Assembly: GCF_003595175.1 (NCBI RefSeq)
Contig: NZ_CP032419.1
Coordinates: 1-64,000, forward strand
DNA length: 64,000 nt
Origin: Pseudomonas cavernae
GTDB lineage: Bacteria; Pseudomonadota; Gammaproteobacteria; Pseudomonadales; Pseudomonadaceae
Direction of reading: 5' to 3'
The notes under the pieces: model-generated
Told to the model about the DNA's origin: nothing
The model's input: the letters and a program-made list of their open reading frames with translations, nothing else
Database searches by the model: none
Position numbers and translations under genes: made by a program
In this document: positions 1-64,000 of the stretch, piece by piece
How positions within the stretch are numbered: position 1 is the stretch's first letter
How the letters are laid out: each line of letters begins with the position of its first letter

Positions 1-1452
1 GTGGAACTTTGGCAGCAGTGCATCGAGCTTTTGCGCGATGAGCTCCCTGCCCAACAATTCAACACTTGGATCCGCCCGTTACAGGTCGAAGCGGCTAGCG
101 ATGAGTTACGCGTCTATGCGCCTAATCGCTTTGTTCTCGATTGGGTCAACGAAAAATATCTGGGCCGTTTGCTCGAGCTGCTCGGCGAACGCAGCCAGGG
201 CTTGGCCCCCGCGCTGTCCCTATTAATAGGTAGCAAACGCAGCGCCGCTGCCGCGCGCAGCCCGGCGCCTACCGCTGCCGTCCCTTCGCCAGCTGCGCTG
301 AGTGCGGCGACGGATATCACCGATGTCGAGTCGTCACGTGCCAGCTTGGATCCCTTGGCGGCGGTCAGTGCCCCGGCTAGCCCGGCGCCACGTACGGAGC
401 GCTCGGTGCAGGTCGAGGGGGCGCTCAAGCACACCAGTTACCTGAATCGCACCTTCACCTTCGAGAACTTCGTCGAGGGCAAGTCCAACCAACTGGCGCG
501 CGCAGCAGCCTGGCAGGTGGCGGATAACCCCAAGCATGGTTACAACCCGCTGTTCCTCTATGGCGGCGTGGGTTTGGGTAAGACTCACCTGATGCACGCG
601 GTGGGTAACCATCTGCTGAAGAAGAATCCGAATGCCAAGGTGGTCTACCTGCATTCCGAGCGTTTTGTCGCCGACATGGTCAAGGCCCTGCAGCTGAACG
701 CGATCAACGAATTCAAGCGTTTCTACCGTTCGGTGGATGCGCTGTTGATCGACGATATTCAGTTCTTCGCCAAGAAGGAGCGCTCGCAGGAGGAGTTCTT
801 CCATACCTTCAATGCGTTGCTCGAGGGCGGCCAGCAGGTGATCCTCACCAGTGACCGTTATCCGAAGGAAATCGAGGGCTTGGAAGAGCGGTTGAAATCG
901 CGCTTCGGCTGGGGGTTGACGGTGGCGGTCGAGCCGCCAGAGTTGGAGACCCGGGTGGCGATCCTGATGAAAAAGGCCGATCAAGCCAAAGTCGATCTAC
1001 CCCATGATGCCGCCTTCTTCATCGCCCAACGCATCCGCTCCAACGTTCGTGAACTGGAAGGCGCGCTGAAGCGGGTCATCGCCCATTCGCACTTCATGGG
1101 CCGCGACATCACCATCGAGCTGATCCGCGAGTCGCTGAAGGATCTGCTGGCGCTGCAGGACAAGCTGGTCAGCGTCGACAATATTCAGCGCACGGTGGCC
1201 GAGTACTACAAGATCAAGATCGCCGATCTGCTCTCCAAGCGGCGGTCGCGTTCGATCGCGCGGCCGCGCCAGGTGGCGATGGCGCTGTCGAAGGAGTTGA
1301 CCAACCATAGCCTGCCGGAGATCGGCGACGCCTTCGGCGGTCGCGATCACACCACGGTATTGCACGCTTGTCGTAAGATTGCTGAGCTTAGAGAATCCGA
1401 CGCGGATATCCGCGAGGACTACAAGAACCTGCTGCGCACCCTGACTACCTGA
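1..1452 (+). CDS. dnaA: Chromosomal replication initiator protein DnaA
   Basis: DnaA is an AAA+ ATPase that binds DnaA boxes at oriC, melts the origin and loads the replicative helicase. The 483-residue protein has the usual order: N-terminal domain I (about 1-80), a long Ala/Pro/Ser-rich linker (about 82-140), the AAA+ core with Walker A GGVGLGKT at 188-195 and Walker B LLIDDIQF, and a C-terminal DNA-binding domain with the signature [15 protein letters not shown]. It starts with GTG at base 1, so its promoter and the origin lie outside the window. dnaN follows after 35 bp, the classic dnaA-dnaN-recF-gyrB order. The long linker fits Pseudomonas DnaA. Identity is certain. Confidence 0.99.
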
Positions 1453-1487
1453 TATCCAACGCAGCCCATGAGGCAAGGGACTAGACC

Positions 1488-2591
1488 ATGCAATTCACCA
1501 TTCAACGCGAAGCCTTGTTGAAACCCCTGCAACTGGTCGCTGGCGTCGTCGAACGTCGCCAGACCTTGCCGGTGCTATCCAACGTCTTGCTGGTGGTCGA
1601 TGGCCAGCAGTTGTCGCTGACGGGGACTGACCTGGAAGTCGAGCTGGTGGGGCGCGTGACACTCGAGGAGCCGGCCCAGCCGGGCGAAATCACCGTGCCG
1701 GCGCGTAAGCTGATGGATATCTGCAAAAGCCTGCCCAACGATGCGCTGATCGATATCAAGGTCGATGAGCAGAAACTCATCGTCAAGGCTGGCCGTAGTC
1801 GCTTTACCCTTTCCACTCTGCCGGCCAATGATTTCCCCAGCGTCGAGGAAGGCCCGGGCTCGCTGACCTTCACCCTCGGGCAAAGCAAACTGCGCCGGTT
1901 GATCGAGCGCACCAGTTTCGCCATGGCCCAGCAGGATGTGCGTTATTACCTCAATGGCATGCTCCTCGAGGTGCAAACCGGCGTGCTGCGCGCGGTGGCC
2001 ACTGACGGTCACCGGTTGGCCATGTGTTCGATGGAGGCCGGTATCGAGCATGCCGACCGCCATCAGGTGATCGTGCCACGCAAGGGCATTTTGGAACTGG
2101 CCCGCTTGCTGACCGAACAGGATGGCAGTGTCAGCATCGTCCTCGGTCAGCACCATATCCGTGCCACCACTGGCGAGTTCACCTTCACCTCGAAGCTGGT
2201 GGACGGCAAGTTCCCCGATTACGAACGCGTGCTGCCGCGCGGGGGCGACAAGCTGGTGGTTGGAGATCGCCAGGTACTGCGCGAAGCCTTCAGCCGCACG
2301 GCGATTCTGTCCAACGAAAAATACCGGGGCATCCGCCTGCAGTTGGCTGCGGGTCAGCTGAAGATCCAGGCCAACAACCCTGAGCAGGAGGAAGCCGAAG
2401 AGGAAGTGGCGGTCGATTACACGGGCAGTGGTCTGGAGATCGGTTTCAACGTCAGTTATCTGCTCGATGTCCTGGGGGTAATGGCGACCGAACAGGTACG
2501 ATTGATTCTCTCCGACTCCAACAGCAGCGCGCTGCTGCAGGAAGCTGATAACGACGACTCGGCCTACGTTGTCATGCCGATGCGCTTGTAA
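1488..2591 (+). CDS. dnaN: DNA polymerase III subunit beta (sliding clamp)
   Basis: DnaN is the ring-shaped processivity clamp of DNA polymerase III; it slides on DNA and docks the polymerase, ligase, MutS and Hda. The 367-residue length is exactly that of Pseudomonas clamps. The start MQFTIQREALLKPLQ and the end VVMPMRL are typical, and the C-terminal MPMRL forms part of the hydrophobic ligand-binding cleft. The three-domain architecture is continuous with no frame breaks. It lies 35 bp after dnaA and 21 bp before recF, so it is probably co-transcribed with both. The ATG is preceded by a purine-rich AGGCAAGGGA stretch. Confidence 0.99.
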   Translation: MQFTIQREALLKPLQLVAGVVERRQTLPVLSNVLLVVDGQQLSLTGTDLEVELVGRVTLEEPAQPGEITVPARKLMDICKSLPNDALIDIKVDEQKLIVKAGRSRFTLSTLPANDFPSVEEGPGSLTFTLGQSKLRRLIERTSFAMAQQDVRYYLNGMLLEVQTGVLRAVATDGHRLAMCSMEAGIEHADRHQVIVPRKGILELARLLTEQDGSVSIVLGQHHIRATTGEFTFTSKLVDGKFPDYERVLPRGGDKLVVGDRQVLREAFSRTAILSNEKYRGIRLQLAAGQLKIQANNPEQEEAEEEVAVDYTGSGLEIGFNVSYLLDVLGVMATEQVRLILSDSNSSALLQEADNDDSAYVVMPMRL

Positions 2592-2612
2592 CTCGGAATC
2601 CTAGCCGCCTCA

Positions 2613-6130
<3,518 letters not shown>

Positions 6131-6153
6131 TTGCTTGCTGTTTCCAGCCGCAG

Positions 6154-6191
6154 CCAATAAAAAACCCCGGGAAACCGGGGTTTTTTATTGG
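6154..6191. terminator. Bidirectional Rho-independent terminator between gyrB and plsC
   Basis: A perfect 17-bp inverted repeat (CCAATAAAAAACCCCGG, loop GAAA, and its complement) lies between two convergent genes. The A-run on one side and T-run on the other give a U-tract in both transcription directions, so it can end both the gyrB and the plsC transcripts. Confidence 0.93.
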
Positions 6192-6216
6192 CTCTTTAAG
6201 CGCTCCTGAAGGCTTC

Positions 6217-6987
6217 TCAGGCGGCGCTGGAACTGTCCGCCACAGTCTGTGGGGCGACGCCGGAGAGCTGTTGCTGCGCCTGGCTGACCCAGGCGAAGGC
6301 GCGCTCATTCAGTTCGGCGATGGCACGCGGGCCCTCGCCTTCGGCGTACATCGGTGGGCCGATGATCACCTGGATGGTGCCTGGGCGCTTGCCCCAGCCG
6401 TGCTTCGGCCAGAACTCGCCGGCGTTGTGAGCGATCGGCAGCACCGGCAGGCCGGCATTCACCGCCAGCGCGGTGCCGCCGCGCGAGAACTTGCCGAGCT
6501 GACCCGGAGGCAGCCGCGTGCCTTCCGGGAAGATCAGCACCCAGCAGCCTTGCAGCAGGAGTTCATGGCCCTTCTGTGCCACCTGCTTGAGGGCGGCCTT
6601 GGGGTTGTTGCGGTCGATGGCGATTGGCTTGAGCATGGCCATCGCCCAGCCAAAGAACGGCACATACAGCAGCTCGCGTTTGAGCACCTGGCTGAGTGGC
6701 TCGAAGTAGCTGGAGAGGAAGAAGGTCTCCCAGGTGCTCTGGTGGTTAGCGAGGATCACGCACGGCTGCTTGGGCACGTTCTCGGCCCCGCTGACCTGAT
6801 AGTGCAGGCCCAGCACAGTGCTCGACAGGCCCACGGCGAAGCGGCACCAGAGCACGTTGATGAAGTGGTAGCGGGCGCGGAAGGATAGGAAGGGCGCGAC
6901 GAAAAAGCTCAGCGTGCACCAGAGCAAGGCGCTGGACGACAGCAGCAGGTAGAAGAGAAGGGTTCTGAAGGCCTGCACTGTCGACAT
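6217..6987 (-). CDS. plsC: 1-acyl-sn-glycerol-3-phosphate acyltransferase
   Basis: This enzyme acylates lysophosphatidic acid at sn-2 to give phosphatidic acid, the precursor of membrane phospholipids. The 256-residue protein starts at MSTVQAFRTLL, with a hydrophobic N-terminal anchor (about 9-35). It carries the acyltransferase motifs NHQSTWE (an HX4E version of the usual HX4D) and FPEGTR. The upstream in-frame methionines would add a non-conserved extension overlapping gmhB, so I chose the ATG 7 bp after gmhB. It corresponds in position to lptA (PA0005) of P. aeruginosa. It is probably in an operon with gmhB and glyQS. Confidence 0.93.
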   Translation of the reverse strand: MSTVQAFRTLLFYLLLSSSALLWCTLSFFVAPFLSFRARYHFINVLWCRFAVGLSSTVLGLHYQVSGAENVPKQPCVILANHQSTWETFFLSSYFEPLSQVLKRELLYVPFFGWAMAMLKPIAIDRNNPKAALKQVAQKGHELLLQGCWVLIFPEGTRLPPGQLGKFSRGGTALAVNAGLPVLPIAHNAGEFWPKHGWGKRPGTIQVIIGPPMYAEGEGPRAIAELNERAFAWVSQAQQQLSGVAPQTVADSSSAA

Positions 6988-6994
6988 GTGAGCG

Positions 6995-7534
6995 TTATTC
7001 CTGTTGGAGAAGGTGGTCGGCGACGGCCGCCAGATCATCAAATAGCAAGGTTCCGGCCGGCAAGCCTTGCGCCAGGGTGCGTTCGCCTTTGCCGGTTTTC
7101 ACCAATATCGGCTGACAGTCGACGGCCAGGGCCGCCTCCAGGTCACCGCTGCTGTCGCCGACGAACCAGACGCCGGCCAGATCCGCTGCGTAGTGCTCGG
7201 CGATCTGCTTGAGCATGCCCGGATGGGGCTTGCGACAGTCGCAGCCATCGTCCGGGCCGTGCGGGCAATGCACGATCAGGCCGACTTCACCGCCCTGCTC
7301 CGCCACCAGTTGGCGCAGGTGAGCATGCATGGCCTCGAGGGTGGCCAGATCGTAATAGCCGCGGGCCAGGCCGGACTGGTTAGTGGCTACCGCGACGGTC
7401 CAGCCGGCCCTGGACAGGCGGGCGATGGCGGCGATGGCGCCGGGAACGGGGATCCATTCGGCCAGCGATTTGATGTAAGCGTCGGAGTCCTGGTTGATGA
7501 CGCCGTCGCGGTCGAGAATCAGTAGTTTGTTCAT
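6995..7534 (-). CDS. gmhB: D-glycero-beta-D-manno-heptose 1,7-bisphosphate 7-phosphatase
   Basis: GmhB removes the 7-phosphate of heptose bisphosphate during synthesis of ADP-heptose for the lipopolysaccharide inner core. The 179-residue HAD phosphatase has the nucleophile motif DRDGVIN near residue 8, the ATNQSG motif, a zinc-binding loop with HCPHGPDDGCDC, and the late acidic motif VGDSSGD. It lies 7 bp upstream of plsC and 52 bp downstream of glyS on the same strand, the order known from Pseudomonas. Confidence 0.95.
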   Translation of the reverse strand: MNKLLILDRDGVINQDSDAYIKSLAEWIPVPGAIAAIARLSRAGWTVAVATNQSGLARGYYDLATLEAMHAHLRQLVAEQGGEVGLIVHCPHGPDDGCDCRKPHPGMLKQIAEHYAADLAGVWFVGDSSGDLEAALAVDCQPILVKTGKGERTLAQGLPAGTLLFDDLAAVADHLLQQE

Positions 7535-7586
7535 ACACCATCACAAGCAGGGCGGACCCACCGCTGAGCGGCGGCCCGCCTCACCA

Positions 7587-9641
7587 TCAGCCCAGCACGG
7601 AGATATCGGCGACGCCGAGGAACAGCCCGCGCAGCTTGGCCAGCAGCGCATAGCGGTTGGCGCGCACGTCGGCGTTCTCGGCGTTGACCAGCACCGCCTC
7701 GAAGAAGCTGTCGACCGGCTCGCGCAGGGCCGCCAGGCGGGCCAGGGCGGCGCTGTACTGCCGGGCCTGGGCCAGCGGTTGCACGGCTTGATCGGCCTGT
7801 TGGATCGCGGCGTACAGGGAGAACTCGTTGGGGCTGTCGAAGTAGTGCGCTTGCACCGCCTCGGCGACGCTGCCCTCGGCCTTGCTCAGCAGGTTCGACA
7901 CGCGCTTGTTCGCGGCGGCCAGCGCTTCGGCCTCGGGCAGCTTGCGGAAGGCCTGCACGGCCTGCACGCGCTGATCGAAGTCCAGCGGCGAGCCGGGGTT
8001 GACCGCGCGCACCGCCTGATAGGCGGCGACGTCGACGCCCTCGTCCTCGTAGCGCGCGCGCAGGCGGTCGAAGACGAAGTCCTGCACCTGGGCGGCCAGG
8101 CCATCGGCCTTGACCTTGGCGCCGAACTGCTGGATGGCGAAGGCGATAGTGGCCGGGATGTCCAGGTCCAGCTGCTTCTCGATGAGGATGCGCAGCACGC
8201 CGAGGGCGGCGCGGCGCAGGGCGTAGGGGTCCTTGCTGCCGGTGGGCAGCATGCCTATGCCGAAGATGCCGACCAGGGTGTCGAGCTTGTCGGCGATCGC
8301 CACCGCCGCGCCGGTCAGGGTGCTCGGCAGTTCGGCGCCGGCGCCACGCGGCATGTACTGCTCGGTGAGGGCCAGAGCGACGTCTTCGGCCTCGCCGTCA
8401 TGCAGCGCGTAGTAGTAGCCGGCAACGCCCTGCATCTCGGGGAACTCGCCGACCATTTCGGTGGCCAGGTCGCACTTGGACAGCAGACCGGCACGCGCGG
8501 CGCGCGCGGCGTCGCCGCCGATGCGTTGGGCGATGAAGGCGGCGAGTCGGGAGACCCGCTCGGCCTTGTCGAACACACTGCCGAGCTGGGCCTGGAACAC
8601 CACGTTGGCCAGGCGCTGGTTGAAGCTTTCCAGCTTCTGCTTCTTGTCCTGCTTGAAGAAGAACTCGGCGTCGGTGAGGCGCGGGCGCACCACCTTCTCG
8701 TTGCCGGCGACGATCTGCGCCGGGTCCTTGCTCACCAGGTTGGCGACGGTGATAAAGCGCGGCAGCAGCTTGCCGTCGGCATCCAGCAGGCAGAAGTACT
8801 TCTGGTTGTCCTGCATGGTGGTGATCAGCGCTTCCTGCGGCACGGCGAGGAAACGTTCCTCGAAGCTGCACACCAGCGGAACCGGCCATTCGACCAGCGC
8901 GGTGACTTCATCCAGCAGCGCCGGCGGGACTATGGCGCTGCCCTGCTGCTCGGTGGCCAGTGCGGCAACGCGCTGTTCGATCAGCGCGCGGCGCTCGGCG
9001 AAGTCGGCCAGCACGTGGGCGCTGCGCAGGTCTTCCAGGTAAGTGCTCGGCTTGGAGATGCGCACCTGATCCGGGTTGTGGAAGCGGTGGCCGCGCGACT
9101 CGCGACCGGCTTTCTGGGCGAGGATGGTGCAGTCGATCACCTCGTCGCCGAACAGCATGACCAGCCACTGGGTCGGGCGCACGAATTCGTCGCGGCGCGC
9201 GGCCCAGCGCATGCGCTTGGGAATCGGCAGCTCGTTCAACGAGGTGGTGACTATGCCTGGCAGCAGGCTCGCAGCCGGCTGGCCGGGGATGCTCTGGCTG
9301 AACTTCAGTTTCGCCCCGCTGCGGTCGATCTGCGCCAGCTCGACGCCGCACTTCTTGGCGAAGCCGAGGGCGGCCTGGGTCGGATTACCGTCGGCGTCGA
9401 AGGCGGCCTGCACCGGCGGGCCGTCGAGGTTGAGGCTGCGGTCCGGCTGCTGGGTCGCCAGCTGCTCGACCAGCACGGCCAGACGCCGCGGTGCGGCAAA
9501 CACCTGGGCCGTGGCGTAGTTCAGGCCGGCGGCCTTGAGGCCCTTCTCGATGCCGGAAAGAAAGGCTTCGCCGAGGCTCTTCAGCGCTTTGGGTGGCAGT
9601 TCTTCGGTACCCAGTTCGACGAGAAAATCTTGTGCACTCAT
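7587..9641 (-). CDS. glyS: Glycine--tRNA ligase beta subunit
   Basis: This is the tRNA-recognising beta subunit of the alpha2-beta2 bacterial glycyl-tRNA synthetase. The 684-residue length is standard for the family. The start [20 protein letters not shown] is characteristic, and the C-terminal part carries the anticodon-binding DALR-like region. It overlaps glyQ by 4 bp (ATGA), so the two subunits are translationally coupled in the stoichiometric complex. A very long open frame on the opposite strand is an artefact of its high GC. Confidence 0.98.
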
Positions 9642-10585
9642 TCCGCGGCCTCCAGCTTGGCCAGTACTTCATCGCGTAGTTCGGGGGTGGCCATCGGGAA
9701 GCCGAGCTTGGCGCGCGCGTTCAGGTAGCTCTGCGCCACCGCCCTCGCCAGCGTTCTGACGCGCAGGATATATTGCTGGCGCGCGGTCACCGAGATGGCG
9801 CGGCGGGCGTCCAGCAGGTTGAAGGTGTGCGAGGCCTTGAGGACCATTTCGTAGGTCGGCAGCGGCAGTTCCAGTTCGATCAGGCGATTGGCCTCGGACT
9901 CGTAGAAGTCGAACAGCTCGAACAGCTTGGCGACGTTGGCGTGCTCGAAGTTGTAGGTCGACTGCTCCACCTCGTTCTGGTGGAACACGTCGCCATAGGT
10001 CACGGTGCCGAACGGGCCGTCGGTCCACACCAGGTCGTACACCGAGTCGACGCCCTGCAGGTACATGGCCAGGCGTTCGAGGCCGTAGGTGATCTCGCCG
10101 GTCACCGGATAGCACTCGATGCCGCCGACCTGCTGGAAGTAGGTGAACTGGGTGACTTCCATGCCGTTCAGCCAGACTTCCCAGCCCAGACCCCAGGCGC
10201 CGAGGGTCGGCGATTCCCAGTTGTCTTCGACGAAGCGGATGTCGTGCACCAGCGGGTCGAGGCCGATGGCCTTCAGCGAGCCGAGATACAGCTCCTGGAA
10301 GTTCTCCGGGTTGGGCTTCAACACCACCTGGAACTGGTAGTAATGCTGCAGGCGGTTGGGGTTCTCGCCATAGCGGCCGTCAGCCGGGCGGCGGCTCGGT
10401 TGCACGTAGGCGGCGTTCCAGTTTTCCGGGCCGATGGCACGCAGGAAGGTGGCGGTGTGGAAAGTGCCGGCGCCGACTTCCATATCGTACGGCTGCAATA
10501 CCACGCAGCCCTGCTCGGCCCAGTACTGCTGCAGGGCGAGGATCAAATCTTGGAAGGTGCGCACGGCAGGCGTAGTCTGGCTCAC
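9638..10585 (-). CDS. glyQ: Glycine--tRNA ligase alpha subunit
   Basis: This is the catalytic class II alpha subunit that activates glycine and charges tRNA-Gly together with GlyS. The 315-residue protein starts [20 protein letters not shown] and contains the family hallmarks [21 protein letters not shown] and [17 protein letters not shown] (shown in part). It is the first gene of a minus-strand operon glyQ-glyS-gmhB-plsC. An 83-bp gap separates it from the divergent tag gene and must hold both promoters. Confidence 0.98.
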
Positions 10586-10668
10586 GAAATTTCACCTGTA
10601 CTGAGGCTGCGACAGAAAGGCCGCGAGTATACCCCAATCCGTCTCCCCTCCACTGCCCTGGAAGGCTT

Positions 10669-11223
10669 ATGCCACGCTGCTTCTGGTGTACCGACGATCC
10701 CCTGTACATGGCTTACCACGACGACGAATGGGGCGTGCCGTTGCGCGACCCACAGGGCCTGTTCGAGCTGTTGCTGCTCGAGGGTTTTCAGGCCGGGCTG
10801 TCGTGGCTGACGGTGCTGAAGAAGCGCGAACGCTACCGCCAGGTGCTGTTCGGCTTCGACGTGCAACGCCTGGCGCAGATGAGCGACGCCGAGATCGAGG
10901 CACTGATGCAGGATCCGGGGATCATCCGCAACCGCCTCAAGCTCAAGGCCGCGCGGCAGAACGCCCAGGCCTGGCAGCGTCTGGACGATCCGGTCGGCTG
11001 GCTGTGGTCGTTCGTCGGCGATCAGCCGAAGATCAATCGCTTCAGCGGTCGCGGCGATGTGCCGGCGGTGACGCCCGAGGCCGAGGCGATGAGCAAGGCG
11101 CTGAAGAAGGCCGGCTTCACCTTCGTCGGGCCGACCATCTGCTACGCCTTCATGCAGGCCAGCGGGATGGTCATGGACCACTCCCGCGACTGTGATCGGC
11201 ATGCGGAGTTGGGTGGGGCGTAG
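10669..11223 (+). CDS. tag: DNA-3-methyladenine glycosylase I
   Basis: Tag is a base-excision repair glycosylase that removes 3-methyladenine from alkylated DNA. The 184-residue protein shows the typical N-terminus MPRCFWCTDDPLYMAYHDDEWG. Its zinc ligands are placed as in the family: Cys4 and His17 at the N-terminus, and a His and Cys in DHSRDCDRH near the C-terminus. The ELLLLEGFQAGLSW segment holds the catalytic Glu. The gene is divergent from glyQ. Its TAG stop codon is the first triplet of a downstream palindromic repeat. Confidence 0.97.
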   Translation: MPRCFWCTDDPLYMAYHDDEWGVPLRDPQGLFELLLLEGFQAGLSWLTVLKKRERYRQVLFGFDVQRLAQMSDAEIEALMQDPGIIRNRLKLKAARQNAQAWQRLDDPVGWLWSFVGDQPKINRFSGRGDVPAVTPEAEAMSKALKKAGFTFVGPTICYAFMQASGMVMDHSRDCDRHAELGGA

Positions 11224-11326
11224 GTTGGCGCTGAGCGCAGAAAGTAGGATGGGTTGAGCGTAGCGATACCCATCGCGGAGCCGAACTAGCGCACGTTGGG
11301 TATCGCTGCGCTCAACGCCAACCTAC
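11220..11326. repeat. Palindromic intergenic repeat (GTAGGNTGGG family), nested copy
   Basis: Outer arms GTAGGTTGGCG and CGCCAACCTAC face each other. Inside the left arm lies the start of a second, related unit (GTAGGATGGGTTGAGCG), and the right half carries GGGTATCGCTGCGCTCAACG. The copy therefore looks like two subfamilies nested or recombined. The left end overlaps the tag stop codon. Related copies are at 20261, 29471, 34322 and 40186. Confidence 0.85.
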
Positions 11327-11382
11327 AAGAGCGTCCTGCGCGGCGGTTACAATGCCGGCCTCGCAAATTTCTGGAGCTGCCT

Positions 11383-12270
11383 GTGGAAAAGTTCAAAGGC
11401 GCCTTGGTGGTCGGCTTTCTGCGTTTGTTCGCCCTGTTGCCCTGGCGTGCGGTGCAGGCCGTTGGCGCGGCGATCGGCTGGCTGATGTGGAAGCTGCCCA
11501 ATGGTTCGCGCCAGGTGGCGAGCATCAATCTGGCCAAGTGTTTTCCCGAGCTGGACGCCGGCGCCCACGACCGCCTGCTGCGCCGCACCTTGATGGACAC
11601 CGGGCGCACCATCACCGAAAGCGCCTGCGCCTGGATCTGGCCGGCGCAGAAGTCGATTGACCTGATCCGCGAGGTCGAGGGCCTGGACGTGCTGCACGCG
11701 GCGCTGACCAGCGGCAAGGGCGTGGTCGGCATCACCAGCCACCTGGGCAACTGGGAGGTGCTCAACCACTACTACTGCAGCCAGTGCAAACCGGTGATCT
11801 TCTACCGCCCGCCGAAGCTCAAGGCGGTCGACGAACTGCTGCAGAAGCAGCGCGTGCAGCTCGGCAACCGTGTCGCGCCATCGACCAAGGAAGGCATCCT
11901 CAGCGTCATCAAGGAGGTGCGCAAAGGCGGCGCGGTGGGCATTCCCGCCGACCCCGAGCCGAGCCTGTCGGCCGGCTTCTTCGTGCCCTTCTGCGCGGTA
12001 CAGGCGCTGACCAGCAAGTTCGTCGCCGGCATGCTCGGCGGTGGCAAGGCGACCGGCGTATTCATCCATGCCCTGCGCCTGGACGACGGTTCCGGCTTCA
12101 AGGTGATCTTCGAGGCGGTGCCGGAGGCGATGTACAGCCCCGACGCACAAACCTCGGTGGCGGCCATGAGCCAGGTGGTGGAGCGTTATGTGCGTACTTA
12201 CCCGAGCCAGTACATGTGGACCATGAAGCGCTTCAAGAAGCGCCCCGAGGGTGAAACCCGCTGGTATTGA
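11383..12270 (+). CDS. Lipid A biosynthesis lauroyltransferase (LpxL/HtrB family)
   Basis: It probably transfers a secondary acyl chain from acyl-ACP to a lipid A precursor at the inner membrane. The 295-residue protein has an N-terminal membrane anchor (ALVVGFLRLFALLPW) and the LABLAT motif SHLGNWE (HX4E catalytic dyad), plus IPADPEPS further on. The GTG start (VEKFKGALVV) is preceded by GGAG at good spacing. Longer readings would run into the palindromic repeat. Its position matches PA0011 (htrB1 in my memory). Which acyl chain it transfers cannot be read from sequence. A terminator follows directly. Confidence 0.9.
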   Translation: MEKFKGALVVGFLRLFALLPWRAVQAVGAAIGWLMWKLPNGSRQVASINLAKCFPELDAGAHDRLLRRTLMDTGRTITESACAWIWPAQKSIDLIREVEGLDVLHAALTSGKGVVGITSHLGNWEVLNHYYCSQCKPVIFYRPPKLKAVDELLQKQRVQLGNRVAPSTKEGILSVIKEVRKGGAVGIPADPEPSLSAGFFVPFCAVQALTSKFVAGMLGGGKATGVFIHALRLDDGSGFKVIFEAVPEAMYSPDAQTSVAAMSQVVERYVRTYPSQYMWTMKRFKKRPEGETRWY

Positions 12271-12273
12271 GCC

Positions 12274-12297
12274 AAGGCGCCGCGAGGCGCCTTTTTG
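12274..12297 (+). terminator. Rho-independent terminator after the lipid A acyltransferase
   Basis: Stem AAGGCGCC / GGCGCCTT with loop GCGA is followed by a T-run, starting 3 bp after the stop codon. Confidence 0.9.
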
Positions 12298-12366
12298 TTG
12301 CCCGCGGCTGGGCGAAGGCGCGGATTTGCGTTATTAAATGGCCCTCACCCTCAGCACGGTAAAGTC

Positions 12367-12654
12367 ATGGCCAATCAGCGTCAGTACCCGCGCACGCCGC
12401 TGAAGTGCCGGATCAAGATCTGCCACCCGAGCTTCGGCGAACTGATCGCCCAGACTCGCGATCTGTCCGACGGCGGGGTCTACATCAAACACGCCGATCT
12501 GCTCGCCCTGCCCCCGGGTACCCTGGTCAGCGGCCAGGTCCAGGATTTGCCGATCGCTGCGCCTATCCTGCAGATGCGGGTCATGCGCGCGGATGGCGAG
12601 GGCGTCGGCTTGCGCTTCTGCGCCGAGGATGACGAGCGCCAAGCCGCCGAGTGA
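12367..12654 (+). CDS. PilZ domain protein (c-di-GMP binding)
   Basis: This is a 95-residue stand-alone PilZ domain, a cyclic-di-GMP sensor fold. Both ligand motifs are visible: RQYPR (RxxxR) at residues 4-8 and DLSDGG (D/NxSxxG) near residue 36. The ATG (MANQRQYPRTPLK) was chosen because conservation begins here; an in-frame extension would cover the terminator upstream. The partner or target is unknown. The gene converges on the TPR gene with no base between the two stop codons. Position equals PA0012 in P. aeruginosa. Confidence 0.9.
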   Translation: MANQRQYPRTPLKCRIKICHPSFGELIAQTRDLSDGGVYIKHADLLALPPGTLVSGQVQDLPIAAPILQMRVMRADGEGVGLRFCAEDDERQAAE

Positions 12655-12975
12655 TCAGCCCGCCGGTCGAGGCTTGTCGAGTTTTTTCAAGAACACCGTC
12701 ATTTCTTTCTCCGCCTGCTTGTCGCCATGCGCCTGGGCGGCCGCCAGCCCCTGCTCCCAGGCCTGGCGCGCACCCGCCAGGTCGCCCTGGCCCTGGCGCG
12801 CCTTGCCAAGCAGCTTCCAGGCCGCCGAATACTTCGGGTCGAACGCCACGCAGGCTTGCAGGTGCTCGGCGGCGCGGCCGTAGTCGTGCAGGTCCAGATA
12901 GCCCTTGCCCAGGCCGAAGCGCAGCAGGGCGTTGTCCACCCCCTTGGCCAGCATCTTTTCCAACCCTTCGAGCAT
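12655..12975 (-). CDS. Small tetratricopeptide-repeat protein
   Basis: The 106-residue protein starts MLEGLEKMLAKGVDNALLRF and contains about two TPR units (ALLRFGLGKGYLDLHDYGRA and the following LGKARQGQGDLAGARQAWEQ), which mediate protein-protein contacts. The start is supported by GAGGAAA 4-5 bases upstream on the minus strand. A longer reading would include an upstream palindromic repeat. No signal peptide was seen, so it is likely cytoplasmic. Its function is not known. It corresponds to a conserved Pseudomonas hypothetical gene in the same position. Confidence 0.82.
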   Translation of the reverse strand: MLEGLEKMLAKGVDNALLRFGLGKGYLDLHDYGRAAEHLQACVAFDPKYSAAWKLLGKARQGQGDLAGARQAWEQGLAAAQAHGDKQAEKEMTVFLKKLDKPRPAG

Positions 12976-13002
12976 GCTGATTTCCTCGATGCCAATGCAT
13001 TC

Positions 13003-13074
13003 GTAGGGTGGATCACGCTTCATCGATCCACCGAGCCGAGTCTGGTGGATGTAAAAAGCGACATCCACCCTAGG
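13003..13074. repeat. Palindromic repeat (GTAGGGTGGAT family)
   Basis: Arms GTAGGGTGGAT and ATCCACCCTAGGG face each other, with inner hairpins (GGTGGATG...CATCCACC). It separates the TPR gene from trkA and is related to the short unit at 34274. Confidence 0.75.
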
Positions 13075-13089
13075 GCTACAGACGATGCG

Positions 13090-14463
13090 TTAGAAGAAGG
13101 TCAGACCGACCTGGAACAGCCGCTCGACGTCGCGGATGTGTTTCTTGTCCACCAGGAACAGGATCACATGGTCGCCGGACTCGATCAGCGTGTCGTCGTG
13201 GGCGATCAGCACCTCCTCGTCGCGGATCACCGCGCCGATGGTGGTGCCCGGCGGCAGGGCGATGTCCTCGATCATACGGCCGATCACCTTGCTCGACTTG
13301 GCGTCGCCGTGGGCGATCACCTCGATCGCTTCCGCCGCGCCGCGCCGCAGCGAGTGGGCGCTGACGATGTCGCCGCGGCGCACGTGGGTCAGCAGCGCGC
13401 CGATGGTCGCCAGCTGCGGGCTGATAGCGATGTCGATGTCGCCACCCTGGACTAGGTCGACATAGGCCGGGTTGTTGATGATGGTCATCACCTTGCGCGC
13501 GCCGAGGCGCTTGGCCAGCAGCGAGGACATGATGTTGGCCTCGTCGTCGTTGGTCAGGGCGAGGAAGATGTCGGCGTCGCTGATGTTCTCCTCGACCAGC
13601 AGATCGCGGTCGGAGGCGCTGCCCTGGAGCACGATGGTGCTGTCCAGGGCATCGGACAGGTGCCGGCAGCGCGCCGGGTTGTGCTCGATGATCTTCACCT
13701 GGTAGCGGCTTTCGATGGCCTCGGCCAGGCGCTCGCCGATATGCCCGCCGCCGGCGATGACGATGCGCTTGTAGCTGTCCTCGAGGCGGCGCATTTCGCT
13801 CATCACCGCACGGATGTGCGCCTTCGCGGCGATGAAGAACACCTCGTCGTCGGCCTCGATCACCGTGTCGCCCTGCGGCAGGATTGGCCGGTCGCGGCGG
13901 AAGATCGCCGCCACTCGCGTATCCACATTGGGCATATGCTGACGCAGCTGGCGCAGCTGCTGACCGACCAGCGGGCCGCCATAGTAGGCGCGGATCGCCA
14001 CCAGCTGGGCCTTGCCCTCGGCGAAATCGATCACCTGCAGGGCGCCGGGGTATTCGATCAGGCGCTTGATGTAGTTGGTGACCAGCTGTTCCGGGCTGAT
14101 CAGCACGTCGACCGGAATCGCCTCGTTGTCGAACAGGCCGGCGCGGGTCAGATAGGCCGACTCGCGCACCCGGGCGATCTTGGTCGGCGTGTGGAACAGG
14201 GTGTAGGCCACCTGGCAGGCGACCATGTTGACCTCGTCGCTGTTGGTCACCGCCACCAGCATGTCGGCGTCGTCGGCGCCGGCCTGGCGCAGCACCGTGG
14301 GGAACGAGCCGCGGCCCTGCACGGTGCGGATGTCCAGGCGGTCGCCGAGGTCGCGCAGGCGCTCGCCGTCGGTGTCGACCACGGTGATGTCGTTGGCTTC
14401 GCCCGACAGGTGCTCCGCCAGGGTGCCGCCGACCTGGCCGGCACCGAGAATGATGATCTTCAC
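13090..14463 (-). CDS. trkA: Trk potassium uptake system NAD-binding protein TrkA
   Basis: TrkA is the cytoplasmic regulatory ring of the Trk potassium channel; it binds NAD(H) and adenine nucleotides and gates TrkH/TrkG. The 457-residue length fits two tandem RCK_N-RCK_C halves. The first Rossmann motif [13 protein letters not shown] is at residues 7-19 and the second, [13 protein letters not shown], is near residue 240. It follows rsmB by 12 bp in the def-fmt-rsmB-trkA run on the minus strand, as in E. coli and Pseudomonas. Confidence 0.98.
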
Positions 14464-14475
14464 GCGTTCACTCCA

Positions 14476-15789
14476 TTAGCCGCGCGGGGCGGCGGCGATC
14501 TTCATCAGCTTGGCATAGTAGAAGCCGTCGTGGCCGTCCGCCTGCGGCAACAGCTGGCGCCCGTGCGCCTGCTTCAGGCCGAACGGCCCGGCGATATCCA
14601 GCTCGCGCGCGCCGGGCGTGCGGGCGAGGAAGGCGGCGATGGTGTCGCTGTTCTCCGCCGGCAGCACCGAGCAGGTGGCATACAGCAGCACGCCGCCGAC
14701 CGTCAGGGTCGGCCACAGCGCATCCAGCAACTCGCCTTGCAACTGGGCGAGCGCCGGGATGTCGTCGGCCTGGCGGGTCAGCTTGATGTCCGGGTGACGA
14801 CGGATCACTCCGGTGGCCGAACAGGGCGCATCGAGGAGGATGCGCTGAAACGGCCGGCCGTCCCACCAGGTCGCGGTGTCGCGGCCGTCGGCGGCGATCA
14901 GGGTGGCGCCGAGGCCGAGCCGGTCGAGGTTCTCGCGTACCCGCGCCAGGCGCTTGTCCTCGAGGTCGACGGCGACCACCTCGCTCAGACCGGGCTCGAC
15001 TTCCAGCAGATGGCAGGTCTTGCCGCCCGGCGCGGCACAGGCGTCCAGCACGCGTTGATCGGGCGCCAGCTCTAGCAGCTCGGCGGCCAGCTGCGCGGCT
15101 TCGTCCTGCACGCTGAGCCGGCCGGCGGCGAAGCCCGGCAGGCTCTGCACATCCTGGGCGGCGAGCAGACGAATGCCGTCGCGGCTGAAGGCGCAGGGTT
15201 CGGCGCCGATGCCGGCGGCCTGCAGCTCGGCGAGATAGGCATCGCGGCTGCCCTGACGGCGGTTGACCCGCAGGAGCAGCGGCGGATGGGCGTTGTTGGC
15301 GGCGCAGATGGCTTCCCACTGCTCCGGCCAGTTGGCCTTGAGGCTCTTCTGCAGCCAGCGCGGATGGGCGGTGCGCACCACCGGGTCGTGTTCCAGCTCG
15401 GCGAGCAATGCGGCGCCTTCGCGTTGGGCGCGGCGCAGCACGGCGTTGAGCAGGCCCTTGGCCCAGGGCTTCTTCAATTTTTCGGCGCAACCCACGGTTT
15501 CAGCGATGGCGGCATGGGCGGGAATGCGGCTGTGGAACAGCTGGTAGAGGCCGACCAGCAGCAGCGCTTCGACATCCTTGTCGGCGGCCTTGAAGGGCTT
15601 TTCCAGCAGGCGTTCGGCGAGCGCGCTCAGGCGCGGCTGCCAACGCGCGGCCCCGAAGGCGAGGTCCTGGGCCAGGCCGCGATCGCGCGGCTCGACCTTG
15701 GCCAGTTGCACCGGCAGGCTGCCGCCCAGCGAGGCCTTGCCGGACAGCACGGCGCTCAGGGCACGGGCAGCGGCCAGACGCGGATTCAT
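14476..15789 (-). CDS. rsmB: 16S rRNA (cytosine(967)-C(5))-methyltransferase RsmB
   Basis: RsmB methylates C967 of 16S rRNA using S-adenosylmethionine. The 437-residue protein has an N-terminal NusB-like RNA-binding domain (about 1-140) and a C-terminal Rossmann methyltransferase. Motifs visible are the SAM site [10 protein letters not shown], the DAPCSATG motif with the first catalytic cysteine, and LYATCSVLP with the second. Its start overlaps the fmt stop by 4 bp. Confidence 0.97.
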
Positions 15790-16730
15790 CGGCCGAGCAC
15801 CGTGCCGACGGCGAACTGCTCGCGCCGGCTGTTGAACAGATCGGCGAAGTTCAGCGGCTTACCACCGGGCAATTGCAGACGAGTCAGGCGCAGCGCCCCC
15901 TCGCCGCAGGCGACGGTCAGGCCGTCCTTGCTGGCGGCGAGAACCGTGCCCGGCGCGCCTTGCCCGGCGCCGAGGCCGGCGGCCAGCACCTTGAGCGGTG
16001 CGCCGTCCAGCGTGCTGTGGCAGATCGGCCAGGGATTGAAGGCGCGCACCAAGCGTTCCAGCTCGACGGCCGGGCGCGACCAGTCGAGCCGCGCCTCGTC
16101 CTTGTTCAGCTTGTGTGCGTAGGTGGCCAGGTCGTCGTCCTGCACCTCGCCGACCAAGTTGCCGGCAGCCAGCCCGGCGATCGCCTGCAGCACCGCCGGC
16201 GGACCGAGTTCGGCGAGGCGGTCGTGCAGGCTGCCACCGGTGTCGGCGGCGCTGATCGGGGTATGCACCTTGAGCAGCATCGGCCCGGTGTCGAGCCCGG
16301 CTTCCATCTGCATCACGGTGACCCCGGATTCCGCATCGCCCGCCTCCACCGCGCGCTGGATCGGCGCGGCGCCGCGCCAGCGCGGCAGCAGCGAGGCGTG
16401 GCTGTTGATGCAGCCCAGGCGCGGGATATCCAGCACCGCCTGCGGCAGGATCAGGCCGTAGGCGACCACCACCAGCAGATCCGGCCGCAGCGCCGCCAAC
16501 TCGGCCTGAGCCTCGGCGTTGCGCAGGCTCGGTGGCTGGTGCACGGCGATGCCGTGCTGCGCGGCGAGCTGCTTGACCGGGCTGGGCGCAAGCTTCTGCC
16601 CGCGGCCGGCCGGGCGATCCGGCTGGGTGTAGGCGGCGACGATCGAATGCGGGCTGGCGAGCAGCGCCTGCAGGTGCGTGGCGGCGAATTCCGGGGTGCC
16701 GGCGAAGACGATACGCAGGGGCTCAGTCAT
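15786..16730 (-). CDS. fmt: Methionyl-tRNA formyltransferase
   Basis: Fmt formylates initiator Met-tRNA with 10-formyltetrahydrofolate. The 314-residue protein starts [17 protein letters not shown]. It carries the folate-site core [19 protein letters not shown], whose Asn and His are catalytic, and a C-terminal OB-like tRNA-binding domain. It overlaps rsmB by 4 bp and follows def by 53 bp. A hairpin with a T-run lies in that gap, so part of the def transcript probably ends before fmt. Confidence 0.98.
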
Positions 16731-16747
16731 GGGGGGTCACCAAAGAA

Positions 16748-16771
16748 AAAGGCTTGCCGGGGCAAGCCTTT
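16748..16771 (-). terminator. Terminator or attenuator between def and fmt
   Basis: Read on the minus strand, an 11-bp stem AAAGGCTTGCC / GGCAAGCCTTT is followed by further T residues (TTTTTCTTT). It sits between two genes often treated as one operon and would reduce read-through from def into fmt. Confidence 0.75.
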
Positions 16772-16783
16772 GGAGAAGGGCGA

Positions 16784-17290
16784 TCAGGCGCGCTGGCGGT
16801 GCTGCTTTTCCAGCTTCTTCTTGATCCGGTCGCGCTTGAGGTTGGACAGGTAGTCGACGAACAGCTTGCCGTTGAGGTGATCGCACTCGTGCTGGATGCA
16901 CACCGCCAGCAGGCCTTCGGCGATTTCCTCGAAGGCCTGGCCGTCGCGATCGTAGGCCTTAATCTTGACCTTCTGCGGGCGGTCGACGTTCTCGTAGAAG
17001 CCGGGCACCGACAGGCAGCCTTCCTGGTACTGGTCCATCTGCTCGGTCAGCGATTCGAACTCGGGGTTGATGAACACCCGCGGTTCGGACTTGTCCTCGG
17101 ACAGGTCCATCACCACCACGCGCTTGTGCACGTTGACCTGGGTCGCGGCCAGGCCGATACCGGGAGCGTCGTACATGGTTTCGAACATGTCGTCGATCAA
17201 CTGGCGAAGGGCGGCGTCGAACATTTCCACCGGCTTGGCGATGGTGCGCAGGCGCGGATCGGGGAATTCGAGGATGTTTAGAATCGCCAT
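16784..17290 (-). CDS. def: Peptide deformylase
   Basis: Def removes the N-formyl group from nascent proteins. The 168-residue metalloenzyme shows all three family motifs in order: [16 protein letters not shown] with the metal-binding Cys, and HECDHLNGK, where the two His bind metal and the Glu is catalytic. It is the first gene of the minus-strand def-fmt-rsmB-trkA group, divergent from the LysM gene. Confidence 0.99.
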
Positions 17291-17440
17291 ATGCGTTTGT
17301 GATGCACTTGTGGAATAAAGTCAAAAACCGCTGCTAATATGCTGAGCAGCATTGAAAAACGGCTTCAGGCCGCGCCCTGCAAGGGCTCCGACGCGGCGCT
17401 AGGGCGCTTCATGAAGACACATAATAAAGGGATTCACTGC

Positions 17441-18466
17441 ATGAGGAAAACACTACTCGCCCTGCTGCTCCTCGCCGCCGGAGGCTTGGCTCAGGCCGCA
17501 GTGCAACTCAAGGACGGTCACCCGGAGCGCTACACCGTGGTCAAAGGCGATACCCTGTGGGATATCTCCGGCAAGTTTCTGCGTCAACCCTGGAAGTGGC
17601 CGGAAATCTGGCACGCCAATCCGCAAATCGAAAACCCTCATCTGATCTACCCGGGCGACGTGCTGTCCCTCGTTTATATCGACGGCCAGCCGCGTCTGGT
17701 GCTCAATCGCGGCGAGTCGCGCGGCACCATCAAACTGTCGCCCAAGGTGCGCAGCACGCCGATGGCCGAAGCCATCCCGACCATTCCGCTGGAGGCGATC
17801 AACAGCTTCCTGATCAGCAACCGCATCGTTGACACCCCCGAACAGTTCCAAGGCCAGCCCTATATAGTTGCCGGCAATGCCGAGCGGGTGGTCAGCGGTG
17901 CCGGTGATCGCGTCTATGCCCGCGGTCTGCTGGCGCCGGACGTGCCGGTGTACGGTATCTTCCGTCAGGGCCGCACCTATATCGACCCAGTCACCGAGGA
18001 GTTTCTCGGCATCAACGCCGACGATATCGGTAGTGGTCAGGTGGTCGCCGAGGAAGGTGATATCGCCACCATGGCATTGACCCGTTCGACCCAGGAAGTG
18101 CGCCTCGGTGATCGCCTGTTCCCCACCGAGGAGCGGGCGATCAACTCCACCTTCATGCCCAGCGAGCCGAGCGGCGAGATCAAGGGCCTGATTCTCGACG
18201 TGCCGCGCGGGGTCACGCAGGTCGGCCAGTTTGACGTGGTGACCATCAACAAGGGCAAGCGCGACGGCCTCGCCGAAGGCAACGTGCTGGCGGTGTACAA
18301 GACCGGCGAGACGGTGCGCGATCGCGTCACCGGCGAAACGGTGAAGATTCCCGACGAGCGTTCCGGCCTGCTGATGGTGTTCCGCACCTACGACAAACTC
18401 AGCTACGGCCTGATCCTCGGCGCCACCCGTCAGCTGGCGGTGCTCGACAAGGTGCAGAACCCCTAA
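17441..18466 (+). CDS. LysM peptidoglycan-binding envelope protein
   Basis: The 341-residue secreted protein has a signal peptide (MRKTLLALLLLAAGGLAQAA, cleaved after AQA). It is followed by one LysM domain at about residues 25-73 (YTVVKGDTLWDISGKF ... NPHLIYPGDVL), a fold that binds GlcNAc in peptidoglycan. The rest has no catalytic motif that I recognise. The ATG was chosen at the signal peptide. The gene corresponds to PA0020, a conserved neighbour of dprA, and is divergent from def. A terminator follows. Confidence 0.9.
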   Translation: MRKTLLALLLLAAGGLAQAAVQLKDGHPERYTVVKGDTLWDISGKFLRQPWKWPEIWHANPQIENPHLIYPGDVLSLVYIDGQPRLVLNRGESRGTIKLSPKVRSTPMAEAIPTIPLEAINSFLISNRIVDTPEQFQGQPYIVAGNAERVVSGAGDRVYARGLLAPDVPVYGIFRQGRTYIDPVTEEFLGINADDIGSGQVVAEEGDIATMALTRSTQEVRLGDRLFPTEERAINSTFMPSEPSGEIKGLILDVPRGVTQVGQFDVVTINKGKRDGLAEGNVLAVYKTGETVRDRVTGETVKIPDERSGLLMVFRTYDKLSYGLILGATRQLAVLDKVQNP

Positions 18467-18484
18467 GTCAGCGAAACCCCTCGG

Positions 18485-18507
18485 AACCCCCGCACTGCGG
18501 GGGTTTT
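18485..18507 (+). terminator. Rho-independent terminator after the LysM gene
   Basis: Stem ACCCCCGC / GCGGGGGT with loop ACT is followed by TTTTGTGTTTT, between the LysM gene and dprA. Confidence 0.9.
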
Positions 18508-18535
18508 GTGTTTTAAGCGATCAAGGATGATCAAT

Positions 18536-19651
18536 ATGTCAGCGATTTCCCCCGCCGAGCTGGAAGCCCGGCTGCGTCTGCATGGGTTGCCGGAGCTCGG
18601 CCCCCGGCGCTTGCGCAAACTCATCGACGCCTTCGGCAATGCCTCTTCCGCCTTGAGTGCCCCGGCCAGTGCCTGGCGCGCGCTCGGCTTGCCGGCGGCG
18701 AGCGCCGAGGCGCGCCGCAGTGGCGACATTCGCCAACAAGTCGGCGCGGCGCTGGCCTGGCTGGAGCAGGCTGACCAGCACCTGCTGATGTGGGACGATC
18801 CGGGTTATCCGGCGTTGCTGGCGGAATTGGCCGATGCCCCGCCGCTGCTGTTCGTCGCCGGTGATCCGGGCCTGCTCGAGCGGCCGCAACTGGCCATGGT
18901 CGGCAGCCGCCGCGCCTCGCGCCCGGGCTTGGACAACGCCCACGCCTTCGCCCGCAGCCTGGCCGGCGGCGGTTTCGTGATCACCAGCGGCCTGGCCCTG
19001 GGGATCGACGGCGCCGCCCATCAGGGCGCGCTGGAAGTGGACGGCAAGACCGTGGCGGTGCTCGGCACCGGCCTCGAACGGCTGTATCCGCAGCGCCATC
19101 TGCGTTTGGCGGCGGAGATCCGCGAGCGCGGTGGCGCGCTGGTGTCCGAGCTGCCGCTGGACTGTCCGCCGCAGGCGAGCAACTTCCCGCGGCGCAACCG
19201 CATCATCAGCGGCCTATCGTTGGGCGTGCTGGTGGTCGAGGCCAGTCCGGCGAGCGGCTCGCTGATCACCGCACGGCTGGCGGCGGAACAGGGCCGCGAG
19301 GTCTATGCCATCCCCGGTTCGATCCACCATCCGGGCGCCCGCGGCTGTCACCAGTTGATCCGCGAAGGTGCGATCCTGGTGGAGAGCGTCGAACATATCC
19401 TCGAGGCGTTGCGCGGTTGGCAGCAACTCGGGCCGGCCAGTGCGACGGTGCCGGCAGGCACGAAACAGCAGGGCCAGGCCGAGGCTCAGCATCCGCTGGT
19501 GCAACTGCTGCACGCCGCACCCCATAGCAGTGAGGCGCTGGCCGTCGCCAGCGGCTGGTCACTGCCAGAGGTGCTGGCGGCGCTCACCGAGCTGGAACTG
19601 GACGGCCAAGTGGCCTGCGAAGGTGGGCGCTGGGTGGGCCGCGCTGGCTAG
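18536..19651 (+). CDS. dprA: DNA-processing protein DprA
   Basis: DprA (Smf) binds incoming single-stranded DNA and loads RecA during natural transformation. The 371-residue protein has an N-terminal SAM-like region, the Rossmann-type DprA core with VGSRRAS and the GLALGIDGAAHQGAL stretch, FPRRNRIISGLS, and a C-terminal winged-helix domain (about 300-371). The ATG at 18536 has AAGGA 8 bases upstream; an ATG 9 bp earlier leaves no room for it. tsaC follows by 39 bp. Confidence 0.96.
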   Translation: MSAISPAELEARLRLHGLPELGPRRLRKLIDAFGNASSALSAPASAWRALGLPAASAEARRSGDIRQQVGAALAWLEQADQHLLMWDDPGYPALLAELADAPPLLFVAGDPGLLERPQLAMVGSRRASRPGLDNAHAFARSLAGGGFVITSGLALGIDGAAHQGALEVDGKTVAVLGTGLERLYPQRHLRLAAEIRERGGALVSELPLDCPPQASNFPRRNRIISGLSLGVLVVEASPASGSLITARLAAEQGREVYAIPGSIHHPGARGCHQLIREGAILVESVEHILEALRGWQQLGPASATVPAGTKQQGQAEAQHPLVQLLHAAPHSSEALAVASGWSLPEVLAALTELELDGQVACEGGRWVGRAG

Positions 19652-19690
19652 CTTGGGTACACTGCCGGCAGTTTTCCTCGGGGGGTAGTG

Positions 19691-20248
19691 ATGATCAGCA
19701 AGTGGCGGGTGCAGCAGGCGGCGCGGGTGGTGCGCAACGGTGGCGTCATCGCCTATCCGACCGAAGCGGTCTGGGGCCTGGGCTGCGACCCGTGGAACGA
19801 AGCCGCGGTGTTGCGCCTGCTGGCGCTCAAGGAGCGGTCGCTGGAAAAGGGCCTGATTCTGGTCGCCGACAGCATTCGCCAGTTCGACTTCCTCTTCGAG
19901 GACTTCCCCGAGGCCTGGCTGGAACGCCTCGGCAGCACCTGGCCGGGGCCGAACACCTGGCTGGTGCCGCACCAGAACCGCCTGCCCGAGTGGATCACCG
20001 GCGCGCATAACAGCGTCGCCCTGCGCGTCAGCGATCATCCGCTGGTGCGCGACCTGTGCGCCTTGACCGGGCCGCTGGTGTCGACCTCGGCCAACCCCAG
20101 CGGGCGGCCGGCGGCGCGTTCACGGCTGCGCGTCGAGCAGTATTTCCACGCCCAATTGGACACGGTGTTGGGTGGCGCCCTCGGCGGGCGCAAGCACCCC
20201 AGCCTGATCCGCGACCTGATCAGCGGCAAGGTGCTGCGCCCGGCGTAG
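19691..20248 (+). CDS. tsaC: L-threonylcarbamoyladenylate synthase TsaC
   Basis: TsaC makes threonylcarbamoyl-AMP from threonine, bicarbonate and ATP for the t6A37 modification of ANN-decoding tRNAs. The 185-residue length is typical of the short TsaC (YrdC) form. The start [18 protein letters not shown] leads into the nucleotide site [13 protein letters not shown]; the STSANPSG motif near residue 140 is conserved. A GTG directly before the ATG is the alternative start. It lies downstream of dprA, as in other Pseudomonas. Confidence 0.96.
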
Positions 20249-20260
20249 CTTGGTGCTGAG

Positions 20261-20373
20261 GTAGGTTGGCGCTGAGCGCAGCGAAGCCCAACGAGCGATG
20301 CTGGCCCCGGCGCCGTGGTTGAGATAAGCGCCGCTTGTTGGGCTTCGTCGCTGCGCTCCTCAACCCAACCTAC
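20261..20373. repeat. Palindromic intergenic repeat (GTAGGTTGGG family)
   Basis: Left arm GTAGGTTGGCGCTGAGCGCA plus GCGAAGCCCAACG and right arm GTTGGGCTTCGTCGCTGCGC plus CAACCCAACCTAC are imperfect inverted repeats about 45 bp long around a short spacer. It lies between the convergent genes tsaC and qor and may act as a weak terminator. Confidence 0.85.
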
Positions 20374-20383
20374 GGCCAGCCGA

Positions 20384-21361
20384 TCACGGCAACAGGATGG
20401 TCGAGCCGGTGGTCTGCCGGCTGGCCAGCGCCGTCTGCGCCTGGGCCGCGTCGGCGAGGGCGTAGCGCTGGCCGATCTCGACCTTGAGCTGCCCGCTGGC
20501 CAGCAGGCCGAACAGCTCGTCGGCCATCGCCTGCAGGCTCTCGCGGCTGTTGGCGTAAGCGAACAGGCTCGGCCGGGTGACGTACAGCGAACCCTTCTGC
20601 GCGAGGATGCCGAGGTCGACCCCGGTGACCGGCCCGGAGGCGTTGCCGAAGCTGACCAGCAGGCCGCGCGGCTTCACGCAGTCGAGGGAGATTTCCCAGG
20701 TGTCCTTGCCCACCGAGTCGTAGACCACCGGGCACTTCTTGCCCGCGGTCAGCTCGCGCACCCGCGCGCACACGTCCTCGCGGCTGTAGTCGATGGTCGC
20801 CCAGGCGCCATTGGCTTCAGCCAGCGCGGCCTTGGCCGGTGACGACACGGTGCCGATCAGCTGCACCCCGAGCGCCTTCGCCCACTGGCAGGCGAGCAGG
20901 CCGACACCGCCGGCGGCGGCGTGCCAGAGGATGGTTTGTCCGGCCTGCACCTCGTAGGTTTGGCGCAGCAGGTACTGCACGGTGAGGCCCTTGAGCAGCA
21001 CCGCGGCGGCCTGCTCGAAGCCGATCGCGGCGGGCAGCTTGACCAGCTTGTCGGCCGGCAGCACGTGCAGTTCGCTGTAGGCGCCGAGCGGGCCGGTGGC
21101 GTAGGCCACACGGTCGCCGACCTTGAGACCGCTCACCGCGCTGCCAACGGCCTCGACTTCGCCGGCGCCTTCGGTGCCCAGCCCGGAGGGCAGCGCCGGC
21201 GGCTGGTACAGGCCGCTGCGGTAGTAGGTGTCGATGAAGTTCAGGCCGATCGCCCGGTTGCGCACCCGCACCTCCTGCGGGCCCGGTGCGGCGGGTTGAT
21301 AGTCGACATACTCGAGGACTTCCGGGCCGCCGTGGGCGGCGAATTGAATGCGTTTGGCCAT
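20384..21361 (-). CDS. qor: NADPH:quinone oxidoreductase (zinc-free MDR family)
   Basis: It is a cytoplasmic NADPH-dependent quinone or enone reductase. The 325-residue protein starts MAKRIQFAAHGGPEVLEYVD and contains the medium-chain reductase signature GLNFIDTYYRSGLY and the NADPH-binding AAAGGVGLLACQWA. The catalytic zinc ligands of alcohol dehydrogenases are absent, as expected for quinone reductases. An upstream in-frame extension of 32 residues overlaps the hemF promoter side and was rejected. It is divergent from hemF, as in PA0023/PA0024. Confidence 0.94.
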   Translation of the reverse strand: MAKRIQFAAHGGPEVLEYVDYQPAAPGPQEVRVRNRAIGLNFIDTYYRSGLYQPPALPSGLGTEGAGEVEAVGSAVSGLKVGDRVAYATGPLGAYSELHVLPADKLVKLPAAIGFEQAAAVLLKGLTVQYLLRQTYEVQAGQTILWHAAAGGVGLLACQWAKALGVQLIGTVSSPAKAALAEANGAWATIDYSREDVCARVRELTAGKKCPVVYDSVGKDTWEISLDCVKPRGLLVSFGNASGPVTGVDLGILAQKGSLYVTRPSLFAYANSRESLQAMADELFGLLASGQLKVEIGQRYALADAAQAQTALASRQTTGSTILLP

Positions 21362-21407
21362 GACTGTGCTCCCGCTGCGTAGGCCCTTATCCAAGCCGCC
21401 GGACTGA

Positions 21408-22415
<1,008 letters not shown>

Positions 22416-22424
22416 GACTGCTCC

Positions 22425-22514
22425 TTCTCCCGTTCACGGGAGAGGGTTGGGGAGAGGGCGGCGTCGCCTGATTACCCTCTCCCCCGGCCCCTCTCCCACA
22501 ACTGGGAGAGGGGC
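22425..22514. repeat. Palindromic repeat of the CCCTCTCCC / GGGAGAGGG family, copy 1
   Basis: Two hairpins, TTCTCCCGTTCACGGGAGA and CCCCTCTCCC/TGGGAGAGGGG, flank the motif pair GGGTTGGGGAGAGGG and CCCTCTCCCCCGGCCCC, giving a larger inverted repeat. Same family as 24628 and 30692. It lies between hemF and aroE. Confidence 0.85.
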
Positions 22515-22548
22515 GCAAAAAAGCCCATGTTTCTTTGAAGGATGTTCC

Positions 22549-23373
22549 ATGGATCGCTACTGCGTGTTCGGCAACCCCATCGGCCACAGCAAGTCGCCGC
22601 TGATCCACCGCCTGTTCGCCGCGCAGACCGGCGAGCAGCTGAGCTACGACGCCGTGCTGGCGCCGCTGGACGACTTCGCCGGCTGTGCCCGCGGGTTCTT
22701 CGCGAGCGGCCTGGGCGGTAACGTCACAGTACCATTCAAGGAGCAGGCGTTTCGCCTCGCCGATCAGTTGAGCGAGCGCGCTCAGCGGGCCGGCGCGGTG
22801 AACACCCTGAAAAAACTCGCCGACGGCCGCCTGCTCGGTGACAACACCGACGGCGCCGGGCTGGTCCGCGACCTGACGGTGAATGCCGGTTTCCCCCTCG
22901 CCGGCCGGCGCATCCTCCTGCTCGGTGCCGGCGGCGCGGTGCGTGGCGTGCTCGAACCCTTGCTCGCCGAGCGCCCGGCGGCACTGCTGATCGCCAACCG
23001 CACGGTGGCCAAGGCCGAGGAGTTGGCGCGGTTGTTCGCCGATTGCGGCCCGGTATCGGCCAGCGCGTTCGACGGGCTGCACGAGCCGGTCGATCTGATC
23101 GTCAACGGCACCTCGGCCAGCCTCGCCGGCGAGCTGCCGCCGCTGACGCCGAGCCTGATCGTGCCCGGCCACACGCTGTGCTACGACATGATGTATGGCA
23201 AGCAGCCGACCGCCTTCAACCGCTGGGCCGCGGCGCACGGCGCGGCGCGCACCCTCGACGGCCTGGGCATGCTGGTCGAGCAGGCCGCCGAAGCCTTTTA
23301 CCTCTGGCGCGGCGTGCGCCCGGACAGCGCGCCGGTGCTGGCCGAATTGCGCCGACAGCTGGCCGCCGGCTGA
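22549..23373 (+). CDS. aroE: Shikimate dehydrogenase (NADP+)
   Basis: AroE reduces 3-dehydroshikimate to shikimate in aromatic amino acid synthesis. The 274-residue protein starts [17 protein letters not shown], which holds the shikimate-binding Ser residues. The catalytic Lys lies in GNVTVPFK, followed by [11 protein letters not shown] and the NADP-binding [14 protein letters not shown]. The ATG has GAAGGA about 7 bases upstream; longer readings cross the palindromic repeat. It follows hemF, as in PA0024-PA0025. Confidence 0.97.
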
Positions 23374-23688
23374 GCGCGCAAGCGCGGCGATCTGCGCTAT
23401 AGCTGATAGGAGGGCGGCGTCACGCGCGGGGAGGCCGTCCGCAGTGCCGGGCTGGCCCGCGATACGTCTGCCGGAGACGCTGCGATGCTCACGCCCAGTT
23501 GCTTAGCCAGGTTGCCCGACCGCGCTCTTTCGAGTTGCACCCGTGCAGTGCGGATGGCGCTGACCGAGGCGCGCCGCTGGACTCCGGGGTTGGCCGCCGA
23601 GAGGCCGTACGCCGCGGCTTTCCGTATACTGGCGGGCCCGCCGCCGCGTGCTGCGGCCCCCTCTGCCATCCAGTCCGTGAAGTCCCCC
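23374..23688. other. Gene-free stretch upstream of pbpG
   Basis: Between aroE and the endopeptidase there is about 315 bp with no recognisable gene. An in-frame extension of pbpG covers part of it, but it is not signal-peptide like. A TATACT hexamer at about 23624-23629 could be a -10 box for pbpG, without a convincing -35. Confidence 0.4.
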
Positions 23689-24600
23689 GTGAAAATCCGC
23701 CATTTGCTTGTAAGCCTGCTGCTGTGCGGCAGTGTTGTAGTTGCAGCGAACGCCGCCGGCGCCGATAAGCCCAAGGCCAAACCGGTGCAGGAGCTGGCCT
23801 CCGGCAGCGCCCTGCTGGTCGACCTGCAGACCAACCAGGTGCTGTATGCCAGCAACCCCGATATGGTGGTGCCGATCGCCTCGGTGACCAAGCTGATGAC
23901 CGCCATGGTCGCCCTCGACGCCAAGCTGCCGCTGGATCAGCAGTTGCCCATCGTCATCAAGGACGTGGCGGAAATGCGCGGGGTGTATTCGCGGGTGCGC
24001 ATCGGCAGCCAGATCAGCCGCCGGCAGATGCTCCTGCTGGCGCTGATGTCCTCGGAAAACCGCGCCGCCGCCAGCCTTGCCCACCACTATCCGGGTGGCG
24101 TGCCGGCCTTCGTCGCGGCGATGAACGCCAAGGCCAAGGCGCTGGGCATGAACCATAGCCGCTACGCCGAGCCCACCGGCCTGTCGGAAAAGAACGTCTC
24201 CAGCGCCCGCGATCTGGTCAAGCTGCTCAAGGCCAGCCAGCAGTACCCGCTGATCGGCCAGTTCAGCACCACCCGCGAGACCATCGCGGTGTTCCGCAAG
24301 CCCAGCTACAGCCTGGGATTCCGCAACACCAACAACCTGGTGCGCAAGGCTGACTGGAGCATCCAGCTGACCAAGACCGGCTTCACCGACGAGGCCGGCC
24401 ATTGCCTGGTGATGCGCACGGTGATGGGTGGCAAGCCGGTGGCCTTTGTGGTCCTCGATGCGTTGGGCAAATACACCCACACGGCCGACGCCAACCGCCT
24501 GAAGAAGTGGGTGGAGACCGGCAAGGTCACCCCGATCCCGGCGGCGGCGAAGAGCTACAAACGGCAGAGGTTGGCCCAGCGCCAGCTGGTCGCGCAGTAA
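23689..24600 (+). CDS. pbpG: D-alanyl-D-alanine endopeptidase (PBP7/8 type)
   Basis: This is a periplasmic low-molecular-weight penicillin-binding protein of family S11 that cleaves D-Ala-mDAP cross-links in peptidoglycan. The 303-residue protein has a signal peptide (about 1-24, ending AANAAGA), then the three active-site motifs: S65-VTK, S122-EN and K229-TG. There is no C-terminal amphipathic anchor of the PBP5 type, which favours PBP7. The GTG start ([14 protein letters not shown]) was chosen because it begins the signal peptide; a GTG 12 bp upstream is possible. It is transcribed in the same direction as aroE. Confidence 0.92.
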
Positions 24601-24627
24601 CAGGCGTTCGCGGCGCGGCGCGTTGAT

Positions 24628-24712
24628 CCCCTTTCCCGGTTACCTGAGAGGGTTAGGGAGAGGGCCATGGGTGGGTGGCCTATTCGCCGCTCTCCCGCGC
24701 GTGCGGGAGAGG
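24628..24712. repeat. Palindromic repeat of the CCCTCTCCC / GGGAGAGGG family, copy 2
   Basis: CCCTTTCCCGGTTACCTGAG, GAGGGTTAGGGAGAGGG and the closing hairpin CTCTCCCGCGCGTGCGGGAGAG are present. It lies between convergent pbpG and the LysR gene, ending 5 bp from the LysR stop. Confidence 0.8.
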
Positions 24713-24716
24713 TCAT

Positions 24717-25613
24717 TCAGGGCTGTTCTGGCCGTAGCCGTGCACCGACGTAATCGAGAAAGCAGGTGATCCGCGAGGCCAGCGCGGTGTTGCGGTAGTA
24801 CACCGCGTGGACCGGTTGCCGCACTTCCACCGTGTGCGCGCCCAGCACCTGGCGCAACGCACCGCTGGCGCGGTCTGCGGCGGTCATGAAATCGCTCAGA
24901 TAGACCAACCCAGCGCCGGCCAGGGCCAGCTGGCGCAGGGTCTCGCCGCTGGAGGCGCTGAGGCTCGGGGCAATCGCCAGAGAATCGCCCAGCGCATGGC
25001 GCAACGGCCAGTGGTTGAGGCTCTCCGGCTGGGTGAAGCCGAGCAGGCTGTGGCCGGCCAGGGCGTCCACCGTCTGCGGCTCGCCGTGTTGCTGCAGATA
25101 GTCCGGGCTGGCCAGCACGCGCAGGCGGTTGCTGCCCAGCGGCCGCGCATGCAGGGTCGAATCACGCAGCGGGCCGATGCGGATCGCCACATCGGTGCGC
25201 TGTTCCAGCAGGTCGATGATCTGCTCGCTGCTGTGCAGTTCCAGCTCGATCTGCGGGTACTGCGCACGAAAACCGGCCACCAGCGGCACTATCACATGCA
25301 GCATGAACGGCGAGGCGGCGTTGACCCGCAGGCGCCCGGCCGGCTGCTGCCGCCGCACGGCGATCTGCTCCTCGGCTTCCTCGACGCTGGCGAGAATCCT
25401 GCGCGCCTGGGCGAGAAACGCCGCGCCCTCCTCGGTCAGCTGCAGGCGCCGGGTGGTGCGGTGCAGCAGGGTGACTTCCAGCTTCTCCTCCAGCCGGCTC
25501 AGCGCGCGGCTGACGCCCGAGGCGGTCTGCCCCAGTTGCTCGGCGGCGGCGCTGATGGAGCCGCTGTCGACCACGCGGGTGAGGGCGAGGAGTTCATCGA
25601 GGGTGGTCTTCAT
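24717..25613 (-). CDS. LysR family transcriptional regulator
   Basis: The 298-residue regulator has an N-terminal winged helix-turn-helix (about 1-60: MKTTLDELLALTRVVDSGSI, then AAAEQLGQTASGVSRALSRL) and a C-terminal periplasmic-binding-like effector domain (about 90-295). The ATG at 25613 was chosen because the HTH starts there; upstream codons are not conserved in type. No divergent partner gene is adjacent, only about 450 bp of repeat-containing DNA, so its target and inducer cannot be inferred. Confidence 0.9.
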   Translation of the reverse strand: MKTTLDELLALTRVVDSGSISAAAEQLGQTASGVSRALSRLEEKLEVTLLHRTTRRLQLTEEGAAFLAQARRILASVEEAEEQIAVRRQQPAGRLRVNAASPFMLHVIVPLVAGFRAQYPQIELELHSSEQIIDLLEQRTDVAIRIGPLRDSTLHARPLGSNRLRVLASPDYLQQHGEPQTVDALAGHSLLGFTQPESLNHWPLRHALGDSLAIAPSLSASSGETLRQLALAGAGLVYLSDFMTAADRASGALRQVLGAHTVEVRQPVHAVYYRNTALASRITCFLDYVGARLRPEQP

Positions 25614-26060
25614 GGGCTGAGCCTGGGTGGAGTTTGCTAGTCCGTAGCCCGGATGCAATCCGGGAAGCGGAGCTGCCGGTCTCCCCAGATTGCATCCGGG
25701 CTACGTCGCTATTTATGGGATTCCCGCGAAGGCGGGACCCAGAAAACCACAGGCAACTCATGACATCCAGTCAAATACCCCTGGCCTGAAGCCGGCTTTT
25801 CCGCATGAGACTGGCGTAGACACTGCGCGCCAGCAACCCTGATTCGCGGCGAAACTCCTGCCATCGCCTTGCTGGTGCTGGGTGGTTACTGGATAGGCAG
25901 GCTTACCACGGCTTGGCTTTCACTGTGGCAATACGGTTCAAGCGCTACAACTTCACGCCAGTTACTCGTAGCGGTTGGAGCGGCGCGCGCGCCAAGCGCC
26001 TGACACTGGGGGCGCGCGGGTTGGCGGTAATGGCCGGTCCGCTGCACTGATCGGCGCGGC
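25614..26060. other. Gene-free stretch with short palindromes
   Basis: This 447-bp gap holds one clear palindrome at 25643-25705 and a short one (ATTCCCGCGAAGGCGGGACC, 25720-25739). The remainder has no reading frame that I can support and no recognisable RNA. Confidence 0.6.
25643..25705. repeat. Palindromic repeat (GTAGCCCGGATGCAAT family)
   Basis: Arms CGTAGCCCGGATGCAATC and GATTGCATCCGGGCTACG are exact complements separated by about 27 bp. This type of unit is common between genes in Pseudomonas. Confidence 0.88.
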
Positions 26061-26309
26061 CTAGATATCGACGCCCAGCTGCCAGCCCGACGTGCTGGGG
26101 CGGCGATCCTGGCCGCTGCGGCGGTCTGCTTCAAAGCGGATGCTTTGCCGTCGCTCGGGGTTCTGCCGGCGCTCGCCTTTGCTCTTGTCGCGGGTGTCGA
26201 TCTGGAAGCTGGCTTTTTGCCGCGGGGCTTGCTGCGTTGCGGCCGGCGGCTGCTCGGGCTCAATAGCCAAACCTGGCGAGGAAAACTCTATGGGGTCGAG
26301 CTCTGCCAT
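26061..26309 (-). CDS. Conserved small charged protein of unknown function
   Basis: I do not recognise a named family. The 82-residue protein has an acidic, Pro-rich N-terminal half (MAELDPIEFSSPGLAIEPEQ) and a strongly basic second half with repeated arginine pairs (GERRQNPERRQ, EADRRSGQDRRP). It has no signal peptide or membrane segment. The spaced RR motifs could bind nucleic acid or an acidic partner, but this is a guess. It is on the same strand as trpA, 143 bp downstream of the trpA stop. Similar small proteins occur in other Pseudomonas as far as I recall. Confidence 0.6.
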   Translation of the reverse strand: MAELDPIEFSSPGLAIEPEQPPAATQQAPRQKASFQIDTRDKSKGERRQNPERRQSIRFEADRRSGQDRRPSTSGWQLGVDI

Positions 26310-26452
26310 CGGACTGCTCCGTTCCCGGCCTTCGCGCAGGGAACTGCGGATACCTAGCCGGGGTTGTCCCTGCTCAGGCTAGACCGGCCGCAGCGGCCTT
26401 GCCATGTCGCTCATCCGGAAGAGCTGGCCGCCCTTCCGGTTTCCCGCTGGGC

Positions 26453-29470
<3,018 letters not shown>

Positions 29471-29474
<4 letters not shown>

Positions 29475-29582
29475 GTTGGGCTGAGCACAGCGAAGCCCAA
29501 CGCCGATGTCTAGCCTGCCTAAGGCGTTGCGCTCAACGCCCTACGTTGGGCTTCGGCGCTACGTGCCTCAACCCAACCTACG
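29471..29582. repeat. Palindromic intergenic repeat (GTAGGTTGGG family)
   Basis: Left arm GTAGGTTGGGCTGAGCACAG and right arm GCCTCAACCCAACCTACG frame CGAAGCCCAACG and CGTTGGGCTTCG. The left arm supplies the trpI stop codon. Confidence 0.85.
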
Positions 29583-29607
29583 TCTCCGGTCTGCGTGGCG
29601 CTCCGTC

Positions 29608-29934
29608 TCAACCCCGGTGATTGCTGTAGTACAGGTAGCCGATCAGCCCAACTACGCCGAGCATCAGGCCGGCGCTGGCCAGCGGGTGTTCGCGGCCGTA
29701 GTCGCGGGTGGCGGCGCCGGCCTGGTAGGTCTTGTCCTTCATGTCCCGGTAGGCCTCGCCGAGCAGCTCGCGCGAGTGGCCCAGGGCATTCTCGGCGCGC
29801 GCCTTGATCGCCCTCAGGGCGGGGGCCGAGGAGCCGCTGGCGCCGTCCTTGAAGCTTTCCAGGGCGGCGATCAGTTGCTCGATCTCGGTTTCGAGGCTGC
29901 GCAGGGATTGGGTGCGGGATGCGAACAGGGCCAT
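29608..29934 (-). CDS. DUF883 family membrane protein (ElaB/YqjD type)
   Basis: The 108-residue protein has a long helical, probably coiled-coil N-terminal part (MALFASRTQSLRSLETEIEQ and on to about 80). It ends in one transmembrane helix (ASAGLMLGVVGLIGYLYY). This matches the DUF883 group, which in E. coli are tail-anchored inner-membrane proteins that bind ribosomes in stationary phase. The ATG has a purine-rich AGAGGAGAAC stretch upstream on the minus strand. It stands divergent from the dodecin gene, which suggests a stress or stationary-phase setting. Confidence 0.85.
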   Translation of the reverse strand: MALFASRTQSLRSLETEIEQLIAALESFKDGASGSSAPALRAIKARAENALGHSRELLGEAYRDMKDKTYQAGAATRDYGREHPLASAGLMLGVVGLIGYLYYSNHRG

Positions 29935-30080
29935 GGTCGTTCTCCTCTGTTGTGGGGCAGTGAAGATTCCGACTGCACCGGGCGGGGAAAGTGCGACTAA
30001 TCTGAATTTCGAGGGCCTGCTGCCCGTCCGAATTGTCTCAGGCCCGCTGCCTGTGGGCTTCACCGTCGAGGAGAACATCT

Positions 30081-30296
30081 ATGTCCGATCACCACACCTA
30101 CAAGAAAGTCGAACTGGTCGGCTCGTCGAAGACCAGCATCGAGGACGCGATCAATAATGCGCTGGCGGAAGCGGCGAAAAGCATCAAGCAAATGGAATGG
30201 TTCGAGGTCGTCGATACCCGCGGGCATGTCCTCAATGGGGCGGTCGCCCACTATCAGGTGACCCTCAAGGTGGGCTTCCGCATCGTCAACAGCTAG
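30081..30296 (+). CDS. Dodecin (flavin-binding dodecamer)
   Basis: Dodecins are hollow spherical dodecamers that store or buffer flavins. The 71-residue protein starts MSDHHTYKKVELVGSSKTSI and shows the typical order: VELVGSS, the helix SIEDAINNALAEAAKSI, MEWFEVVDTRG with the flavin-stacking Trp, and a final strand ending FRIVNS. The ATG is preceded by GAGGAG at good spacing. The DUF1161 gene follows 61 bp downstream. Confidence 0.94.
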   Translation: MSDHHTYKKVELVGSSKTSIEDAINNALAEAAKSIKQMEWFEVVDTRGHVLNGAVAHYQVTLKVGFRIVNS

Positions 30297-30357
30297 GCTG
30301 GATATGCCGTCCACCCAGCGGACGGCCATCTTTCACCATGACGAGGGAACGTTTTCG

Positions 30358-30579
30358 ATGAACAGAGTCCTGCTTGCAATCGGCCTGTCGGTCCTGGCCT
30401 CCTCCGCTTTCGCCGGCAAACCTTGCGAAGAGCTGAAGGCGGAAATCGATGCCAAGCTCAAGGCCAAGGGAGTCAGTAACTACAGCCTGGAAATTGTCGA
30501 CAAGGGCAGCGCCAGCGACAAGAAGGTGGTCGGCAACTGCGACGGTGGCACCAAGGAAATCGTCTACCAGCGCCATTGA
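30358..30579 (+). CDS. DUF1161 periplasmic protein, paralogue 1
   Basis: The 73-residue protein has a signal peptide (MNRVLLAIGLSVLASSAFAG), then a mature domain with two cysteines (KPCEELKAEIDAKLKAKG and GNCDGGTKEIVY) likely joined by a disulfide. It belongs to DUF1161, small periplasmic proteins of unknown role. A close paralogue lies at 34023. A terminator hairpin follows. Confidence 0.85.
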   Translation: MNRVLLAIGLSVLASSAFAGKPCEELKAEIDAKLKAKGVSNYSLEIVDKGSASDKKVVGNCDGGTKEIVYQRH

Positions 30580-30598
30580 TCGTGAGGTAGCGGCTCAG

Positions 30599-30632
30599 AG
30601 CCGGCGTGACCTTCGGGCGCGCCGGCTTTTTC
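30599..30632 (+). terminator. Terminator after the DUF1161 gene
   Basis: Stem AGCCGGCG / CGCCGGCT with a 13-nt loop is followed by TTTTTCTT. Confidence 0.8.
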
Positions 30633-30691
30633 TTAGCTATGTCCCAGTGATGTGTTGGGCGAGCATCGGGGTATGGGCGCTTTTTGCTTTT

Positions 30692-30806
30692 ATCCCCTCG
30701 CCCCTCTGGGGAGAGGGTTAGGGAGAGGGGCTGAACGATCAGGTCAACGCCTTCCCTGCCTGATTTCCCTCTCCCCCAGCCCCTCTCCCATGAATGGGAG
30801 AGGGGA
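30692..30806. repeat. Palindromic repeat of the CCCTCTCCC / GGGAGAGGG family, copy 3
   Basis: CCCCTCGCCCCTCTGGGGAG, GAGGGTTAGGGAGAGGGG and the counterpart CCCTCTCCCCCAGCCCC plus hairpin TCTCCCATGAATGGGAGAGG form an extended inverted repeat like the copies at 22425 and 24628. Confidence 0.85.
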
Positions 30807-30923
30807 GCCAGAGCGGCGCATCGGTTGCTACACGTAACTGGGACATGGCCTTTTCATGGGGCTTGTCAGGGCTTGTCTGCCGGCGGATCGCCCCCACATA
30901 GACAGGACGACCCAGGAGGCCCC

Positions 30924-31922
30924 ATGACCCGTTTGGCAGATATCCAGATTTCCACCCTCGACCTCGCCCCCGTCCGTGCCGACGGCGGCGCGGCACAGGC
31001 GCTGCACAATTCCCTGGCCCTCGCCCAGCACGTCGAGCGGCTCGGCTACCGGCGCTTCTGGGTGGCCGAGCACCACAACATGGACGGCATCGCCAGTTCC
31101 GCCACCGCGGTGCTGATCGGCTACCTGGCCGCCGGCACCTCGCGCATCCGCCTCGGCGCCGGCGGGGTGATGCTGCCCAACCATGCGCCGCTGGTGGTGG
31201 CCGAGCAGTTCGGCACCCTGGAAAGCCTGTATCCCGGGCGCATCGACCTCGGTCTCGGCCGCGCCCCGGGGGCCGACCAATACACCGCCCACGCCCTGCG
31301 CCGCGAGCGCTCCGGCAGCGCCGACGACTTCCCCGCCGACGTCGAGGAGCTGCAGCGCTACTTCGGCCTGCGCACCCCGGAGCAGCGCGTCATCGCCATG
31401 CCCGGCACGGGCACCAACGTGCCGCTCTGGCTGCTCGGCTCGAGCCTGTTCAGCGCCCAGCTGGCCGGGCTCAAGGGCCTGCCTTATGCCTTCGCCTCGC
31501 ACTTCGCGCCGCGCCTGATGCACGAGGCGATCCGCGTTTACCGCAACCACTTCACCCCCTCGGCGGTGCTCGACCAACCCTATGTGATGCTCGGCGTGCC
31601 GCTCCTCGCCGCCGACTCCGACGAGCGCGCCGAATACCTGGCGACTTCCGCCTACCAGCGCATCCTCGCCCTGCTCCGCGGCCAGAGCCTGGTGCAGCGG
31701 CCGCCGCTGGCGAGCATGGATGGCCTGTGGCTGCCCCACGAGCGCCAGGCAGTCGGCGACTTCCTCGGCCTGGCGGCAATCGGCGGCCCGGAGAAGATCC
31801 GCGCGCGCCTGGAGGTGCTGCTGGAGCAGACCGGCGCCGACGAGCTGATCTTCACCTGTGACATGTACGACTTCGCCGATCGCCTGCGTTCCTACGAGAT
31901 TCTGGCCGAGTTGCGCGGCTAG
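30924..31922 (+). CDS. LLM class flavin-dependent oxidoreductase
   Basis: It is a luciferase-like monooxygenase fold protein using reduced FMN; the substrate is unknown. The 332-residue protein starts [18 protein letters not shown]. Typical stretches of the YhbW-like subgroup are [51 protein letters not shown] and GRAPGAD. The ATG is preceded by CCCAGGAGG, a strong ribosome site. It ends 2 bp before the stop of the convergent lipoprotein gene. Confidence 0.88.
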
Positions 31923-31924
31923 CT

Positions 31925-32359
31925 TCAGAAGGGGCCGCAGCGCGGCATGATCTCGTTGCGCGCCAGGACCTTGCGCTGCTCGTCGTACAGCCAGGCCATC
32001 GGCTGGTTGGCCGCGTTGCGTGCCTCCAGGCGGTAACGTTGGCCGGCGCTGAAGCCGTCGTAGCGGATTTCCAGGTAGCAGGTCAGCAGGGAGGGTTCGG
32101 CGTTCATGCCCATGCCGCCCATTCCGCCCGCTCCGCCGCCGATTTCGAACTGGTAGCGGACTTCCAGTTCGTGTGTGCCGGGGTCGACCTGGAAATAGCG
32201 GCCGTCATTCCAGCGCTTGCCGTCCAGACGGTTGGCCATCAGGGTATCGCTCGGTTCGGGATGCACCTCGATCCAGGCCCTTTGCGGGTCGGGCGCGGGC
32301 AGCTTGCCGGCGCAGGCGCTCAGGCTGATGGCCAGGAGGGGGAGAAGAAGGGCGCGCAT
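31925..32359 (-). CDS. Predicted lipoprotein, paralogue A
   Basis: The 144-residue protein has a lipoprotein signal (MRALLLPLLAISLSACAGKL) with lipobox LSAC at residues 13-16. The mature part contains PQRAWIEVHPEPSDTLMANR, a Gly/Met-rich insert (GGGAGGMGGMGMN) and a C-terminal region with AGQRYRLEARN and LYDEQRKVLARNE. I do not recognise a family. The next gene encodes a clear paralogue, sharing the pattern DTLMANRLDGKRWNDGRYFQ versus STLLANQVDEKPLDDERFFQ. It probably sits in the outer membrane. Confidence 0.8.
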   Translation of the reverse strand: MRALLLPLLAISLSACAGKLPAPDPQRAWIEVHPEPSDTLMANRLDGKRWNDGRYFQVDPGTHELEVRYQFEIGGGAGGMGGMGMNAEPSLLTCYLEIRYDGFSAGQRYRLEARNAANQPMAWLYDEQRKVLARNEIMPRCGPF

Positions 32360-32410
32360 GGCAAAGGTCTCGATGATTGCGGACTTCCTCTAAGCGTAGC
32401 CGCCGGCACC

Positions 32411-32824
32411 TTAAAACTCACCGCAGCCGCCTTCACGACCGCGCGCCAGCAGCTGGTTCTGCTCGTCGTACAGCTTGGCCCAGGGACGGAAGCCGATATG
32501 TCCGGCCACCAGGCGGTAGCGCTGACCGGCGGCGAACTGTGGGTACTCGAGGTTGAGCCGGCAGTCGCGCTGATGCGGCGGGCTGCTGGGGCCGATGTTG
32601 CTGGCCTCGACGGCGAACTGCAGACGCACCTGCAGTTCATGGGCACCGGGGCTGACCTGGAAGAAGCGCTCATCGTCCAGCGGCTTCTCGTCCACCTGAT
32701 TGGCCAGCAGCGTGCTGTCGGGGTTGGTGCGCAGATCGACCCAGGCCTGGCTGGGATCATGGGGCGGCAACAAGGCACAGCCGCCTAGCGAGAGCAGGCT
32801 GATGATGAGAAGCGAGGTGCGCAT
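32411..32824 (-). CDS. Predicted lipoprotein, paralogue B
   Basis: The 137-residue protein has a lipoprotein signal (MRTSLLIISLLSLGGCALLP) with lipobox LGGC. The mature part parallels the neighbouring lipoprotein: SQAWVDLRTNPDSTLLANQ, then GAHELQVRLQFAVE, AGQRYRLVAGHIG and LYDEQNQLLARG. Two cysteines (RDC and GGCGEF) match those of paralogue A (LTC, PRCGPF), so a shared disulfide is likely. The pair looks like a tandem duplication, 51 bp apart. Function unknown. Confidence 0.8.
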   Translation of the reverse strand: MRTSLLIISLLSLGGCALLPPHDPSQAWVDLRTNPDSTLLANQVDEKPLDDERFFQVSPGAHELQVRLQFAVEASNIGPSSPPHQRDCRLNLEYPQFAAGQRYRLVAGHIGFRPWAKLYDEQNQLLARGREGGCGEF

Positions 32825-32898
32825 GCGGGGCTCCGGCGATCGACAGGGGGTGGGTGGTGGCGCTGGAGTACGAGCACGGGATGCAGTAGTGTCCGGCC

Positions 32899-34026
32899 AT
32901 GTCACCGCTTGATTCCTGCTTACTCGACCGCATCCGGCTCCGTTGGGTTCCCCTGCTGCTGCTCGTGGGGCTGAGCGGTTGCACCAACGGCGAGTACTAC
33001 GCTCAGCTGTTCGACGGCCAACTCGACCTGCTGCGTCGCCGCGAGCCGGTCGCGGCGATAGTCGCCGACCCCGCGCGTGACCCCGAACTGCGCCGGCGTC
33101 TGGCCATGGCCGAGCAGGCGCGTGCCTTCGCCAGCCGCGAACTGGGCCTGCCGGACAACCGCAGCTACCGCCTGTACGCCCAGCTCGAGCGGCCGTTCGT
33201 GGTGTGGAATCTGTTCGCCGCCCCGGAGCTGTCGCTGGCGCCGCTGACTCACTGCTTCCCCGTCGCCGGCTGCGTCGCCTACCGCGGCTACTACGCCCAG
33301 GGCGCGGCGCGCGGGGCGGCGGCGCTGCTCCAGCAGGACGGCTGGGACACCTATGTCGCCGGCATCGAGGCCTATTCCACCCTCGGCTGGTTCGACGACC
33401 CGCTGCTCAGCAGCATGCTGCGCTGGGACGACGAGCGTCTGGCCGCGCTGATCTTCCACGAGCTGGCCCATCAGCAGTTCTATCTGGCCGACGACACCGC
33501 CTTCAACGAGTCCTACGCCAGCTTCGTCGAGCGCGAGGGGCTGCGCCAGTGGCGCGCGGCGCGCGGCCTGGCGCCGACCGACCAGCGCGGCGAACGCCAG
33601 CGCGAACAGTTCACTGCGCTGATCCTCGCCAGTCGCGCGCGCCTGGAGCGGCTCTATGCCAGCCCTGTGGCCGATGGGCGCAAGCGCGCCGCCAAGGCCG
33701 CCGAATTCGCGCGCCTGCGCCGCGACTACCGGCAGCTGCGCGATGGCCCCTGGCAGGGCGATGGCCGCTACGACGCCTGGATCTACGCGCCGCTGAACAA
33801 TGCCAAGCTGCTGCCCTTCGGCCTCTACGATCAATGGCTGCCGGCCTTTGCCGCGCTGTTTCGCCAGGTGTGGGGCGATTGGCCGGCCTTCTACGCACGG
33901 GTGCGCGCCCTCGGCAACCTGTCGCCGGCCGCGCGCGCGCAGGCGCTGCGGATCCTGGCGGCGAACCCGGCGGCGTCGGCGGCGGTCAAAAACTCCACAG
34001 CATTCACAAGCGGAGGTGAGCGATGA
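32899..34026 (+). CDS. Lipoprotein zinc aminopeptidase (COG4324 type)
   Basis: The 375-residue protein has a lipobox LSGC with Cys28 after a hydrophobic signal, so it is probably tethered in the envelope. It carries a metallopeptidase motif H187-ELAH-Q with a third ligand likely in FNESYASFVEREG. This fits the 'predicted aminopeptidase' family (PF10023), whose substrates are not known. Its stop overlaps the DUF1161 gene by 4 bp (ATGA), so the two are translated together. It is divergent from lipoprotein B. Confidence 0.85.
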   Translation: MSPLDSCLLDRIRLRWVPLLLLVGLSGCTNGEYYAQLFDGQLDLLRRREPVAAIVADPARDPELRRRLAMAEQARAFASRELGLPDNRSYRLYAQLERPFVVWNLFAAPELSLAPLTHCFPVAGCVAYRGYYAQGAARGAAALLQQDGWDTYVAGIEAYSTLGWFDDPLLSSMLRWDDERLAALIFHELAHQQFYLADDTAFNESYASFVEREGLRQWRAARGLAPTDQRGERQREQFTALILASRARLERLYASPVADGRKRAAKAAEFARLRRDYRQLRDGPWQGDGRYDAWIYAPLNNAKLLPFGLYDQWLPAFAALFRQVWGDWPAFYARVRALGNLSPAARAQALRILAANPAASAAVKNSTAFTSGGER

Positions 34027-34256
34027 ACAGATGGATGGTAATCGGCCTGCTCGGCCTGTTGGCGGGCAACGCCCTGGCGGCACCCAAATCGTGCGAGGAG
34101 CTCAAGGAGGAAATCGAAGTGAAGATCCAGGCCGCCGGGGTGGCCAGCTACACCATGGAGATAGTGCCGAACGCCGAGGTCAAGGACCCGAACATGGTGG
34201 TCGGCAGTTGCGAGGGCGGAACCAAGAAGATCATCTATCAGAAGAACGGCAACTGA
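34023..34256 (+). CDS. DUF1161 periplasmic protein, paralogue 2
   Basis: The 77-residue protein has a signal peptide (MNRWMVIGLLGLLAGNALAA) and the DUF1161 core with two cysteines (KSCEELKEEIEVKIQAAG, GSCEGGTKKIIYQK). It is clearly related to the protein at 30358. It is coupled by a 4-bp overlap to the aminopeptidase gene, which may point to a shared periplasmic role. Confidence 0.85.
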   Translation: MNRWMVIGLLGLLAGNALAAPKSCEELKEEIEVKIQAAGVASYTMEIVPNAEVKDPNMVVGSCEGGTKKIIYQKNGN

Positions 34257-34273
34257 GCCGTGGCCGCTGCGAT

Positions 34274-34306
34274 GGTGGAAAACGCTGCGCGGTTTTCCAC
34301 CCTACG
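34274..34306. repeat. Short palindrome (GGTGGAAAA...TTTTCCACC)
   Basis: GGTGGAAAACGC and GCGGTTTTCCACC form a near-perfect hairpin, followed by CTACG as in the larger palindromic repeats. It may serve as a terminator for the DUF1161 gene. Confidence 0.7.
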
Positions 34307-34321
34307 AGGGCCCGCTGCAGC

Positions 34322-34401
34322 CGTAGGATGGGTTGAGGAGCGTAGCGACGATACCCATCGAACCGTGGCGATGGGTATCGCTGCGCTCAACCCATCCTAC
34401 G
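34322..34401. repeat. Palindromic intergenic repeat (GTAGGATGGGTTGAG family)
   Basis: Arms GTAGGATGGGTTGAGGAGCG plus GATACCCATCG and CGATGGGTATCGCTGCGCTC plus AACCCATCCTACG are close inverted repeats. Nearly the same 80-bp unit is at 40186-40266. Confidence 0.9.
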
Positions 34402-34404
34402 ACC

Positions 34405-35049
34405 CTACGCAAAGGCGCGGTGCAGTTCGTCCAGCGTGGCGAAGTGATAGGTCGGCGCCTCGGCCGCCAGTTCAGCGTGACTGCCGAAGCCGTAGCCGAC
34501 CGCCGCGCAGTCCAGGCCATTGCGCCGCGCGCCGATCAGGTCGTGCTTGCGGTCGCCGATCATCAGCGCGCTCGTCGGCTCCAGGCGCTCTTCGGCGAGC
34601 AGGTGGGCGAGCAGTTCGACCTTGTCGGTGCGCGTGCCGTCCAGTTCGCTGCCGTAAATCAGCTTGAAGTGCCGGGCGAAGCCGAAATGGCGGGCGATCT
34701 CGCGGGCGAACAGGCTCGGCTTGCTGGTGGCGATATACAGGCTGCGGCCCTGGCCGTTGAGCAGCTCGAGCAGCTCGTTGACCCCCTCGAACACCCGGTT
34801 CTCGTACAGCCCGCTGACGCTGAAACGCTCGCGGTAGAAGCCCACCGCCTGCCAGGCGCGCGCCTCGTCGAAGCCGTAGCTGGCCATGAAGCACTGCAGC
34901 AGCGGCGGCCCGATGAAGTGCTCGAGGCGGCGCAGGTCCGGCTCGTCGATGCCGAGCTTGGCGAGGGCGAACTGCACCGAGCGGGTGATGCCCTCGCGCG
35001 GGTCGGTGAGGGTGCCGTCGAGGTCGAAGAGGATGTGTGGGTAATGCAT
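34405..35049 (-). CDS. HAD family hydrolase (phosphoglycolate phosphatase-like)
   Basis: The 214-residue HAD phosphatase starts MHYPHILFDLDGTLTDPREG with the nucleophile motif DLDGT. Motif II is YIATSKPS, the catalytic Lys lies near GTRTDKVELL, and the acidic motif is MIGDRKHDLIGA. The cap domain between motifs I and II is of the all-helical Gph/PpaX type. The substrate is not determined. An ATG 9 bp upstream (MKSMHYPH) is an equally possible start. Its stop codon lies 4 bp from the palindromic repeat. Confidence 0.88.
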   Translation of the reverse strand: MHYPHILFDLDGTLTDPREGITRSVQFALAKLGIDEPDLRRLEHFIGPPLLQCFMASYGFDEARAWQAVGFYRERFSVSGLYENRVFEGVNELLELLNGQGRSLYIATSKPSLFAREIARHFGFARHFKLIYGSELDGTRTDKVELLAHLLAEERLEPTSALMIGDRKHDLIGARRNGLDCAAVGYGFGSHAELAAEAPTYHFATLDELHRAFA

Positions 35050-35137
35050 GGACTTCATCGATCCGAATGTGCGGCGGGCGCGGAGGAACGGTAGCGGACT
35101 CCGGCGCGCAGCGAACAATCCGCCGCGCGGTACCGTA

Positions 35138-35686
35138 CTACAGTGGCAGGTCGTAGCCTTCGGCCAGGTGCAGGTCCTTGAGTTTCACATAGTTGTCGGC
35201 GCTGTAGCTGAAGAACGCGCGCTCCTTGTCGGACAGCGGCCGTGCCTGCTGCACCGGGCGACCGACGTACAGGTAGCCGCTGGCCAGGCGCTTGCCCGGC
35301 GGCACCAGGCTGCCGGCGCCGATCACCACCTCGTCCTCGACCACCGCGCCGTCCATAACGATGCTGCCCATGCCGACCAGGATGCGGTTGCCCAGGGTGC
35401 AGCCGTGCAGGGTGACCTGGTGGCCGATGGTCACCTCGTCGCCGATCACCAGCGGGTAGCCGTCCGGGTTGAACGGCCCGGCGTGGGTGATGTGCAGCAC
35501 GCTACCGTCCTGCACGCTGGTGCGCGCGCCGATGCGGATGCGGTGCATGTCGCCGCGGATCACCGTCAGCGGCCACACCGAGCTGTCCTCGCCCAGTTCG
35601 ACATCGCCGATCAGCACGGCGCTGGCGTCGACGAACACCCGCGCGCCGAGTTGCGGGCTCATGCCCCGGTACTTACGAATCGCCAC
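35138..35686 (-). CDS. Gamma-carbonic anhydrase family protein
   Basis: The 182-residue left-handed beta-helix protein (YrdA/PaaY type) shows hexapeptide repeats along VLIGDVELGEDSSVWPL. Probable metal ligands are His65, His89 and His94 (GHQVTLH), with the spacing of the Cam family. Many relatives lack measurable carbonic anhydrase activity, so the reaction is uncertain. The MITE-like repeat at 35701 lies 14 bp upstream of its ATG and may separate it from, or contribute to, its promoter. Confidence 0.9.
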   Translation of the reverse strand: MAIRKYRGMSPQLGARVFVDASAVLIGDVELGEDSSVWPLTVIRGDMHRIRIGARTSVQDGSVLHITHAGPFNPDGYPLVIGDEVTIGHQVTLHGCTLGNRILVGMGSIVMDGAVVEDEVVIGAGSLVPPGKRLASGYLYVGRPVQQARPLSDKERAFFSYSADNYVKLKDLHLAEGYDLPL

Positions 35687-35700
35687 GATAGAAACCTCTT

Positions 35701-35842
35701 AGAGCCTGTTGATGATCTGCTGCGCGTCGGCCATACCGCGTTGAAGGCGGGCTCAGCCTGCTCATTTACCACGCGTAAACTGCGCGGCTTCGCCCGCCTT
35801 CGCCTTGTCTGGCCTTAGCTCGCAAGATCCTAAACAGGCTCT
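35701..35842 (-). mobile_element. MITE-like 142-bp repeat, copy A
   Basis: Terminal inverted repeats AGAGCCTGTT and AACAGGCTCT bound a non-coding 142-bp unit containing GCAGTTTACGCGTGGTAAAT (minus strand). Reversed, it aligns along its whole length with 61994-62134. There is no open frame inside, so it would need a transposase in trans. Confidence 0.75.
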
Positions 35843-35933
35843 TAAGCTGCGGCCCGCGCCGATTGTAATTAAGATGACGACCATGCGGGAGGCAAACACG
35901 CCCCCAGCCCCTTTCCGCCTCCAGGTGAATGCC

Positions 35934-37997
35934 GTGACTGCCAGCAATCCCCTTTCCAGCAATCCGTTGCTGCAAGATTTCGACCTGCCGCCCTACTCCG
36001 CCATTCGCCCCGAGCATGTCGAGCCGGCCATCGACCAGATCCTCGCCGACAACCGCGCCGCGATCGCCGCCCTGCTCGCCGAACGGCCGGCCGCGCCGAG
36101 TTGGGACGCCCTGGTGCAGCCGCTCGACGAGCTGCATGCACGCCTCGGCCAGGCCTGGAGCCCGGTCAGCCATCTGAACGCGGTGTGCAACAACCCCGAG
36201 CTGCGCGCCGCCTACGAGGCCTGCCTGCCCAAGCTGTCGGAATATTGGACCGAGCTGGGGCAGAACCGTGCGCTGTTCGACGCCTACCAGGGGCTGGCCA
36301 GCAGCCCGGCGGCCGAGGGTTTCGAGGTGGTGCAAACGACCATCCTCGAGCACGCCCTGCGCGATTTCCGCCTGTCCGGCATCGACCTGCCGGCAGCCGA
36401 GCAGCAGCGCTACGGCGCCATCCAGATGAAGCTGTCCGAGCTGACCAGCAAATTCTCCAACCAGCTGCTGGACGCCACCCAGGCCTGGACCAAGCAGGTC
36501 GACGACGAAGCGGCGCTGGCCGGCCTGACCGATTCGGCCAAGGCGCAGATGGCCCAGGCCGCCGCCGCCAAGAACCTCGACGGCTGGCTGATCAGCCTGG
36601 AATTCCCCAGCTACTACGCGGTGATGACTTACGCCGACGACCGGGCCCTGCGCGAGGAGGTCTACACCGCCTACTGCACCCGCGCCTCCGACCAGGGCCA
36701 GAACGCCGGCCAGCACGACAACGGCCCGCTGATGGTGGAGATCCTCGACCTGCGCCAGGAGCTGGCCAAGCTGCTCGGCTTCGCCCACTTCAGCGAGTTG
36801 AGCCTGGCGACCAAGATGGCCGAATCCACCGCGCAGGTGCTGAGCTTCCTGCGCGACCTCGCGGTGCGCAGCAAGCCATTCGCCGTCCGCGACCTGGAAG
36901 AGCTCAAGGCCTTCGCCGCCGAGCAGGGCTGCGCCGACCTGCAGAGCTGGGACGTCGGCTACTACAGCGAGAAGCTGCGCCAGCAGCGCTACAGCATCTC
37001 CCAAGAGCAGGTGCGCGCCTGGTTCCCGATCGACAAGGTGCTGACCGGCCTGTTCGCCATCGTCCAGCAGCTCTACGGCATCGAGATCGCCGAACTCCAG
37101 GGCTTCGACGGCTGGCACCCGGACGTGCGCCTGTTCGAGATCAAGGAAAACGGCCAGCACGTCGGGCGTTTCTTCTTCGACCTCTACGCCCGTGCCAACA
37201 AACGCGGCGGCGCCTGGATGGACGGCGCGCGCGACAAGCGTCGCTCGGCGCAAGGTGAATTAATCAGCCCGGTGGCCAACCTGGTGTGCAACTTCACCCC
37301 GGCGGTCGGCGAGCAGCCGGCGCTGCTGACCCACGACGAAGTCACCACCCTGTTCCACGAGTTCGGCCACGGCCTGCACCACCTGCTGACCCGCGTCGAG
37401 CAGGCCGGCGCCTCGGGCATCAACGGCGTGGCCTGGGATGCGGTCGAGCTGCCCAGCCAGTTCATGGAGAACTGGTGCTGGGAGCCGCAGGGCCTGGCGC
37501 TGATCTCCGGCCACTTTGAGACCGGCGAGCCGCTGCCGCAGGACTTGCTGGACAAGATGCTGGCGGCGAAGAACTTCCAGTCCGGCTTGATGATGGTGCG
37601 CCAGCTGGAGTTCTCGCTGTTCGACTTCGAACTGCACGCCAGCCACGGCGACGGCCGCAGCGTGCTGGAGGTGCTCGAAGGCATCCGCGCCGAGGTGGCG
37701 GTGCTGCGTCCGCCGGCCTTCAACCGCTTCGCCAACAGCTTCGCGCACATCTTCGCCGGCGGTTACGCGGCCGGGTACTACAGCTACAAGTGGGCGGAAG
37801 TGCTGTCCGCCGATGCCTTCTCCAAGTTCGAGGAAGACGGCGTGCTCAACCCGGCCACCGGCCGCGCCTTCCGCGAGGCGATCCTCGCCCGTGGCGGCTC
37901 GCAGGAGCCGATGTTGCTGTTCGTCGACTTCCGCGGCCGCGAGCCGAGCATCGACGCGCTGCTGCGCCACTGCGGGCTGAGCGAGGAGGCGGCATGA
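35934..37997 (+). CDS. prlC: Oligopeptidase A
   Basis: PrlC (OpdA) is a cytoplasmic M3 zinc metallopeptidase that degrades signal peptides and short peptides. The 687-residue protein has H475-EFGH in TLFHEFGHGLHH, with a downstream Glu ligand in the NGVAWDAVELPSQ region, and ends with RGREPSIDALLRHCG. The GTG start (VTASNPLSSNPLLQDFDLPP) has AGGTG six bases upstream. Upstream in-frame methionines would reach into the MITE-like repeat. It overlaps the yheV-like gene by 4 bp. Confidence 0.95.
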   Translation: MTASNPLSSNPLLQDFDLPPYSAIRPEHVEPAIDQILADNRAAIAALLAERPAAPSWDALVQPLDELHARLGQAWSPVSHLNAVCNNPELRAAYEACLPKLSEYWTELGQNRALFDAYQGLASSPAAEGFEVVQTTILEHALRDFRLSGIDLPAAEQQRYGAIQMKLSELTSKFSNQLLDATQAWTKQVDDEAALAGLTDSAKAQMAQAAAAKNLDGWLISLEFPSYYAVMTYADDRALREEVYTAYCTRASDQGQNAGQHDNGPLMVEILDLRQELAKLLGFAHFSELSLATKMAESTAQVLSFLRDLAVRSKPFAVRDLEELKAFAAEQGCADLQSWDVGYYSEKLRQQRYSISQEQVRAWFPIDKVLTGLFAIVQQLYGIEIAELQGFDGWHPDVRLFEIKENGQHVGRFFFDLYARANKRGGAWMDGARDKRRSAQGELISPVANLVCNFTPAVGEQPALLTHDEVTTLFHEFGHGLHHLLTRVEQAGASGINGVAWDAVELPSQFMENWCWEPQGLALISGHFETGEPLPQDLLDKMLAAKNFQSGLMMVRQLEFSLFDFELHASHGDGRSVLEVLEGIRAEVAVLRPPAFNRFANSFAHIFAGGYAAGYYSYKWAEVLSADAFSKFEEDGVLNPATGRAFREAILARGGSQEPMLLFVDFRGREPSIDALLRHCGLSEEAA

Positions 37998-38275
37998 GCG
38001 ACACCCCGAAGAACCTGACCAAGAAGCGCTTCATCGCCGGCGCCGTGTGCCCGGCCTGCAGCGAGATGGACAAGATCCAGATGTGGGAGGAGGACGGCGT
38101 GCCGCACCGCCACTGCGTGGCCTGTGGCTACAGCGACACGCTCAATGCTCAGGGCCAGTCGGTGCCCAAGGAACTGGCCACCCGGGTCAACGTCAGTGCC
38201 TTGAAGAAGCCGGCGGATGCCAAGACCCAGGCGGTGCAGTTCTTCCCCAATCCGAAGCTGAAGAAGCCGGAGTAG
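37994..38275 (+). CDS. YheV family putative zinc-ribbon protein
   Basis: The 93-residue protein starts MSDTPKNLTKKRFIAGAVCP and contains two CxxC pairs (CPAC and CVAC) about 26 residues apart, so it likely binds one zinc. The C-terminal tail is basic (FFPNPKLKKPE). It matches the YheV/DUF2387 family that follows prlC in many gammaproteobacteria. The ATGA overlap with prlC fixes the start. Its biochemical role is unknown. Confidence 0.92.
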   Translation: MSDTPKNLTKKRFIAGAVCPACSEMDKIQMWEEDGVPHRHCVACGYSDTLNAQGQSVPKELATRVNVSALKKPADAKTQAVQFFPNPKLKKPE

Positions 38276-38436
38276 CGGCGAGCGGCACTGTGCCTTGTCG
38301 TAGAGGCCAGCTTGCTGGCGATCCCTGCGTCTCGGGACGGCGGGCTAGGCTGTTACCCGTAGGGTGCGCCGTGCGCACCGGATCGGATAAGGAGAGCCCG
38401 CCGTGAGCCGCCGATACACCCCACCCGGCCTGTCGT

Positions 38437-40101
38437 ATGCCTGTCATGTCGCACGGGAGCGTAGCCGCCGTGCTTGATCGCTACCATCTGGTCGAGGCGC
38501 TACGGGCGGCGCGCCTGCCGCAGTCGCCGATCAGCCCGGTGCTGCGCCAGAAGGCCGGGCCAAAGGGCCGCTGGGCGTTCTTCCTGCTGCTCGCTGCCGG
38601 GCTGCTGTACGCCTTCGCCAGCCTCTATGCCGACATCCTCGGCAGTGGCGCCCAGTTGCGCTTCGGCCTGCCGCTGCTGGTGCTCGGCACGGCGCTGCTG
38701 ATCGCCCTCGGTTTCGAGTTCATCAACGGCTTCCACGACACCGCCAACGCGGTGGCCACGGTGATCTACACCAACGCCTTGCCGCCGAATGCCGCGGTGC
38801 TGCTGTCCGGGCTGTGCAATTTCCTCGGCGTGCTGCTGTCCAGCGGCACGGTGGCCTTCGCCATCGTCGCCCTGTTGCCGGTCGACCTGATGCTGCAGAT
38901 CAGCAGCGGTGCCGGGCTGGCGATGATCTTCGCCCTGCTGATCGCCGCCATCCTGTGGAACCTCGGCACCTGGTGGCTGGGCCTGCCGGTGTCCTCGTCG
39001 CATACCCTGATCGGCTCGATCGTCGGCGTCGGCCTCGCCCACGGCCTGATGGACGGCTATGTCGATGCCAGCGGCGGCGACTGGCAGCAGTTGCTCAAGG
39101 TCGGCTATGCCCTGCTGCTGTCGCCACTGGTCGGCTTCGTCGGCGCCGCCCTGCTGTTGCTGGCGCTGAGTCTCGGCCTGCGCAACCGCAACCAGGCGTT
39201 GTTCCGCGAGCCGCAGGGGCGCACGCCGCCGCCCTGGTGGATTCGCGGGCTGCTGATCCTCACCTGTTCCGGGGTGTCCTTCGCCCATGGCTCCAACGAC
39301 GGGCAGAAGGGCATCGGCCTGATCATGCTGATCCTGATCGGCACGGTGCCGCTGTCCTTCGCCCTCGACCGTGCCCAACCGCAGGCGCAGACCCAGCAGT
39401 TCATCGTCCTCGCCCAGGCCGGCGAGCAGGCGCTGCGGCGGGTCGCGGCGGGCCCGACGCCGGCCGAACCGCGCCAGGTGCTGATCGACTACCAGCGCAG
39501 CGAGCAGGTCGGCCCCGAGCTGCTGCCGGCCCTGGCCGCGCTGCTCGCCAGCCTGAGCAGCGAGCTGCAGCGCTACGGCAGTCTGGCGGCGGTGCCGCAG
39601 GAGGCGGTGCTGGCGCTGCACAACGACCTGTACCTGAGCGCCCAGACCATCCGCCTGCTCGATCACCAGCAGCAGCGTTTCGATGTCGAGACCTGGAGCC
39701 GCCTGCAGGCCCTGCGCGTGGAGGGCGAGGCGGCGATCCGCTTCATCCCGCTATGGGTCAAGGTGACGGTGGCCTTCGCCCTCGGCCTCGGTACTTTGGT
39801 CGGTTGGCGGCGCATCGTCGCCACTGTCGGCGAGGGCATCGGCAAGACGCGCATGACCTATGCCCAGGGCGCCGCCGCGCAGCTGGTGGCGATGCTGACC
39901 ATCGGGGCGGCGGACGGCTACGGCCTGCCGGTATCGACCACCCATGTGCTGTCGTCCGGGGTGGCGGGAACCATGGTCGCCAACGGCAGCGGCCTGCAAT
40001 GGACGACCATCCGCAACCTACTGCTGGCCTGGGTGCTGACCCTGCCGGCGGCGATCGGCCTGGCGGCCGGGCTGTACTGGCTGTTCATCTGGCTGTTGTA
40101 G
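38437..40101 (+). CDS. Inorganic phosphate transporter (PiT family)
   Basis: A low-affinity phosphate/proton symporter is predicted from the PiT signature FEFINGFHDTANAVAT in the first half and its repeat FAHGSNDGQKGIGL and GYGLPVSTTH in the second. The 554-residue protein has around ten membrane segments and a soluble loop at about 325-430. The start is uncertain: ATGs at 38437 and 38446 have no ribosome site, while a GTG at 38470 has GGGAG upstream. Short GTAGGGTGCGCC palindromes lie on both sides of the gene. Confidence 0.9.
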   Translation: MPVMSHGSVAAVLDRYHLVEALRAARLPQSPISPVLRQKAGPKGRWAFFLLLAAGLLYAFASLYADILGSGAQLRFGLPLLVLGTALLIALGFEFINGFHDTANAVATVIYTNALPPNAAVLLSGLCNFLGVLLSSGTVAFAIVALLPVDLMLQISSGAGLAMIFALLIAAILWNLGTWWLGLPVSSSHTLIGSIVGVGLAHGLMDGYVDASGGDWQQLLKVGYALLLSPLVGFVGAALLLLALSLGLRNRNQALFREPQGRTPPPWWIRGLLILTCSGVSFAHGSNDGQKGIGLIMLILIGTVPLSFALDRAQPQAQTQQFIVLAQAGEQALRRVAAGPTPAEPRQVLIDYQRSEQVGPELLPALAALLASLSSELQRYGSLAAVPQEAVLALHNDLYLSAQTIRLLDHQQQRFDVETWSRLQALRVEGEAAIRFIPLWVKVTVAFALGLGTLVGWRRIVATVGEGIGKTRMTYAQGAAAQLVAMLTIGAADGYGLPVSTTHVLSSGVAGTMVANGSGLQWTTIRNLLLAWVLTLPAAIGLAAGLYWLFIWLL

Positions 40102-40185
40102 GGCGTCGTGCGCACCAAGCCTACGGTCTGAGTCCATCGCGAATGAATTCGCGCCGACAGGTCGGCTCGGTAGTTGGCGCCGTTA

Positions 40186-40266
40186 CGTAGGATGGGTTGA
40201 GGCGCGTAGCGACGATACCCATCGCGGCGCTGTCGATGGGTATCGCTGCGCTCAACCCATCCTACG
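40186..40266. repeat. Palindromic intergenic repeat (GTAGGATGGGTTGAG family)
   Basis: Arms CGTAGGATGGGTTGAGGCGC plus GATACCCATCG and CGATGGGTATCGCTGCGCTC plus AACCCATCCTACG are near-perfect inverted repeats. It is close in sequence to 34322-34401 and lies between convergent pit and the AraC gene. Confidence 0.92.
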
Positions 40267-40289
40267 GGAGCGCCAATCGCCCGTTCGGC

Positions 40290-41081
40290 TCAGGCGCGGA
40301 AGAACTTGCCCGGAGTGCAGCCGAACTGCTGGCGGAAGGCGGCGATAAACGCCGAGGTCGAGTCGTAGCCGCAGGCCAGCGCCACGTCGGTGACCCTCTG
40401 GCCCTGTTCCAGCGGCGTCAGCGCGCCGAGCAGGCGCAGGCGCTGGCGCCAGGCGCGGAAGCTGAGGCCGGTGTCGCGCAGGAACAGCCGGCTGAGGGTC
40501 TTTTCCGATACGTCCAGGCGTGCGCTCCACTGCGCCAGGGTCTCCTGCCGCTCCGGGTGTTGCTGCAGGCTGCGGCAGAGTTGCTGCAGGCGTTGGTCAT
40601 GCGGCAGCGGTAGCATCAGGTCGACTTCCGGTGCCGCGCTGAGCCGATCGAGCAGCACCTGCACCAGGCGGCCGTCTTCGCCGTCCTCGGCATATTCCAC
40701 CGGCAGGGCGCTGAAGGCGCGGATCAGTTCGCGCAACAGCGGGCTGACCCGCAGCACCCGGCAACCAGCCGGCGCCCAGCCGGTCACCGCGCAGTCGAGG
40801 TACAGGCTGCGCATCTCGGTACGCGGCGCGCTGAAGACCCGGTGCGGCAGGCCCGCCGGTACCCACACGGCGCGCTGCGGCGGGGCGACGAAGCGGCCGG
40901 CGTCGGTGTGCACTTCGAGCACGCCGGCGATGGCATAGGACAGCTGCACCCAGGGATGGCTGTGGCGGTAGGTGAGGGCGCGGTTGGGCAGCGATTCGAC
41001 GCGCCCGTAGACTGGACGCGGCAGGCGGGCGAGTCCGGGAATGCTGCGCCGCACCGGCTGGTTTTGTCCTTTAGGCGACAT
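40290..41081 (-). CDS. AraC family transcriptional regulator
   Basis: The 263-residue protein has an N-terminal cupin sensor domain (RHSHPWVQLSYAIAGVLEVH) and a C-terminal double helix-turn-helix (about 165-263, with WSARLDVSEKTLSRLFLRDT and VALACGYDSTSAFIAAFRQQ). The start MSPKGQNQPVRRS was chosen because conservation begins there. It faces the BASS-type transporter gene across 82 bp, which suggests that it controls it. Confidence 0.88.
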   Translation of the reverse strand: MSPKGQNQPVRRSIPGLARLPRPVYGRVESLPNRALTYRHSHPWVQLSYAIAGVLEVHTDAGRFVAPPQRAVWVPAGLPHRVFSAPRTEMRSLYLDCAVTGWAPAGCRVLRVSPLLRELIRAFSALPVEYAEDGEDGRLVQVLLDRLSAAPEVDLMLPLPHDQRLQQLCRSLQQHPERQETLAQWSARLDVSEKTLSRLFLRDTGLSFRAWRQRLRLLGALTPLEQGQRVTDVALACGYDSTSAFIAAFRQQFGCTPGKFFRA

Positions 41082-41163
41082 TAGCGGGTTCTTTGGCGTT
41101 AGTCGGAATTTCTTGGCCAAGGTAGTGTGTGCCGCACCTGGCCTGCAAGCATGAGACGCCGTC

Positions 41164-42162
41164 ATGACCCGCCCCCGTTTCCTCCCCGACAACTTCACCC
41201 TCACCCTGCTCGGCGTGGTCCTCCTCGCCAGCCTGCTGCCGTGCAGCGGCCAGGCCGCGGTGGCCTTCGGCTGGCTGACCAACGCCGCCATCGCCCTGCT
41301 GTTCTTCCTGCACGGCGCCAAGCTGTCGCGTCACGCGATCATCGCCGGCGCCAGCCACTGGCGCCTGCACCTGTTGGTGTTCGCCTGCACCTTCGGGCTG
41401 TTCCCGCTGCTCGGCCTGGTGCTCAAGCCGCTGCTGGCGCCGCTGGTGACCCCCGAGCTGTACCTCGGCGTGCTCTACCTGTGCGCGCTGCCGGCCACCG
41501 TGCAGTCGGCCATCGCCTTCACCTCGCTGGCGCGCGGCAACATCCCGGCGGCGATCTGCAGCGCGGCGGCTTCCAGCCTGTTCGGCATCTTCCTCACGCC
41601 GCTGCTGGTGGCGCTGCTGCTCGGCGTGCACGGCGACGGCGGCTCGACCCTGGATGCCATCGGCAAGATCACCCTGCAGCTGCTGCTGCCGTTCATCGCC
41701 GGGCAGATCGCCCGGCGCTGGCTGTTCGCCTGGATCGAGCGCAACAAGCACTGGCTGAAGTTCGTCGACCAGGGCTCGATCCTGCTGGTGGTCTACGGTG
41801 CCTTCAGCGCGGCGGTGATCGAGGGCCTCTGGCACCAGGTGCCGCTGCCGGCGCTGGCCGGCCTGGTGCTGGTCTGCGTGATCCTGCTGGGGCTGGTGCT
41901 GCTGCTCACCCGCTGGCTCGGCAAGCGCCTGGGTTTCGACCAGGCCGACCAGATCACCATCGTCTTCTGCGGCTCGAAGAAGAGCCTGGCCACCGGCGTG
42001 CCCATGGCCCAGGTGCTGTTCGCCGGCGGCAGCCTCGGCATGCTGATCCTGCCGCTGATGCTGTTCCACCAGATCCAGCTGATGGTCTGCGCGGTGCTAG
42101 CCGAGCGCTATGCCCGGCGGCCGGAGTCGGTCGCCGCACCGATGGCGCGCGTCGACCCCTGA
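41164..42162 (+). CDS. Bile acid:sodium symporter family transporter (SBF-like, YfeH type)
   Basis: The 332-residue membrane protein has about ten predicted transmembrane helices, beginning FTLTLLGVVLLASLLP. Family features are NAAIALLFFLHGAKLS in the second helix and the crossover segment GSKKSLATGVPMAQVLF. This is the PF13593 group, related to bile acid symporters and arsenite exporters; the substrate is not known. The divergent AraC gene is its likely regulator. Confidence 0.88.
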   Translation: MTRPRFLPDNFTLTLLGVVLLASLLPCSGQAAVAFGWLTNAAIALLFFLHGAKLSRHAIIAGASHWRLHLLVFACTFGLFPLLGLVLKPLLAPLVTPELYLGVLYLCALPATVQSAIAFTSLARGNIPAAICSAAASSLFGIFLTPLLVALLLGVHGDGGSTLDAIGKITLQLLLPFIAGQIARRWLFAWIERNKHWLKFVDQGSILLVVYGAFSAAVIEGLWHQVPLPALAGLVLVCVILLGLVLLLTRWLGKRLGFDQADQITIVFCGSKKSLATGVPMAQVLFAGGSLGMLILPLMLFHQIQLMVCAVLAERYARRPESVAAPMARVDP

Positions 42163-42213
42163 TCGGCGGCGCCCGCCTGCCCGCGGTCGTCGGATCCCGC
42201 TATCATCGGTGCC

Positions 42214-42615
42214 ATGACCGCCCCCTTTCCCATCCGCAAGGAGTGTCCGCCCGGCGCTTGCATTTGCGAGCGTGAGCGCCTGCTGCAGGACATCGACGCC
42301 GACCTGCGCGTGCTGCAGCTGACCCTGCAGGAGGAGAAGCGCCTGGTCGAGCGCCTGGAAAACCTCGTCGACCTCGCCGACCTGGAGCGCATGCAGGCGC
42401 GCCTGCACGCGCAGCTCGGCATCACGCTGCGCATCGCGCCGAGCCTCAACGAGGTGCGCAGCATGCGCGGCATCGGCATAGTCGTCGACGAACAGTCGGG
42501 CCTGTGCCGCAAGACCCGCCAGGCCATTCCGGCGGCGATCCGCCGCAGCCTGGAACAGCGCCCGGAAATCGCCTACGCGATTCTCAACGGCAACGACCTG
42601 CTGCGCGACGCCTGA
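42214..42615 (+). CDS. Conserved hypothetical protein with Cys-rich N-terminus
   Basis: I do not recognise a characterised family. The 133-residue protein starts MTAPFPIRKECPPGACICER, with three cysteines within eight residues (C-x5-C-x-C) that could bind metal. Next comes a predicted coiled-coil (about 22-65, LQEEKRLVERLENLVDLADL). A later segment, GLCRKTRQAIPAAIRRSLEQ, has a fourth cysteine. There are no membrane segments. I recall similar proteins in other Pseudomonas, all without function. The LexA-controlled gene follows 87 bp downstream. Confidence 0.75.
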   Translation: MTAPFPIRKECPPGACICERERLLQDIDADLRVLQLTLQEEKRLVERLENLVDLADLERMQARLHAQLGITLRIAPSLNEVRSMRGIGIVVDEQSGLCRKTRQAIPAAIRRSLEQRPEIAYAILNGNDLLRDA

Positions 42616-42669
42616 AACGAGCGTTGCCATTCGGCGGCCGGGGCTTGCTTGCGAGCAGATGACTCAATA

Positions 42670-42685
42670 CTGTTTATATATACAG
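42670..42685. promoter_or_regulatory. LexA (SOS) box upstream of the radical SAM gene
   Basis: CTGTTTATATATACAG is a perfect CTGT-N8-ACAG LexA operator with an AT-rich core. It ends 17 bp before the ATG of the next gene, in an otherwise high-GC setting. It should place that gene under SOS control. Confidence 0.88.
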
Positions 42686-42702
42686 TAATCGAGTGTCTTG
42701 TC

Positions 42703-43758
42703 ATGGCCCTTCCACCCCGCGGTCGCGGTACCGCCAGTAACCCCCACAACCGCTTCGCCCCGACCCGCTCGGTGGCCGAGGACGACGGCTGGTATCAGGA
42801 CGAAGTGCCGCCGAGTCGGACCACCGAAGTGCGCCATGAGCTGGCGAAGAGCGTGATCAGCCGCAACCAGTCGCCGGATGTCGGTTTCGACCGCTCGGTG
42901 AACCCCTACCGCGGCTGCGAGCACGGCTGCATCTACTGTTTCGCCCGGCCCAGTCATGCCTATTGGGACATGTCGCCGGGCATCGATTTCGAAACCCGCC
43001 TGATCGCCAAGACCAACCTGGCCACGCGCCTGGAAGAGGAGCTGAGCAAGCCCGGCTATGTGCCTAAGCCGATCGCCCTGGGCATCAACACCGACGCCTA
43101 CCAGCCGATCGAACGCGAGCACCGGCTGACCCGCCAGGCCCTGGAGATCTGCCTGCGCTATCGCCATCCGCTGCACCTCATCACCAAGAGTTCGCTGATC
43201 CTGCGCGACCTCGATCTGCTCGGCGAACTGGCCAGCCTGAATCTGGTCAGCGTGGCGTTCAGCCTGACCACCCTCGACGACGAGCTCAAGCGCATCATGG
43301 AGCCGCGCGCGGCCGCCCCGGCGGCGCGCCTGCGCAGCATGCACGCGCTGCACGAGCACGGCGTGCCGGTCAGCGCGATCTGTGCGCCGATGATTCCGAT
43401 GATCAATGACCGCGAGTTGGAGCACATGCTCGAGGCTGCCCGCGACGCCGGCGCGCAGTCGGCCGGCTATGTGCTGCTGCGCCTGCCGCTGGAGATCGCC
43501 GAACTGTTCGAGGAATGGCTGCGCGCGCATTTCCCCGAACGCGCCGCGCATGTGATGAGCCTGATCCGCCAGAGCCGCGGCGGTAAAAACTACGACAGCC
43601 GCTTCGGTGCGCGCATGCGCGGCGAAGGGGTGTTCGCCGATCTGCTGGCGCAGCGTTTCCAGCTGGCCATCAAGCGCCTGGGGCTGAACAGCCGTGAGGG
43701 TTTCGATCTCGACTGCTCGAGTTTTTGTCCGCCGGGCAGGCAAATGGCGCTGTTGTAG
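42703..43758 (+). CDS. PA0069 family radical SAM protein (SplB-like)
   Basis: The 351-residue protein has the radical SAM cluster motif C72-EHG-C76-IY-C79 in NPYRGCEHGCIYCFARP. It belongs to the COG1533 group related to spore photoproduct lyase, which repairs UV lesions. Other stretches are GINTDAYQPIEREH and LITKSSLILRDLDLL. The start MALPPRGRGTASNPHNRFAP follows the LexA box closely, and no clear Shine-Dalgarno was seen. I recall PA0069 being listed in the P. aeruginosa LexA regulon. A DNA repair role is likely but unproven. Confidence 0.9.
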   Translation: MALPPRGRGTASNPHNRFAPTRSVAEDDGWYQDEVPPSRTTEVRHELAKSVISRNQSPDVGFDRSVNPYRGCEHGCIYCFARPSHAYWDMSPGIDFETRLIAKTNLATRLEEELSKPGYVPKPIALGINTDAYQPIEREHRLTRQALEICLRYRHPLHLITKSSLILRDLDLLGELASLNLVSVAFSLTTLDDELKRIMEPRAAAPAARLRSMHALHEHGVPVSAICAPMIPMINDRELEHMLEAARDAGAQSAGYVLLRLPLEIAELFEEWLRAHFPERAAHVMSLIRQSRGGKNYDSRFGARMRGEGVFADLLAQRFQLAIKRLGLNSREGFDLDCSSFCPPGRQMALL

Positions 43759-44278
43759 AGGCCTTAGTGGTAACGGCGCAATTAACTTGCCACGCGCTGC
43801 GCTTGATCGAGCTCCAGCCCGACACCGAGAAGGCGGAAGAGGCACGGCCAGCGTTGTAATTCGACGGCCTCAAAGCGGCATTTCACCCGCTTGGCGCGTG
43901 TCTAGAAAATCTGCGGCGGCTCACCCACCCACGGCCCTCTTCAATCTTGTTCACTGATCAGAAGCGAATCATTACGACCTCTTTAGTCCTAGCCAAGCCA
44001 GTGCCGAAACAGGTGATGGTGAATAGCTGCAGAAATATCTAACAAACAGGCTCAAATCGACTAACTGACGGGTGGAGTTTTAACTTCTGACATCAAGTTA
44101 TTTCAGAAATAAGCGCTGGTTTTTACCATGCACTATACTTCTTACTAGTTTTTTCCACCAAGAGTGGTTTTGCTAGTTTGGCGCGCTTGAAAGTAGGATT
44201 AATAATTAATTTTACGCAGCTGTTTGGCAGCAATGCTTTTGCATAGAGAATGAGCAACAGAAACAGGATGAAGAGAAA
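43759..44278. other. AT-rich gene-free stretch before the alternative oxidase cluster
   Basis: This 520-bp gap contrasts with its neighbours in having many A/T runs, such as AGGATTAATAATTAATTTTA near 44196. A TATACT hexamer at 44134-44139 could be a -10 box, but no good -35 precedes it. A short frame at 43767-43858 (ending EKAEEARPAL) may be a gene remnant. The composition suggests an insertion boundary. Confidence 0.5.
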
Positions 44279-45733
44279 ATGGCGATAGCAATTATCTTGA
44301 TTCTAATCGTTGTTGCATCAGTACTGTTCCACCTATTCGCGCCTTGGCAGGTGACGCCGGCAGCTTCCAATTGGGGGTCAATAGACACCACGCTGCTTAT
44401 TACCCTGGTGATTACCGGACTATTTTTCATCGTCATCACGGTATTTATGGCCGTTGCGGTGTTCCGTTATCGTCACAAGGAGGGTGCCAGGGCGGCCTAC
44501 CAGCCGGAAAATAAAAAGTTGGAATGGTGGTTAATTGGCGTGACCTCGGTGGGTATTGCCGGCATGTTGGCGCCAGGCCTGGTTGTTTATAGTGATTTTG
44601 TCCGCGTGCCGAAAAATGCTTATGAACTCGAAGTGATTGCCCAGCAGTGGCAGTGGGCCTTTCGCTTTTCCGGCCAGGACGGCAAGCTGGGCAGGTCGGA
44701 TGTTAAATGGGTCGACTCCACCAATTCCCTTGGCCTCGATCCCAAAGATCCCGCCGGGCAGGACGATGTGCTTATTAGAAACAATGAAATTCGTCTGCCG
44801 CTCGATCAGCCGGTGAAAGTCTTACTACGCTCTAAAGATGTGCTGCACAACTTCTATATACCGCAGATTCGCAGCAAGATGGATATGGTGCCGGGTATGG
44901 TGTCCTACTTCTGGTTTACCCCGACTAAAACCGGGAAGTTTGAAATCCTCTGCGCTGAATATTGTGGCCTCGGTCATTACAGCATGCGCGGCCATATGAT
45001 CGTGGAGGAACGGGACGCTTTTGCTCAATGGCTGAACAGCCAACCGACTTTTGCCCAGACCTTAACGGCGGCAGCCAAACCCAGCCGGGACACAGTGCTG
45101 GAAAAAGGCCGCCAGTTGGCGGAAAACTACGGCTGCCGTGCCTGTCATAGCCAGGATGGCAGTGCCAGTCTCGGCCCGGGATGGAAGGAACTGTACGGCC
45201 GCACGGAACAGCTGGTCGATGGCCGCAGTGTGCTGGTCGATGAGGCCTACCTGAAGGAGTCGATCCTCGATCCCAAGGCCAAGCAGGTCCAGGGTTATCC
45301 GCCGGTGATGGTGCCCTATACTCTCACTGAAGATGAGCTGGGTGCGCTCGTCGCCCTGATCAAATCACTGGGTGCCGGGCAGCAAGACGCTGAGCCCTCT
45401 GCCAGCGAAGCGCCGAGCATGGGTGACGATCTGGCGGCAGAGGGACAGCGATTGGCCGAGTCGCTCGGCTGTCTGGCCTGCCACAGTGTCGATGGCAAGC
45501 AGGGTGTCGGCCCCAGTTGGCAGGGGCTGTATGGCAAGACAGAAACCCTCGCCGATGGGACGAGGGTAAAGGCCGACGAGGACTATATAAAAGATTCGGT
45601 TCTTAATCCTAATGCCGTAATCGTCAAAGGCTATGCCCCTACGATGCCGGCCTATGCCTTAAGCGATAAGGAGTTGAACGCACTGATCGCTTTTATCAAA
45701 TCCAAAGTGAATGCCAACGCTGAGGTGAAATAG
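44279..45733 (+). CDS. coxM: Alternative cytochrome c oxidase subunit II with two fused cytochrome c domains
   Basis: This is the CuA subunit of a caa3-like oxidase. The 484-residue protein has three hydrophobic segments (about 2-22, 36-62, 83-104) and a cupredoxin CuA domain with ligands His190, Cys225, Glu227, Cys229, His233 and Met236. Two class I cytochrome c domains follow: CRACH at 286-290 with a Met ligand near 344, and CLACH at 398-402 with Met456. Ordinary family members have one or none. The two heme domains are similar along their length, so an internal duplication is likely. It is the first gene of the cluster; order and subunits resemble Bradyrhizobium coxMNOP. Base composition is more AT-rich than that of flanking genes. 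Confidence 0.9.
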   Translation: MAIAIILILIVVASVLFHLFAPWQVTPAASNWGSIDTTLLITLVITGLFFIVITVFMAVAVFRYRHKEGARAAYQPENKKLEWWLIGVTSVGIAGMLAPGLVVYSDFVRVPKNAYELEVIAQQWQWAFRFSGQDGKLGRSDVKWVDSTNSLGLDPKDPAGQDDVLIRNNEIRLPLDQPVKVLLRSKDVLHNFYIPQIRSKMDMVPGMVSYFWFTPTKTGKFEILCAEYCGLGHYSMRGHMIVEERDAFAQWLNSQPTFAQTLTAAAKPSRDTVLEKGRQLAENYGCRACHSQDGSASLGPGWKELYGRTEQLVDGRSVLVDEAYLKESILDPKAKQVQGYPPVMVPYTLTEDELGALVALIKSLGAGQQDAEPSASEAPSMGDDLAAEGQRLAESLGCLACHSVDGKQGVGPSWQGLYGKTETLADGTRVKADEDYIKDSVLNPNAVIVKGYAPTMPAYALSDKELNALIAFIKSKVNANAEVK

Positions 45734-45797
45734 GGTGGAGTCGGGAAAGTTGCCGTAAGCAGCCAGGAATACACCGAAACCTCACCAGGAGGATGAC

Positions 45798-47576
45798 GTG
45801 ACGACCTATGCGGAGCAAGCTGAAAAAGAATTACTGCATGAGCCAAAAAGTTTCCTGACTAAATATATCTGGAGTCAGGATCATAAGGTCATAGCCGTTC
45901 AATATTCCTTGACGGCTATATTCGTGGGTATTATCGCCTTGGTCTTGTCCGGCCTGATGCGCATGCAGATTGGCTTTCCCGGTAGTTTGGAGTTCATGGA
46001 CGCCAGTGCTTACTATCAGGCGATGACCATGCACGGCATGATCATGGTCATTTATTTGCTGACGGCCCTGTTCCTGGGGGGCTTCGGCAACTATCTGATC
46101 CCACTGATGGTGGGCGCCCGCGACATGGTCTTCCCCTATGTCAACATGCTGAGTTACTGGTTCTATCTGCTCTCGGTATTGGTGCTGCTCGCCAGTTTCT
46201 TTGTGCCTGGCGGCCCCTCCGGTGCGGGTTGGACGCTCTATCCGCCACAGGCCATTACCAAGGGCACCCCGGGGGCCGAGTGGGGCATAGTCCTGATGCT
46301 CGTCTCACTGGCGATTTTCATTGTCGCCACCACCATGGGTGGGTTGAACTACGTCACCACGGTGTTGCAGGCGCGCACGCACGGCATGACTTTGTTTCGC
46401 ATGCCGCTCTCCGTCTGGGGCATTTTCATGGCCTCGATTCTGGCCTTGCTGGCCTTCCCGGCGTTGTTTGTCAGTGCGGTCATGATGCTGTTCGACAAAC
46501 TGCTGGGCACCAGCTTCTTCATGCCGACGATCATCTCGATGGGCCAGCAACTCGATCATCAGGGTGGCAGCCCGATATTGTTCCAGCACCTGTTCTGGTT
46601 CTTCGGCCACCCGGAAGTTTATATCGTCGCCCTCCCCGCCTTTGGTCTGGTGTCGGACTTGATCAGCACTCATGCGCGCAAGAATATCTTCGGTTACCGC
46701 ATGATGGTGTGGGCCATTATTGCAATTGGCGTGCTGAGCTTTGTGGTCTGGGCGCACCATATGTATGTCAGCGGCATGAACCCGTACTTTGGCTTTTTCT
46801 TCGCCACCACCACCTTGGTCATCGCGGTGCCGACCGCGCTGAAAGTCTACAACTGGGTGCTGACCCTGTGGCGGGGGGATATCCATCTGACCGTGCCGAT
46901 GCTGTTTGCCTTGGCCTTTATCGTCACCTTTATAGTCGGCGGTCTGACCGGGTTATTTCTCGGTAATGTGATCGTGGATATTCCACTATCGGACACTTAT
47001 TTTGTCGTGGCTCATTTTCATATGGTCATGGGTGTTGCCCCGATATTGGTGGTGTTCGGCGCCATTTATCATTGGTTCCCGAAAATAACCGGACGCCTGT
47101 TGAATGACACCCTGGGCAAGTTGCATTTCTGGATTACCTTCCTGGGCACTTACCTCATCTACTTCCCCATGCATTACCTGGGTTTCTTGGGCATGCCCCG
47201 GCGCTATTACGCCTATCAAGGCTACGAGTTCATCCCGCAGTCGGCGCAAGACTTGAACGCCTTCATTACCGTGGTCGCCTTGGGCGTCGGCGTTTCCCAA
47301 CTGCTGTTCCTGTTCAACCTGGCCTGGAGCCTATTTAAAGGCCAGCCCGCCGGCAGTAACCCCTGGGGCGCGACCAGTCTGGAATGGCAAACGCCGGACA
47401 CTCCGCCGATACATGGCAACTGGGGGGCGAAGCTGCCGGTCGTGCATCGCTGGGCCTATGACTACAGCGTGCCGGGAATAGAACAGGATTTTGTCCCGCA
47501 AACGGTCTCCGCGGAGGAGTTGGAGCAGCTGCGGCAACGCAGTGCCGAAACCAAGATAGCGGGCGTTAAACCATGA
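45798..47576 (+). CDS. coxN: Alternative cytochrome c oxidase subunit I
   Basis: This is the catalytic heme-copper subunit that reduces O2 to water and pumps protons. The 592-residue protein has twelve main membrane segments. Key residues are the heme a ligand in TMHGMIMV, the A1-type motif GHPEVYIV with the CuB His and cross-linked Tyr, the CuB pair WAHHM, the K-channel Lys in PTALKVYNW, the D-channel Asp and Asn in GARDMVFPYVN, and the last heme ligands in VVAHFHMVMG. AGGAGG stands just before the GTG start. It overlaps coxO by 4 bp. It is clearly distinct from the aa3 subunit I at 53271. Confidence 0.95.
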   Translation: MTTYAEQAEKELLHEPKSFLTKYIWSQDHKVIAVQYSLTAIFVGIIALVLSGLMRMQIGFPGSLEFMDASAYYQAMTMHGMIMVIYLLTALFLGGFGNYLIPLMVGARDMVFPYVNMLSYWFYLLSVLVLLASFFVPGGPSGAGWTLYPPQAITKGTPGAEWGIVLMLVSLAIFIVATTMGGLNYVTTVLQARTHGMTLFRMPLSVWGIFMASILALLAFPALFVSAVMMLFDKLLGTSFFMPTIISMGQQLDHQGGSPILFQHLFWFFGHPEVYIVALPAFGLVSDLISTHARKNIFGYRMMVWAIIAIGVLSFVVWAHHMYVSGMNPYFGFFFATTTLVIAVPTALKVYNWVLTLWRGDIHLTVPMLFALAFIVTFIVGGLTGLFLGNVIVDIPLSDTYFVVAHFHMVMGVAPILVVFGAIYHWFPKITGRLLNDTLGKLHFWITFLGTYLIYFPMHYLGFLGMPRRYYAYQGYEFIPQSAQDLNAFITVVALGVGVSQLLFLFNLAWSLFKGQPAGSNPWGATSLEWQTPDTPPIHGNWGAKLPVVHRWAYDYSVPGIEQDFVPQTVSAEELEQLRQRSAETKIAGVKP

Positions 47577-48265
47577 ACAGACTGCTGTTGAGAAACGCCG
47601 ACGGCGATGACCCGGGTGGTAGCTGGAGTCGCGATCCTGAGGGTATCCAGGCCGCCGAGGGTGCCGATAGAAGCCAAACCGCAAGATTGGGCCTGCGCCT
47701 GTTTCTGGTCGTGGTGAGTTCGTTATTCTTGCTCTTTCTGATCGCCTTTATCGCCCGCTCACAAGTGGCCGACTGGCTACCCCTGACCGAGCCCTTGGCG
47801 CCATTAGCCAATCCCTGGCCGCTTTGGCTGAATACGGCGTTACTGGTATTCGCCAGCATCACCCTGCAGTGGGCGCGGATGGCCGCCCGCCGGGGGCACC
47901 TTGGCGCAACGGTCATTGGCTTTGCGTTGGGCGGCGTGTTCGCGCTTGCCTTTCTGGCGGGACAACTCTGGGTTTGGCAGCGGTTTGTCGCCTGGGGTTA
48001 TTTTGTCTCCAGCAACCCGGCCAACAGCTTCTTCTACCTGTTGACCGGCCTGCATGGCCTCCACCTGCTGGGCGGCCTGGTCGCCTGGAGCAGAACCGGC
48101 GTTAAATTCCTGCACCGCGTGCCGTTGTCGCAACTCAGCGCCAGCGTAGAGCTCTGTGCCATCTATTGGCATTACTTACTGGGTCTTTGGTTGGTGCTAT
48201 TCGCCCTGCTGACCAGCACTCCGGAAACCTATGCAGCCATCGCCGCATTCTGCGGCCTGAGGTGA
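47573..48265 (+). CDS. coxO: Cytochrome c oxidase subunit III-like protein CoxO
   Basis: The 230-residue membrane protein has about five helices after a soluble, acidic N-terminus. COX3 family features are GLHGLHLLGGLVAW and YWHYLLGLWLVLF near the end. It is the first of two subunit III-like genes in the cluster, as in coxMNOP. The ATG overlaps the coxN stop (ATGA), fixing the start and implying coupled translation. Confidence 0.87.
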   Translation: MNRLLLRNADGDDPGGSWSRDPEGIQAAEGADRSQTARLGLRLFLVVVSSLFLLFLIAFIARSQVADWLPLTEPLAPLANPWPLWLNTALLVFASITLQWARMAARRGHLGATVIGFALGGVFALAFLAGQLWVWQRFVAWGYFVSSNPANSFFYLLTGLHGLHLLGGLVAWSRTGVKFLHRVPLSQLSASVELCAIYWHYLLGLWLVLFALLTSTPETYAAIAAFCGLR

Positions 48266-48271
48266 ACAGCC

Positions 48272-48991
48272 ATGGCAGCGCATCCACCTGCCCCCGGGGA
48301 GCCAGGTTCAGCCTACACAGCAGACTCACCCAGCACGCCTGCTCCTGGATGGCAGGGCATCGCCAGCGATTGGGCCTCGGATAAAGACGCCTTCAAACAG
48401 GTGCCCTGGGGCAAGGCGATGATGTGGATATTCCTGCTCAGCGATACCTTTATCTTCACCTGCTTCTTAACCGGCTATATGGCGGTGCGCATGACCACCA
48501 CCGCGCCCTGGCCGAACCCCAGTGAAGTGTTCGCCTTGACCATCGGCGGCAGCGAGATCCCGCTGATCCTGATCGCCATCATGACCTTCGTGCTGATCAG
48601 CAGCAGCGGCACCATGGCCATGGCCGTCAATTTCGCCTACCGCCGCGATCGCGCCAAGACCACGACCTTGATGCTCATGACTGCAGCCCTTGGCGCGACC
48701 TTCGTCGGCATGCAGGCATTCGAATGGAGCAAGCTCATCTCAGAAGGGGTGCGTCCCTGGGGAAACCCCATGGGGGCGGCGCAATTTGGTGCCAGCTTTT
48801 TCATGATTACCGGTTTCCACGGCCTGCACGTGTCGATCGGTGTCATCTATCTCAGCATCGTGGCGCTGAAGGTATTGCGCGGCGATTACGAACGCTCCGG
48901 AAACTATCAGATCGTCGAGATAGCCGGGCTTTACTGGCACTTCGTGGACTTGGTGTGGGTGTTTATTTTTGCTTTCTTCTATTTATGGTAA
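48272..48991 (+). CDS. coxP: Cytochrome c oxidase subunit III (CoxP)
   Basis: The 239-residue protein carries the COX3 hallmarks QAFEW, MITGFHGLHVSIGVIYL and GLYWHFVDLVWVFIFAFFYL, with about five membrane helices after a Pro-rich N-terminus. It starts 6 bp after coxO. Together with CoxO it probably fills the role that one larger subunit III (coxC at 55463) plays in the canonical oxidase. Confidence 0.9.
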   Translation: MAAHPPAPGEPGSAYTADSPSTPAPGWQGIASDWASDKDAFKQVPWGKAMMWIFLLSDTFIFTCFLTGYMAVRMTTTAPWPNPSEVFALTIGGSEIPLILIAIMTFVLISSSGTMAMAVNFAYRRDRAKTTTLMLMTAALGATFVGMQAFEWSKLISEGVRPWGNPMGAAQFGASFFMITGFHGLHVSIGVIYLSIVALKVLRGDYERSGNYQIVEIAGLYWHFVDLVWVFIFAFFYLW

Positions 48992-49014
48992 GTCTGCAGA
49001 GGAGCACCGAGGCG

Positions 49015-49332
49015 ATGGCACATGCAGCGGGTCAACAGCATCCAATCAGCTTGTATCTGAAGATTTGGGGGCTGTTATTCGTCCTCAGCACCCTGTCCTA
49101 TCTGGTCGACTATTTTCACTTCCAAAGTTACTTGCGATGGTCGCTGATCATTACTTTCATGTTGTTGAAGGCGGGTCTAATTGTCTCCATCTTCATGCAC
49201 ATGGCCTGGGAACGGTTGGCCATGGTCTACGCCATACTGGTGCCACCCTTGTGTTTGCTGGTGCTGGTCGGACTCATGGCCGCCGAGGCGGACTATGTTT
49301 TCCTGAGTCGGGAAGTTTTCTTCGGGCAATAA
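49015..49332 (+). CDS. Cytochrome c oxidase subunit IV-like small membrane protein
   Basis: The 105-residue protein has three predicted membrane helices (about 14-30, 39-62 and 70-92, with LKIWGLLFVLSTLSYLVDYF and FMLLKAGLIVSIFMHMAWER). This matches the bacterial COX4 (CtaF-like) family. The ATG at 49015 follows GAGGAG; an alternative ATG at 48985 overlaps the coxP stop. It closes the alternative oxidase cluster. Confidence 0.82.
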   Translation: MAHAAGQQHPISLYLKIWGLLFVLSTLSYLVDYFHFQSYLRWSLIITFMLLKAGLIVSIFMHMAWERLAMVYAILVPPLCLLVLVGLMAAEADYVFLSREVFFGQ

Positions 49333-49384
49333 ACCACTTCCCGCGCGCCCTCGGGGCCCAAGGGCGCTTCCATAAGAAATGGCG

Positions 49385-49939
49385 CTATATCGTTCGTTTG
49401 AACTGATGCCAACCATGCAGCCAGGAAACTATCCAGTGGGGGGCTGCCGCGCCCGTGCCGGCGAGTTTCAACTGTGGATGATGTTCGATTACCCGGTCCA
49501 ATAGCGGCTCCTGACCCGGTTCAACATCCACGAAAAGAATATGCTCGCCTTCTTTTACCTGTTCTTTAAGGTTGCGGAAGTGGGCGTTCGGCACCTGGAT
49601 ACCAAAAAAGCCACCTTCCCAGATGCAAAAACCCAAGACCACAACGGCAAGGAAGATAAAAGGCACCCAGCCCGCGGCGGATTCAGTCCAGCCCAACAAA
49701 TAGGCGCCGCCAAGGATCAGCGCGGCGAGTGGCACGCCTATCACCGCACCAATCTCGCCGGAGTGAACAACATCTTGTTTCATAAAGGAGTTCACGTCGT
49801 GGAGATGATGCTGTTCTACATCAGCATCCTTTTCGCTAAGCACATGGATCTGCTCGGTATTGATGCCGTTGGCTTCCAATTCATTTTCAACGGTTTCAAG
49901 ATCGTCGAGATTGTCGCTGATGTAATAGTGTCGGTTCAT
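49385..49939 (-). CDS. Hypothetical membrane protein next to the oxidase cluster
   Basis: The 184-residue protein starts MNRHYYISDNLDDLETVENE. It has an N-terminal soluble domain with a ferredoxin-like pattern (EANGINTEQIHVLSEKDADV), two transmembrane helices at about 76-93 and 100-120 (GAVIGVPLAALILGGAYLLG; VPFIFLAVVVLGFCIWEGG), and a C-terminal domain GEHILFVDVEPGQEPLLDRV. I have seen similar Pseudomonas proteins described only as hypothetical. It converges on the subunit IV gene. A possible minus-strand -10 box TATACT lies at 50023-50028. Confidence 0.75.
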   Translation of the reverse strand: MNRHYYISDNLDDLETVENELEANGINTEQIHVLSEKDADVEQHHLHDVNSFMKQDVVHSGEIGAVIGVPLAALILGGAYLLGWTESAAGWVPFIFLAVVVLGFCIWEGGFFGIQVPNAHFRNLKEQVKEGEHILFVDVEPGQEPLLDRVIEHHPQLKLAGTGAAAPHWIVSWLHGWHQFKRTI

Positions 49940-50378
49940 GACGCACCTCCCGCCTCGTGTTTGCTGTAGCCCCCTCTCCTGCACCTGTTGAGAGCGGCGC
50001 ACACTGCTTGCCATCGGCAGGAAGTATAGCACCCAGGTTTTCGCGCCTAGCATGCGATGCCTTATGAGTCAAGGCCTAAAGCCAGCATCAGGGCCTGATG
50101 TGCCGCGACGAATTCTGCAGCACCGCGCCACCGACGAGTTCGCCCAATGCGACCAGAAACCGGTCCTCGAATCGGTCAAACTGGCAATCAAGCACCCAGG
50201 CCTGAATCCTCGCCAGGAGCCGCCGCTAGATTGCTCGCGAGGCCAGCAGCTGCCGCGGCCCTGAGCGCCGGCGGTGTGACTCTGCCTATGGCGTGGCAGT
50301 CAGTTAGCCAAAGCTCCGCTCTGGCTGCGCCGGGCGGGGGTGTAAGCTAGGTATAGTTTTGGACTTAGAGGTCGCCGC
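49940..50378. other. Gene-free stretch upstream of the beta-carbonic anhydrase gene
   Basis: No supported gene in 439 bp. A short frame at 50052-50264 has no recognisable features. TATAGT at 50352-50357 with GAGG before the next ATG suggests a promoter for the carbonic anhydrase gene. Confidence 0.5.
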
Positions 50379-51095
50379 ATGAGCCATCAGCCCTTTAACC
50401 CCTGCCCGGAAGACGAAGAAAGCGCGGAAGAAGCGCTACGGACTATCGTCGAGGGTTTCCAGCGCTTCCGCGAGGAAGTGTTTCCCCAGCAAGAAGCGCT
50501 GTTCAAGAAGCTCGCCCATGAGCAGAAGCCGCGCGCGATGTTCATCACCTGCGCCGACTCGCGCATCGTCCCCGAGCTGATCACCCAGAGCGCGCCGGGC
50601 GACCTGTTCGTCACCCGCAACGTCGGCAACGTGGTGCCGCCTTACGGGCAGATGAACGGCGGGGTGTCCACCGCCATCGAGTTTGCCGTCATGGCTCTCG
50701 GCGTGCACCACATCATCATCTGCGGCCACTCCGACTGCGGCGCGATGAAGGCGGTGCTCGACCCGCAGGCCCTCGAGCGCATGCCGACGGTGAAGGCCTG
50801 GCTACGGCATGCCGAAGTGGCGAAGACGGTGGTGGCGGAAAACTGCGGCTGCAGCGAGCGCGATACCTACGAGCTGCTCACCGAGGAGAACGTCGTCGCC
50901 CAACTCGACCACCTGCGCACCCACCCCTCGGTGGCGGCGCGCCTGGCCAGCGGGCAACTGTTCATCCATGGCTGGGTGTACGACATCGAGACCTGCGAGA
51001 TCAAGGCCTACGATGCCGAGCAAGGGCGCTTCCGGGCGATCGGCGACGGCCCGCTGCCGATGGCCACGCCGCGCGCCCGCTACCTGCCCGGCTGA
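50379..51095 (+). CDS. Beta-carbonic anhydrase
   Basis: This enzyme interconverts CO2 and bicarbonate. The 238-residue protein has the zinc ligands Cys58 (in CADSR, with catalytic Asp60-Arg62), His117 and Cys120 (GHSDC), plus the conserved GGVSTAIEFAV. It matches the beta-class enzyme encoded before the cox operon in P. aeruginosa (PA0102). It is unrelated in fold to the gamma-class protein at 35138. Confidence 0.95.
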   Translation: MSHQPFNPCPEDEESAEEALRTIVEGFQRFREEVFPQQEALFKKLAHEQKPRAMFITCADSRIVPELITQSAPGDLFVTRNVGNVVPPYGQMNGGVSTAIEFAVMALGVHHIIICGHSDCGAMKAVLDPQALERMPTVKAWLRHAEVAKTVVAENCGCSERDTYELLTEENVVAQLDHLRTHPSVAARLASGQLFIHGWVYDIETCEIKAYDAEQGRFRAIGDGPLPMATPRARYLPG

Positions 51096-51111
51096 GCCGG
51101 GCGCGGCGCGC

Positions 51112-51771
51112 TCAACCCGCCGCGCGTTGGTTCTGCTGCAGCTGTAGCTCCACGCCGAGTCGGCGTGACAGGCACGGCCAGCGCTTCCAGGCTGCCTCGG
51201 TCTGTGGGCTGCTCAGGCGCTGGCGGTAGGCCTGCACCGAGTCCTGGGCGAAGGCGGCCTCGTCGAGCAGGCCGTCGACCGCGTGGTGCACGGCTTCGTC
51301 GAGCTGGTTGGCAAAGGGTTCGCCGATCAGCTGGTGGGCGATCAGGTTGGCGACCGTGGTATCCAGCGGAATCAGCGGCTGGCCGAGGTGGGCGATGTAG
51401 CGGTCGTTGACCTCTTCCACCAGGCGATGGGCCAGATAGGCCTCGTCGAGCAGGCCATCGAGGCCCTCATGGCCGGCCATCAGCGCCGGCGGCTGCAGGA
51501 AGAACTGCTCGGCCACTTGCAGCACCGGTTTGATCTGCGTCTCGATGCCGGCCTCGCGTGCCACCTCTTGGGCGGCCTCCAGCACATCCGGCACTTCTTC
51601 GATATAGGCGATGATAAAGCGCGTCAGCGCGCCGAGCGCATCCTGTTCCGGCAGGCGGATGGCCGGGTGCAGGCGGGGCAGTTGGGCTTCGAGTTGGCGC
51701 TGAAGGGATTGGCGGCTGGCTTCGTGCTGCTGGGCACGTTGAATCAATTCACGCACGGCGGACGTGTTCAT
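51112..51771 (-). CDS. Conserved hypothetical protein (PA0104-like position)
   Basis: The 219-residue soluble protein starts MNTSAVRELIQRAQQHEASR and is rich in helices, with many Glu, Gln and Leu. There are no membrane segments, signal peptide or metal motifs. It is encoded between the carbonic anhydrase and the cox operon on the opposite strand, the place of PA0104 in P. aeruginosa. I know of no assigned function. The two stops are 16 bp apart. Confidence 0.75.
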   Translation of the reverse strand: MNTSAVRELIQRAQQHEASRQSLQRQLEAQLPRLHPAIRLPEQDALGALTRFIIAYIEEVPDVLEAAQEVAREAGIETQIKPVLQVAEQFFLQPPALMAGHEGLDGLLDEAYLAHRLVEEVNDRYIAHLGQPLIPLDTTVANLIAHQLIGEPFANQLDEAVHHAVDGLLDEAAFAQDSVQAYRQRLSSPQTEAAWKRWPCLSRRLGVELQLQQNQRAAG

Positions 51772-51974
51772 GACGGCTCCTGAAATTAGGACATGAGAAG
51801 TGAGCGCAGAGAGACCTTAGCTGGCGTGCACGGCTGTGCTAAGACGCAATTGTCATAATTATTCAATGTTTATGCGCCGCCGATATATCACCCTTTCGCA
51901 TGCATTGCCCCGTCGTGAGCCACCGTGGCGTTTAGGACAAGGCTTCGGCGCCTTCGGCCATTTTGCGTTTGCGA

Positions 51975-52002
51975 TTGCCAGCCCCGAGTCGCTGGCTATA
52001 CT
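51975..52002 (+). promoter_or_regulatory. Candidate sigma-70 promoter for the coxB operon
   Basis: TTGCCA (51975-51980) and TATACT (51997-52002) are spaced by 16 bp. They lie about 145 bp upstream of coxB in a 375-bp gap (51772-52146) that holds no gene. This rests on pattern match only. Confidence 0.45.
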
Positions 52003-52146
52003 CGGATTCGAAAGGCGTTACCTGATGACACCCGACTGCGCACCTCAGTGTTGAGAGTTCGGCCGTTAAATCAGCAGTATTGACAGCCGCTCCCTTAACC
52101 GCAGGCACAGCCGGCGGGATAACAAGAACGATAAGGGGAACCCGCA

Positions 52147-53270
52147 ATGATGCGACATCCACGAGTCTGGATGGGACTCTTGTTGTGGTCGATATTCAGC
52201 CAGGCGCAGGCAGCCTGGGACGTGAATATGGCGCCGGGTGTTACGGCCGTCAGCCACGCAGTCTTCGATTTGCACATGACCATTTTCTGGATCTGCGCCG
52301 TCATCGGCGTGCTGGTCTTCGGTGCGATGTTCTGGTCGATGATCGTTCATCGGCGCTCCACCGGTCAGCAAGCCGCGCATTTCCATGAAAGCACCACGGT
52401 GGAAATTCTCTGGACCGTGGTGCCCTTCGTCATCTTGTTGGTGATGGCGATTCCGGCGACCAAAACGCTGATTGATATCTACGACACCAGCGAGTCGGAC
52501 GTGGATGTCCAGGTCACCGGCTACCAGTGGAAGTGGCACTACAAGTACCTGGGCCAGGATGTCGAGTTCTTCAGCAACCTGACCACGCCGGCCGAGCAGA
52601 TTAACAACCAGGCGCCGAAAGACGAAAACTACCTGCTGGAAGTCGACCAGCCGCTGGTGGTGCCGGTGGGCGCCAAGGTGCGCTTTCTGATTACCTCCGC
52701 CGATGTCATCCACTCCTGGTGGGTGCCGGCGCTGGCGGTCAAGCGTGACGCCATCCCCGGCTTCGTCAACGAGGCCTGGTCGCGCATCGAAAAGCCCGGC
52801 CTGTTCCGTGGCCAGTGCGCCGAACTGTGCGGCAAGGACCATGGCTTCATGCCGATAGTGGTGGAAGCCAAATCCAAGGAAGACTTCGCCACCTGGCTGG
52901 CCGAGCGCAAAGAAGAGGCGCTCAAGCTCAAGGAGCTGACCAGCAAGGAATGGACCCTGGACGAACTGGTCGCGCGCGGCGACAAGGTCTACCACACCTC
53001 CTGCGCGGCCTGTCACCAGCCTGAAGGCCAGGGCCTGCCGCCGATGTTCCCGGCGCTCAAGGGCTCGAAGATCGCCACCGGGCCAATAGCAGATCACCTC
53101 AATATCGTCTTCCACGGCAAGCCCGGCACGTCCATGGCGGCGTTCGGCAAGCAGCTGTCGGAAGTCGATATCGCCGCCGTCGTCACCTACGAACGCAACG
53201 CCTGGGGCAACAACAAGGGCGACATGGTGACCCCGCAAGATGTGCTGGCCCTGAAACAGGCGGAGGAGCA

Positions 53271-53274
<4 letters not shown>
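52147..53274 (+). CDS. coxB: Cytochrome c oxidase subunit II (aa3 type, CuA plus one heme c)
   Basis: This is the electron-entry subunit of the aa3 oxidase. The 375-residue precursor has a signal peptide (cleaved near residue 22), two membrane helices (about 40-66 and 86-105) and a CuA domain with His189, Cys224, Glu226, Cys228, His232 and Met235. A single C-terminal cytochrome c domain (CAACH at 286-290) ends the protein. AAGGGG precedes the ATG. It overlaps coxA by 4 bp and leads the operon coxB-coxA-ctaG-coxC. Compare the two-heme version at 44279. Confidence 0.97.
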
Positions 53275-54881
<1,607 letters not shown>

Positions 54882-54888
54882 ATCGACC

Positions 54889-55437
54889 ATGAGCGCTGCG
54901 CTGAGTACCCGGAGCCTGATCAAGCGCCTGCTGTTGCTGGTGGTGGTGATGTTCGCCTTCGGCTTTGCCCTGGTGCCGATCTACGACGCGATGTGCAAGG
55001 CGTTCGGCATCAACGGCAAGACCGGCGGCGCCTTCACCGGTACGCAGACGGTGGACGAGCAGCGCCAGGTACGCGTGCAGTTTCTCGCCACCAATGCCGC
55101 GGACATGGTCTGGGACTTCAAGCCGAAGGCGGACGATCTGGTTGTGCACCCGGGGGCGGTCAACGAGATGCTGTTCATCGCCCACAACCCGACTGACAAG
55201 CCGATGACCGCCCAAGCGATTCCCAGTGTCGTGCCGTCCAAGGCGGCCGCGTATTTCCACAAGACCGAGTGTTTCTGCTTCACCCAGCAGATCCTGCAGC
55301 CGGGTGAGCGGATCGAAATGCCAGTGCGTTTCATCGTCGACCGCGATCTGCCCAAGGATGTTTACCACCTGACCCTCGGATACACGCTGTTCGACGTCAC
55401 TGCCCGCAAACCGCCCGTTGCCAAGAACGGCGGCTGA
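54889..55437 (+). CDS. ctaG: Cytochrome c oxidase assembly protein CtaG (Cox11)
   Basis: It is a membrane-anchored copper chaperone that delivers CuB to subunit I. The 182-residue protein has one N-terminal helix (IKRLLLLVVVMFAFGFALVP) ending IYDAMCKAFGING, then a periplasmic domain with the copper-binding CFCF motif (TECFCFTQQ). It lies between coxA and coxC, the standard order. It may also serve the alternative oxidase cluster, which has no such gene. Confidence 0.96.
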   Translation: MSAALSTRSLIKRLLLLVVVMFAFGFALVPIYDAMCKAFGINGKTGGAFTGTQTVDEQRQVRVQFLATNAADMVWDFKPKADDLVVHPGAVNEMLFIAHNPTDKPMTAQAIPSVVPSKAAAYFHKTECFCFTQQILQPGERIEMPVRFIVDRDLPKDVYHLTLGYTLFDVTARKPPVAKNGG

Positions 55438-55462
55438 CGAGCCGAAAAGGAGAACAAAAACA

Positions 55463-56350
55463 ATGGCAACCCACGAGCAGTATTACGTTCCCGCGCAGAG
55501 CAAGTGGCCGATCATCGCCACCCTCGGCCTGCTGATCACGGTCTACGGTCTCGGTACCTGGTTCAACGACCTCAAGGCGGCGCGGCCGGAATCCCATGGC
55601 CCGCTGATCTTCTTCGTCGGCGGGCTGATCCTCGCCTACATGCTGTTCGGCTGGTTCGGCAGCGTGATCAAGGAAAGCCGCTCCGGTATGTACAGTTCGC
55701 AGATGGACCGCTCGTTCCGCTGGGGCATGAGCTGGTTCATCTTCTCCGAGGTGATGTTCTTCGCCGCCTTCTTCGGCGCGCTGTTCTACGTGCGCACCTT
55801 CGCCGGGCCCTGGCTCGGTGGCGAAGGTGACAAGGGTGTGGCCAACATGCTGTGGCCGAACTTCCAGTTCGCCTGGCCGCTGCTCAATAACCCGGATTCC
55901 AAGCTGTTCCCACCGCCCAGCGCGGTGATCTCGCCCTGGGAGTTGCCGCTGCTCAACACCGTGCTGCTGGTCAGCTCCAGCGTCACCGTGACCTTCGCCC
56001 ACCACGCGCTGAGGAAGAACAAACGCACACCTTTGAAGCTCTGGCTGGCATTGACCATCCTGCTCGGCGCCACCTTCCTGTTCTTCCAGGCCGAGGAATA
56101 CATCCACGCCTACAAGGAGCTCGGTCTGACCCTCGGCTCGGGCATCTACGGCGCCACCTTCTTCATGCTCACCGGTTTCCACGGCGCCCACGTGACGCTT
56201 GGGGCGATCATCCTGACAGTGATGCTGGTCCGCATCCTGCGCGGACACTTCGATCCCGAGCATCACTTCGGCTTCGAGGCCGCCGCCTGGTACTGGCACT
56301 TCGTCGATGTGGTCTGGATCGGCTTGTTTACCTTCGTTTACGTGCTGTAA
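55463..56350 (+). CDS. coxC: Cytochrome c oxidase subunit III
   Basis: Subunit III stabilises the oxidase and supports proton uptake. The 295-residue protein starts MATHEQYYVPAQSKWPIIAT and has seven predicted helices. Features are SEVMFFAAFFGALFY, FQAEEY, MLTGFHGAHVTLGAIIL and WYWHFVDVVWIGLFTFVYVL. AAAAGGAGAA precedes the ATG. It is followed by a small gene on the opposite strand. Confidence 0.97.
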   Translation: MATHEQYYVPAQSKWPIIATLGLLITVYGLGTWFNDLKAARPESHGPLIFFVGGLILAYMLFGWFGSVIKESRSGMYSSQMDRSFRWGMSWFIFSEVMFFAAFFGALFYVRTFAGPWLGGEGDKGVANMLWPNFQFAWPLLNNPDSKLFPPPSAVISPWELPLLNTVLLVSSSVTVTFAHHALRKNKRTPLKLWLALTILLGATFLFFQAEEYIHAYKELGLTLGSGIYGATFFMLTGFHGAHVTLGAIILTVMLVRILRGHFDPEHHFGFEAAAWYWHFVDVVWIGLFTFVYVL

Positions 56351-56388
56351 CGGCGGTTGTAGCAGGGGTGCCCGGCGGGGGAGCCGGG

Positions 56389-56592
56389 CTACCAGGTGGC
56401 ATGGCTGACCAGTTGGCCGCTGTAGAAGCCCCAGGCGATCAGCGCCAGGGTCAGACCGGCGAGAATCACCCGCAGGGTCAGGGCATTGACCACGCGCGAG
56501 CCGTGGCCCTCGTCCTTGACCAGGAAGAACAGGCCACTGAACAGGCTCGCCACGGTGGCCAGCAGCATGAGGACGATTGCAGCCTTGAGCAT
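56389..56592 (-). CDS. Twin-transmembrane protein (DUF2909)
   Basis: The 67-residue protein starts MLKAAIVLMLLATVASLFSG and is almost entirely two membrane helices with a short charged loop (VKDEGHGSRVV). It matches the small DUF2909 proteins encoded opposite to the cox/surf1 genes in pseudomonads. A role with SURF1 is often presumed but not shown. Confidence 0.85.
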   Translation of the reverse strand: MLKAAIVLMLLATVASLFSGLFFLVKDEGHGSRVVNALTLRVILAGLTLALIAWGFYSGQLVSHATW

Positions 56593-56661
56593 AGCGAGAC
56601 TCCGGAGGTAGGGGATGCAGTTCAGTATAGCCAGACAGCAGGACGGATTCGGGAGGGGCGC

Positions 56662-57405
56662 ATGAGCCGTTTCCGTCCCGACCTGCTGCCGACCCTGGTG
56701 GTCCTGGCGCTGTTGCCACTGCTGATCGGCCTGGGCTTCTGGCAGCTCGCCCGCGCCGAGGACAAGCGTGCCCTGCTGGCCAGCTACGAGGCGCGTCGCA
56801 GTGCCCCGGCCAGCGATCTCAACCGGCTGGAACACAGCACCGATCCGGCCTACCGGCGCGTGCGTCTGCACGGCCATTTCGATGCGCAGTACAGCCTGCT
56901 GCTGGACAACCGCATGCGCGATGGCCGGGCCGGCGTCGAGCTGTTGCAACCCTTCTACGATCAGGCCAGCAATCTCTGGCTGCTGCTCAACCGCGGCTGG
57001 CTGCCCTGGCCGGATCGGCGCATTGCACCAGCCTTCACCACGCCGCCGGGCACCCAGGAGCTAGAGGCCTGGATCTATGTACCGCTCGGCGCGGCCTTCC
57101 AGCTGCATGCCGATCGCCCAGGTGGCGCCTGGCCGCGGCTGATCACCGCGGTCGAGCCGCGGGCGCTGTGGCAGCAACTGGGCCGGGCCGGCCTGCCTTA
57201 CGAACTGCGTATCCAGCCGGGGCTGGCGGCCTACCGCGCCGACTGGCCGGTGGTGGCCATGGCGCCGGAAAAACATCAGGCCTATGCCGTGCAGTGGTTC
57301 GCCCTGGCGGCGGCGTTGTGCGGCTTGTTCATCTACTTCGGACTACACAATGCACGGGAGAATCAGCATGGGCGTCGCCATGAATCCAGCCACCAACACA
57401 GCTGA
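56662..57405 (+). CDS. SURF1 family oxidase assembly protein
   Basis: SURF1 helps insert heme a into subunit I. The 247-residue protein has an N-terminal helix (LPTLVVLALLPLLIGLGFWQ) with the SURF1 pattern GFWQLARAEDKRALL, a periplasmic domain with LLDNRMRDGRAGVELLQP and LLNRGWLP, and a C-terminal helix (about 212-230). GGGAGG precedes the ATG. The next gene starts 38 bp before its end, in another frame. Confidence 0.92.
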   Translation: MSRFRPDLLPTLVVLALLPLLIGLGFWQLARAEDKRALLASYEARRSAPASDLNRLEHSTDPAYRRVRLHGHFDAQYSLLLDNRMRDGRAGVELLQPFYDQASNLWLLLNRGWLPWPDRRIAPAFTTPPGTQELEAWIYVPLGAAFQLHADRPGGAWPRLITAVEPRALWQQLGRAGLPYELRIQPGLAAYRADWPVVAMAPEKHQAYAVQWFALAAALCGLFIYFGLHNARENQHGRRHESSHQHS

Positions 57406-57964
57406 GGTGAGGCCGCGCGGCCGGGGCCGTGGGCGCTTGCAGCTGATCCTCCTGTTGGCGGTGGTAATCGGCCCGATGGTTCTGGCCTCGGCCATGTACT
57501 ACGGGCGCTTCTGGGTGCCGGAGGGGCGCAGCTACCACGGTAGCCTGATCGGCAACGGCCAGAGCCGCGCCGATCTCGGCGTGCAGGTGGGCACCGAGAC
57601 GCGCTGGCAACTGCTGGTCACCGCGCCGGCCGGCTGTGCCGCGGATTGCCGTGAGCTGGTCTATCTGGCCCGGCAGATCCAGATCGGCCTCGGTCGCGAA
57701 GCCTCGCGTGCCACCCATGCGCTGGCCGCCGCGGAGCCGTTGGCGGCGGATTACCAAGCCGTGCTGCAGCGCGACTATCCGCAACTGCAGCGCTATCCGC
57801 TGAACCGCCAGCAGTACGACCAGGCCAGCGAAGGCGCGACGGGCCCGCACCTGTGGATAGTCGATCCGCATGGCAATCTGGTGCTGCGCTATGACAACCA
57901 GGTCAAGGGCAAGGCGGTACTCAACGACCTGCGCCTGCTGCTGAAACTGTCGAATATCGGTTGA
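57368..57964 (+). CDS. Membrane-anchored thioredoxin/SCO-like protein in the oxidase assembly operon
   Basis: The 198-residue protein has one N-terminal helix (LQLILLLAVVIGPMVLASAM) and a periplasmic domain with the pattern W-Q-L-L-V-T-A and C90-AAD-C94, a CX3C pair like that of SCO proteins, then DPHGNLVLRYD. It holds the PA0111 position and is usually left hypothetical. A copper or thiol role in CuA assembly is plausible. GGAG stands before the ATG; the N-terminus overlaps the SURF1 gene. Confidence 0.85.
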   Translation: MGVAMNPATNTAEVRPRGRGRGRLQLILLLAVVIGPMVLASAMYYGRFWVPEGRSYHGSLIGNGQSRADLGVQVGTETRWQLLVTAPAGCAADCRELVYLARQIQIGLGREASRATHALAAAEPLAADYQAVLQRDYPQLQRYPLNRQQYDQASEGATGPHLWIVDPHGNLVLRYDNQVKGKAVLNDLRLLLKLSNIG

Positions 57965-57975
57965 AGGGGATGCCC

Positions 57976-59028
57976 ATGCGCAAGCCCGGATTTCGCATTG
58001 CCGTGCTCGCCACTTTGTTGGCGGTGGTGGTGGTGCTGCTCGGTGCCTACACCCGCCTGACCCATGCCGGCCTCGGCTGTCCGGACTGGCCGGGCTGCTA
58101 CGGCTTCATCGGCGTACCGCAGAGCGACGTGCAGCTGGCCCATGCCGAACAGCACTTCCCCGATGCGCCGGTGGAAGCGCACAAGGGCTGGAACGAGATG
58201 GTCCACCGTTATTTCGCCGGCAGCCTCGGCCTGCTGATTCTCGGCCTCGCGGTGCATGCCCTGCGGCGCCGCGGCCGCGAGCAGCAGCCGCTGAAACTGC
58301 CGCTGCTGCTGCTCGCTGTGGTGATCGCCCAGGCCGCCTTCGGCATGTGGACGGTGACCCTGAAACTCTGGCCGCAGGTGGTCACCGCCCACCTGCTCGG
58401 CGGCTTCACCACCCTGGCGCTGCTGTTCCTCCTCAGCCTGCGCCTGTCCGGCGCCTTCGCCTCGTTGTCGGCCCTGCCGAGTCGCCTGCGGCAACTGGCG
58501 GCCCTGGGGCTGGCGCTGGTGATCGGCCAGATCGCCCTGGGTGGCTGGGTCAGCTCCAATTACGCGGCAGTGGCCTGCATCGATCTGCCGACCTGCCACG
58601 GCCAGTGGTGGCCGGCGATGGACTTCGCCAACGGCTTCCACCTGAGCCAGCACATCGGCCCCAACTACCTCGGCGGCCAGCTCGACAGTGAGGCGCGCAC
58701 CGCCATCCACCTGACCCACCGCCTCGGTGCGCTGGTCGTCAGCCTGGCGTTGCTCGGCCTGGCCTGGCAGCTCTGGCGCCACGGCCTGGGCAAGCTGGCC
58801 GGCCTGTTGCTGCTGGCTCTCGCTGTGCAGATCAGCCTCGGCGTCAGCAACGTGCTGCTGCACCTGCCGCTGCCGGTGGCGGTGGCGCACAACGGTGGCG
58901 GCGCCGCCCTGTTGCTGATGCTGGTGCTGATCAATTACCGCCTGCGCGCGCCAACGGCGAAGCGTGCGGCGCAACCGCTCGATAACGGCTCCACGGCGAC
59001 CCGGCTGCACTCCGGCAACGCCGCCTGA
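57976..59028 (+). CDS. ctaA: Heme A synthase (COX15/CtaA)
   Basis: CtaA oxidises the C8 methyl of heme O to the formyl group of heme A. The 350-residue, eight-helix protein starts [20 protein letters not shown]. It shows [20 protein letters not shown] with a conserved Cys pair, the heme ligands in [13 protein letters not shown] and [12 protein letters not shown], and a second Cys pair in CIDLPTCHG. The ATG has GAAGGGG six bases upstream; an ATG 6 bp earlier is too close to it. Confidence 0.96.
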
Positions 59029-59051
59029 ATACCCGAACAAGGAGAACCGCC

Positions 59052-59951
59052 ATGGCCACTCTACTGCGCGAACATCAGGCCCACGCCAGCTGGCGCGACT
59101 ATCTGGAGCTGACCAAGCCGAAGGTGGTGGTGCTGATGCTGATCACCTCGCTGGTCGGCATGTTCCTCGCCACCCGCGCCGGCGTGCCCTGGACCGTGCT
59201 GCTGTTCGGCAACCTGGGTATCGGCCTGTGTGCCGGCGGTGCGGCGGCGGTCAACCATGTGGTCGATCGGCGCATCGATTCGGTCATGGCGCGCACCCAC
59301 AAACGGCCGCTGGCCGAGGGGCGGGTGTCGCCACTGGCGGCGCTGAGCTTCGCGCTGCTGCTGTCGGTCGCCGGCATGCTGGTGCTGCTGACCTTCACCA
59401 ACGAGTTGACCGCCTGGCTGACCCTGGCCTCGCTGCTCGGCTATGCGGTGCTCTACACCGGCTTCCTCAAGCGCGCCACGCCGCAGAACATCGTCATCGG
59501 CGGGTTGGCCGGGGCGGCGCCGCCGCTGCTCGGCTGGGTGGCGGTCACCGGTCATCTGGAGCCGGGGGCGTTCCTGCTGGTGCTGATCATCTTCGCCTGG
59601 ACCCCGCCGCACTTCTGGGCCCTGGCCATCCATCGCAAGGCGGAATACGCCAAGGCCAACATCCCGATGCTGCCGGTGACCCACGGCGAGCACTACACCA
59701 AGGTGCATATCCTGCTCTACACCCTGGTGCTGCTGGCGGTGAGCCTGTTGCCGTTCGCCATTCACATGAGCGGACTGCTCTATCTCGCCAGCGCCCTGCT
59801 GCTCGGCGGGCGCTTCCTGCGCTGGGCCTGGGTGCTGTACCGTGACAGTCAACCGCACGCGGCGATCAATACCTTCAAGTACTCTATTGCCTACTTGTTC
59901 CTGCTGTTTATCGCCCTACTTGTCGATCACTACCTGTTGCTGAGCCTATGA
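59052..59951 (+). CDS. ctaB: Protoheme IX farnesyltransferase (heme O synthase)
   Basis: CtaB (CyoE) attaches farnesyl to heme B, giving heme O for CtaA. The 299-residue UbiA-family protein has nine helices and the prenyl diphosphate motif N-x3-D-x3-D in [18 protein letters not shown]. Other features are the second motif in [12 protein letters not shown] and [17 protein letters not shown] precedes the ATG. It overlaps the SCO gene by 4 bp. Confidence 0.97.
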
Positions 59952-60583
59952 CCCGCACCCAGAAAACCGTCTTCGTTCTCATCGCTCTGGTCACCCTGGT
60001 ATTCGGCCTGACCGTCTACAAGGTGCTCGATGGCCGCAGCCAGGGCGACCCGGCGGCGCTGATCGATGCCGGCATCATCCTCCTGCCGCAGAGCCGCGAC
60101 CTGCCGGCGCTGAGCCTGAGCAATCAGGACGGCCAGGCGGTGCAAGTCGATGAATTGAAGGGCAAGTGGAGCCTGCTGTTCTTCGGCTACACCTTCTGCC
60201 CGGACATCTGCCCGACCACCCTCGCCCAGCTGCGCGAGCTCAAGGGCAAGCTGCCGCCGGAGGCGCTCGAACGCTTGCAGGTGTACCTGGTCAGCGTCGA
60301 CCCGCAGCGCGACACGCCGGTGCAGCTCAAGCAATACCTGGGCTATTTCGATCCCAGCTTCCAGGGCCTGACCGGCGAGCTGGTCAACATCCAGAAGCTC
60401 GCCAACGCGGTGAGCATCCCGTTCATCCCGGCGGATACCCGCAAGCCCAACTACACCGTCGATCACAGCGGCAACCTGGTGATCATCGGTCCGGACGGCA
60501 CTCAGCGCGGCTTCATTCGCGCGCCGTTAAACAACCAGAAGCTCGCCGTGCAGCTGCCGCAGTTGCTGGCGACGGACAACTAG
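59948..60583 (+). CDS. SCO1/SenC family copper chaperone
   Basis: SCO proteins deliver copper to CuA of subunit II. The 211-residue protein has one N-terminal helix (about 7-25) and a thioredoxin fold with C84-PDI-C88 in [14 protein letters not shown] and a metal-binding His in [12 protein letters not shown]. It ends the canonical oxidase operon. The natural terminator of the operon is probably the hairpin at 61951, now displaced by the IS element. Confidence 0.94.
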
Positions 60584-60647
60584 CCCTCGCACCAGGACGT
60601 GCCGATGCCCGATGCGGCCCATTTCAGTCGCCTGGACGGCACTGCTT

Positions 60648-60681
60648 GGCGGGTTACGCCGCTGCGCGGCTAACCCACCCT
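60648..60681. repeat. Interrupted palindromic repeat at the IS insertion site
   Basis: GGCGGGTTACGCC and GGCTAACCCACC face each other as imperfect arms, ending in ACCCACCCT where the IS starts. Joined across the IS, the sequence reads ACCCACC-CT-ACAC. The outer CCACCCTAC end recalls other repeat arms in this window (34298, 13003 on the reverse strand). Confidence 0.6.
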
Positions 60682-60689
60682 TGTATCTC

Positions 60690-60885
60690 GACTATCGTCC
60701 CGTGAGGGGGATAGTCCCCGACTGATCATCGGGGGAGGGCCTGGAAGTCGTACCCACCCTAAGGCCTCGAGCCAGCTTTGTAGATAGTGCTCCAGCCCTC
60801 CACACTCACTCGAACAGTCCGAACGGTATCTAGGGCCCACGACAGGTGAGAGCTCGCATTCACAAGGTAGGGCCGGGTGCAGTGA
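60690..60885 (+). ncRNA. Candidate IS110 bridge RNA
   Basis: A 5' stem-loop is formed by GACTATC (60690) and GATAGTC (60710). A target-binding loop is closed by GGG-CTGGA (60737-60745) with TCCAG-CCC (60791-60798) and capped by GGC-CTCGA-GCC. It holds ACCCACCCT (60752-60760), identical to the left flank 60673-60681, and TGTAG (60779-60783), complementary to CTACA at 61907-61911. A donor loop closed by TCACT (60806) and AGTGA (60881) holds ACGGTATCTA (60823-60832), identical to the right end 61900-61909, and ACAAG (60862-60866), complementary to the left end CTTGT. The RNA ends are approximate. Confidence 0.8.
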
Positions 60886-60919
60886 TGATCATCCTGAATG
60901 GATTAGCTGAGGAGTCTTC

Positions 60920-61891
60920 ATGTCCAGCATCGTCGGCATCGACATCGCCAAGCACAGTTTCGACATCGCCACCCTGCAAACCAACGGTAAGTACCGCACT
61001 AAGGCCAAGTTGGCCAACAGCGCCGCCGGTTTCCAGGTACTCCAGGAGTGGCTGCAGCAGTACGCCGAGCCGGGTGCCTGGCTCGTGATGGAGGCCACCG
61101 GCACCTATCACGAGGCGCTGGCCGAGCACCTGCACGGCCTGGGCTACCGGGTCTGTGTGATGAATCCCGCGCAGCTTGCCAGCTACGCCCGGAGCCAGCT
61201 GCAGCGGGTCAAGACGGACCAGGTCGACGCCAAGCTGATGGCCAGCTACGGCCAGCGGCACGTGGATGAGTTACGCGCCTGGCAGCCCGAGCCACCGGCG
61301 ATACGCCGCCTGCGCGCGTTGGTGCGGCGTCTGCAGGACCTCAAGGAGATCGAGCAGATGGAGCGCAATCGCCTGGATGTCGCCGATGCCAGCGTGCAGG
61401 ATTCGATCCGTTCGGTGCTGGAGCATGTCGAGCAGCAGATTGCCGAGACCCTGCAGGCCATCCGGGCACACATCGATGACGATCCGGGCCTGCGCGGTAA
61501 GCGCGATCTGCTGGTCAGCATCGATGGCATCGGCGAGCAGACGGCCGCCTTGCTCCTGGCGGAGCTGGGCGATCCGCTACAGTTCAAGAATGCCCGGGCG
61601 ATCACCGCGTTCGCCGGGTTGAACCCGAAGCTGCAGGAGTCGGGCCAGCACAAGGGCCACGTGCGCATCTCCCGCGTGGGCTCGGCTCGTCTGCGCACCG
61701 GCCTGTACATGCCGGCGGTCGTCTCGCTGACCCACAATCCGGCCATCAAAGCCCTGGCACAGCGCCTGCGAGCCCGCGGCAAAGCCGGCAAGCAGATCGT
61801 CTGCGCGGCGATGCGCAAACTGCTGCACATCGCCTATGGCGTACTCAAGTCGGGCCAACCCTTTGATGCTCGCCTGGCCCTTGCCCACTGA
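60920..61891 (+). CDS. IS110-family transposase (bridge recombinase)
   Basis: The 323-residue recombinase has a RuvC-like N-terminal domain with the DEDD residues Asp8 (GIDIAK), Glu58 (VMEATGTY), Asp100 and Asp103 (KTDQVDAK). A coiled-coil follows (about 130-190), then a Tnp domain with ISIDGIGEQTAALLLAELG-like helices and the serine of QESGQHKG at 241, the place of the catalytic Ser in IS621. The end GVLKSGQPFDARLA is also IS621-like. All catalytic residues are present, so the protein looks active. GAGGAG precedes the ATG. Confidence 0.96.
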   Translation: MSSIVGIDIAKHSFDIATLQTNGKYRTKAKLANSAAGFQVLQEWLQQYAEPGAWLVMEATGTYHEALAEHLHGLGYRVCVMNPAQLASYARSQLQRVKTDQVDAKLMASYGQRHVDELRAWQPEPPAIRRLRALVRRLQDLKEIEQMERNRLDVADASVQDSIRSVLEHVEQQIAETLQAIRAHIDDDPGLRGKRDLLVSIDGIGEQTAALLLAELGDPLQFKNARAITAFAGLNPKLQESGQHKGHVRISRVGSARLRTGLYMPAVVSLTHNPAIKALAQRLRARGKAGKQIVCAAMRKLLHIAYGVLKSGQPFDARLALAH

Positions 61892-61950
61892 GTGACAAGA
61901 CGGTATCTACACAAGCGCTGCTCGATACCTAACCGATACGTGGCCAATGC

Positions 61951-61979
61951 AAAAGCCCGCTCGAGTGAGCGGGCTTTTT
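61951..61979. terminator. Terminator downstream of the IS (probably of the oxidase operon)
   Basis: AAAAGCCCGCTC and GAGCGGGCTTTT form a strong hairpin with T-runs on both strands. It lies in the original right flank of the IS, so before insertion it stood just after the SCO gene, convergent to metQ. Confidence 0.9.
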
Positions 61980-61993
61980 GCTTTCCAGTGTGT

Positions 61994-62134
61994 AGAACCT
62001 GTTCAAGATCGTCGCGAGCGCAGGTCAGGCAAGGCGAAAACAGGCGAGGGCGCGGAGTTTACAGTTGTAAATGAGCAGCCCGAGCCTGTTTTCAACGCAG
62101 CATGACCAAGCGCAGCAGATATTGGACGGGTTCT
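61994..62134 (+). mobile_element. MITE-like 141-bp repeat, copy B
   Basis: Ends AGAACCTGTT and GACGGGTTCT are imperfect terminal inverted repeats. The interior (GGAGTTTACAGTTGTAAATG, CAACGCAGCATGACCAAGCG) aligns with copy A read on the minus strand. Its right end coincides with the last base of the metQ stop codon. Confidence 0.75.
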
Positions 62135-62904
62135 CAGAACGCTGGAACGATGGCGCCCTTGTACTTCTCCAGGATGAACTGCTTCACCTCCGGGCTGTGC
62201 AGCGCGGTCACCAGCTTCTGCATGGCGGCGCCGTCCTTGTTGTCGGGGCGCGCCACCAGGATGTTGACGTACGGCGAGTCGGCGCCTTCGATCACCAGCG
62301 CGTCCTTGGCCGGATCGAGCTTGGCCTCCAGGGCGTAGTTGGTGTTGATCAGGGCCAGGTCGACCTGGCTCAGCACGCGCGGCAGGGTCGCGGCTTCCAG
62401 CTCACGCACCTTCACGCTCTTCGGGTTCTCGGCGATGTCCTTCGGCGTGGCGGTGATGCTCTGGTTGTCCTTGAGCTTGATCACCCCGGCCTTGTCCAGC
62501 AGCAACAGGGCGCGGCCGCCGTTGGTGGCGTCGTTGGGGATCACCACGGTGGCGCCCTGCGGCAGCTCGGCGAGGCTCTTGATCTTGGTCGAATAGGCGC
62601 CCAGCGGCTCGATGTGCACGCCGGCGACGCTGACCAGGTTGGTCTTGCGGCTGCTGTTGAACTCGTCCAGATACGGCTGGTGCTGGAAGAAGTTGGCGTC
62701 CAGACGCTTCTCGGCGACCTGCACGTTGGGCTGCACGTAGTCGGTGAACACCTTGACGTTCAGCTCCACGCCTTGCTTGGCCAGGGTCGGCTTGAGGAAC
62801 TCGAGGATCTCCGCGTGCGGCACCGCGGTGGCGGCCACGCTCAGCGCTTCCGCCTGGGCGGAGAAGCTGGCGACTACGGCCAGGGCTGCGAACAGTTTCT
62901 TCAT
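62134..62904 (-). CDS. metQ: Methionine ABC transporter substrate-binding protein
   Basis: MetQ binds methionine in the periplasm for the MetNI importer. The 256-residue precursor has a signal peptide (MKKLFAALAVVASFSAQAEA) without a lipobox cysteine, so it should be a free periplasmic protein rather than the lipoprotein of E. coli. NlpA-family stretches are VPHAEILEFLKP, YVQPNVQVAEKRLDANFFQH and [18 protein letters not shown] favours the second of two adjacent ATGs (62904 over 62907). The stop abuts the MITE-like repeat. Confidence 0.95.
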   Translation of the reverse strand: MKKLFAALAVVASFSAQAEALSVAATAVPHAEILEFLKPTLAKQGVELNVKVFTDYVQPNVQVAEKRLDANFFQHQPYLDEFNSSRKTNLVSVAGVHIEPLGAYSTKIKSLAELPQGATVVIPNDATNGGRALLLLDKAGVIKLKDNQSITATPKDIAENPKSVKVRELEAATLPRVLSQVDLALINTNYALEAKLDPAKDALVIEGADSPYVNILVARPDNKDGAAMQKLVTALHSPEVKQFILEKYKGAIVPAF

Positions 62905-62965
62905 CATTGACTCCTTGTGGGATCTACGACGCGGGTCCGCGGGTAGCGGTCGCCGCGCAAGGTTT

Positions 62966-63631
62966 CTACTTACGGGAAAAATGTACGACCAGACGGTCGC
63001 CGACGCTTTGCAGCACTTGCACCAGCACCAGCAGCAGGACCACGGTGACCACCATCACATCCGGCTGGTAACGCTGGTAGCCGTAGCGCACGGCCAGGTC
63101 GCCGAGGCCACCGCCGCCGATCAGGCCGGTCATCGCCGTGTACGACACCAGGGTGATGGCGGTAACGGTGATGGCGGCGATGATCCCCGGCCGCGCTTCC
63201 GGCAGCAGGGCGTTGAGGATGATCTGCCGGGTCGTCGCGCCCATCGCCTGGGTCGCTTCGATGATGCCGCGGTCGACCTCGCGCAGGGCGGTCTCCACCA
63301 GCCGCGCGAAGAACGGCGTGGCGCCGACCACCAGCGGTGGAATGGCGCCGGCGACGCCCAGCGAGGTGCCGGCGAGCAGCACCGTCAGCGGGATCATCAC
63401 GATCAGCAGGATGATGAACGGCAGCGAACGCAGGACGTTGGTGACCAGCGACAGCACCCGATACAGGCCCTTGTGTTCGAACAGCTGGCGCGGCCCGCTG
63501 AGAAACAGCAGCACGCCCAGCGGCAGGCCGAGGAGCACGGTGAACAGCAGCGAGCCGCCGAGCATCAGCAGGGTGTCGAGGGTCGCCTGCCAGATCTCCA
63601 GCCAGTCGATATTGCTAAAGAACTCGCTCAT
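62966..63631 (-). CDS. metI: Methionine ABC transporter permease
   Basis: MetI forms the membrane channel of the methionine importer. The 221-residue protein has five predicted helices. The coupling motif that contacts MetN is [20 protein letters not shown], with the conserved Ala and Gly. Its start overlaps the metN stop by 4 bp, and metQ follows after 58 bp. Confidence 0.96.
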
Positions 63632-64000
63632 CCGCGCAGCACCTCCACATGCACGTCGGCGACATTCAACTGGCTCATCGCCGCCTCCAGATCGCCGCCG
63701 GTGAGGGCCAGGGTCAGCTGGCCGTAGGGGGTGTCCTTGATGCGGTCGATGCGCCCGGCGAGGATGCTGTAATCCACCCCGGTCTCGCGCGCCACGGTGC
63801 CGAGCAGCGGCGCGTAGGTGGCCTCGCCCTGGAAGGTCAGGCGCAGGATGCGCCCCGGCACGTGGGCGAAGTCGTCGAGCTGCTCGTTCTCGTCGACCTG
63901 CTCGGCCTCCAGTACGAAGCGCCGGGTGGTGGGATGCTGCGGATGGAGGAACACCTCGGCCACCGGCCCCTGTTCGACTATCACGCCGGCGTCCATCACC
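63628..64000 (-). CDS. metN: Methionine ABC transporter ATP-binding protein (C-terminal part)
   Basis: Only the last about 124 residues are in the window; the Walker motifs lie beyond its edge. Visible are the end of the ATPase domain ([20 protein letters not shown]) and the C-terminal NIL/ferredoxin-like domain that senses methionine and inhibits transport (from about [20 protein letters not shown]). The 4-bp overlap with metI is typical of metNI. It is truncated by the window, not by mutation. Confidence 0.93.

Follow-up and report, generated by a model that had tools for sequence, protein, structure and literature searches.

The element near the right end of this window raises the question of how an insertion sequence chooses the places that it enters, and whether the guides that can be read in its leader keep matching the neighbouring DNA when its relatives are compared. 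Bridge RNAs have been in the literature since 2024, and work is under way to develop them into programmable recombinases; the targeting of REPs by IS110 elements has been known since 2003-2006. The window (the whole stretch of 64,000 nucleotides from Pseudomonas cavernae that was analysed) contains a complete IS110-group element at positions 60680-61908, as checked on the sequence. A preliminary description of this DNA had placed in it a bridge RNA with four guides that match DNA in place, and all its coordinates proved correct base for base. Considering the evidence as a whole, the element is very probably an intact insertion sequence that belongs to the IS110 group and the IS621 type, specialised in a host REP palindrome and with guides that are rewritten with the REP type.

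Organization of the element, its recombinase and its copies

All the features lie on the forward strand, in the order REP arm, CT, 238-bp leader, 972-bp gene, 15-bp right end, CT and host. To the left of the insertion there is a REP-like host palindrome (60648-60679, GGCGGGTTACGCCGCTGCGCGGCTAACCCACC), whose 3' arm is the left target, followed by the left CT core (60680-60681), which corresponds to the single CT of unbroken REP sites. The left end (LE, 60682-60919) is a non-coding leader of 238 bp that carries the bridge RNA, and the recombinase (transposase) gene occupies positions 60920-61891. The right end (RE, 61892-61906) has 15 bp and its last bases, ACGGTAT, are the left donor; the right CT core (61907-61908) and the right target, the host sequence ACACAA (61909-61914), come after it. 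Hence, the long non-coding LE upstream of the gene and the short RE that are characteristic of the IS110 group are both present.

The gene product has 323 residues and shows the two domains of the IS110 family, the RuvC-like DEDD domain (PF01548, 100.5 bits, cut-off 29) and the C-terminal Tnp domain with the catalytic serine (PF02371, 84.8 bits, cut-off 21.3). It also matches the NCBIfam model "IS110 family RNA-guided transposase" with 223.8 bits versus a cut-off of 140 and, among solved structures, IS621 (E 4.4e-66, 226.6 bits, residues 5-317) and ISCro4 (224.7 bits). The catalytic residues of IS621 are D11, E60, D102, D105, and S241 (PMC11208158), and the alignment shows that the five of them are kept as D8, E58, D100, D103, and S241 (the chain numbering is 2 higher). 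The proposal that this protein is a programmable recombinase is supported by its relationship to IS621, the complete set of catalytic residues, the RNA-guided transposase model, and a guide geometry like that of IS621. Since the nearest proteins outside its own genome are only 86-87% identical (best 120 of 7999 scored candidates in a collection of 5.8 billion), the element is probably undescribed and without a name.

The genome of P. cavernae (4.95 Mb, one contig) contains nine PF01548 matches, eight of which are full copies of the element, with 0 to 28 differences in 1229 bases and the 972-bp frame open in all eight. Given these eight near-identical copies with open frames, the element is possibly active. 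A search with the left end allowing up to 2 mismatches returned eight exact sites and two sites with 2 mismatches (seven for the reversed control); because the exact sites are the eight copies themselves, no solo left ends were found in the genome by this search. The ninth PF01548 match (L009, G000:C1:2611917-2612339) is a divergent IS110-type frame of 175 aa, and a frame near it resembles a tyrosine recombinase by eye.

Concerning the junctions of these copies, the insertion point is one and the same position of a REP-like palindrome, GCTAACCCACC|CT, in the eight full copies, all of which have the left flank GCTAACCCACCCT. The eight flanks belong to different REP loci and, judged by eye, the second member of an inverted REP pair was hit in six copies (L003-L008). 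The right flanks are more varied: CTACACAA in the window copy, which has one mismatch to the extended right guide TTTGTAG, CTACAAAA in L003 and L006, and CTACAGAA, CTACGAAA, and CTACGAAT among the others, with CCACAAAA in L004. The left core is CT in all eight copies and the right core in seven. The odd copy, L004 (G000:C1:798145-801588), has a right core CC next to a left core CT, which may come from insertion into a CC-core target or from a later mutation.

Unbroken REPs in the genome serve as paralogous empty sites, with a single CT. The unoccupied 11-base target ACCCACCCTAC occurs 79 times exactly and its reversed control 0 times, and the 18-base site CTAACCCACCCTACNAAA is found 80 times with up to 2 mismatches, seven of them exact (control 0). 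The joined flanks of two copies were also searched in 57 genomes (own included) and gave no usable orthologous empty site. Those of the window copy matched 32 of the 56 other genomes, always with the best match within query 1-116, which is the end of the neighbouring SCO1 gene and stops short of the insertion point; those of the second copy matched five of the 56, in short or repeat stretches only.

Eleven differences clustered at the equivalent of window positions 61454-61496 are common to L003, L005, and L006, a pattern that points to gene conversion, either among the copies or with another element. Differences in blocks of this kind would also be expected from a fossil, an element that no longer uses its RNA and owes its copies to homologous recombination between REPs. 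However, this is an unlikely explanation for an element whose frame is open in 8/8 copies, whose guide fits a REP frequent in the genome, and whose copies occupy eight different REP loci.

The bridge RNA and its guides

The leader contains two 5' hairpins, hairpin 1 (60690-60716), in which 8/11 helix pairs show changes on both sides among 28 leaders, and hairpin 2 (60717-60733). They are followed by the target-binding loop with its closing stem (60734-60801) and the donor-binding loop with its closing stem (60803-60884), the limits of both coming from a single-sequence fold. The consensus fold, built with 28 of the 46 leaders, has 52 pairs in eight helices and includes the two 5' hairpins, the donor-binding loop, and the target-binding loop, which leaves the guide unpaired. 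Changes on both sides were found in 29 of the 52 pairs. There were 144 cells with such changes versus 46.7 after shuffling and 15-33 with the partner strand slid, although the fold was derived from the same 28 leaders and is favoured over the slid versions. The single-sequence minimum free energy was no better than that of shuffles (z 0.07) and was dropped as structural evidence, covariation being used instead. The loops of the putative bridge RNA are therefore supported by covariation. No Rfam family matched the leader in a search of 60000-62600, where only two sub-threshold Leu_leader matches appeared, both outside the leader.

The RNA presents the complete set of bridge-RNA guides, left and right for the target and left and right for the donor, and the four pairings of the preliminary description were recovered on the sequence. 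The left target guide (60752-60760), ACCCACC plus the core CT, reads ACCCACCCT, identical to 60673-60681. The right target guide is TTTGTAG (60777-60783), whose GTAG pairs with the CTAC of the right junction; within it, TGTAG (60779-60783) is complementary to CTACA (61907-61911). In the donor-binding loop, the left donor guide, ACGGTAT plus CT (60823-60831), equals the right end of the element, the identity extending to ACGGTATCTA (60823-60832 and 61900-61909), while ACAAG (60862-60866), the right donor guide, is the complement of the left-end CTTGT (60680-60684). In IS621 the guides comprise 7 bases plus CT on the left and CT plus 2 or more bases on the right (PMC11208160).

The order of these guides also bears on the type of element. 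ISPa11, an IS1111 element, targets Pseudomonas REPs too (PMC11187229; PMC1525189), which would be the reason to assign the present element to the IS1111 type, with a seekRNA whose order is the other one. That assignment is improbable in the extreme, since the long non-coding region lies upstream of the gene, a downstream one is absent, and the 15-bp RE has no room for a downstream seekRNA; moreover, the bottom-strand guide precedes the top-strand guide, as in the IS110 type (PMC11187229). The element is thus treated as one of the IS110 type in what follows.

To the match of a single copy, chance has to be considered. The left-flank 9-mer matches its own leader 9/9 at one place, with 6/9 as the next best, while 8 of 5000 random window 9-mers also match some stretch of the leader perfectly. 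A match of this kind in one copy is unlikely to arise by chance and is not decisive alone; the question is settled by the joint change of guide and flank in relatives.

Relatives came from three sources: genome contigs, whose scan contributed the best 80 of 146 loci; 199 genomes of the genus, the own one among them, of which 22 matched the leader; and the own genome. Ninety loci were parsed for the gene start, loci without one being left out; 11 with less than 55% identity were set aside and, of the 79 others, L090 was dropped because its leader is off the contig. The resulting set has 78 insertions with 46 different leaders and at least 55% protein identity. Seven of the 78 rows repeat the flank of another row, which leaves 71 distinct flanks. 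At contig ends, five rows have a left flank shorter than 15 bases and 16 a right flank shorter than 8 bases or none, and there a single insertion may have been counted once for each half, in BN417 above all, with no effect on the distinct guide/target pairs.

The preliminary description expected the flanks of related copies to follow the loop sequences, and this is what the comparison revealed. With the left guide read at the position aligned to that of the window, the insertion's own left flank equals the seven non-core guide bases in 76 of the 78 insertions, and 73 match in 9/9 bases, core included. The exceptions are L080, with 6/7 and an odd base that could be a G-U wobble, and L091, with 4/7. 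Seven additional insertions (from G113, G078, and G041) fetched later match 9/9 without exception. Counted at 9 bases, there are 21 guides in 23 distinct guide/target pairs; at the seven non-core bases there are 19 guides. The 23 pairs average 6.83 matches out of 7 versus 3.48 when shuffled (sd 0.35; the maximum of 20000 shuffles was 4.87).

Furthermore, the extent of the guide can be read from the covariation itself. Among 44 distinct 15-base pairs (positions -13 to -1), positions -7 to -2 exceed all 2000 shuffles, and position -1, with little variation, is matched in 44/44 (a level that 41 of 2000 shuffles reach). Further upstream, positions -8 to -12 stay close to chance, -11 being the strongest of them (113/2000 as high), and position -13 lies slightly above chance (22/2000). 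Because covariation is clear only at positions -7 to -1, the left guide consists of 7 bases plus the core.

The right target guide shows little of this variation. It ends in GTAG in 68/78 leaders and in ATAG in the other 10, and the right flank starts with CTAC in 69 of the 70 rows with at least 4 known bases and with CCAC in one. Covariation with the flank is weak at its bases 5 and 6 (32/49 and 19/49 pairs, levels reached by 12 and 5 of 3000 shuffles, respectively) and absent at base 7 (12/49; 637/3000). In the very RNAs whose left target guide varies, the donor side is almost invariant: the left donor guide is ACGGTATC in 77/78 leaders (ACGATATC in L059), and the right one reads ACAAG in 55/78 and GCAAG in 23/78, L109 showing ATCAACAAG there. 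The base after the left donor guide, the partner of the core T, is T in 52/78 and C in 26/78 (CC for CT).

Could these short matches be a product of chance or composition in GC-rich DNA, with the target chosen by the protein alone? The guides are certainly short, perfect matches of random 9-mers do occur at the rate given above, and the right-guide extension is weak. Nevertheless, 19 guides follow their targets at exactly seven positions, the bases upstream behave near chance, and the donor side hardly changes; chance matching is ruled out by the shuffle controls and is, in our estimation, very improbable. The same can be said of a second possibility, that the 9 bases left of the junction are a repeated end of the element and not a host target. 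As all eight own copies have GCTAACCCACC on the left, they cannot place the left end by themselves. However, the genome contains 79 unbroken occurrences of ACCCACC-CT-AC, and in the BN417 copies that have one leader in common (L072, L073, L074, L077, L081) the matched bases form the arm of a longer host palindrome, with varying neighbours. A repeated end is accordingly given very little probability, and the 9 bases are taken as host target. The target of the BN417 guide is TTCCACCCTAC.

At the level of sequence, the comparison has shown a conserved two-loop RNA in the leader, in which the donor loop matches the joined ends of the element, the target loop matches both flanks, and the 7-base guide changes together with its target. 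By analogy with IS621, the element would be excised as a circle with the junction RE-CT-LE, predicted to read ACGGTAT-CT-TGTATCTCGAC, and the RNA would be made from the left end. Recombinase and RNA would then pair the circle donor (ACGGTAT-CT-TGT) with the REP target (ACCCACC-CT-AC), and strand exchange at the CT core would leave one CT on each side. The nearly constant right half-guide GTAG would read the CTAC at the edge of the REPs that are hit, and the variable left half-guide the 3' arm of the REP stem, being rewritten when a lineage moves to a new REP type. A scan of 60500-62100, a range outside which the circle junction lies, found no sigma-70-like promoter; in IS621, the promoter arises at the circle junction (PMC11208158).

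Other observations were made on guides and their contexts. In the P. putida-type leaders L108, L069, and L049 the guide has G or A at the position of the core T, and the flanking core is CT. In L170 (G113:C1:1486500-1489500) the flank equals the guide context over 16 bases, AAGCCGAGTACGCCCT, beyond the 7-base guide. Copying of the target into the guide was considered for this identity (L055/L170) and set aside, given that the same identity is absent from two other copies in that genome. Beyond chromosomes, three records of a plasmid collection match, one of them over 93% at 71.7% identity, and the element is absent from the phage collection searched. BLAST also revealed an element on a plasmid of Xanthomonas sacchari, which was kept outside the counts. 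Its flank is GCCGCTCCT, and the best match of this flank in the leader is GTCGCTCCT (8/9; next best 7/9); the odd base is a possible G-U wobble, the guide context is the usual one, and CTAC stands on the right.

Host REPs and the rewriting of the guide

The guides were placed on a tree of 38 distinct full-length recombinases carrying the 19 guides. Poorly supported in 12 of its 35 inner branches, this tree requires 22 guide changes, where 18 is the least possible and shuffled guides need 29.8 on average (0/200 as low as 22). Some guides recur in separate places, GCCCACC with four changes and ACCCACC and ATCCACC with two each. The closest pair with different guides is L055 and L093, with 96.9% protein and 94.6% leader identity and three of the 7 guide bases different; L055 compared with L091 and L093 gives about 97% of the protein and about 95% of the leader in common, again with 3/7 guide bases different. 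Close relatives thus differ far more in their guides than in the rest of the RNA.

Regarding the hosts, exact 11-base targets were counted in 16 carrier genomes, for the guides of some carriers only and with the reversed pattern as control. ACCCACCCTAC, with its 79 sites in the own genome (control 0), reaches 18 in G078, which has the same guide, 14 in G060, 10 in G041, and at most 7 elsewhere. For GCAGCTCCTAC, the carriers G011, G034, G100, and G129 have 323, 57, 42, and 790 sites, respectively (controls 25, 26, 27, and 25), and the other 12 genomes have at most 13. GCCGCTCCTAC is found 394 times in its carrier G110 (control 68), 129 times in G078, which has another guide (control 52), and at most 11 times elsewhere. 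Therefore, the guide fits an abundant REP of the host in G000, G011, G129, and G110, and less clearly in G034 and G100.

An abundant host REP behind every guide is not the rule, since this fails in G041 and G113, and in G078 other REP types outnumber its own. GTCCGCCCTAC has only two sites in its carrier G041 (control 2) and 29 in G078, and GTACGCCCTAC, searched in six of the 16 genomes, has four in its carrier G113 (control 2) and 43 in G078. Such ill-fitting guides could belong to recent arrivals from another host or be relics. In two of these genomes, two copies of a related element lie within about 3.3 kb of each other (L051 and L173), divergent in G078 and in the same orientation in G041.

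The REPs tabled in PMC2817692 begin with GTAG or GTGG. Of 13 taken from that table, five hold, in reverse complement, a guide of this family followed by CTAC, and the other eight hold none; the guides found are ACCCACC (in two REPs), GCCCACC, GCCGCTC, and CGCGCTC, that is, four of the 19. A further candidate, CCAGCTCC, was checked against the REPs listed there and showed no match.

The own genome has a single Y1/RAYT-like gene (26 bits, cut-off 23), L150 (G000:C1:765320-765649, minus strand), flanked by the inverted repeats GTAGGATGGGTTGAGCG..ACCCATC, which depart from the targeted stem by one base. That this gene makes the targeted REP is unsupported, the adjoining REP being ACCCATCC and the target ACCCACCC.

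From these data, a tentative proposal can be made, with rather less than even confidence, that the subfamily is an RNA-guided parasite of REPs. Its constant half-guide GUAG would read the GTAG tetranucleotide typical of REPs thought to be mobilised by RAYT transposases, each insertion would cut a REP off from that tetranucleotide, and the variable half-guide would be rewritten again and again, in small localised blocks, toward the REP stem abundant in the host. The proposal is based on the four of 19 guides present in the REPs of PMC2817692 and on the guide block that differs between L055 and L091/L093. The few exact targets in G041 and G113, the commoner REPs of other types in G078, and the different REP beside the own RAYT-like gene argue against it. 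That the GTAG half-guide exploits the REP tetranucleotide is an attractive hypothesis.

A leader-like stretch was also seen in L052 (G082:C60:184650-184844), with 72% identity over query 5-202. The 2855-base locus showed no recombinase gene recognisable by tblastn, whose matches had E 0.98 and worse, and the stretch is perhaps a solo bridge-RNA remnant.

These insertions form a natural set of 19 left target guides and matched targets on one conserved scaffold. The set delimits the 7-base guide window and contains some naturally occurring mismatches in guide and core. Moreover, comparing near-identical elements, L055 and L091 for example, offers a direct test of how bridge RNAs are reprogrammed in nature.

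Comparison with known systems

Bridge RNAs with two loops and a CT core are established (PMC11208160, PMC11208158), and REP targeting is known for IS621 (PMC11208160) as well as for ISPpu9 and ISPpu10 (PMC1525189). The element resembles IS621 of E. coli in its DEDD/serine recombinase with five catalytic residues, the two-loop RNA in the leader, the guide of 7 bases plus CT, the CT core, and the REP ending in CTAC. However, its protein is clearly diverged, and the target stem and the donor (ACGGTAT-CT-TGT) are different. Covariation of RNA and target has been described over thousands of IS621-like elements (PMC11208160), which may include some of the relatives used here.

ISPpu10 and ISPpu9 of P. 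putida KT2440 also insert at one fixed place of the REP, with a 2-bp direct repeat (PMC1525189), and a bridge RNA structure of ISPpu10 is mentioned in an extended-data legend of PMC11208160. No records with these names were among the matches listed, and the P. putida relative L108 has the guide GCCGCTC, unlike that of the present element. The tnp mRNA of ISPpu9 has a 5' UTR of 244 nt that is complementary to the stable antisense RNA Asr9 (PMC8450116). If that UTR were the bridge RNA of ISPpu9 (compare window 60682-60919), a bridge RNA would be under the antisense control of Asr9.

ISPa11 of P. aeruginosa likewise targets a Pseudomonas REP through an RNA encoded by the element, but it is an IS1111-type element whose RNA lies downstream of the gene and whose guides come in reverse order (PMC11187229). 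Natural reprogramming, in which RNA guides and targets changed together, has been described for ISEc11/ISXne4 and ISEc21/ISMch6 (PMC11187229). Those are two pairs, whereas here there are 19 guides in one subfamily, with tree and shuffle controls. No paper on a comparable series of REP-tracking guides was found among the titles and abstracts listed, a search that most subscription papers and preprints fall outside. The mechanism, that of the IS621 bridge RNA, and the targeting of REPs were already known, and what this subfamily adds to them is a clean natural series of guide rewriting.
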